A DNA stretch of 32,942 nucleotides from the NCBI GenBank assembly GCA_029262295.1, contig JAJCZR010000059.1, positions 1 through 32,942 on the forward strand, given 5' to 3'. The stretch is from Deltaproteobacteria bacterium (GTDB taxonomy: Bacteria; Desulfobacterota_D; UBA1144; Nemesobacterales; Nemesobacteraceae). The notes under the pieces are model-generated. The model made no database searches and had not been told where the DNA came from. It saw nothing but the letters and a program-made list of their open reading frames with translations. A program made the position numbers and the translations under genes. This document shows, in pieces, positions 1-32,942 of this stretch; position 1 is the stretch's first letter, and every line of letters begins with the position of its first letter.

Positions 1-1
1 A

Positions 2-175
2 AGTTTTGATTCAAGAAACTATGGCTTTCAAAAGCTTACTCCCTTAATTCAGTCTATCGGTGAGTTTGAGATAGAAAGGCGCGGAAACCCTAAGGGAAGA
101 AACAAACTTGTGTATGTCAGGATTAAGCAAAAAGATTCGAAAGAAATTAGAAAACCTAGAAAACCCAAAAGCTAA
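2..175 (+). CDS. C-terminal end of an OST-HTH (LOTUS)-type protein, partial
   Basis: An open frame runs from the window edge to a TAA at 173-175, giving 57 residues with no start. The visible part contains NYGFQKLTPLIQSIGEFEIE, then a basic stretch and VYVRIK. This resembles the C-terminal OST-HTH/LOTUS domain (winged helix, RNA-binding), whose usual pattern is a Y-G-F-x-K-L core followed by a beta strand ending in V-R-x-K. In bacteria such domains commonly follow a NYN (PIN-like) nuclease domain, which would lie to the left of the window. The last dozen residues are a Lys/Arg/Pro-rich tail. The family call is by motif resemblance only; the fold and the NYN partner are inference. Confidence 0.6.
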   Translation, partial: SFDSRNYGFQKLTPLIQSIGEFEIERRGNPKGRNKLVYVRIKQKDSKEIRKPRKPKS

Positions 176-213
176 TTTTATCTACTTTGTTTTTCCATTA
201 AACTTCAATTTTC

Positions 214-501
214 ATGAAAGATTTAAATGAAGGTGATATTAATTCCATTATTGAGATGGCCTGGGATGATCATATTCCTTTTTCTGCTATTGAAGATCAG
301 TATGGCATAAAAGAATCTGAAGTTATAAAAATTATGCGCTCCGAGCTTAAAAAAAGTAGTTTTAAGATGTGGCGTAAAAGGGTAAGTTCTAATTTGAGTA
401 AGAAGCATGAAAAAATCAAACCTTCCAACCAAGATATGCGTAGTATGCAAAAAACTATTTCATTGGATAAAAAAGTGGAAGAAGAATTAGGAAAATGTTA
501 A
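214..501 (+). CDS. DUF2805 / TIGR03643 family protein
   Basis: A 95-residue protein starting at ATG 214. It opens with an acidic helix, then a short helix-turn-helix-like stretch (EMAWDDHIPFSAIEDQYGI, about residues 14-32), followed by a second helix with SEVIKIMRSELK. The pattern W-D/E-D-x-x-P-F-x-A-I, then a short spacer, then V-x-x-x-M-R matches my recollection of the small conserved hypothetical family DUF2805/TIGR03643. Its biochemical role is unknown. The C-terminal half is Lys-rich and lower in complexity. No strong Shine-Dalgarno is visible upstream. It lies 38 bp after the OST-HTH gene on the same strand, so co-transcription is possible. A nucleic-acid-binding role would be a guess from the HTH-like look. 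Confidence 0.7.
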   Translation: MKDLNEGDINSIIEMAWDDHIPFSAIEDQYGIKESEVIKIMRSELKKSSFKMWRKRVSSNLSKKHEKIKPSNQDMRSMQKTISLDKKVEEELGKC

Positions 502-558
502 ATATTGTAGTGAGAGATGTAAGAGAAATAAAATAAGGATTAGCAAAGAGGTTAAATC

Positions 559-705
559 TTGAAAAAGATTATTGAAAAAGAATTTGATATATTTGAAAAC
601 CTTGTTGAGAGAAATGATGTAATTAATGTTGATCCAAAAGATATTATTTACATTAATTGGTTGAAAGAGTGGAATAAAGAATTATTTAGAAAAAACCGGA
701 ATTAG
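559..705 (+). CDS. Hypothetical 48-residue protein, TTG start
   Basis: A short open frame starts with TTG at 559, six bases after an AAGAGGT ribosome-binding-like sequence. It encodes 48 residues: an acidic/hydrophobic first half (KKIIEKEFDIFENLVERND) and a second half with the aromatic motif YINWLKEWNKELF. The stop codon lies inside the loop of the terminator at 692-716, as expected for the last gene of a transcript. I do not recognise the family. The composition looks protein-like, with charged residues alternating with Ile/Leu/Phe. It could still be a chance ORF; start-site context and terminator position are the only support. Confidence 0.4.
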   Translation: MKKIIEKEFDIFENLVERNDVINVDPKDIIYINWLKEWNKELFRKNRN

Positions 706-716
706 CTCCCGGTTTT
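692..716. terminator. Bidirectional intrinsic terminator
   Basis: AAAACCGG at 692-699 pairs with CCGGTTTT at 709-716 around a 9-base loop. The T-run serves the plus-strand genes, and the matching A-run gives a T-run on the minus strand for clpB. It sits exactly between the convergent small ORF and clpB. Confidence 0.75.
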
Positions 717-725
717 ATTCAACTT

Positions 726-3305
726 TTAACTTGTAAAAGTAAACTCATCATCTTTTCCAATTTCCACATTTATTGTGTCACCTTCTTTAAAATCACCCTG
801 AAGAATCTTTGTGGCAATCGGATCCTGGATGTATTTTTGTATTGTTCTTTTAAGTGGTCTTGCACCATAAACAGGATCATAACCAATATCTGCAAGCCTT
901 ACTTTTGCTTCTTTTGAAAGCTCGATTCCCAGGTTCCTTTCAGAAAGCCTTGCCCTTAACTGGTCAATTTGAATTTCAACTATTTGTGTTAGTTCTTCTC
1001 TTCCAAGTGGTTTGAATATAATAGTTTCATCAACTCTGTTTAGAAACTCTGGTCTGAATTCTTCACGTAATACTTCATTCACCTTTGCTCTCATCTCATC
1101 TTCTTTGCCTACAAGTTCTTGAATATAATGGCTTCCAAGGTTTGAAGTCATAATAATAATTGTGTTTTTAAAATCTATAGTTCTTCCCTGACCATCTGTC
1201 AGTCTTCCATCATCAAGTATCTGCAAAAGAACATTAAAGACATCATTGTGAGCTTTTTCTATTTCATCAAAAAGGATGACAGAGTAGGGGCGTCTTCTCA
1301 CTGCTTCAGAGAGCTGGCCGCCTTCTTCGTAACCCACATACCCAGGGGGAGCACCAAGGAGTCTGGAAACAGTATGTTTTTCCATATACTCGCTCATATC
1401 AATTCTTATCATTGCGGATTCATCATCAAACATGAATCCTGCAAGGGCTTTTGAAAGCTCTGTTTTACCCACGCCGGTAGGTCCAAGAAAAATGAAAGAA
1501 CCAATAGGGCGGTTTGGGTCAGAAAGCCCCGCACGCGATCTTCTAAGCGCATTTGAAACTGCGGTGATAGGTTCACTTTGTCCGATAACCCTTTCGGATA
1601 ATCTGTCTTCCATGTGAATAAGTTTTTCGACTTCTCCTTCTATTAACCTTGAAACAGGTATGCCTGTCCATTTAGAAATAATTGAGGCTATGTCTTCTGA
1701 GTCGACTTCCTCTTTCAGCATCTTTTTTTGAGACTGTATTTCGTTTAACTCTTTACTCAATTCTTCAATTTCTTCGTTGAGTTTCGGAAGTTTTCCATAG
1801 AGAAACTCTGAAGCTTTTGATAGATCGCCTTCACGCTGCGCTCTATCTGCTTCCATTTTTCCCTGATCTATTTCTTCTTTTATTTTCCTTATTTTTTGTA
1901 TAGTTTCTTTTTCTCTTTGCCAGTGAGATTTTAACGCATCTGCTTCTTCTTTGAGATTGGCAATATTCATTTCGATTTCCTCAAGTTTCGTCTTAGCTGC
2001 ACTGTCTTTTTCCTTTTTAAGGCCCTCTCTTTCGATTTCAAGCTGAATTCCTTTTCTTTCAAGTTCGTCTATCTCAGTTGGCATTGAATCAATTTCCATT
2101 CTGAGCTTTGCTGCCGCTTCATCCATAAGATCAACAGCTTTATCTGGGAGAAACCTTCCTGAGATATATCTTGCAGAAAGCATTCCCGCTGCAATTAGGG
2201 CTTCATCCTTTATTTCTACTCCATGATGCACTTCATACTTTTCTTTTAGTCCCCTGAGGATTGATATTGTTTCCTCAACAGTTGGCTCATCTACATAGAC
2301 CTGCTGAAACCTTCTCTCTAAAGCAGAATCTTTCTCTATGTATTTTCTGTATTCATTTAGTGTTGTAGCACCAATGCAGTGGAGTTCTCCTCTTGCAAGG
2401 GCTGGTTTCAGCATATTTGAGGCATCCATTGCCCCCTCTGCTCCCCCGGCGCCAACAACAGTGTGTATTTCATCAATGAATAGAATTATTTCGCCGTCTG
2501 ATTCTGTTACTTCTTTTAGTACTGCTTTTAAACGTTCTTCAAATTGACCTCTGTATTTTGCTCCGGCAAGAAGTGATCCGATATCAAGTGCGATAAGTTT
2601 TTTGTTTTTAAGGCCTTCGGGAACATCACCGTTAACAATTCTCTGCGCCATTCCCTCTGCGATTGCAGTCTTACCAACTCCTGGTTCTCCAATAAGTACA
2701 GGGTTGTTTTTTGTCCTTCTGAGAAGTACCTGCATGACTCGGCGAATTTCATCATCCCTTCCAATTACAGGATCTATCTTTCCCTGTCTTGCAAGTTCAG
2801 TGAAATCTTTTCCATATTGTTTAAGTGATTGAAAAGTGTCTTCCGGGTTTTGAGTGTCCACGGTTTGTTTTCCCCTTATATCTTTTAATACATTTAAAAT
2901 ACTGTTTTTTGTCAGATTTAATTTTTTAAATTCTTCCTGTAAAGCACCTTTTGAATTTTCGGTTATAGCAATTAAAAGGTGTTCAGTGCTTATATACTGA
3001 TCACCAAGAGAATCTGCTTCTTTCTGTGCAGTCCTAAATGATCCACTAAGCTCACTGCTTGCATATATCTGATCGGTACTGCCTTCTACTTTTGGAATCT
3101 TCAAAAGTGCTGTTTCAGCAATAATTCTTACCTGCTCAGGTTTTATATTCAGTTTCTCCAGAATTTCGGATGGTATCCCTTTTTCTGCCAGAAGCGAAAT
3201 AAGCAGATGTGGAATATCCACAACCTGATTTCCTCTGTCCTGAGCCAGACTTTGTGCTTCAACCAGTGCTTCCTGAGCTTTTGTTGTCAGTTTATCAAAC
3301 TTCAT
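726..3305 (-). CDS. clpB: ATP-dependent disaggregase ClpB
   Basis: 859 residues, the normal full length for the cytosolic Hsp100 disaggregase, which works with DnaK/DnaJ/GrpE to pull polypeptides out of aggregates. The Clp N-terminal repeat domain covers about residues 1-145. NBD1 has Walker A GEPGVGKT at 206-213 and Walker [11 protein letters not shown] long charged coiled-coil M-domain covers roughly 400-530 and distinguishes ClpB from ClpA and ClpC. NBD2 has Walker A GPTGVGKT near residue 604, Walker [12 protein letters not shown] and sensor-2 GARPLKR near the C-terminus. The ATG is preceded by GGAGAG at a suitable distance. The gene stands alone, converging on the small ORF, with a repeat element upstream. 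No CIRCE operator and no clear sigma-32 promoter were found, so its stress control is not evident here. Confidence 0.98.
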
Positions 3306-3334
3306 GTTTCTCTCCGTTTTATGTCCATAAACAT

Positions 3335-3362
3335 AAATTAGTACTTATATTGGGAGAATCAA
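3335..3362 (-). promoter_or_regulatory. Possible clpB promoter
   Basis: On the minus strand TTGATT (3362-3357) and TAATTT (3340-3335) are separated by 16 bases, about 30 bp before the clpB ATG. The match to the housekeeping consensus is only fair, and a CCCAATAT string inside the spacer vaguely recalls a heat-shock -10. Weak support. Confidence 0.3.
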
Positions 3363-3417
3363 GGGGTTTAGTTGTTAGGTGTTAGGTTTTTGTGTTTTTA
3401 AACTTATTGCTTTCTTT

Positions 3418-3573
3418 TGTCATTCCAAACTTGATTTGGAATCCAGAAAGGTAAGCCAGAATGGTGAGAAAGAGTAATTGTTCTGCCAATATATGCTATT
3501 GTATCAATCTAGTGAATTCTGAGATGTATTTATAATTCTAGTCAAAATCCTGGATGCCGCATCACATTCGGCA
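3418..3573 (-). repeat. MITE-like interspersed repeat, copy 1 (inverted orientation)
   Basis: Read on the minus strand this ~156 bp segment matches the two elements at 15672-15818 and 15950-16118. It shares the GGCATCCAGG end, a core resembling AAATACATCTCAG then a TCACTAGATTG-like string, and the end TTCCAAATCAAGTTTGGAAT followed by GACA. Both ends carry a short hairpin, and the two ends are inverted repeats of one another. The distal end at 3569-3573 departs from the TGTCAT terminus seen in the other copies. No coding capacity. It fills most of the gap between clpB and the thiolase terminator. Confidence 0.8.
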
Positions 3574-3611
3574 GGCTCAGTGCAGGCAAGCGCGGGATGA
3601 TATTGAGGGAA

Positions 3612-3638
3612 TAAAAAAAGCCCGGACCAGCTGGGCTT
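3612..3638 (-). terminator. Intrinsic terminator of the thiolase gene
   Basis: AAGCCC (3618-3623) pairs with GGGCTT (3633-3638). On the minus strand the hairpin is followed by a run of seven T residues. It lies just downstream of the thiolase stop codon. Confidence 0.8.
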
Positions 3639-3662
3639 AAATTGTTAAGTTTTTACTTTAAG

Positions 3663-4814
3663 TTATACGCCTAAGATATTTACAACACAGGTAATTCCAT
3701 CCATTGCAGGCTGTGCACCACCCATTGTTTCAATAATACCAACTTTTGCATCTGGCACCTGACGTTTTCCTGCTTCACCTCTAAGGTGTCTTACAAGCTC
3801 TGCTGTTTGAAGAAGCCCAGTTGCTCCGACAGGATGACCTCTGGAAAGAAGTCCACCGCTTGGGTTTACAGCCACTTTATCTCCGCCAACCCAGGTGGCC
3901 TTATTGTCTGAAAATTCAGCACCTTCACCTTTCCCGCAAAAACCAAGTGATTCTACAACCATTAGCTCTGCAATTGAAAAGGCATCATGGATTTCTGCAA
4001 GGTCCATATCTTCCGGTCCAAGTCCAGCCATTTCGTAAGCCATCTGTGATGTTCTCCATACATTCTCTGATGGATCACAAGTAAGCCCAGTTGCACTTGA
4101 ATATTTCCCGGACTGAGCAACACAACCTAAAACTTTTACAGGTTGTTTTTTAGCAAGTTCTTTTACGTGTTCTTCAGAGCAAAGAATTGCTGCCGCTGCA
4201 GCATCTCCTACAGGGCAACACATATTTCTAGTGATAGGATCTGCTATTACGGGTGAATTGATTACTTCTTCAACTGTTGTTTCTTTTCTGTATTGTGCAT
4301 CGGGGTTAAGTGATGCATGATATCTGCTTTTTACAACAACTTCTGCAAGCTGTTCAAGTGTAACACCATACTCGTCCATATATTTTGCTGCTCTTATTGC
4401 ATAAAGACCTGGCATGCCCATTCCCATTGCCACTTCAAGATCATCATCTTCAAGGGGTAGGGGGCCTCCTGAAAGTACCCTGCTCAGGTTCTCAACTCCA
4501 AGTGCCAGTGCTATGTCATATTGTCCATAAGCAATTGTTCTCCATGCTTCCCAGAATGCAAGTGTCCCGCTTCCGCAAGCTCCTTCAACGTTAATTACAG
4601 GCTGACCTACAAGCCCAATTTCTTTTAATGTTCTCTGACCAACACCCATTCCCTGATATACATGTCCACAAAAAGCTATTTCAATTTTTCTTGGGTGAAT
4701 GCCTGAATCTTTTAACGCTGCCCATGCTGCTGTTCTTCCAAGCTCATGTGCTGCTTGTTCAGGAAATCTGCCACATGGGGTGTTTCCAACTCCTATTATA
4801 TATACGTCTCTCAT
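3663..4814 (-). CDS. Thiolase-family acyltransferase
   Basis: 383 residues, the usual length of a thiolase (acetyl-CoA C-acetyltransferase or 3-ketoacyl-CoA thiolase fold). The N-terminal thiolase half carries the acyl-accepting Cys80 in VEGACGSGTLAFWEA. The C-terminal half has the GGLLSRGHPVGATG motif with His327. At the place of the second catalytic Cys (normally a C-x-G motif near the end) the protein has IIETMGGAQP, so the Claisen base Cys is missing. That is typical of the SCP2-like or lipid-transfer thiolase subgroup rather than classical degradative or biosynthetic thiolases. The reaction and substrate cannot be assigned. An AAGGAGG ribosome-binding site precedes the ATG. Single-gene unit with its own terminator, divergent from the nitroreductase gene. 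Confidence 0.88.
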   Translation of the reverse strand: MRDVYIIGVGNTPCGRFPEQAAHELGRTAAWAALKDSGIHPRKIEIAFCGHVYQGMGVGQRTLKEIGLVGQPVINVEGACGSGTLAFWEAWRTIAYGQYDIALALGVENLSRVLSGGPLPLEDDDLEVAMGMGMPGLYAIRAAKYMDEYGVTLEQLAEVVVKSRYHASLNPDAQYRKETTVEEVINSPVIADPITRNMCCPVGDAAAAAILCSEEHVKELAKKQPVKVLGCVAQSGKYSSATGLTCDPSENVWRTSQMAYEMAGLGPEDMDLAEIHDAFSIAELMVVESLGFCGKGEGAEFSDNKATWVGGDKVAVNPSGGLLSRGHPVGATGLLQTAELVRHLRGEAGKRQVPDAKVGIIETMGGAQPAMDGITCVVNILGV

Positions 4815-4846
4815 TTAATATGCCTCCTTGGCAAAGGTAGGTTTAT

Positions 4847-4873
4847 TTTATATCAGACAACCTTTTTTGTAAA
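4847..4873 (-). promoter_or_regulatory. Possible thiolase promoter
   Basis: TTTACA (4873-4868) and TATAAA (4852-4847) on the minus strand with a 15-base spacer, about 33 bp before the ATG. Good hexamers but a short spacer. Confidence 0.4.
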
Positions 4874-5009
4874 ATAGGTTCAGGATTAATGTTTATAAGT
4901 AACTTAGGTTAAATTATTAGCTTTTAATAAAGTTTTTGATCTTAACTTGGAATCATTGATAAAAACGATTAAAATAATATTCACTCTGAGCTTAACAGAG
5001 CTAAAATAC

Positions 5010-5038
5010 TTGACAAAGAATTTTAAAAATAATATCAT
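5010..5038 (+). promoter_or_regulatory. Promoter of the nitroreductase operon
   Basis: A perfect -35 TTGACA (5010-5015), a 17-base spacer and TATCAT (5033-5038), ending 51 bp before the ATG. Near-consensus housekeeping promoter. Confidence 0.7.
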
Positions 5039-5089
5039 CCTTTGAGGTTGATAAATTAGACAATAAACATTTTTAAGGAGGCAAGATTA

Positions 5090-6097
5090 ATGAGTAATGT
5101 ACCTTCAGCTAGTGAAGTTCCTAAAATGGATGCTTTTACCGCAATGGGAACTAGAAGATCCATAAGATGGTATGAACCAAATAAACCGGTTGAGAGATGG
5201 AAAATCCAGACAATGCTTGAAGCTGCCAGGCAAGCTCCAACTGCTGGAAACTATAATGGCCAAAGAGCTATAGTTGTACATAGGGACGAAGATCCAGAAA
5301 TTTGGGAATTTATTTCAGACTGGAGTCAGATCACGACCCAAATGGCACCAGTGTTGGTTTTTTGGATGTATGATATGGCAAACTATGATACAATGGGTCA
5401 GTCAATTCATGACTTATTAAGAACTGGTGGTCTAGATAAAGCACATGGTTGGGAATATGACAGAGTTTCAAGACTTTTTCCACTACCAGCTATGCTCCCA
5501 GATGCAATTATGCACAGACTTGCAGCAATTGATTTAGGAAATGCAATTCAAAATGCTTTAATAACGGCATCTGCCCTAGGACTTGGCACTTGCTTAAATG
5601 GTGCAAGTGGCGGAGCAAGAAGAAATGTAAAGGAAAAATTTAATCTGCCCGACACTTATACTTTTTGCTGGTTAATGACTCTTGGATATCCTGCGGAAAG
5701 TGTTGATGGCGGAGGTAGAAGACCAAGGCCTCCTTTTGAAACAATGTATTTTGAAAAGAAAGTAGGTAACCCTTTCAAAAGAGATCCAGAGGTAGTTAAA
5801 CTTGTTGAAGGTCTTAATCTTCTGCAACCAATTGCTCCATTGCCAGGAAGACTTGAGGAAATTAACAAACTTACCAAGAGATTTGGTCTTGGTGATGAAT
5901 ATTTAACTGACTGGAAGCTTGAGCCTTCTCAACTTGGTGATGTTGCAGGGGATAAACCATTGAAACCATTATCAAAAGAGGAAATTATAGCTTCTGCTGA
6001 GGGTGCTGAAAAAAGTGATTTTGAACTTCACCCAACAGTTAAAAGAGAAGAACTTGAAAGTTACAGGGAAAAAAGAGGAATTAGTGCAAACGATTAA
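5090..6097 (+). CDS. Nitroreductase-family flavoprotein
   Basis: 335 residues. The first ~225 form a nitroreductase (FMN-dependent NAD(P)H oxidoreductase) domain: FTAMGTRRSIRWYEP near the start (phosphate-binding Arg-Arg-Ser), ARQAPTAGNYNGQ and, later, NAIQNALITASALGLGTCLNG and MTLGYPAE. These are the usual landmarks of the family. The remaining ~110 residues are a charged extension absent from ordinary ~200-residue nitroreductases; I do not recognise it. The family reduces nitro groups, quinones, flavins or halogenated aromatics, and the substrate here is unknown. A strong AAGGAGG ribosome-binding site precedes the ATG. It is followed 26 bp later by a small gene with its own AGGAGG, the pair ending at the terminator at 6341. 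Confidence 0.9.
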   Translation: MSNVPSASEVPKMDAFTAMGTRRSIRWYEPNKPVERWKIQTMLEAARQAPTAGNYNGQRAIVVHRDEDPEIWEFISDWSQITTQMAPVLVFWMYDMANYDTMGQSIHDLLRTGGLDKAHGWEYDRVSRLFPLPAMLPDAIMHRLAAIDLGNAIQNALITASALGLGTCLNGASGGARRNVKEKFNLPDTYTFCWLMTLGYPAESVDGGGRRPRPPFETMYFEKKVGNPFKRDPEVVKLVEGLNLLQPIAPLPGRLEEINKLTKRFGLGDEYLTDWKLEPSQLGDVAGDKPLKPLSKEEIIASAEGAEKSDFELHPTVKREELESYREKRGISAND

Positions 6098-6123
6098 TTT
6101 TATTTAATTAATAGGAGGTTGAA

Positions 6124-6315
6124 ATGGCTGAAATAACTGTAAATATTCCTGATCCAATACTAGCAAAAATTGATAAAAGAGCTGAGCAGACCAATAACTC
6201 AAGAGAAGGGCTAATTATAGCAAACTTGGGATTGATATTTGGTGTAGCTATCTATGACCATACAAAATGGTTAAAAAATATTCAGGATGAACCTGATAAA
6301 ACAAAACCTTGGTAG
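6124..6315 (+). CDS. Small protein with a ribbon-helix-helix-like N-terminus
   Basis: 63 residues from ATG 6124, preceded by AGGAGGT. The beginning, MAEITVNIPDPILAKIDKRA, has the beta-strand then amphipathic-helix look of a ribbon-helix-helix or CopG-type N-terminus. After an S-R-E-G turn, however, the second helix position is occupied by a hydrophobic stretch (LIIANLGLIFGVAIYDH) that could be membrane-associated instead. The C-terminus is short and polar. Being in one operon with the nitroreductase suggests a linked role, perhaps an accessory or membrane-tethering peptide, but nothing in the sequence fixes this. The strong ribosome-binding site and terminator make it a likely real gene. Confidence 0.65.
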   Translation: MAEITVNIPDPILAKIDKRAEQTNNSREGLIIANLGLIFGVAIYDHTKWLKNIQDEPDKTKPW

Positions 6316-6340
6316 TTTGGTTTAGTTCTTAAATAGATTA

Positions 6341-6369
6341 AAAAAGGCGCTTAATGCGCCTTTTTTTTT
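6341..6369 (+). terminator. Intrinsic terminator
   Basis: AAAAAGGCGC (6341-6350), loop TTAAT, GCGCCTTTTT with a run of nine T residues. Perfect 10-bp stem; ends the nitroreductase operon and marks the left border of the glycosyltransferase island. Confidence 0.9.
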
Positions 6370-6398
6370 GTCCATCTAATATCTTAATTCTTAAAAGC

Positions 6399-7101
6399 AT
6401 GAGAGATTTCCCCAAAACATTCATTATTAATCTTAAAAAATCACCTCAGAAAAAAATTTATTGAAAAACAGCTACATGATCTAAATTTAGATTATGAAAT
6501 TTGTGAAGCAGTGGATGGAAATAAATTTAACAATGAAGAAATAGACAAATGTTATTCAGATGAGAAAGCTAACAGCAAAATAAAAAGAAACTTGAGTAGA
6601 GAAGAAATCGGGTGTTATTTGTCTCATTTGAGCGTTCATAAAAAGATTGTTGATCTCGATATTTATTTTGCAATTGTGCTAGAAGATAATGTTTCCTTTG
6701 ATTCTAAATTAGTTGAAGTTGTAAAATCTCTTTTGGATAAAAAAAGGAGTGGGATATTGCGCAACTTTACTATTCGCATGCCTGTCTTTATTCCTGGTAT
6801 AAGACCGAATTGACTGATAAATTTAATTTGAAAAAAACTTGTTAATATTCCGTGGGGAGCTGCTGCATATTCTAAAAAGATCTTAGAGGATTCATTTCCG
6901 ATTGTGTACAGAATCAAGAAAGAAGATTTAATTATAAGGGCTGTACAACCAATCTGTGTTAAGCATGCTCTTGAAAAAGTTATTAAGTCAACTATGCAGG
7001 AAAGAGAATTTTTGAAAAGAGAAAGAGAGAATAAAACTTTAACTAAACGGCTATGTATATATGTTCATGTCAATCTAAATAAACTTGAAGAAAAAATTTA
7101 A
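6399..7101 (+). pseudogene. Decayed glycosyltransferase family 25 (LPS-type) gene
   Basis: Fragments of one GT25 protein lie in successive frames. ATG 6399 begins FPKTFIINLKKSPQ, the family N-terminus. At the A7 tract near 6451-6457 the frame shifts to FIEKQLHDLNLDYEICEAVDG, then REEIGCYLSHLSVHKKI and FAIVLEDNVSFD (the acidic ED of the donor site). Near 6750-6780 the frame is lost again and WYKTELTDKFNLKK appears in another frame. At the A7 tract 6831-6837 it moves once more to LVNIPWGAAAYSKKI, which continues to the stop at 7101. At least three shifts, two at A-homopolymers, make an active product unlikely. A working GT25 would add a sugar to lipooligosaccharide. Sequencing error is an alternative for the homopolymer shifts, but not clearly for the middle one. 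Confidence 0.75.
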
Positions 7102-7128
7102 TCCTTACTATAATATTTACTGAAGCTG

Positions 7129-9618
7129 TTAGCCTTTTGGGTGAAGAATCTCGACATTTGGAAGTCCCCAACATTTATAACCCATATCCTTGGCCATCAT
7201 AGCGAGGCCTTCAGTTTCTATAAAATATTTGTATGGGAAGGTCGGAAATATCAGTCCTTCCCTGTGTAAATCTGCATTAATCATAAGCATTGTTCCACCA
7301 ACTGAGTCAATTTCAATATTTTCATAGTCCTTTAGCTCAGTTAGATAAGTTCTTCCAAGTCCATAAGGAGGTTGCATTATTCCATTTAGAAGAAAGTTTT
7401 TCAATTTAATTGAAGTTGCATTTTGATTGAATTTAAAGGAGTTAAGATCAAATGGTTCTCCATTTAAGCCCACACAACTTGGGACAACAATATCTTTTTC
7501 AGAATCCAAAAGAATTTCTATAATATTTTCTGGCCAGTCTGCAACATCGATATCAATCCAAAGAACCCATTTCTGATTTGTTAATGTGTGTGATAAAAGA
7601 ATATTCCTGCTTTTTGCTATAATTGATCTTCTTTTTAATTGTTTGAGAGGTTCCCATCTCGGCCCATCAATCTTAAATCTGAAGTCGTGTTTAATAATAT
7701 CAACTGAATTAAACATTTTTTGAAGATCACTTTGCTTTTCTTTAAGGGCTTCAAACGTGCCATCTTCACTGTCACTTTCGAGTACTCCAAGTGATATTTT
7801 CTCATGAGGGTAGCTCAGTTTTTCAAGATTACTAAAGAAGATTGATAAACAATTCTTAGCATTTTTTGCCGGTGAGAGGATCAGAATTTCTGAAAATTTC
7901 TCCCTTTTTTTAGAAAGATATTTTTTCTTTATGTATGGCTCATATATTTCTTCCCTTTTTTTATTTAATTTGTATCTTTTGTAAAATTCATCTTTTTCTA
8001 ACTTGTTTTCTTCTAAGATTTTGTCTAGTTTTTCATAAAATAAATGCCCTTTGAATTTATTTGTTGCTTGTTTTATGTGTTTTTCAAAGTGCTTTTTTCC
8101 AAAAGTATTTTTTTCATGAAAAAAATAAGTATATAAAGATGGGAAATCTGCCAATACTGATTTTGAATTAAGAAAAAGATTGTTGGTTACAGGAGTATCT
8201 TCCCCTCTTGAGATATTAGGGTATTTTTTTAGAAGTTTTTTTCTGCATAAAAAAGAACCTTCCCAAATCCTTTTTTTTGAATAAATTATTTTTTCTTCAA
8301 ATGGAAATAGTATTTGATGTCTGTTCAGAAAACATACATCGGCACTAAAAAAATCTAAGAGTAAATATTGAAACTCTATTCTTTCGGGATGAGAAAAATC
8401 ATCATCGTCCCACTGTGTAATATATTTTCCGGCGCAATTTCCTACCCCAATATTTCTCAATTCACCAAGCTTCTTATTTTCCTCTGGAAGCTTATGATAA
8501 ATAATTTTATCACTCTGGAGTTTTACTATCCAGTCTTGCAGCTTGTTACAATTTCCATCATCTAGTATTATGAGTTCCTTTTTGGAGTAAGTCTGATTAA
8601 GAAATGATTTTACAGCTGTTTTAGCTAGTTCATATCTGTTTTGTGTAACCATCAAACAAGATATTAAGGGCGGGTCGGAATTAATATATGAGTTGGATAA
8701 TAAGAGTTTCTTATCCGTTTGGCAGGATGAAAGTTTTTTTCCATTTAGAAACAGGTTTGTTTCAATTTTTGAAGATACAGAGTCAGAAACTTTCCAATAA
8801 TCTACTATACTTTGATTATCCATCTCATTTGCTCTTAAATCCATTTTTTTTCTATCAATGAAGTATTCTGCTCTTGTTTTGTATTTTTTGATTAGATTAT
8901 GAGTCTTATTTACAAAATTCATTTTTGGTCTGGCTTTGATCCAACTTCCTTTCCAGTGGTGTACTGCGTGTATTTTTTCAATTACTTCCTTTTTCCCTTT
9001 ATTCTCAATTAAAAACTGGCTCCAGCTTTGCTGGTTTGTAATTGGATAAATAATTTCAGGGTCAATCAATGCAATATTTTTGTTCTCACTGTAACTTTCA
9101 AATGTTTTTGATAAAAAGAAAGGGCCTGTTGCATCAAGAACCCCTGATTTGTTTTTATTTTCCTCAATTTGCTCGAATAGGTGGCTCCAAAATTTATTTT
9201 TTGGGGTTGAAGCCATAAAAGCATTACAAATAATATTTTTTATTCCCCTTTCTCTTGCTAATATAAAATTAGAATGGGCCTTAGGTTCTTTTCCGATAAC
9301 CAATTCATTTCCTTCCAGCAGAGGTTCAATGTTTTTTAGACATTCAAAGTCAAGATCAACATAAAGGCCACCAAAATAATCAAGCAAAAAATACCTAATG
9401 GCATCTATTCTCATTATTTCTTCTGAGTAATTGTCATAAGTTGAGAGAAACCAATTGTAGTGGTTCTTTATAAAAGTTCTGTTTTCTCCATCAGTCCAAA
9501 GCCGGTATTCCCAATCTGGGTGTTTTTCTATCCATGAATTTCTGAACTTGATAAATTCAGAAGGGATTGAATTATTTCTATAGGTTTGATGAATGATCCT
9601 CGGGATTTTTAGATTCAT
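7129..9618 (-). CDS. Three-domain glycosyltransferase: GT32-like, GT2, Anp1/GT62-like
   Basis: 829 residues. Domain 1 (about 1-250) begins IPRIIHQTYRNN and has WEYRLWTD and a DLD motif at 88-90 in GGLYVDLD, typical of Och1/GT32 sugar-binding-type transferases. Domain 2 (about 317-500) is a GT2/GT-A fold with SCLMVTQNRYELAKTAVKSF, an ILDDG site and the acidic run DDDD at 404-407. Domain 3 (about 576-829) has WVLWIDIDVADWPENII with DID at 689-691, VGGTMLMINADLHREG, FPTFP and ETEG at 801-804. This is the pattern I know from Anp1/Mnn9 mannosyltransferases (GT62), best known from fungi. All three acidic motifs are present, so three transfer activities are possible. It follows the other GT32-like gene by 4 bp on the same strand. 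Acceptor and sugars are unknown; a surface or protein-linked glycan is likely. Confidence 0.85.
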   Translation of the reverse strand: MNLKIPRIIHQTYRNNSIPSEFIKFRNSWIEKHPDWEYRLWTDGENRTFIKNHYNWFLSTYDNYSEEIMRIDAIRYFLLDYFGGLYVDLDFECLKNIEPLLEGNELVIGKEPKAHSNFILARERGIKNIICNAFMASTPKNKFWSHLFEQIEENKNKSGVLDATGPFFLSKTFESYSENKNIALIDPEIIYPITNQQSWSQFLIENKGKKEVIEKIHAVHHWKGSWIKARPKMNFVNKTHNLIKKYKTRAEYFIDRKKMDLRANEMDNQSIVDYWKVSDSVSSKIETNLFLNGKKLSSCQTDKKLLLSNSYINSDPPLISCLMVTQNRYELAKTAVKSFLNQTYSKKELIILDDGNCNKLQDWIVKLQSDKIIYHKLPEENKKLGELRNIGVGNCAGKYITQWDDDDFSHPERIEFQYLLLDFFSADVCFLNRHQILFPFEEKIIYSKKRIWEGSFLCRKKLLKKYPNISRGEDTPVTNNLFLNSKSVLADFPSLYTYFFHEKNTFGKKHFEKHIKQATNKFKGHLFYEKLDKILEENKLEKDEFYKRYKLNKKREEIYEPYIKKKYLSKKREKFSEILILSPAKNAKNCLSIFFSNLEKLSYPHEKISLGVLESDSEDGTFEALKEKQSDLQKMFNSVDIIKHDFRFKIDGPRWEPLKQLKRRSIIAKSRNILLSHTLTNQKWVLWIDIDVADWPENIIEILLDSEKDIVVPSCVGLNGEPFDLNSFKFNQNATSIKLKNFLLNGIMQPPYGLGRTYLTELKDYENIEIDSVGGTMLMINADLHREGLIFPTFPYKYFIETEGLAMMAKDMGYKCWGLPNVEILHPKG

Positions 9619-9622
9619 GGTT

Positions 9623-10459
9623 TCAATGCTTTAATTTATTTTTTATTATTCGTTTAAAAAGATTGAGCCAGTCAAAAATATTAATTGAGTTCATCTTGTT
9701 TAGCTCTGCACTGCTCATTGTTAGAGAACGTTTTGCATTAGGGGAGTTGTATATATGATTCCAGTAATGTACACCAATTGTTTCTTTGTAGAAACTGTCT
9801 TTAAGAATCATTAATGCCGATTTTTTTCTATAAAGCACCGGAATTAATTTGTTTGTAATATCTACAACTGGATTAAAATACTTATGGTTTAAAACTTTTA
9901 TCTTTGAATTGTTTAAATTATCAAAATTTTTTGAGATATAAAGTGGGCCTGTTTCATATGCCGCAAAATTATGCTCTTTTTTGATTTCAAGCTCATCAAT
10001 CAGAAGTTTTATATTTTTGTTTTGTGGCACAGATGCAATAAATGAGTTGCATATTCTGTTTTTCTGTAAGTGATGGTATTGGTATTTAAAATGAGATTCA
10101 GGTTGTTTTGTTAAAATTAGTTCTTTTTTAAATAAAGTTTTTTTTTGAAAAAGAGTATTCAGGCTTTTAATACATTTTGAATCAATATCCACATAGACCC
10201 CACCCATCTTATAAAGCACAATTAGCCTGAAAAGATCAGCTCTATAAATTTGCTCAGGATAGCTCTGGTATAATTCCATTAAAGCTGGAAAATGCTCTAA
10301 AACAAACTTGTACATTAGTTCATCAGTCCATAGCCGGTATTCCCAATCAGTGTTTTTATTCTTCCAGCTATCTGCAAGAGGTTGTAAATACTCCGGCAAA
10401 TTATGATCTTTCCATGTTTGGTGTATTATTTGAGGAATTTTTGATTTATTGTTATCCAC
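9623..10459 (-). CDS. GT32-like glycosyltransferase
   Basis: 278 residues from a GTG start at 10459 (an in-frame TAA lies three codons upstream, so no longer form is possible). IPQIIHQTWKDHNLPEY, WEYRLWTDE, YRADLFRLIVLYKMGGVYVD and the DID motif at 91-93 are the hallmarks of the DXD sugar-binding region of Och1/capsular GT32-type enzymes. NRICNSFIASVPQNK and a final GVHYWNHIY also match the family. It is close in layout to domain 1 of the downstream three-domain protein, suggesting duplication within the island. No convincing ribosome-binding site precedes the GTG. Its start codon is only 8 bp from that of the divergent GT2 gene, so its promoter must overlap that gene. Confidence 0.85.
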   Translation of the reverse strand: MDNNKSKIPQIIHQTWKDHNLPEYLQPLADSWKNKNTDWEYRLWTDELMYKFVLEHFPALMELYQSYPEQIYRADLFRLIVLYKMGGVYVDIDSKCIKSLNTLFQKKTLFKKELILTKQPESHFKYQYHHLQKNRICNSFIASVPQNKNIKLLIDELEIKKEHNFAAYETGPLYISKNFDNLNNSKIKVLNHKYFNPVVDITNKLIPVLYRKKSALMILKDSFYKETIGVHYWNHIYNSPNAKRSLTMSSAELNKMNSINIFDWLNLFKRIIKNKLKH

Positions 10460-10467
10460 TTTTAATT

Positions 10468-11892
10468 ATGAAAAAAGATATTTTAATTGCGGTAATAATA
10501 CCTGTTTATAAGAGAGACAAGGAGCTTTCCTGTCTCTTAAACTCTCTGGAAAACCTTCGTTGTAAGCACATTCATATAATAGTGGTAAATAACAGCGAGT
10601 TTGATCTGAGTTATTTATATGAACGAAATGAAAGTATAAAAATTATTGAACTTAGCAAAAATTACGGGGCGACTGCTGGTTTCAATGCCGGAATTGAATT
10701 TGCAATAAAAGATGGCAAATATAAATACCTTTGGCTTCTGGATTCTGATCTTATTCTAGAAAAGAACTGTCTAGAGAGGCTTCTGCCAGTAATTGAGAAT
10801 GATGAATCAATAGGTGTTGTAGGACCTAAAATTATAAATTCCGTAGATAGGGGTTTAATAGTGGAAATAGGTGGAAATATTGATCTTAATACCGGGAATA
10901 TTCATCCAATTGGTTGTAACCAGCCCGATTCAATTGAAAAGAAAGTTAGTAAGGTTGATTATCTTGGATCAGGAATATCACTTATAAGGTCTGATGCAAT
11001 TAAAGAAGTGGGCTTGATGGATGAAAATTACTACTTTCTTTGGGACGATATAGACTATTGCCTACGTTTTAAGAAAAATAGGTATCAGGTTGTAGCTGTT
11101 TCAGATGCAGTAGTTTATCATCCGGCTTTTACTGAAAAAAGGGATCAGAGGTTGAGTGTTTACTATGGAATAAGAAATATGCTTTTTCTTATAAGTAAAT
11201 ATGGTTCATTTATTAACATCCTAAATTTCAACTATATTACGCTCAGAAAAAACCTTAAAAGTATATTGTATGCTTTGTTGAATAAAAATATATCTTTTGA
11301 AAAATTCAGGTTTTTTGCTTTCAAAGATTTTATTTTTAACAATTTGGGAGAAGGTATATTTGATTTATCAGAAAGAAGTATACAAAAGAAAAAAATGCCT
11401 ATTGAGCTAAATTTGTCAGGTAAAGAAAAAATTATCCTTTTTTCAAACTCAACTTCCGACATTATCAAGATACTGATTGATTATATCAAAAAGAAAAATC
11501 CAAAAGTTAAGGTAGCTCTTCTATGTGAAGAAAATAGAAAAAATATTTTCAGAAATTTTGGTTTTGATGAAATTATTACTTTTAATGATAAAAAAAAATT
11601 TCTCTTGGCATATATGAACCTTTTCTCAAGATTAAGAAAAGAAAATTTTGATTTTGCAATTAACCCAGTTACCGATTTAGAACTTCCATATCAACATGCA
11701 TTTAATGAGGTGCTAATATGGAATGATGAAAATAAAAGATTTTACAGATCACATAATAATCTTTATTCATTATGGAAACCTTTGTTAGCTCTCGGATTAT
11801 CAGAATTGCTTGCAATTATAATGCTTCCATTTTTATCTTTGGCATCTTTTCACCATAGATTTATTAAAAAAAATAATACCAATTATGATTGA
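10468..11892 (+). CDS. GT2-family glycosyltransferase with C-terminal extension
   Basis: 474 residues from ATG 10468. A start at 10414 would run deep into the opposite gene and add a non-family N-terminus. The first ~280 residues are a GT2/rhamnosyltransferase-type GT-A domain: IAVIIPVYKR at the N-terminus, VVNNSE, the GATAGFNAGI nucleotide-sugar motif, LWLLDSDLIL with DSD at 92-94, and YYFLWDDIDYCLRFK. From about residue 300 there is an additional region with alternating strands and helices (KEKIILFSNSTSDIIKILID, VKVALLCEENRKNIF) that resembles a small Rossmann-like fold. It ends in a hydrophobic stretch near the C-terminus that could anchor the protein to the membrane. The extension is not a standard part of GT2 enzymes; its role is unknown. 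Confidence 0.85.
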   Translation: MKKDILIAVIIPVYKRDKELSCLLNSLENLRCKHIHIIVVNNSEFDLSYLYERNESIKIIELSKNYGATAGFNAGIEFAIKDGKYKYLWLLDSDLILEKNCLERLLPVIENDESIGVVGPKIINSVDRGLIVEIGGNIDLNTGNIHPIGCNQPDSIEKKVSKVDYLGSGISLIRSDAIKEVGLMDENYYFLWDDIDYCLRFKKNRYQVVAVSDAVVYHPAFTEKRDQRLSVYYGIRNMLFLISKYGSFINILNFNYITLRKNLKSILYALLNKNISFEKFRFFAFKDFIFNNLGEGIFDLSERSIQKKKMPIELNLSGKEKIILFSNSTSDIIKILIDYIKKKNPKVKVALLCEENRKNIFRNFGFDEIITFNDKKKFLLAYMNLFSRLRKENFDFAINPVTDLELPYQHAFNEVLIWNDENKRFYRSHNNLYSLWKPLLALGLSELLAIIMLPFLSLASFHHRFIKKNNTNYD

Positions 11893-12514
11893 AATAGATT
11901 CTGTAGTTAAAAAAATTAGATTTCTTGAGAAAGTCCCGATATTTTCAAAAGTTAAATTAACAGATGAAGAGCAGGCAAAACGAACGAAACCCAAAAAATA
12001 TTTTCAGTTGATTATTGATCTTCTAAATGCAATAGAAGGAGAAATAATAGTAGAAATTGGTAGTATGAGAACACCAATTGATCATGATCCTGAATTGACA
12101 TTTATGTGCTGTAATGATGGCCACTCAACTTTTTATTGGTGTAAGTCGGAAAAAGAAATTTATTCAGTAGATATAAATTTTAACACATATTTGTGTGTTA
12201 TCCGCAATCTGTCTAAGAATAGAAACCTGCAGCCCGTGAATAATGGAGGGATAAAGTTTCTCAAAAAATTTGATAAAAAAATTGATCTTCTGTTTTTGGA
12301 TGCCTGGGATGTTTATCCTCATATAAAATATTCTGAGAGGCACCTTCAGGCATATTTTGCTGCTAAAGATAAAATGAGTGATAAATGTATTGTGGCCATT
12401 GATGATACTGATATTGCTTTTGGGGGTAAAGGAAAACTTGTTATCCCTGAGCTAATAAAAGACGGTTTTGATATACTAAATGAGGGTAGGGTAACTATTG
12501 CTCTTCGGATTTAA
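11885..12514 (+). CDS. Putative class I SAM-dependent methyltransferase-like protein
   Basis: 209 residues. The ATG lies inside the end of the GT2 gene (8-bp overlap), implying translational coupling. IIVEIGSMRTPIDHDPE resembles motif I of a Rossmann methyltransferase (hydrophobic strand then E-x-G). KEIYSVDIN gives an acidic residue at the end of strand 2, and KIDLLFLDAWD resembles motif IV. KCIVAIDDTDIAFGGKG follows at the expected place for strand 5. This pattern is close to the Methyltransf_24 type found in glycan clusters. The glycine-rich loop is imperfect, and Cys/His in FMCCNDGHSTFYWC are unusual, so activity is uncertain. A role in modifying the glycan built by the neighbours is inference. 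Confidence 0.55.
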   Translation: MIEIDSVVKKIRFLEKVPIFSKVKLTDEEQAKRTKPKKYFQLIIDLLNAIEGEIIVEIGSMRTPIDHDPELTFMCCNDGHSTFYWCKSEKEIYSVDINFNTYLCVIRNLSKNRNLQPVNNGGIKFLKKFDKKIDLLFLDAWDVYPHIKYSERHLQAYFAAKDKMSDKCIVAIDDTDIAFGGKGKLVIPELIKDGFDILNEGRVTIALRI

Positions 12515-12523
12515 GTCAGAGAT

Positions 12524-13229
12524 ATGATTAGAAAACTTAAAAAAATATTATTCTCTAAAATTTACAAAAAAAATGATTCTTCCTTTCTTGAAAATCTCCT
12601 TGAAAATTCATTAAGTTAGGAATCAAAAGCTTTTTTTTGTTCAGATTGGCGGATATGATGGAATATCATTTGATCCCATTCATAAATTTATTGTTCAAAA
12701 CAAAAATAGAGTTCATGGAATTATTCTAGAACCGCTTAATGATGCTTTTGAAAAGTTGAAAGAAACATATAAGGATTATCCGAATATTATCTTATTAAAT
12801 TTAGCTATTCATAATAGCAAAAAACAAGAAATAATTTATAGAGTTAATTCTGGTAAACTTCAAAATTATCCTGTTTGGGCAAAAGGTGTGGCGTCATTCA
12901 ATGTTGTCCATTTTAAATTATTTGATCTAAGCGGGAACGACCTAATAAAAGAAGAAGTAGAATGCATCTCACTAGCTGAATTAATTGATAGATATAATCT
13001 GGACAACACTGATCTTCTTCAAATTGATACAGAAGGGTATGACAGTAAGATAATTCTAAATATTAATTTTGATATATTTCGACCCAAAATTATATCCTTT
13101 GAGCATGGACTTCCAAGAAATGTGATGTCTAAGAAAGTTTTTTCTGATGTATTAGAACTACTGAATGAAAAATGCTACAAGGTAAATAAAGAGTACTTTG
13201 ATGCAGTAGCATACAGATCTGGCAAATAA
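12524..13229 (+). pseudogene. FkbM-family methyltransferase, disrupted at two homopolymers
   Basis: ATG 12524 opens a short Lys-rich N-terminus ending at a TAG at 12617. Inserting one A near 12613 would continue the frame into LGIKSFF. A further missing T in the T8 tract at 12631-12638 would restore the frame VQIGGYDGISFDP (motif I). That last frame runs unbroken to 13229 and contains HGIILEPLNDAFEKLK, IILLNLAIHN, LLQIDTEGYDSKII (the D-x-E-G signature of FkbM) and IISFEHG. FkbM enzymes O-methylate sugars or hydroxyls. Both lesions are single-base losses at homopolymers, so recent inactivation, phase variation or sequencing error are all possible. A shortened product from ATG 12756 would lack the SAM-binding motif. 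Confidence 0.75.
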
Positions 13230-13262
13230 TTAGAAACAAAACCACTTTCATATGTGAATAAA

Positions 13263-14936
13263 TTATCCAGTCTTCATAAAATCAGCTTTTTCAATTTTAA
13301 TATCTGTATTTTCTTTAAAGAATTTTTCTATTTCTTCTAAAAGAAGGTCTTTTGAAGATTTATCAAGTGCAGAAACCATCTGTGATCCAAATCTTTCTTT
13401 TAAGTTTCTAATAGTTGCTTGATCTGCCATATCTTTTTTATTAAAAATGAGGAGTTTTGGAATATTCTGGCAGTCCATAGATTCGATTATCTGCTCGACA
13501 GATTCAATCTTTTCATCAACAAATGGGTCACTTGCATCTGCAACATGTACAAGTAGATCAGCCTCACCAATCTCTTCAAGGGTGGCCCTGAAAGCATTTA
13601 CTAGTTCTTTGGGAAGTTTGCTGATAAAACCAACAGTGTCTGTCATTAACACTTGTCCATTAGATGGGAGCATAAGTTTTCTTGTTGTAGGATTAAGAGT
13701 GGAAAAAAGCTTGTTCTGAGAAACAACATTTGAATTTGTTGCAAGGTTAAAGAGTGTCGATTTACCAACATTTGTATAACCAATGAAAGATACAGTTGGA
13801 ATACCTGTTACTTTTCTGTTCTTTCTTGTATGTTCCCTTCTTCTTTGAAGCCCATTAATCTGTTTTTCAAGCAGGTCTATCTCTTTTCTTGCTTTTCTTC
13901 TTTCCTGTTCGAGTTTCTTTTCACCTGGCCCCCTTGTTCCTATACCCCCACCAAGCTGTGAAAGTTCAACTCCTTTTCCCCTAAGCCTGGGAAGGTTGTA
14001 TTTTAAATCTGCAAGCCTCACCTGAATTTTTCCTTCATTGGTGGTTGCATGTTTTGCAAATATTTCTATTATAAGCTGGCTTCTATCCAGAACATCAATA
14101 TCTGCTTCTTTAAAAATAGCATTTGCCTGAGTGGGTGTGAGTTCAGTATCAAAAATTATAGTGTCTGCACCGTAATGCCTTGCGTGAAGGATAATTTCCT
14201 TTAGTTTTCCTTTACCCACAAGATATCTTGGATCAATTTTTCTTCTTATCTGAATTAGTTTGTTGATGACAGTTTTGCCTGCAGATTTTGCAAGAGATTC
14301 AAGTTCTTCTAAGGAATTTTCAGCAATATATTTATATTTAGTATCAAAGCCGACAAGAATTACTCCTTCAGTTTCTATATTGCCGCCGTTTTTGTAATAG
14401 GCTTTTTCAAGTTCTGATTCAATTTCGTTAATTTTATATTCAAAGTTGGTATCTGTTTCCCCAAGATTTGAGAATCTATTTATCTCCCATTTGCTGTCAT
14501 CATCCTTATTAGCAGAAATAATATTTGCATAGCTAAATTTTCCAGGGGAACCATCTTTATTAACTTCCACTACACTTACAAGATCAAGACGCTCACTTGC
14601 AAGTGTTATGAGATCAGGCCGAGTGAGTTCACTGTTTTTAATGTTTGTTCTTACTGCCCTGTATCCTTTCAACCTGAACTTGGCTTCCCTTCTTCTACCA
14701 ATTAGTTCACTGAATGGAAAATCACTGAGCTCACCGATAAACACAAAACTTATTTTTCCTGCCCTGTTTATGAGTATCGTTATATTCTTTTTTATTTCTC
14801 TGGAAATATTGGAGAGAGTTCTGTTTAGTTCTAGAGTAATTATTTCATTCTTGGGTATCTTTCTTCTGAATATTCTTTCTATGTTTTTTAATTCACCTTT
14901 TGTAAGGCCATCTGTATTACCGTATATTTTATCTAT
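13263..14936 (-). CDS. hflX: Ribosome-associated GTPase HflX, long form, probable ATA start
   Basis: HflX splits stalled or stress-damaged 70S ribosomes. The HflX N-terminal domain includes RRKIDPRYLVGKGKLKEI, and GGGIGTRGPGEKKLE and a coiled coil lead into the G domain with GYTNVGKST (386-394 counting from the ATA), switch DTVGF (433-437) and NKKD. The first ATG/GTG/TTG in frame is GTG 14744, but homology-like sequence continues upstream for 64 more codons without a stop. It includes DKIYGNTDGL, the usual N-terminus of long-form HflX, and a continuous LINRAGKISFVFIGE strand. The only plausible start is ATA 14936-14934, ten bases after GGAGG, because the in-frame stop upstream leaves no standard start codon. 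The enzyme would be 557 residues. Gene identity is certain; the start is inferred. Confidence 0.93.
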   Translation of the reverse strand: MDKIYGNTDGLTKGELKNIERIFRRKIPKNEIITLELNRTLSNISREIKKNITILINRAGKISFVFIGELSDFPFSELIGRRREAKFRLKGYRAVRTNIKNSELTRPDLITLASERLDLVSVVEVNKDGSPGKFSYANIISANKDDDSKWEINRFSNLGETDTNFEYKINEIESELEKAYYKNGGNIETEGVILVGFDTKYKYIAENSLEELESLAKSAGKTVINKLIQIRRKIDPRYLVGKGKLKEIILHARHYGADTIIFDTELTPTQANAIFKEADIDVLDRSQLIIEIFAKHATTNEGKIQVRLADLKYNLPRLRGKGVELSQLGGGIGTRGPGEKKLEQERRKARKEIDLLEKQINGLQRRREHTRKNRKVTGIPTVSFIGYTNVGKSTLFNLATNSNVVSQNKLFSTLNPTTRKLMLPSNGQVLMTDTVGFISKLPKELVNAFRATLEEIGEADLLVHVADASDPFVDEKIESVEQIIESMDCQNIPKLLIFNKKDMADQATIRNLKERFGSQMVSALDKSSKDLLLEEIEKFFKENTDIKIEKADFMKTG

Positions 14937-15016
14937 TGGTTTTTTTCCTCCTTTAAATTTAAGTATGTCTTATTAGTATATATTTGAATCAAAAACCTAA
15001 CAAGCTGGTTTTATTA

Positions 15017-15475
15017 ATGAATAATTTTGAAAAAGAACTTGAAGGCCTTTTTAATAATTTGCAGAATAATTTGCCTGTAACACAATCTTGTGAATTCAAT
15101 TTTTCTGAAATAAAAAAATCGATTTATAAAAAGTTTGAAGATGCCATAAACTTTCTAAATGAGAAGTATGAGTACAAAGCAATTCAAATAATAAAAGTAA
15201 ATAATAATTTTTTGTCCCTGCTATTCAATGTTGATAAAGGTGTGGGTTTTTTAATAATATTTGGAAAATCAAAGTTGGTTTTGGCCTTATTTGAAGATGA
15301 TAATTTTATAACATTTATAGGAAGGTCTAAAAATTTACAAAATAAAAATATTAAACTTTTGAGATTGAATATTAATTCACAGAATAAAAATGAATATAAA
15401 TTAGCTGATAACAGTGGTATGAAAATAGATATTAATGAAGTGGTACTTCAGATAATAAGATGGAGTTTAAATTAA
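15017..15475 (+). CDS. Hypothetical protein
   Basis: 152 residues from ATG 15017; a TTG at 14984 in the same frame would add 11. I do not recognise the family. The N-terminal third is helical and charged. The middle has alternating hydrophobic strands (FLSLLFNVDKGVGFLIIFG, LVLALFEDD, FITFIGRS) suggesting a small beta-rich domain. The end, DINEVVLQIIRWSLN, looks like a closing helix. It is divergent from hflX with under 100 bp between them and converges on a 43-residue membrane protein, their stop codons overlapping at a TTAA. Asn and Lys content is high. No signal peptide and no clear ribosome-binding site. Confidence 0.5.
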   Translation: MNNFEKELEGLFNNLQNNLPVTQSCEFNFSEIKKSIYKKFEDAINFLNEKYEYKAIQIIKVNNNFLSLLFNVDKGVGFLIIFGKSKLVLALFEDDNFITFIGRSKNLQNKNIKLLRLNINSQNKNEYKLADNSGMKIDINEVVLQIIRWSLN

Positions 15476-15603
15476 GGATTTAAAACAAAATGTGTCATAA
15501 ATGCTAGAAGCATAATAAGAAATATTAGTAAAGGTACACCAAGTATATAGCGAAGGCCTTCTTTTTCGTGAGGCTCTAGTTTCCCAATCAGTTTTTCAAG
15601 CAT
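15472..15603 (-). CDS. Small single-pass membrane protein (43 residues)
   Basis: ATG at 15603, stop at 15472-15474, overlapping the opposite gene's stop. The peptide starts with an amphipathic, charged segment (MLEKLIGKLEPHEKEGLRYI) followed by a ~20-residue hydrophobic helix (LGVPLLIFLIMLLAFMTHFV) and a short tail, giving one transmembrane span with a cytoplasmic N-terminus predicted. TATAAT lies 8 bases before the ATG with TTTACT 16 bases further up. If that promoter is used the mRNA would be nearly leaderless, consistent with the lack of a Shine-Dalgarno. No family recognised. Confidence 0.5.
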   Translation of the reverse strand: MLEKLIGKLEPHEKEGLRYILGVPLLIFLIMLLAFMTHFVLNP

Positions 15604-15671
15604 GATTAATCATTATAACAAAAGGGCTTTACAAGTAAAGGTGTGATTAGCAGTTTTTTTGTCTTGCTTTC

Positions 15672-15818
15672 TGTCATACCAAATTTATTTTGGTATCCAG
15701 GATATTGACCAGAACAATAAATACATCTCAGGATTTACTAGATTGTTACAATGCTAATAATTGCTTATTACTTTTTCTTTCCGGCTATTCTGGATTCCAA
15801 ATCAAGTTTGGTATGACA
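15672..15818 (+). repeat. MITE-like interspersed repeat, copy 2
   Basis: A 147-bp element bounded by TGTCATACC and GGTATGACA. Each terminus is itself a hairpin (ATACCAAA/TTTGGTAT on the left, CCAAA/TTTGG on the right) and the two termini are inverted repeats, joined by an AT-rich core. Best preserved of the three copies; no ORF inside. Confidence 0.85.
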
Positions 15819-15824
15819 AGGATT

Positions 15825-15920
15825 AGACTCTTCGCCTTCGGCTCAGAGTGACAGCATTGCCTTTAAATACTCAGAAGTAAAAAAACGCTTCAACGTCATT
15901 CTGAGTGAAACGAAGAATCT
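15825..15920. repeat. Inverted-repeat element of the 'GTCATTCTGAG' type
   Basis: AGACTCTTCGCCTTCGGCTC with AGAGTGAC at the left is an imperfect inverted copy of GTCATTCTGAG, TGAAACGAAGAATCT at the right (15895-15920). About 40 bp of non-coding sequence separate the arms. The GTCATTCTGAG...GAAGAATCT string occurs again at 16125, so this is a second repeat family, distinct from the TGTCATACC elements that flank it. Confidence 0.65.
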
Positions 15921-15949
15921 TGCTTTTCTTCTTTATTTTATTAGTTGTA

Positions 15950-16118
15950 TGTCATGCCGGATACTGAATCAAGTTAAGCACAAGCTTAATCCGGCATCCA
16001 GGGTATTGACTGGAATTATAAACACATCTCTAAATTCACTGAATTGCTACAATACAAATATAAGCTACTAATTTTTCTTTCCCGCTACTCTGGATACCGT
16101 ATCAAGTACGGTATGACA
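15950..16118 (+). repeat. MITE-like interspersed repeat, copy 3
   Basis: 169 bp with TGTCATGCCGG at the left and ACGGTATGACA at the right. The left hairpin (GCCGGAT...ATCCGGC) is longer and more GC-rich than in copy 2, while the core (ACATCTC, TGAATTGCTACAAT, TTTTTCTTTC) clearly matches copies 1 and 2. The hairpin arms have co-varied between copies so that pairing is kept. Confidence 0.85.
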
Positions 16119-16124
16119 GGGTTG

Positions 16125-16192
16125 GTCATTCTGAGGCTTTAGCCGAAGAATCTCTCTTTTAATATTAGATTCTGAAACAAGTTCAGAATGAC
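16125..16192. repeat. Short inverted-repeat element
   Basis: GTCATTCTGA at the left and TCAGAATGAC at the right form perfect 10-bp terminal inverted repeats 68 bp apart. Inside are a GAAGAATCTC string shared with 15825-15920 and a second hairpin (ATTCTGAA/TTCAGAAT). Non-coding. Confidence 0.7.
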
Positions 16193-16499
16193 GTAGTTTA
16201 TTATTTTTCCCAATTGCCTCTTCCCGGGCTTTTAGTAATTTGGTGCTTTCGTCTTTATTTGAAATGATATTATAAATCCCCTTTAGGGATATGTCTAAAG
16301 ATTTTGGTCAGGTAATAATCCCCTACAACTAATGTAAATGTTAATAAAATTTAGTATTAAAAAAAATCAATATAATTTTTTTGGATTGGTCCTGATATAA
16401 AACAATAGTTCCAATGATAAGTATTTATATAATTGAGATGCAGTCTTATATTTTTTGTTGCCTTGAACGCTTACCATTAATTTGTTAGATTAAATAGCA
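16193..16499. other. Intergenic region, no gene seen
   Basis: About 300 bp of AT-rich sequence between the repeat island and the radical SAM gene. I find no ORF with coding character and no terminator-like hairpin; a promoter for the downstream gene must lie here but no convincing hexamer pair stands out. Confidence 0.5.
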
Positions 16500-17396
16500 A
16501 TGGTTGAATACGTTACACCTTATTTTCGCCCCCCAAGTGAGCATAAAAGCTTTATTCTTCAGGCCACAATAGGTTGCTCCCACAATAACTGCACTTACTG
16601 TGCGATGTATAGAAAAGACACCCAGAAGTTTCGTGTGCGCCCTATGGAGGAAATTAAGGGAATTATTGATAACGCAGTAAGCAGTGAATTAATAACAGAC
16701 AGGGTATTTATTGCTGATGGTAATGCCCTTGTTTTGTCAACAAATAAGCTTCTTGAGATTATGGGTTATCTAAAAAAAAGTGTTCCTGGTCTTGAGAGAA
16801 TCACGATGTATGCAAATGTGGGAGATATATTAAGAAAATCTCAGGAAGATCTTAATTTAATAAAAGAAAATGGACTTGAGATGATATATATCGGGTTTGA
16901 AAGTGGTGATGATGTGGTGCTTGAAAGAATAAAAAAAGGTGCAAATTTTGATGAGACTGTTGAAGCTTCAAAAAAACTAAAAAAAGCAGGCATTATTAAT
17001 TCTGCTATGGTTTTACTTGGAGTCGGTGGGAAAGAAAGAAGCATCGAACATGCCCATGCCACCGGAAAACTTCTTACCGAATCTGATCCTGAATATGTTG
17101 GTGCATTATCTTTACAAATAAGGGAAGGGGCTCCAATCCACCAGGAGTGGAAAGAAGGTAAGTTTGAACTGCCAGAAAAATTTCAAATGATAAAAGAGCT
17201 TGAGATTATTGTTGAAAACACAAATCTTACAAACGGATATTTCTTTTCAAATCATATATCCAACTATCTGCCAATTAAGGCAAAATTTCCAGAAGAAAAA
17301 GATAAAGTTTTAGAGCAGATACGTGAAGTACTTAAAGCAAATAATGAAGATTTGCTGCGCCCTGATTATTACAGGGATGTTGTAAATCAATACTAA
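16500..17396 (+). CDS. Radical SAM enzyme of unknown substrate
   Basis: 298 residues from ATG 16500. The iron-sulfur motif is GCSHNNCTYCAMYR near residues 24-37, i.e. Cys-x4-Cys-x2-Cys. This is the variant spacing seen in a family of uncharacterised radical SAM proteins rather than the classical Cys-x3-Cys-x2-Cys. RVFIADGNAL, MIYIGFESGDDVVLERI (the G-E/F-x-S-G barrel strand) and a later G-x-GGKERS region fit the Elp3/MiaB-like barrel. No B12-binding or TRAM domain is present. A luciferase-like oxidoreductase gene follows 21 bp downstream with its own AGGAG site, so both probably share a transcript. Substrate unknown. Confidence 0.85.
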   Translation: MVEYVTPYFRPPSEHKSFILQATIGCSHNNCTYCAMYRKDTQKFRVRPMEEIKGIIDNAVSSELITDRVFIADGNALVLSTNKLLEIMGYLKKSVPGLERITMYANVGDILRKSQEDLNLIKENGLEMIYIGFESGDDVVLERIKKGANFDETVEASKKLKKAGIINSAMVLLGVGGKERSIEHAHATGKLLTESDPEYVGALSLQIREGAPIHQEWKEGKFELPEKFQMIKELEIIVENTNLTNGYFFSNHISNYLPIKAKFPEEKDKVLEQIREVLKANNEDLLRPDYYRDVVNQY

Positions 17397-17417
17397 ATTT
17401 ACTAAGGAGTATTAAAT

Positions 17418-18353
17418 ATGAGCAGATTAGCAACAGTTTCCCCGGTTTGGGGATGCAGTTTGGATGATCTTAGATCATTGGCGCAAATTGCTGAAGATGG
17501 TGGATTCGAAGGGATTTTCTCTCCGGAGGTTCCGCCTTATAGTGCACTTACCAATGCACAGGTTTTTGCAGAGGCAACAAAAAACATGAAGGTTGGTACA
17601 TGGATTACAAATATTTATATGCGCCAGCCCGTCATAGCTGCTGCAACTTCAATGACTATTCAGGAAATAACTAATGGAAGAATGCTTCTGGGCCTGGGTG
17701 TAAGCCATAAGCCTGTTAATACCAGGTTTGGAATTGAAATGGGAGATCCTATTGAGTCTATGAGAAATTATGTCGGTGAAGTAAGATCTTTTGCCGATGG
17801 CAGTTCTGATAAGGTTTCACTAAAAAGAGATGTTCCAAAGCTTCCCGTCTACATTGCAGGCCTCACATCTGGCGCCGCAGAGCTTGCTGGAGAAGTTGCA
17901 GATGGGTTAATGCCATATATGTGCCCTCCAAAATACCTTGGCACACTAAAATCAGAAGTTGCAGAAGGGGCACAAAAGGCAGGAAGAGACTCTTCAGAGA
18001 TAGAGATTACAAGTGGCATACCTTCTTTTATATCAGATGATGAGTCTGCCGCTATTGAGGCAGCAAAAAGAGGGATCTCCGGTTATGCAAGGCTTCCTTT
18101 TTATCAAAGGCTTATTGAGAATATAGGCTATGGTGATGTAGTTCAAAAAATAAAAGATGGCGCAAACCCTGCTGAGGCTATAACAGATGAAATGGTAAAT
18201 GATATAGCACTTGCGGGAAGCCCTTCAAAATGTAAGGAAAAACTCCAGGAACATTATGAAGCCGGTGTTGATCTTGCAATCATAGTTCCGGGGGCAGTTG
18301 GGAAACAGAGTAATGTAGAAGTAATGGAAAATACTGTAAAAGCTTATTCGTAA
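17418..18353 (+). CDS. LLM-class (luciferase-like) flavin/F420-dependent oxidoreductase
   Basis: 311 residues beginning at ATG 17418, after AAGGAG. It shows the bacterial-luciferase-like TIM-barrel pattern: LAQIAEDGGFEGIFSPE near the N-terminus, MKVGTWITNIYMRQPVIAAA, the strongly conserved NGRMLLGLGVSHKP, LPVYIAGLTSGAAELAGEVADG and, at the end, GSPSKCKEKLQEHYEAGVDL. These are shared by F420- and FMN-dependent members. Which cofactor is used cannot be decided, and no F420 biosynthesis gene is in the window. It pairs with the radical SAM gene and is followed by a strong terminator, so this two-gene unit may modify the same unknown compound. Confidence 0.9.
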   Translation: MSRLATVSPVWGCSLDDLRSLAQIAEDGGFEGIFSPEVPPYSALTNAQVFAEATKNMKVGTWITNIYMRQPVIAAATSMTIQEITNGRMLLGLGVSHKPVNTRFGIEMGDPIESMRNYVGEVRSFADGSSDKVSLKRDVPKLPVYIAGLTSGAAELAGEVADGLMPYMCPPKYLGTLKSEVAEGAQKAGRDSSEIEITSGIPSFISDDESAAIEAAKRGISGYARLPFYQRLIENIGYGDVVQKIKDGANPAEAITDEMVNDIALAGSPSKCKEKLQEHYEAGVDLAIIVPGAVGKQSNVEVMENTVKAYS

Positions 18354-18378
18354 TAAAAAGTAATTAAACATTCAAAAT

Positions 18379-18408
18379 AAAAAGGGGGGTCATATGGCTC
18401 CCTTTTTG
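18379..18408 (+). terminator. Intrinsic terminator
   Basis: AAAAGGG pairs with CCCTTTT (18402 region) with additional G pairs, followed by a T-run. It ends the radical SAM/luciferase-like unit. Confidence 0.75.
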
Positions 18409-18524
18409 TTGTTGTTTTATAACTAAATTATATATATGCCAATAATTTTCAACATAAATATAACTTGAATCTTTCCTTTTCTTCACATACTCTTAACATA
18501 ACTAACTTATTTGGAGGTTTTACA

Positions 18525-19010
18525 ATGAAATACTTTAATTTACTACCTATTTTAGGCCTGTTGTTTTTCTTAGCAGCATGCCCACCCCAAGGAGATGATC
18601 CATCAGGGGAAAGCCTTTCTGAAAAGGCTGGAGAAGCAATGGAAGGACTTGAAGAGAAGCTTGGTGAAGCTGCTGATTCTATTGAAGATGCTGCAAAAGA
18701 TGCAACTGAAACAATTAAAGATGCCACAGGTGAAGCAGTGGATGATATTCAGGATGCTACAAAAGAAGTGGCAGAAGATGCTGAAAATGCTGCGGATGAA
18801 GCTGGCGAAATGATGAAAGATAAGATGAATGATGCTGGCGATGCTATGAAGAAAGATGGCGAAATGATGAAAGATAAGATGGATGATACTGGTGACGCTA
18901 TGAAAGAAGATGGCGAAATGATGAAAGATAAGATGGAAGATACTGGTGACGCTATGAAGAAAGATAGCGAGATGATGAAAGATAAGATGGAAGATACAGA
19001 AAACCAGTAA
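18525..19010 (+). CDS. Lipoprotein with tandem 18-residue amphipathic repeats
   Basis: 161 residues from ATG 18525. This start is preferred over an upstream ATG at 18465 because of GGAGGTTT just before it and because it yields a proper signal peptide. MKYFNLLPILGLLFFLAACP is a lipoprotein signal with lipobox LAAC. The mature part is almost pure Ala/Glu/Asp/Lys/Met and predicted continuous amphipathic helix. The first half is Ala-rich (GEAADSIEDAAKDATETIKD), resembling LEA or apolipoprotein-like helices. The second half is 3.7 copies of an 18-residue unit, GEMMKDKMxDTGDAMKKD. It is probably anchored in the outer or inner membrane by lipidation; function unknown. Possible roles are stress or surface helical filament, both inference. 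It ends before a strong terminator. Confidence 0.85.
   Translation: MKYFNLLPILGLLFFLAACPPQGDDPSGESLSEKAGEAMEGLEEKLGEAADSIEDAAKDATETIKDATGEAVDDIQDATKEVAEDAENAADEAGEMMKDKMNDAGDAMKKDGEMMKDKMDDTGDAMKEDGEMMKDKMEDTGDAMKKDSEMMKDKMEDTENQ
18804..19007 (+). repeat. 54-bp in-frame tandem repeat
   Basis: Units begin at 18804, 18858, 18912 and 18966 (last incomplete), each starting with GGCGAAATGATGAAAGATAA or a one-base variant. Nucleotide identity is high, so copy number may vary between strains and change lipoprotein length without a frameshift. Confidence 0.9.
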
Positions 19011-19043
19011 AATTTGTTAAAAACAATTAAACCTTAAATTTAC

Positions 19044-19080
19044 AAAAACCTTCTCCATTCTATCTGGGGAAGGTTTTTTT
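19044..19080 (+). terminator. Intrinsic terminator
   Basis: CCTTCTCC (19049-19056) pairs with GGGGAAGG (19066-19073, one G-T pair), extended by flanking A/T pairing and a run of seven T residues. It separates the lipoprotein from nuoM. Confidence 0.85.
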
Positions 19081-19174
19081 ATATTCATAGATATTAACTT
19101 TGATAGAGCCTTGAGAACAATAATTTCTATAGTATATTTACTCCAACTTTATTTCAGTTCCGAAAGGCCGTCAT

Positions 19175-20734
19175 TTGTATAACAACATATTATCAATATT
19201 AATATTTCTTCCCCTTGCAGGAATTTTGCTCCTTGTAGCACTTCCATATATATCCAAAAACTCTGATAAACATCTAAAACTTGCAGCTTTTTTTATTACA
19301 CTTGTTGAGTTTGTTATCTCAATTCCAATATTTTTTCTATTTAATAAAAACAGCGCCGGTATTCAGTTTGAAGAGGCAGTTAAATGGTTTCCTGATATTG
19401 GAATTTCTTATCATTTAGGACTAGATGGAATAAGTCTCCTCCTTGTGCTTCTAACAACATTTATGTTTCCCATAACAGTTTTATGCTCATGGAATGCTAT
19501 TGATAAAGGTCTTAAAGTGTTTTTGGCAATGATACTGTTTCTTGAATCTGCACTTATCGGAACATTTGTGGCGCTTGATATGATCTTGTTTTTTATTTTC
19601 TGGGAAGCAGTGCTTATACCAATGTATTTCATTATTGGTATCTGGGGTACTTCAAGGCGAATTTATGCGGCAATAAAGTTTTTTATTTACACGGCTTTTG
19701 GAAGCGGGCTCATGTTAATTGCGATAATGTACCTTTATTTTGCCCATATAAGCCAGTTTGGTACACCGTCAATGGATATATTTGATCTTTATAAGGTTAG
19801 TTTGCCTTTTGATGGTATCCTGAGCCCTCAGGGGCTTTGCTTTTTGGCATTTTTTCTGGCTTTTGCTATTAAAGTTCCTATGTTTCCATTTCATACATGG
19901 CTTCCCGATGCCCACGTGGAAGCGCCAACCCCGGGCAGTGTAATACTTGCAGCTGTTTTGCTGAAAATGGGGACCTATGGTTTTATCAGGTTTTTAATCC
20001 CTTATTTTCCTGAGGCAACTCAATCCTACCTTGGAGTGCTTATAGTTATTTCTCTTATAGGAATCATTTATGGGGCAATGGTTGCATTTGTGCAAAAAGA
20101 CCTTAAAAAACTTGTTGCCTACTCAAGTGTGAGCCATATGGGGCTTATAATGCTTGGAATATTTGTTTTCAATATTCAGGGTTTGGAAGGTGGAATCTAT
20201 CAGATGATTGGGCATGGCCTTTCCACTGGCGCACTTTTTATACTTGTTGGAATGATTTATGAAAGGCGGCATACAAAAATGATCTCTGAGTTTGGTGGTA
20301 TATCAAAAGTGATGCCTGTGTTTGCAACCCTTTTTATGATTGCAATGCTATCTTCAATAGGGCTTCCCCTTTTAAATGGTTTTGTTGGTGAATTTTTAGT
20401 TCTGCTTGGGGCGTTCAAGCTAAATTACTGGTATGCAGTAATAGGCGCAACAGGCCTGATCCTGGGTGCTGTTTATATGCTCTGGGCTTATCAAAGGGTA
20501 ATGTTTGGAAAGCTTGATAAAGTAGCGAATCAAGAACTGAAAGACCTTAATTTCAGGGAAATCGGACTTGTAATTCCACTTATAATTATGATGTTTGTCA
20601 TGGGAATTTATCCCAAACCCTTTATCTCAAGAATTGAACCTACCGTAAAAGAAATAATAAGTAGAACTGAAAATAAAATCAGTTATTCATATAAAGAAGT
20701 TTCCAGGGAACTAACTCCACCATCCCAAAATTAG
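19175..20734 (+). CDS. nuoM: NADH-quinone oxidoreductase chain M (proton-pumping subunit)
   Basis: 519 residues, the expected length, from a TTG start preceded by GAAAGG. Highly hydrophobic with about 14 membrane helices. Characteristic NuoM/MrpD features: GLDGISLLLVLLTTFMFPIT, FFIFWEAVLIPMYFIIGIWG (conserved Glu of helix 5), FLAFAIKVPMFPFHTWLPDA followed by HVEAPTPGSV, and KDLKKLVAYSSVSHMG. It would form one of the antiporter-like proton channels of complex I. Remarkably no other nuo gene accompanies it: upstream is a lipoprotein and downstream the pterin genes. It may be a duplicated or relocated M subunit, or part of a different antiporter complex. A promoter is not obvious in the 95 bp after the previous terminator. 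Confidence 0.92.
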   Translation: MYNNILSILIFLPLAGILLLVALPYISKNSDKHLKLAAFFITLVEFVISIPIFFLFNKNSAGIQFEEAVKWFPDIGISYHLGLDGISLLLVLLTTFMFPITVLCSWNAIDKGLKVFLAMILFLESALIGTFVALDMILFFIFWEAVLIPMYFIIGIWGTSRRIYAAIKFFIYTAFGSGLMLIAIMYLYFAHISQFGTPSMDIFDLYKVSLPFDGILSPQGLCFLAFFLAFAIKVPMFPFHTWLPDAHVEAPTPGSVILAAVLLKMGTYGFIRFLIPYFPEATQSYLGVLIVISLIGIIYGAMVAFVQKDLKKLVAYSSVSHMGLIMLGIFVFNIQGLEGGIYQMIGHGLSTGALFILVGMIYERRHTKMISEFGGISKVMPVFATLFMIAMLSSIGLPLLNGFVGEFLVLLGAFKLNYWYAVIGATGLILGAVYMLWAYQRVMFGKLDKVANQELKDLNFREIGLVIPLIIMMFVMGIYPKPFISRIEPTVKEIISRTENKISYSYKEVSRELTPPSQN

Positions 20735-20777
20735 TCTTTTCTTTTAATTTTATTTATCATTTATTCTGGTTTTAGCC

Positions 20778-21200
20778 ATGTCTTTTAAAAAACTGATAAC
20801 AAAAAGAGTTGAGTTTGCAGCTTCACACAGATACTGGAATTCAGAACTAAGCGAAAAAGAAAATTTTGATCTGTTTGGAAAATCCAGTAATGAAAGTGGG
20901 CACGGGCACAACTTCACACTTGAAGTAACGGTGACGGGAGATATTGATAGCAAAACCGGGATGATAATCAATCTTTTTGATCTAAAGAAAATTACAAATG
21001 AAGTATTAGCAGAGTTTGACCATAAAAACCTGAATAAAGATACAACCTACTTTAAAGACGAAATTCCCACGCCAGAGAATATTTGTAAAGTTTTATGGAA
21101 TCTTCTTGACCAAAAAATATCTCAAAATAAAAAATGCACTTTATATAAAGTGCGGCTTTATGAAACTGAAGATCTTTATGTGGATTACTGGAGGGACTAA
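20778..21200 (+). CDS. 6-pyruvoyl-tetrahydropterin synthase homologue A, catalytic Cys replaced by Ser
   Basis: 140 residues of the PTPS/QueD fold, which converts 7,8-dihydroneopterin triphosphate. Zinc ligands are present: His17 in AASHRYW, His42 and His44 in GHGHNF. Asp81-His82 in EFDHKNLN matches the catalytic Asp-His pair of animal PTPS, and PTPENI and YETED keep the pterin-binding Glu. The sequence is close to animal PTPS throughout (GMIINLFDLKK). However, the nucleophilic/acid Cys of the K-C-N-N motif is Ser36 here (FGKSSNESGHGHN). The QueD pattern C-x3-H-G-H is also absent. Two bases separate its stop from the ATT start proposed for its tandem paralogue. On its own this subunit should be impaired. 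Confidence 0.9.
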   Translation: MSFKKLITKRVEFAASHRYWNSELSEKENFDLFGKSSNESGHGHNFTLEVTVTGDIDSKTGMIINLFDLKKITNEVLAEFDHKNLNKDTTYFKDEIPTPENICKVLWNLLDQKISQNKKCTLYKVRLYETEDLYVDYWRD

Positions 21201-21205
21201 AAATT
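21190..21205 (+). promoter_or_regulatory. Ribosome-binding site and ATT start codon of paralogue B
   Basis: GGAGGG at 21190-21195 lies 7 bases before ATT 21203. Between the in-frame TGA at 21167 and the first conserved residues there is no ATG, GTG or TTG. With ATT as start, the zinc His, Cys and second His pair fall at residues 17, 36, 42 and 44, identical to paralogue A. Confidence 0.65.
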
Positions 21206-21622
21206 AGCGAACACTTCTGTGTTACCAGAAAGTTCAGTTTTCAGGCGAGCCACAGGCTTTATATTGAAGGGCTTTCTCGTGAAGAAAACTTTAATATATT
21301 CGACAGATGCTCTAACTTAGAAGGACATGGTCATGATTATGTGGTTGAGTTAAGACTTAAAAACAAAGTTAATCACAACTCCGAAATGGTTGTTAACCAT
21401 CTTGAGTTAGAAAATATTGGAAAAAGAATAATTGAAGAATTTGATTACCACCGGATTGATAAAGATATAGATTATTTTAAAGATAATCAGTCGACAGTGG
21501 AGAACATAGGAGTTTATCTATGGGATGAATTCAGGCAGGTGTATGGAGAAAAAGTTCACTATATTAAAGTTTGGGAAAATAAAAGAAGCTATTTTGAATA
21601 TTTTGAGGAGAAGCAAAGATGA
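21203..21622 (+). CDS. 6-pyruvoyl-tetrahydropterin synthase homologue B, catalytic His replaced by Tyr
   Basis: 139 residues when started at ATT 21203; any standard start would only occur much further in (GTG 21341) and delete the zinc site. It aligns with paralogue A without gaps over the active-site region. Zinc His17 (QASHRLY), His42 and His44 (EGHGHDY) and the catalytic Cys36 (FDRCSNLEG) are present. The catalytic Asp-His pair is instead Asp81-Tyr82, with a His at 83 (EEFDYHRID). STVENI and VWENKR keep the Glu positions. Thus it retains exactly the residue missing in paralogue A and lacks the one A has. Its stop overlaps the folE ATG (ATGA), so A, B and folE are translationally coupled. 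Confidence 0.88.
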
Positions 21623-22167
21623 GTATGGAAGATGCTGTTAAGAAAATTATTGAAGAGATTGGAGAGGATCCGGATAGGGAAGGGCTTGCAAAGACACCTT
21701 ACAGGGTCAATAAAATGTATAAGGAACTTACCGCTGGATATAACCAGACACCTGAGGAAGTGATAAATGATGCAGTTTTTAACATTAAGTATGATGAAAT
21801 GGTGGTTGTGAGGGATATTGAGTATTACAGCCTTTGTGAACATCACATGCTCCCTTTTTTTGGAAAGTGCAATATAGCATATATACCAAATGGAAAAATA
21901 GTGGGGCTTAGTAAGCTTCCACGAATTGTTGAAGTGTTTTCAAGAAGGCTTCAGGTGCAGGAAAGAATGACTGTGCAGATTGCAGATTTTATAAATAACT
22001 CTCTTGAACCACTCGGTGTGGCTGTAGTGGTAAGGGGTTATCATTTGTGTATGGCAATGAGAGGCGTGAAAAAAGCTGAAGCAAGTATGATGACAAGTTC
22101 AATGCTAGGCACTTTCAGAAGGGATGAAAGGACAAGAGCAGAGTTTCTGAGTTTAATTAACCAGTAA
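21619..22167 (+). CDS. folE: GTP cyclohydrolase I
   Basis: 182 residues, typical length. Converts GTP to 7,8-dihydroneopterin triphosphate, the first step of folate, biopterin and deazapurine pathways. Zinc ligands Cys and His lie in [13 protein letters not shown] and the third ligand Cys in [31 protein letters not shown] near the N-terminus and [20 protein letters not shown] are classic FolE I signatures. The start ATG overlaps the previous stop by four bases. It supplies the substrate for the two PTPS paralogues directly upstream. No second-type (FolE2) gene is nearby. Confidence 0.97.
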
Positions 22168-22169
22168 AT

Positions 22170-22874
22170 ATGAAAGAAAAAGTTGTAGTAATAACAGGTG
22201 CAAGCAGGGGAATAGGAAAGGCAACGGCAATTGAGTTTGCAAAGGAAGGTTGCTTTCTTGCCCTTTGTTGTAAAAGTAAAGAAAGTAAAAGTAAGCTTCA
22301 GGAAATACTTTCAGAGTTTACCAAAAATTTTATTATTAAAGACTTTGATATTAGTTCAGATACCGGTGTGAAAAATTTTGTTGACGAGATAATTTCAAAA
22401 AAAAACAGAATTGATGTCCTGATAAATAACGCAGGAGTAGTGCATATAGGAAGAGTGGAAGATACTTCTAGTGAAGTTTGGGATGAAGTGATGGCAGTAA
22501 ATCTTAAAGGTACTTTTTTGATGTCGAAATATTGCCTTCCACATATCCCACAAGGTGGGCAAATCATTAATGTCGGCTCGAATGCGTCCAAAACAGGTTT
22601 TCCTGGCTGGGCCGCTTATTGTGCCTCAAAATTTGGGGTTTTAGGTTTTACACGTTCTTTAAGGGAAGAAGTTAGAAGCAGGGGAATAAAAGTTTCTTCA
22701 GTGCTCCCCGGGCCAACCAAAACAGATATATGGGACAAGCTTGATGGTGACTGGAATAAAGATAAAATGATGTCTCCCGATACAACTGCAAAGGTTATAC
22801 TTTCAGTTGTAAAACAACCTCCAGGTGCTAATATTGATGAAGTTGAAATTGTGCCTTCTGGCGGAAAATTATAA
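22170..22874 (+). CDS. Short-chain dehydrogenase, candidate pterin (sepiapterin-type) reductase
   Basis: 234 residues of the classical SDR family. It has the cofactor motif TGASRGIG near residue 10 and NNAG at about 88-91. The catalytic Ser is in INVGSNASKTG and the Tyr-Lys pair in YCASK, with PGPTKT after it. No acidic residue typical of NAD-specific enzymes is obvious at the end of strand 2 (CCKSKES), which favours NADP(H). Starting 2 bp after folE, it belongs to the operon. In animals the step after PTPS is a short-chain dehydrogenase (sepiapterin reductase), so context makes it the obvious candidate for reducing 6-pyruvoyl-tetrahydropterin. Substrate assignment is inference; FabG-like or other SDR roles are not excluded. 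Confidence 0.85.
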   Translation: MKEKVVVITGASRGIGKATAIEFAKEGCFLALCCKSKESKSKLQEILSEFTKNFIIKDFDISSDTGVKNFVDEIISKKNRIDVLINNAGVVHIGRVEDTSSEVWDEVMAVNLKGTFLMSKYCLPHIPQGGQIINVGSNASKTGFPGWAAYCASKFGVLGFTRSLREEVRSRGIKVSSVLPGPTKTDIWDKLDGDWNKDKMMSPDTTAKVILSVVKQPPGANIDEVEIVPSGGKL

Positions 22875-22882
22875 AAACCAAA

Positions 22883-24199
22883 ATGTTGAAAATAATTGTA
22901 GTTGGGCTTAGCTATAAAACATCTTCTGTGGAAATAAGGGAAAAGTTTTCATTCCCCGAGAGATTTTTACAATCAGCAATGAATAACCTTTTAAGTCGAA
23001 AGGAAATTAACGAGTGCTGCATTGTTTCCACTTGTAACAGAGTTGAAATCTATGCTGTTTGTGAAAATGAAGAAGATGGAAAAGCGAAGGTTCTTTCATT
23101 TTTATCTGAACATGGTGGCGAGCCTGTAAATAGTTTTAAACAGCATTCATACTCCCTTGAAGGCAGTGAGGCAGTGCGTCATCTTTTCAGGGTGGCATCA
23201 GGAATGGAATCCATGGTCGTTGGCGAACCTCAGATACTTGGTCAGGTAAAAGCTCATTTTAAACAGGCACTTCAAGGTAAAAAAACAGGCCTCATTCTCA
23301 ATAGGCTATTTAACCGGGCTTCTTTTATTGCAAAAAAGATAAGGACTGAGACTAAGATCGCAGCTGAAGCAATATCTATTAGTTATCTTGCTGTTGAGCT
23401 TGCTAAAAGAATATTTGAGGATCTTTCTCAAAGATCTGTAATGCTTGTTGGCACAGGCGATATGTCGGAACTGGCAGCAAAACATCTCATTTCAAATGGT
23501 ATAAATGATCTTTATATAGCAAGCAGGGATTTTAATAATGCCAAGCAACTTTCTCAGCAGTTAAACGGAAAAGCAATTAAGATGGAAGAGATCTTTTATC
23601 ACCTTAAGGAGGTTGATATAGTAATTACTGCAACAGGTTCTTCCGAATATATAATAAAAGCAGATCATATTAAAGAGTCACTTAAACTCAGAAAAAATGA
23701 GCCGATGTTTATTATTGATATAGCTGTTCCCCGTGATATTGACCCTAAAGTTAATGATATCTCAGGTGTTTATCTTTATGATATCGATGATTTACGTGGG
23801 GTTTCAGAAGAAAATTTAAAATCACGTAAAAAAAGTATTAATGATGCTGAAAAACTTGTGTTAATAGCTGAAAAGAATTTCAGCGTTTGGCTTGATAGTA
23901 TTAAAGTGTTTCCAACAATTATTGATCTTAAGAATAAATTTGAAAGTATTAAAGATGTTGAGCTTGCAAAAGCCCTTAATAAACTTGAGAATCTCAGTCC
24001 TGAAGAAAAAAAAGCTGTAGAAAAACTGGCAAGTTCTATTATTGGAAAGATTATTCACAATCCCATAGATAAACTTAAAAAAGAGTCTTCTTCATACGAA
24101 GGAGCTGTTTATTCCGAAGTTTTAAAAAAACTTTTTGATATTGATAATGAAAACTTTTTAATTGAGTTAGCCCGTGATGAAGCTCAGGATAGGTACTAG
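22883..24199 (+). CDS. hemA: Glutamyl-tRNA reductase
   Basis: 438 residues. Reduces glutamyl-tRNA to glutamate-1-semialdehyde, the first committed step of C5-pathway tetrapyrrole synthesis. Signatures: VGLSYKTSSVEIREK at the start, CCIVSTCNRVEIYAV with the active-site Cys, GMESMVVGEPQILGQVK, and the NADPH-binding domain VMLVGTGDMSELAAKHL. DIAVPRDIDP follows, and the C-terminal dimerisation helices end the protein. It starts 8 bp after the SDR and overlaps hemC by 23 bases, so the pterin and haem genes probably form one transcript. Confidence 0.97.
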   Translation: MLKIIVVGLSYKTSSVEIREKFSFPERFLQSAMNNLLSRKEINECCIVSTCNRVEIYAVCENEEDGKAKVLSFLSEHGGEPVNSFKQHSYSLEGSEAVRHLFRVASGMESMVVGEPQILGQVKAHFKQALQGKKTGLILNRLFNRASFIAKKIRTETKIAAEAISISYLAVELAKRIFEDLSQRSVMLVGTGDMSELAAKHLISNGINDLYIASRDFNNAKQLSQQLNGKAIKMEEIFYHLKEVDIVITATGSSEYIIKADHIKESLKLRKNEPMFIIDIAVPRDIDPKVNDISGVYLYDIDDLRGVSEENLKSRKKSINDAEKLVLIAEKNFSVWLDSIKVFPTIIDLKNKFESIKDVELAKALNKLENLSPEEKKAVEKLASSIIGKIIHNPIDKLKKESSSYEGAVYSEVLKKLFDIDNENFLIELARDEAQDRY

Positions 24200-25082
24200 A
24201 GGAAGTAAGCTTGCACTATGGCAGGCAGGCTTTGTTAAATCTGAGTTACTAGCTCAATTCCCATCACTTGAAATTGAACTCAATATAATAAAAACAACTG
24301 GGGATATTAATCTTAAAGCCGATCTTTCAGAGATTGGCGGAAAAGGTGTTTTTGTAAAAGAGATTGAAGAAGCACTCTTAAAAGGTGAAATAGATATTGC
24401 AGTTCATAGTTTAAAGGATGTGCCGTCTGTGCTTCCAAAAGGTCTTGTAATTGCTTCAGTGTTAAAAAGGCATAATCCTTTTGATGTTTTTATTTCTTCA
24501 AACTCATTAAGAATTGAACAGCTTTCAGCAGGTGCAAAAGTTGCCACAGGTAGCCATAGAAGAAAGTTTCAGTTGTTATCAAAATTTCCTGATTTGGATG
24601 TAGTTTCTATCCGCGGAAATATTGATACAAGATTAAAAAAAATAGAGACAGAAAATTTAGATGGAATCATACTTGCAGCTGCAGGTCTTGAGAGATTAGG
24701 CCTTAACTCAAAAATAACTCAAACTTTTAGCCTTAAAGAGATGGTTCCCTCACCATGTCAGGGAATTATTGGTATTGAATGTAGGGAAAAAGATAAAAAA
24801 GTGATTGGATATATATCACAAATTGAAGATGAAAAAACTAAAATATGTGCAGGTCTTGAACGTTCATTCCTTATAACTTTTGGTGGTGACTGCTCCGTAC
24901 CACTTGGATGTTATTCCTTTATCAAGAATGAAAATATTGAAGCAACTGCAATTTTTATTGAAACAGAACAAAATAAAATCTATAAAAAAACTTCTACTGG
25001 AAATATATATGATTATAAAAAATTAGGTGTAAGCCTTGGAAATGAATTGATTTATAGTTCAGGATATAAAAAGGGGAATTAA
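24177..25082 (+). CDS. hemC: Porphobilinogen deaminase (hydroxymethylbilane synthase)
   Basis: 301 residues from ATG 24177 (a GTG one codon earlier is also in frame). Polymerises four porphobilinogen units. RIGTRGSKLALWQAGFV opens the protein. KDVPSVLP and KVATGSHRRKFQLL carry the substrate-binding Lys/Arg residues, and the dipyrromethane cofactor Cys lies in FGGDCSVPLGCYS. EMVPSPCQGIIGIE matches the conserved P-A-x-G-Q-G region, here with Cys-Gln-Gly. Directly follows hemA as in many bacteria. Its final codons lie in the hairpin that terminates the opposing lipoprotein gene. Confidence 0.97.
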   Translation: MKLRIGTRGSKLALWQAGFVKSELLAQFPSLEIELNIIKTTGDINLKADLSEIGGKGVFVKEIEEALLKGEIDIAVHSLKDVPSVLPKGLVIASVLKRHNPFDVFISSNSLRIEQLSAGAKVATGSHRRKFQLLSKFPDLDVVSIRGNIDTRLKKIETENLDGIILAAAGLERLGLNSKITQTFSLKEMVPSPCQGIIGIECREKDKKVIGYISQIEDEKTKICAGLERSFLITFGGDCSVPLGCYSFIKNENIEATAIFIETEQNKIYKKTSTGNIYDYKKLGVSLGNELIYSSGYKKGN

Positions 25083-25095
25083 AAGCTAATTCCCC
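25068..25095 (-). terminator. Intrinsic terminator of the small lipoprotein gene
   Basis: GGGGAATTA (25073-25081) and TAATTCCCC (25087-25095) form a perfect 9-bp stem. On the minus strand it is followed by TTTTTAT. It overlaps the hemC stop codon and could also act weakly on the plus strand. Confidence 0.7.
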
Positions 25096-25107
25096 GTAAA
25101 CATTATA

Positions 25108-25395
25108 TTAATTATCTCTTCGGTCTTTAATTTCAAGATCAATTATGTCGGCCTCAAGCCTTTTCTTCTCGGCAATTAACCTTTGCTTTTCTATTTCCAA
25201 TGCATCTATTTCTTCTCTTAGCTTTGCAAGTTCTTTATCTGCTTCGGATTGGGTCTCTTTTGCCTCGTCTAGCTTGTTCACAACATTTTTATACTCTTGT
25301 GGATCTATCTTTTCAGGTGAATCTCCACACCCGGAAATACCCAGAGAAATAAAAAGAAGTGGAATCATTAGAGTTAACATTAAAATTTTATTCAT
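25108..25395 (-). CDS. Small coiled-coil lipoprotein
   Basis: 95 residues. The start ATG follows AGGAGGATT. The N-terminus MNKILMLTLMIPLLFISLGI is a signal peptide ending in lipobox ISGC. After a short linker, residues ~40-95 form a continuous charged coiled coil with heptad spacing (ADKELAKLREEIDALEIEKQ). Layout and size recall Lpp-like or periplasmic coiled-coil lipoproteins, but there is no C-terminal Lys suggestive of peptidoglycan attachment; it ends DRRDN. No family name can be given. Monocistronic, convergent with hemC. Confidence 0.8.
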   Translation of the reverse strand: MNKILMLTLMIPLLFISLGISGCGDSPEKIDPQEYKNVVNKLDEAKETQSEADKELAKLREEIDALEIEKQRLIAEKKRLEADIIDLEIKDRRDN

Positions 25396-25581
25396 ACTAC
25401 ATAATCCTCCTGGAATTGTGTAAAAAGAAAGTATTTTAATCTATATTTTTAACTCATGATTGTCAATAAATATTGAGTATTTATATAAATATTTCAGTTG
25501 GTTTTGTTAATTTTTTTGTTGAATAAGTATTTGATATACTCAGAAAGGATGTTAACATTAATGTTCTTTTCAAAAATCTGT

Positions 25582-25658
<77 letters not shown>

Positions 25659-25843
25659 ACTTACAATTCCAAATACTGAATATAAATCAAACTAAAATTA
25701 TTTTGTATAAATTACTATTTCTAATAGTATTAATCCCAAATGTTTTAATCTTAAAGGGAATTGAATATAATGATTGCTTATTATAAATTCAAATTTATTT
25801 ACTATTGTGATTTAATTACTTTTGGTCCCGGAGGCAGGTTCTT

Positions 25844-27670
25844 TTGCTCACAATGATAATTATAGCACTTCTGGTAGGAGTGCTTAGCCAGATAGTAGGA
25901 GTAAGAGTAGGGCTTCCAAGTATTGTCTTTTTACTTATTTTCGGAGTGCTAATTGGCCCTGAGTTCCTGGGACTTGTTGATCCAGACGAGTTTGGCGAAG
26001 GACTTGAGATAATAATCAAACTTTGTGTTGGTATTATTCTCTTTGAAGCTGGTCTTAATCTTGATAAAGATGAAGTAAAAACACATCAAAATGCGATAAT
26101 TCCGTTAATTAGTATTGGAGCAGTTATCACAATGGTGGGAGGGGCTGCACTCGCAAAATATCTTCTTGATTTGCCCTGGAATTTGGCATTTCTTTATGGT
26201 GCACTTGTGATTGTTACAGGACCAACGGTTGTGCAACCACTTCTTAGAAGAATCAAAGTAAAGCCTAATCTGAAAAATATTCTTGAGCAGGAAGGTGTAT
26301 TCATTGATCCGATTGGGGCTATAGTTGCAATCTTTGTTTATGAGATTGTGCTTCAGTCTTCTTCGGCTTTTATGCATAGCGTAGGCCTTGTTTTCTATAG
26401 ACTCATGATTGGAGCTATAATCGGAGTTGTAGGCGGCTATATAATCAGTGTAAGCGTTAAGAAATTTTATGTCTACATGGAGGAGTTTAGCGATCTGTTT
26501 GTGCTTGTTTCAGCACTTGCTATATATGGGCTTTCAGAGTTTATTATTCTTGAGTCAGGTCTTATGGCGGCAGTTGTATCCGGGATGGTTGTTGGAAATC
26601 TCAATATTCCTGATGAAGAAAACCTCAAAAAATTCAAAGGTAAACTCACAGTACTTGTTATCTCCCTTTTGTTTATGCTCCTTGCTTCTGATTTAGAGAT
26701 GAAAAACCTTCTTAATTTAGGTTTTAAGGGGCTTTTAGTGGTAGTTGGGCTTCTTTTTGTTGTAAGGCCCATAGAAATATTTGGAACGTTATTTAAAACT
26801 GAACTTAATTTAAGGGAAAAACTATTTCTCTCTTATATTGCTCCCAGGGGTATAATTGCAGCGTCTATCGCCTCGCTTATCAGTATTGAGCTTAAAAACA
26901 GAGATATTGCCGGGGGAGAAGTGGTGCAGGGGCTTGTATTTCTTACTATAGCTTTTTCTGTACTGCTTCAAGGTTCAACAGCAAAGTATGTGGCAAGGTT
27001 ATTAAAAGTAACTTTTACTACAAGCAGGGTAGTGATTGTGGGAGCAAATTCTCTTGGAAGGCTTCTAGCCAAAGTGCTCCGGGAAATGGAAATTGGAGTT
27101 TGTCTTATTGACACAAACACGCGTCTTGTAGATCTTGCAAGAAAAGAAGGGATTGAAGTTGTGGAAGGAAACAGCCTTGATATAGATCAGCTTGAAAAAA
27201 CAGGTATTTCCCATTCAGATAGCTTGGTATCGATTACAACAAGCGATAAAGTAAACACTTTTGTAAGCAGGCTCGCAAAAGTGGATTTTGGCATAGAAAA
27301 CACTCACCCGGTCCTGAATAATCTTGCGGATGATATTGATACACAGTCGATAAATAAACTTGGTTTACATATAGCCTTTGGTAAGTCTTTAAACCTCTAT
27401 GATGTTTATTCAAAAATTTCAGCTAAAGAATATGTTGTTTTCAGGTTTGATGTGGGTAAATCAATGAATGGAAATGCACTTGAAGATATTGCACTGCCTG
27501 AACATTTAATTCCCCTTATTATAAAAAAGAAGAAAACGGATGAAGTATCGATCTATCATGAGGGTAAAATACTGGAAACAGGCGATCAGGTAACAATTCT
27601 AGATCTTAGTCCTTTTGCCACAGAGTTTGACCTTCTTGAAAATAGTGAAAAACAGTTGATTGAAGTGTAG
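25844..27670 (+). CDS. Cation:proton antiporter (NhaP/CPA-type) with TrkA-N domain
   Basis: 608 residues from TTG 25844, nine bases after GGAGG; an ATG three codons later is too far from that site. Residues 1-~385 are about 12 membrane helices of the CPA1/NhaP type. Conserved stretches are VGLPSIVFLLIFGVLIGPE, VTGPTVVQPLLRRIKV and GVFIDPIGAIVA (Asp of the ion site). The cytoplasmic part from ~390 is a TrkA-N (RCK) domain: RVVIVGANSLGRLLAKVL, a GxxxxG-type nucleotide site, then CLIDTN with the acidic end of strand 2. A small TrkA-C-like end closes with GDQVTIL. It probably exchanges Na+ or K+ for protons under NAD(H) or nucleotide control. A lone gene, possibly leading into xseB-ispA-tlyA. Confidence 0.9.
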   Translation: MLTMIIIALLVGVLSQIVGVRVGLPSIVFLLIFGVLIGPEFLGLVDPDEFGEGLEIIIKLCVGIILFEAGLNLDKDEVKTHQNAIIPLISIGAVITMVGGAALAKYLLDLPWNLAFLYGALVIVTGPTVVQPLLRRIKVKPNLKNILEQEGVFIDPIGAIVAIFVYEIVLQSSSAFMHSVGLVFYRLMIGAIIGVVGGYIISVSVKKFYVYMEEFSDLFVLVSALAIYGLSEFIILESGLMAAVVSGMVVGNLNIPDEENLKKFKGKLTVLVISLLFMLLASDLEMKNLLNLGFKGLLVVVGLLFVVRPIEIFGTLFKTELNLREKLFLSYIAPRGIIAASIASLISIELKNRDIAGGEVVQGLVFLTIAFSVLLQGSTAKYVARLLKVTFTTSRVVIVGANSLGRLLAKVLREMEIGVCLIDTNTRLVDLARKEGIEVVEGNSLDIDQLEKTGISHSDSLVSITTSDKVNTFVSRLAKVDFGIENTHPVLNNLADDIDTQSINKLGLHIAFGKSLNLYDVYSKISAKEYVVFRFDVGKSMNGNALEDIALPEHLIPLIIKKKKTDEVSIYHEGKILETGDQVTILDLSPFATEFDLLENSEKQLIEV

Positions 27671-27679
27671 TTTATTTCT

Positions 27680-27898
27680 ATGAAATCATTTGAAAAATCC
27701 CTTGGTAAAATAAAAGAAATAGTTGAAGAGCTTGAAGGTAATGAGCTAAGCATGGATAAGTCCATAGAAAAATTTGAAGAAGGGACAAAACTTATAAAAG
27801 AATGCTATAAAAAACTTGAAGATGTTAAGAAAAAAGTTGAGTTGATTGTTGTAAATTCTGAAGACGAAATATCTTTTGAAGAATTTGATCCAGACTAA
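27680..27898 (+). CDS. xseB: Exodeoxyribonuclease VII small subunit
   Basis: 72 residues: FEKSLGKIKEIVEELEGNEL, then LSMDKSIEKFEEGTKLIKEC, the two-helix XseB signature. It binds in several copies to XseA to make the single-strand-specific nuclease. xseA is not in the window. Starts 9 bp after the antiporter and 9 bp before ispA, the common xseB-ispA arrangement. Confidence 0.93.
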   Translation: MKSFEKSLGKIKEIVEELEGNELSMDKSIEKFEEGTKLIKECYKKLEDVKKKVELIVVNSEDEISFEEFDPD

Positions 27899-27907
27899 TT
27901 ATTTTAA

Positions 27908-28804
27908 ATGAATTTTGATATTGAAACGTATCTCAACGAGAGAAGAAATTTTGTAAACTCCTATCTTGAGGAGCTATATGAAAAACAGCCAAATTCCACC
28001 CAATCACTTCTAAAATCAATCCTATATAGTCTTACTTCAGGTGGAAAAAGGCTGAGGCCAATATTATGTATGGCTTCATGTGAACTTTTTTCAGGTGAGT
28101 ATAAAAAGGCCATAGGTGTGGCTAGTGCAATTGAAATGGTTCACACTTACTCACTTATTCATGATGACCTTCCATCAATGGATGATGATAATGTGAGAAG
28201 GGGTAAACCTTCGAATCATATTAAATTTGGTGAATCCACTGCAATACTTGCAGGAGATGCATTGCTTGCAGATGCGTTTTCATTAATAAATAATGAGCTT
28301 CAATTCCAGGGTTTTAACCCTGAACTTTCCCTAAAAATAATATCAGTTTTATCAAATGCAATTGGTTCAAAGGGCATGGTGCTCGGGCAAGCAATGGATC
28401 TTTATTTTGAAGGAAAAAATGAAGTTAATATTGAGACACTTAGTAAGATCCATTATTTAAAAACAGGTGCTTTGATTGAAGCTTCAATCCTTATTGGGGG
28501 CTATATTGGCGATGCTGATAATAATGAAATCGAGACACTTAGAAAATTCTCACGAAAAATCGGACTATCTTTTCAAATATCTGATGACATTTTGGATATT
28601 ACTGGAAGTGAAAGCTTTGGAAAAAATACTGGTTCTGATGCAAAGAAAAATAAAAAAACATTTGCCTCTGTACTTGGAATAGAAAGTTCGCACGATCTTG
28701 TTCAGAGCCTTACCGAAGAGGCACTTGGCGAGCTTTCAGACCTTAAAAAAGAATTTAACCCTTTACATGGAATAGCCATTTATTTGAGTGAAAGAGCAAA
28801 ATAA
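27908..28804 (+). CDS. ispA: Farnesyl/geranylgeranyl diphosphate synthase
   Basis: 298 residues of the trans-isoprenyl diphosphate synthase family. First aspartate-rich motif in HDDLPSMDDDNVRRG (DDxxxxD type, as usual for bacterial short-chain synthases); second in FQISDDILDITG. SGGKRLRPILCMASCELF gives the diphosphate-binding Arg/Lys, and the region before the first motif (EMVHTYSLIHDD) has Tyr/Ser rather than very bulky residues. It condenses IPP with allylic diphosphates for quinone, undecaprenyl and carotenoid precursors; exact chain length is uncertain. Overlaps tlyA by 17 bases. Confidence 0.95.
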   Translation: MNFDIETYLNERRNFVNSYLEELYEKQPNSTQSLLKSILYSLTSGGKRLRPILCMASCELFSGEYKKAIGVASAIEMVHTYSLIHDDLPSMDDDNVRRGKPSNHIKFGESTAILAGDALLADAFSLINNELQFQGFNPELSLKIISVLSNAIGSKGMVLGQAMDLYFEGKNEVNIETLSKIHYLKTGALIEASILIGGYIGDADNNEIETLRKFSRKIGLSFQISDDILDITGSESFGKNTGSDAKKNKKTFASVLGIESSHDLVQSLTEEALGELSDLKKEFNPLHGIAIYLSERAK

Positions 28805-29540
28805 AAAGAAACAAAGGCTCGATAACCTTGTCCTTAAACTTGGTTTTGCGGAGACAAAAACAAAAGCACAGGCATTAATAATGTCTGGAGTGGTTTTTGT
28901 GAATGGTAATCGTTCTGATAAATCAGGTTCACTTGTAAGACCTTCCTCAAAGATTGAAATAATAGGTAAGACTCCCAAATTTGTTGGTAGGGGAGGACTT
29001 AAGCTTGAAAAGGCATTAACAGAATTTGGTATTGATGTTAAAAATATGGTTGCACTCGATATTGGTGCTTCCACTGGGGGTTTTACAGATTGTCTCCTGC
29101 AATATGGAGTATCAAAAGTGTATGCATTTGATGTTGGACATGGACAGCTCGACTGGAATATAAGAAATGATTCCAGGGTTGTTGTAAGGGAAAAGATTAA
29201 TTGCAGGTATTTAAAGCCAGAAGATGTGGGTGAAAAAGTTGATTTGGTAGTAATTGATGTATCTTTTATTTCGCTTCTAAAAGTTATTGAGCCTGTAATC
29301 AAACTAATGAATGAAAACTCAATTTTGATAGGATTGATTAAACCTCAGTTTGAAGTGGGAAAAGGGGAGATGGAAAAAGGTGGTGTAATAAAAGATGCTG
29401 CTAAACATGAGGCTGTAATTGATAAAATAGGTAAAGGTTTCAGTGTTTTAGGGCTTGAAGTTAAACAAGTGATTGAATCACCTATACTAGGTGGTAGTGG
29501 GAACAAAGAGTTTTTAATCCACTCAGTTTTTGAAGGTTAA
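28788..29540 (+). CDS. tlyA: TlyA-family rRNA (cytidine-2'-O)-methyltransferase
   Basis: 250 residues starting at GTG 28788. An N-terminal S4 RNA-binding domain (RLDNLVLKLGFAETKTKAQA, then IMSGVVFVNGN) is followed by a Rossmann methyltransferase (VALDIGASTGGFTDCLLQYG, motif I; VYAFDVGHGQLDW; LVVIDVSFISL, motif IV; GLIKPQFEVGK with the catalytic Lys). TlyA 2'-O-methylates cytidines of 16S and 23S rRNA and its loss gives capreomycin resistance in mycobacteria. Some homologues were first named haemolysins, with little support. The xseB-ispA-tlyA order is typical of many Gram-negative genomes. Its stop overlaps that of the convergent kinase gene by 4 bases. Confidence 0.95.
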   Translation: MKEQNKKKQRLDNLVLKLGFAETKTKAQALIMSGVVFVNGNRSDKSGSLVRPSSKIEIIGKTPKFVGRGGLKLEKALTEFGIDVKNMVALDIGASTGGFTDCLLQYGVSKVYAFDVGHGQLDWNIRNDSRVVVREKINCRYLKPEDVGEKVDLVVIDVSFISLLKVIEPVIKLMNENSILIGLIKPQFEVGKGEMEKGGVIKDAAKHEAVIDKIGKGFSVLGLEVKQVIESPILGGSGNKEFLIHSVFEG

Positions 29541-30487
29541 ATATTGTCCTCAATATGTTTTGTAATTTTTTCTGTGAATTCATCAATCAGATTAAAATCT
29601 TGTTTGTAATTGATGCCAAAAAACTTAATGTTTTTAGTAAGTTGTGATACAAAGTTAAACTCCTCTTTTAGCTGGTTTTTGTCGTAAACATCCAACCTGA
29701 AAACACCTTTTGTTATCTCCTCAAAAGCTTTTTGTGAAGTCATTTCCTCAATAGTAACATTGTTGTTGTTCGTGGGGTTAAGCATGTAAACTGATTTTAG
29801 TTGTTTTGGTTCTGTAATAAACCCAGAATTAGGGTTATTCCTGGAAATTAAAAGCTTGTTGTTAATTTCTGAAGCTTTTTGGTGTTGAAATAAATCATTT
29901 CCAAATATTTTAGCTGAATTTGGCCAAAGTCTGATAGCAGGATAACTTGGATGGGTTAAAAATTTATCTTCTCTATTCTCAATCAAAACACTGTCATCAC
30001 AGAGTAGATGGATCTTTTTTGAGTTGTTTGTTAATGCTAAAACTGAAGTTGATTTGCCAGAGCCACTGTCTCCAATAAATGCCACAATATTATTTTTATA
30101 TTCAACTGCACTTGCGTGAACAACAATATTGTTATTATTTGAAACTAATCTTGGTATTACTTGATCAATTAAAAAATGTTGAATAGTGGTTGAATCGACT
30201 CCATTTTTGTTGGAAAAAATAATATTTTGAAGGTTTTTGCTAATAAAAAAGTCGAGATACCCATTGAATTTTATTAGAAAATAGTTTTTATCTTTTCCAA
30301 GCTGAGCAAATGTGCCAAGGGCACTATTTTGGTAAGGGATTTTTAAATACCAGACAATATCACCCGTTTTTGGAGTAATATTTACTTCTGATACTTCAAA
30401 TTTGAAATCACTTGTGTCTGATTCAGCAAGTGCAGGAAGTTTGAAGTTTGATTTAAAGGTTATATCGAAGATTTTATAGTTATGCAT
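29537..30487 (-). CDS. HprK-like kinase of the lasso-peptide locus
   Basis: 316 residues. The C-terminal two thirds resemble the HPr kinase catalytic core: HASAVEYKNNIVAFIGDSGS with P-loop GDSGSGKST at 139-147, LLCDDSVLIE with the acidic pair after the P-loop, and YPAIRLWPN. The N-terminal ~110 residues are beta-rich and unrelated to true HprK regulators. There is no HPr or PTS gene nearby. Stand-alone kinases of this kind are known in lasso-peptide clusters such as paeninodin, where one phosphorylates the C-terminal Ser of the precursor. Here it is divergently arranged with the cyclase gene, start codons 30 bp apart. The core peptide here ends in Thr-Ser-Pro rather than Ser, so the target residue would differ; substrate unproven. 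Confidence 0.8.
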   Translation of the reverse strand: MHNYKIFDITFKSNFKLPALAESDTSDFKFEVSEVNITPKTGDIVWYLKIPYQNSALGTFAQLGKDKNYFLIKFNGYLDFFISKNLQNIIFSNKNGVDSTTIQHFLIDQVIPRLVSNNNNIVVHASAVEYKNNIVAFIGDSGSGKSTSVLALTNNSKKIHLLCDDSVLIENREDKFLTHPSYPAIRLWPNSAKIFGNDLFQHQKASEINNKLLISRNNPNSGFITEPKQLKSVYMLNPTNNNNVTIEEMTSQKAFEEITKGVFRLDVYDKNQLKEEFNFVSQLTKNIKFFGINYKQDFNLIDEFTEKITKHIEDNI

Positions 30488-30517
30488 ACAGATGTAAATT
30501 ATAGACCATAAAGAAAT

Positions 30518-32353
30518 ATGAGTGCAATAACAGTCTTATTTAATAGAAATGGTGAAAGGGTAGACGAAAATATTTTCCAAAAGATGTTTTCGTCTCTGGA
30601 TATACATGGAGTTGATGGAAGTAGAGTAGAAATAATTGAAAATGTTGCTTTTGGACATCAGCATTTTTGGTGTGTTCCTGAAGAAGTAAAAGAAGAACAA
30701 CCTCTGAAGATTAGTGAGAATCTCTACGTTTTGATGGATGGGAGATTTGATAACCGTTCTCAGCTTCTAAAGAAACTTGAGAAAAAACAAGCAGAACCTC
30801 TATCAGATGCCCTTATTGCAGGGCTTTTATTTAATAAGTATGGAAAAGTGTGTTTTGAAAGTTTGTTGGGCTCTTATGTGCTTGTCTTTTATGAACTAAA
30901 TGAAAAAAGGGTTACAGCTGTTAGGGACCACCTTGGCGACAGGACCCTTTTTTATCATTTAAGCCCCAGACTTTTTGCTATTGCTTCTGAAGAAAAGTCA
31001 CTGATACAACATAAAGATATATCCAGGGATATTGATGATAGCAGAGTTGCAGTTCATTTTGCTTATACTCAAAGGCCTGATGACAGTACTTACTTTAAAG
31101 ATATAAAAGAGATGTATCCTGCAACTTATATTGAAATTACAGAAAACAGTTTTAAATACGAGAGCTACTGGGATTTAAAAAATCAAAGTAAGGTCAGATA
31201 CAAACAAGAAAATGAATATTTTGAGCATTTTAGATCAATATTTGAGAGTTCAATAGATGCAAGAATGAGGTCTGTATTTGAGCCCACAGTTCTTTTAAGT
31301 GGAGGCGTGGACTCATCTTCAATTGTTGCAGTTGTGTCTGAAATACATAATACAAATAATCTTAAAACAGCCTCTTATTATTTTAATAAATTTAATTCTG
31401 CGAACGAGCTTCAATATATAAACTCTGTAAACGATAAATACGGCCTTTTATCTTTTAAGTTTGAAGGTGACAAGTTTTTTCCTTTCCAAAATTTTCTGGA
31501 GACAGATTTATCGCTCAACAAACCGCTTGTCACTCCCTTTTTTAATATTTTTAAAGAGGTTTTTTCTACTCTTGTGCAAAATGAAAAGAAGATGATTTTA
31601 AATGGATGGGCAGCGGATAATCTTTTTGTTGGAGCTAATGAATGGCTGGCCGATATCTTTAAAGATCGAAAACTGATTACTTTTATGAGGGAGATTTGCT
31701 TTCATACATCAAAGTTTGGAACCGGCTGGTTGTATAAAAATCCTGCACCCAGACATCTGCTTTCACCATTAAAGCCTGTGAGAGACTATATGGTTGGTGA
31801 AAAAAGCCTAAATACAAAGCCCTGGTTGAGCGATTATTCCAATTCCTTTATTAAACAAGCTGAAGTAGTATGGTCTCATAGAAAATCAAAACATCACAGG
31901 CTATCTCAGATTAATGCAGTATGTGGTTTAAACCAGAGTATGGAGTGTGCATCTTATTTTGATGATTTTGCAGGAGGACCGATTGATCTTAGATATCCAT
32001 TTCGTGACAGAAAAATGGTTGAATTTGCACTTAATATTCCAGCTTATATGATTTATAGTAAACGCTCATATAAAAACAAATACATACTTACTGAAACACT
32101 GAAAGATCATCTTCCGCAAAAAATATATAATAGAAATGATCATGGCGATTACAGCAAAATTATTTCACACGGTTATCAGTTGGAGAGAAAAGGGATTGCA
32201 GATTATCTTAAAGACAAAGATAACTTCAGGCAGTTTGTTGATCCAAAGTGGTTTGATAAAACTATTAATTCTAAAGAAGTTTCACCAATGGATGCTCTTA
32301 TTATCTGGCAGATATTGTGTTTTGAAATTTGGATTGAAAAGTTGTATAATTAG
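30518..32353 (+). CDS. Asparagine-synthetase-like lasso cyclase (C protein)
   Basis: 611 residues. The N-terminal class-II glutaminase-like domain (GHQHFWC, DGRFDNRSQLL, VRDHLGDRTLFY) lacks the catalytic Cys2: it begins MSAITVLFNRNG, not MCG. The synthetase domain has the pyrophosphatase P-loop SGGVDSS at 261-267 and later DLRYPFRDRKMVEFALNIP. Loss of Cys2 with the ATP site retained is the standard state of lasso cyclases (McjC type), which adenylate a Glu/Asp side chain and let the Gly1 amine attack it. It is followed 27 bp later by the precursor and is divergent from the kinase. A generic glutamine-independent asparagine synthetase is the alternative; the adjacent leader peptide argues against it. 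Confidence 0.85.
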   Translation: MSAITVLFNRNGERVDENIFQKMFSSLDIHGVDGSRVEIIENVAFGHQHFWCVPEEVKEEQPLKISENLYVLMDGRFDNRSQLLKKLEKKQAEPLSDALIAGLLFNKYGKVCFESLLGSYVLVFYELNEKRVTAVRDHLGDRTLFYHLSPRLFAIASEEKSLIQHKDISRDIDDSRVAVHFAYTQRPDDSTYFKDIKEMYPATYIEITENSFKYESYWDLKNQSKVRYKQENEYFEHFRSIFESSIDARMRSVFEPTVLLSGGVDSSSIVAVVSEIHNTNNLKTASYYFNKFNSANELQYINSVNDKYGLLSFKFEGDKFFPFQNFLETDLSLNKPLVTPFFNIFKEVFSTLVQNEKKMILNGWAADNLFVGANEWLADIFKDRKLITFMREICFHTSKFGTGWLYKNPAPRHLLSPLKPVRDYMVGEKSLNTKPWLSDYSNSFIKQAEVVWSHRKSKHHRLSQINAVCGLNQSMECASYFDDFAGGPIDLRYPFRDRKMVEFALNIPAYMIYSKRSYKNKYILTETLKDHLPQKIYNRNDHGDYSKIISHGYQLERKGIADYLKDKDNFRQFVDPKWFDKTINSKEVSPMDALIIWQILCFEIWIEKLYN

Positions 32354-32380
32354 CGAATCTTATTTTTACGGGCGTGTAAA

Positions 32381-32548
32381 TTGAATAAAAAAAATACCGA
32401 CTCAAAAGTTAAGGATTATAAAAAGCCTGAATTGAAAGTGTTTGGTAAACTTATGGAACTTACTAAAGGCTCCGATCCCGGACCTCAGGAATCAGGCGGG
32501 AGCCTCTGTAATTCAAACTTACAATCTTGTTTTCCCACTTCGCCATAG
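32381..32548 (+). CDS. Putative lasso peptide precursor (A peptide), TTG start
   Basis: A 55-residue ORF starting at TTG 32381. Leader residues 1-29 contain YKKPELKVFGKLMELT, an exact fit to the lasso leader pattern Y-x2-P-x-L-x3-G-x5-T (Tyr13, Pro16, Leu18, Gly22, Thr28). After the penultimate leader Thr and a Lys comes Gly30, the expected core residue 1. The core GSDPGPQESGG then continues for 26 residues in all, with Glu at core position 8, giving a predicted 8-residue Gly1-Glu8 macrolactam ring. Two Cys at core positions 14 and 21 lie in the tail and could form a disulfide. The core ends F-P-T-S-P. No strong ribosome-binding site is seen before TTG, but a later start would destroy the leader. 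Neighbouring cyclase and kinase support the call. Confidence 0.75.
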   Translation: MNKKNTDSKVKDYKKPELKVFGKLMELTKGSDPGPQESGGSLCNSNLQSCFPTSP

Positions 32549-32563
32549 TTTCTTAAATTAATT

Positions 32564-32942
32564 TTATTTTCCCCAATCTTTTAAAAACCTCTCCAGTCCA
32601 ATATCACTGAGAGGATGTTTGAACAGCTGTTTGAAAACCTTAAATGGAAAGGTTGCAACATCCGCTCCCATCTTCGCTGATTCCACTATGTGCATCGGAT
32701 GCCTAACACTTGCAACAAGTATCTCAGTATCATATCCGTAGTTATTATAAATTTCTGAAATGTCGTAAATTAAGTCCATTCCTGAAGTAGATATATCATC
32801 AAGCCTTCCAACAAAAGGGCTCACATAAGCTGCCCCTGCTTTTGCAGCAAGAATCGCCTGAGACGGCGAAAAAACAAGTGTTACATTAACCTTAATTCCT
32901 TCTTTGGAAACGGCAGCAGTAGCTTTAATCCCATCTTCAGTT
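32564..32942 (-). CDS. Transaldolase / fructose-6-phosphate aldolase family, 5' end outside the window
   Basis: The visible C-terminal ~125 residues run off the right edge in an open frame. [20 protein letters not shown], then [12 protein letters not shown], is the conserved strand-loop of TalC/MipB-type transaldolases. [20 protein letters not shown] and [20 protein letters not shown] complete the small-subfamily barrel, and the end FLKDWGK is typical. The Schiff-base Lys and start codon lie outside the window. It interconverts C3-C7 sugar phosphates in the pentose phosphate pathway or acts as fructose-6-phosphate aldolase. It converges on the lasso precursor with 15 bp between stop codons and no visible terminator. 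Confidence 0.92.

Follow-up and report, generated by a model that had tools for sequence, protein, structure and literature searches.

Gene content of the precursor locus

The window (the whole stretch of DNA analysed, 32,942 nucleotides of contig C59) contains three genes assigned in silico to a lasso peptide pathway, together with a possible promoter:

29537-30487, minus strand: predicted HprK-like peptide kinase K (316 aa), divergent from cyclase C; TIGR04352 6e-8, below cut-off
30518-32353, plus strand: predicted lasso macrolactam cyclase C (611 aa), asparagine-synthetase-like, without Cys2
32322-32350, plus strand: possible sigma-70 promoter for precursor A, TTGAAA-17-TATAAT (11 of 12 consensus positions; a consensus match only)
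32381-32548, plus strand: predicted lasso precursor A (55 aa), TTG start, stop codon at 32546-32548
32381-32467, plus strand: leader of precursor A (29 aa)
32468-32545, plus strand: core of precursor A (26 aa), GSDPGPQESGGSLCNSNLQSCFPTSP

The precursor frame starts 27 nt past the cyclase gene and is closed upstream by a TAG codon at 32351-32353. Neither ATG nor GTG precedes the leader tyrosine in this frame, and TTG, as read from the sequence, is the sole standard start that retains the leader. The 55-residue TTG-initiated frame of the first-pass annotation is real and was correctly described. No Shine-Dalgarno sequence is visible before it, which is also the case for several clear genes of the window, and promoter-like sites in the region are in no excess over shuffled sequence. 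The next gene downstream, on the opposite strand and cut by the contig end, was read as a putative transaldolase, and the genes next to A, C and K include none recognisable as a transporter gene.

The translation consists of the leader MNKKNTDSKVKDYKKPELKVFGKLMELTK followed by the core GSDPGPQESGGSLCNSNLQSCFPTSP. The leader carries Y13, P16, L18, G22 and T28, with the core beginning at Gly30; counted from the cut site these are Tyr(-17), Pro(-14), Leu(-12), Gly(-8) and Thr(-2), and the pattern Y-x2-P-x-L-x3-G-x5-T claimed previously is present with exact spacing. The positions coincide with those of lasso leaders, which have YxxPxL at -17 to -12 and Thr(-2) (PMC10368454). The core, as previously claimed, has 26 residues with Gly1, Glu8 and two tail cysteines (Cys14 and Cys21, the sole cysteines of the core), and it ends with -Thr-Ser-Pro. 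It thus has the Gly usual at residue 1 and an acidic residue (Asp/Glu) within positions 7-9, both kept in the one close homologue. Asp3 was rejected as the ring acid, being too near Gly1.

The strict leader pattern within a frame of 25-100 aa was found once in the real window and in none of 150 Markov-simulated windows. As bare DNA it is not rare (six matches in the 2.2 Mb genome, seven in the reversed control), so the weight of the assignment comes from the adjacent cyclase and the homologous precursor described below. The best PDB sequence match of precursor A is the TbiA leader (5v1v_C, E 0.45), and its match to the NCBIfam rhodolasso model (E 0.044) lies below the cut-off; neither A nor K attains the curated cut-off of any family model, and C stays below that of NF033535.

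Cyclase C, which supplies the asparagine-synthetase-like cyclase of a lasso system, matches PF00733 (8e-28) and GATase_7 (5e-15), contains the SGGVDS motif, and scores 5e-86 against the lasso-cyclase model NF033535, yet below its curated cut-off. Its N-terminus (MSAI) is devoid of the glutaminase Cys2, a residue required for glutamine hydrolysis and present in genuine asparagine synthetases. Cys2 is likewise missing from the cyclase of the related genome G020 (see below), and the amidotransferase domain begins with a Cys in all eight other NF033535-matching proteins whose N-termini were read (two from the window genome and six from relatives). The asparagine synthetases encoded on contigs C35 and C50 were rejected as lasso cyclases because they retain this Cys.

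The kinase has a P-loop (GDSGSGKST) and the residues H124-K145-D164-D165, both common to the G020 kinase (31% identity), and is thus an HprK-like kinase with the His-Lys-Asp-Asp set of paeninodin-type systems. Its sole match among PDB sequences is a weak one to a P-loop GTPase. AlphaFold2 models of K and C built from two-sequence alignments were useless (pLDDT 33.1 and 34.2). Six plasmid homologues of the kinase were found, and the surroundings of four, all on alphaproteobacterial plasmids (Antarctobacter, Azospirillum, Sulfitobacter and Thalassobaculum), were opened: asparagine-synthase and PqqD genes adjoin the kinase homologue in all four, and an annotated lasso B2 gene also does so in Antarctobacter and Sulfitobacter. 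The latter two loci also contain unannotated precursor-like frames that carry the leader motif. The frame of Antarctobacter heliothermus pSMS3-2 (L050 4525-4710, plus strand; MRKTYVTPSLEIFGEVAVLTASGSQQIQTETTTGSGCSGNPNRNRC) is flanked by the genes for the asparagine synthase and the kinase homologue and encodes a lasso-like precursor with two tail Cys and no C-terminal Ser; that of Sulfitobacter indolifex pDSM14862_d (L053 2021-2179, plus strand; MKKSPYEVPTLRTHGKVEAITKTTKSGTTLDAGFSSGTPLSEVTLS) lies upstream of B1 and encodes a lasso-like precursor ending with Ser.

A homologous locus and the unlinked B1 and B2 genes

This type of cyclase occurs in 2 of the 58 genomes compared for the phylum, the window genome included, and among these 58 the only homologous locus of the same type is that of G020 (contig JAJCZQ010000001.1), a metagenome-assembled genome (MAG) labelled Deltaproteobacteria, from another family of the same order. 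It encodes homologues of A, C, K, B1 and B2, arranged as a K-B2-B1 group followed by about 3 kb of other genes, then C, A and an NTP_transf_5 gene. The two cyclases share 30-31% identity over their full length. The G020 precursor (L016 8489-8647), which ends its leader with ...YTKPKLQSFGKLAKLTL and continues with the core GFSMPDGESGMTNTQMASP, matches precursor A with a BLASTP E value of 6e-7; it keeps the leader motif, Gly1, Glu8, Ser9 and the terminal Ser-Pro, and has no Cys. The leader of precursor A could be aligned with this precursor and two plasmid precursors. The first-pass annotation had proposed a search for homologous short frames beside related cyclases, and had named in advance the loss of the leader motif or of Gly1/Glu8 in homologous loci as grounds for abandoning its reading; the search succeeded in G020, where a homologous frame adjoins the cyclase gene and all of these features are conserved. 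A scan of genome contigs with the alignment of the two cyclases returned nothing beyond the G020 contig and an unrelated amidotransferase (locus L024), which adjoins sugar and lipid genes.

No B1 or B2 genes were found in the window. Another contig of the same genome, C79, encodes a 94-aa RRE protein (B1) and a 148-aa protein (B2) side by side (C79:11299-12031), which match the families PF05402 and NF033537 (77.5 bits; cut-off 33), and the best PDB relative of this B1 is the lasso RRE TbiB1 (2e-8). The RRE protein and the transglutaminase-like peptidase of a lasso system are thus both encoded in the genome, with no cyclase gene seen beside them. The pair is located at least 10 kb from either contig end, which puts a minimum of about 10 kb between it and A/C in any contig order. 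Clustering of A, B1, B2 and C at one site, which is usual but not defining for lasso systems, is therefore not observed in the window genome. Both proteins have their closest counterparts, among those compared, in G020 (B1 48% identity, z 32; B2 29% identity, z 20.5), which supports their pairing with the A and C of the window, and from these similarities we infer that the unlinked genes probably serve this precursor. The genome is a MAG-like draft (98.8% completeness, 0.5% contamination), and the placement of C59 and C79 in one genome therefore rests on binning. An RRE-domain protein of contig C32 was rejected as the cognate B1, since the C79 protein resembles the G020 type more closely.

Two further observations concern the remaining contigs. 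Two NTP_transf_5 genes (C50:94769-95527 and C32:13415-14107) are located away from A, C and K, and by comparison with the G020 layout one of them may serve as another tailoring gene unlinked to the rest. On C32 (L006 8367-8834, plus strand), a PqqD/RRE domain is fused to a leader-like tail (YKKPSLEKYTDMQDLLLLDPIHEVDDESGWPTPKDSEVDT); this gene, placed between a radical SAM protein gene and a row of glycosyltransferase genes, possibly encodes an RRE-precursor fusion.

Predicted maturation and competing explanations

Taken together, the adjacent cyclase gene, the homologous precursor-cyclase pair of G020 and the B1 and B2 genes of the same genome support the lasso-type identity proposed in the first-pass annotation, to which we add the HprK-like kinase, the separation of B1 and B2 from A and C, and the -Ser-Pro ends. 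The ORF at 32381-32548 very probably encodes the precursor of a paeninodin-type (phosphorylated) lasso peptide. What the sequence itself shows is the ORF with its homology, the set of genes and the catalytic motifs; by analogy with known lasso pathways, the product, its ring, disulfide and phosphate, and each enzymatic step would be as follows: (i) precursor A would be translated, perhaps from its own promoter; (ii) the RRE protein B1, encoded on the other contig, would bind the YxxPxL leader and present the precursor; (iii) the HprK-like kinase would phosphorylate a core Ser, likeliest Ser25 of the conserved -SP, with Ser9 and Ser2 as alternatives; (iv) the transglutaminase-like protease B2 would cleave after Thr(-2)-Lys(-1); (v) the cyclase would adenylate Glu8 and link it to the Gly1 amine, trapping an 18-residue tail; and (vi) Cys14 and Cys21 may form a disulfide inside the tail, which would make the product a class IV lasso. 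The calculated mass of the core is 2565.07 Da in linear form, 2547.06 Da as a lasso and 2545.05 Da as a disulfide-containing lasso, with each phosphate adding 79.97 Da.

Phosphorylation of the penultimate Ser would depart from known lasso kinases: those with the His-Lys-Asp-Asp motif modify either the C-terminal Ser (PMC9266682) or, in Bradymonas, core Ser3 (PMC10368454). Ser is not the very last core residue here: precursor A ends with -Thr-Ser-Pro and the G020 precursor with -Ala-Ser-Pro, and this common end in two sequences suggests the penultimate Ser as the kinase target.

An oxidised product would belong to class IV, as both Cys14 and Cys21 are tail residues. The disulfide-stabilised lasso envisaged previously is a possibility in so far as both tail cysteines are present; the G020 precursor has no Cys, so a disulfide is not conserved across the precursor family. 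The long core with a tail disulfide had also been called an unusual combination, a description to be softened to uncommon, though not novel, because class IV lassos are already known (LP2006, pandonodin and felipeptins). We advance only tentatively the fuller proposal of a split-genome lasso pathway whose peptide joins a class IV tail disulfide with penultimate-Ser phosphorylation; the literature searched yielded no description of these two features in one lasso and no paper on split lasso clusters.

Three other explanations were weighed. The locus could be a decaying remnant, in which A, C and K survive, B1 and B2 are functionally unconnected with them, and no mature lasso is made. The lack of linkage of B1 and B2 to A, C and K, the TTG start without a Shine-Dalgarno sequence and the absence of the cyclase from most relatives are consistent with decay, but all five ORFs are intact with their catalytic motifs retained, B1 and B2 are present and closest, among those compared, to the pair of the intact G020 locus, and the K-B2-B1 and C-A halves of that locus are likewise separated, by about 3 kb of other genes. 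This makes decay improbable.

Still less probable is a linear phosphopeptide (LPP-like) produced by the kinase with B1 and B2, the cyclase closing no lasso ring here. Cyclase-less RRE-kinase loci that give linear polyphosphorylated peptides do exist (PMC13381572), and B1/K/B2/NTP-transferase loci occur in two genomes of the same order; the Cys2-less cyclase encoded directly upstream of A, and the conservation of Gly1 and Glu8 in the sole homologous pair, argue against such a product. The two loci (L036 5515-9293 of G034:C37 and L037 4289-7490 of G018:C27) have the order B1, tiny peptide, HprK-like kinase, B2, NTP transferase and ABC transporter, and no Cys2-less cyclase is found among the NF033535 matches read from these genomes. 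Their tiny peptides (e.g., ...FVEPELLKCADSLDVLTIGGYHGSRYKSPY and ...FIEPELTKHEEPLDTVTAGTIYDDLV) may be linear phosphopeptides that a lasso-type B2 cleaves.

Finally, the ORF could have arisen by chance behind an amidotransferase that serves some other purpose. The bare DNA pattern, genome-wide no commoner than in the reversed control, and the failure of every library model to reach its cut-off would agree with this, but it is hardly credible against the 0 of 150 simulated windows and the homologous ORF at the same position in G020.

Comparison with known lasso systems

With precursor A read as a paeninodin-type lasso precursor, the locus is a further kinase-type lasso system, here from an uncultured lineage; only two of the 58 genomes compared carry the cyclase. 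A, C and K can lie apart from B1 and B2, and such systems would escape searches that demand a single compact cluster. Most lasso kinases are known to modify the last Ser, a rule from which the -Ser-Pro end offers a testable departure, and with its tail cysteines the product is a candidate lasso carrying both phosphate and disulfide.

The closest likeness is to the paeninodin/pseudomycoidin-type systems (A, B1, B2 and C with an HprK-like kinase and sometimes an NTP transferase), which have the same split B1/B2, the same H-K-D-D kinase, the YxxPxL...T leader and a Ser near the C-terminus; in G020, the NTP_transf_5 gene after A extends the likeness. The window system differs in its penultimate (-SP) rather than last core Ser, its tail Cys, its unlinked B1 and B2, and its host, which is not a member of Bacillota.

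The bsf cluster of Bradymonas sediminis (BsfA/B1/B2/C/D/K/N) is likewise a kinase-containing lasso system, from a host classed with the Deltaproteobacteria, and shares Gly1 and an acidic residue 8. BsfA, however, has Ile(-2) and phospho-Ser3, whereas the window precursor has Thr(-2) and Asp at position 3 (Ser3 is found only in G020).

LPP systems share the discrete RRE, the HprK-like kinase and the YxxP leader; unlike the window system they are devoid of a cyclase, and a signal-peptidase-like protease replaces B2.

The class IV peptides LP2006, pandonodin (33 residues in all) and felipeptins share the two tail Cys and the long tail, which in the window precursor comprises 18 residues past the ring. 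A kinase is not mentioned for known class IV clusters in the portions of the literature consulted. The disulfide of the window peptide is putative, in contrast to that of class IV members, and its cysteines are absent from G020.
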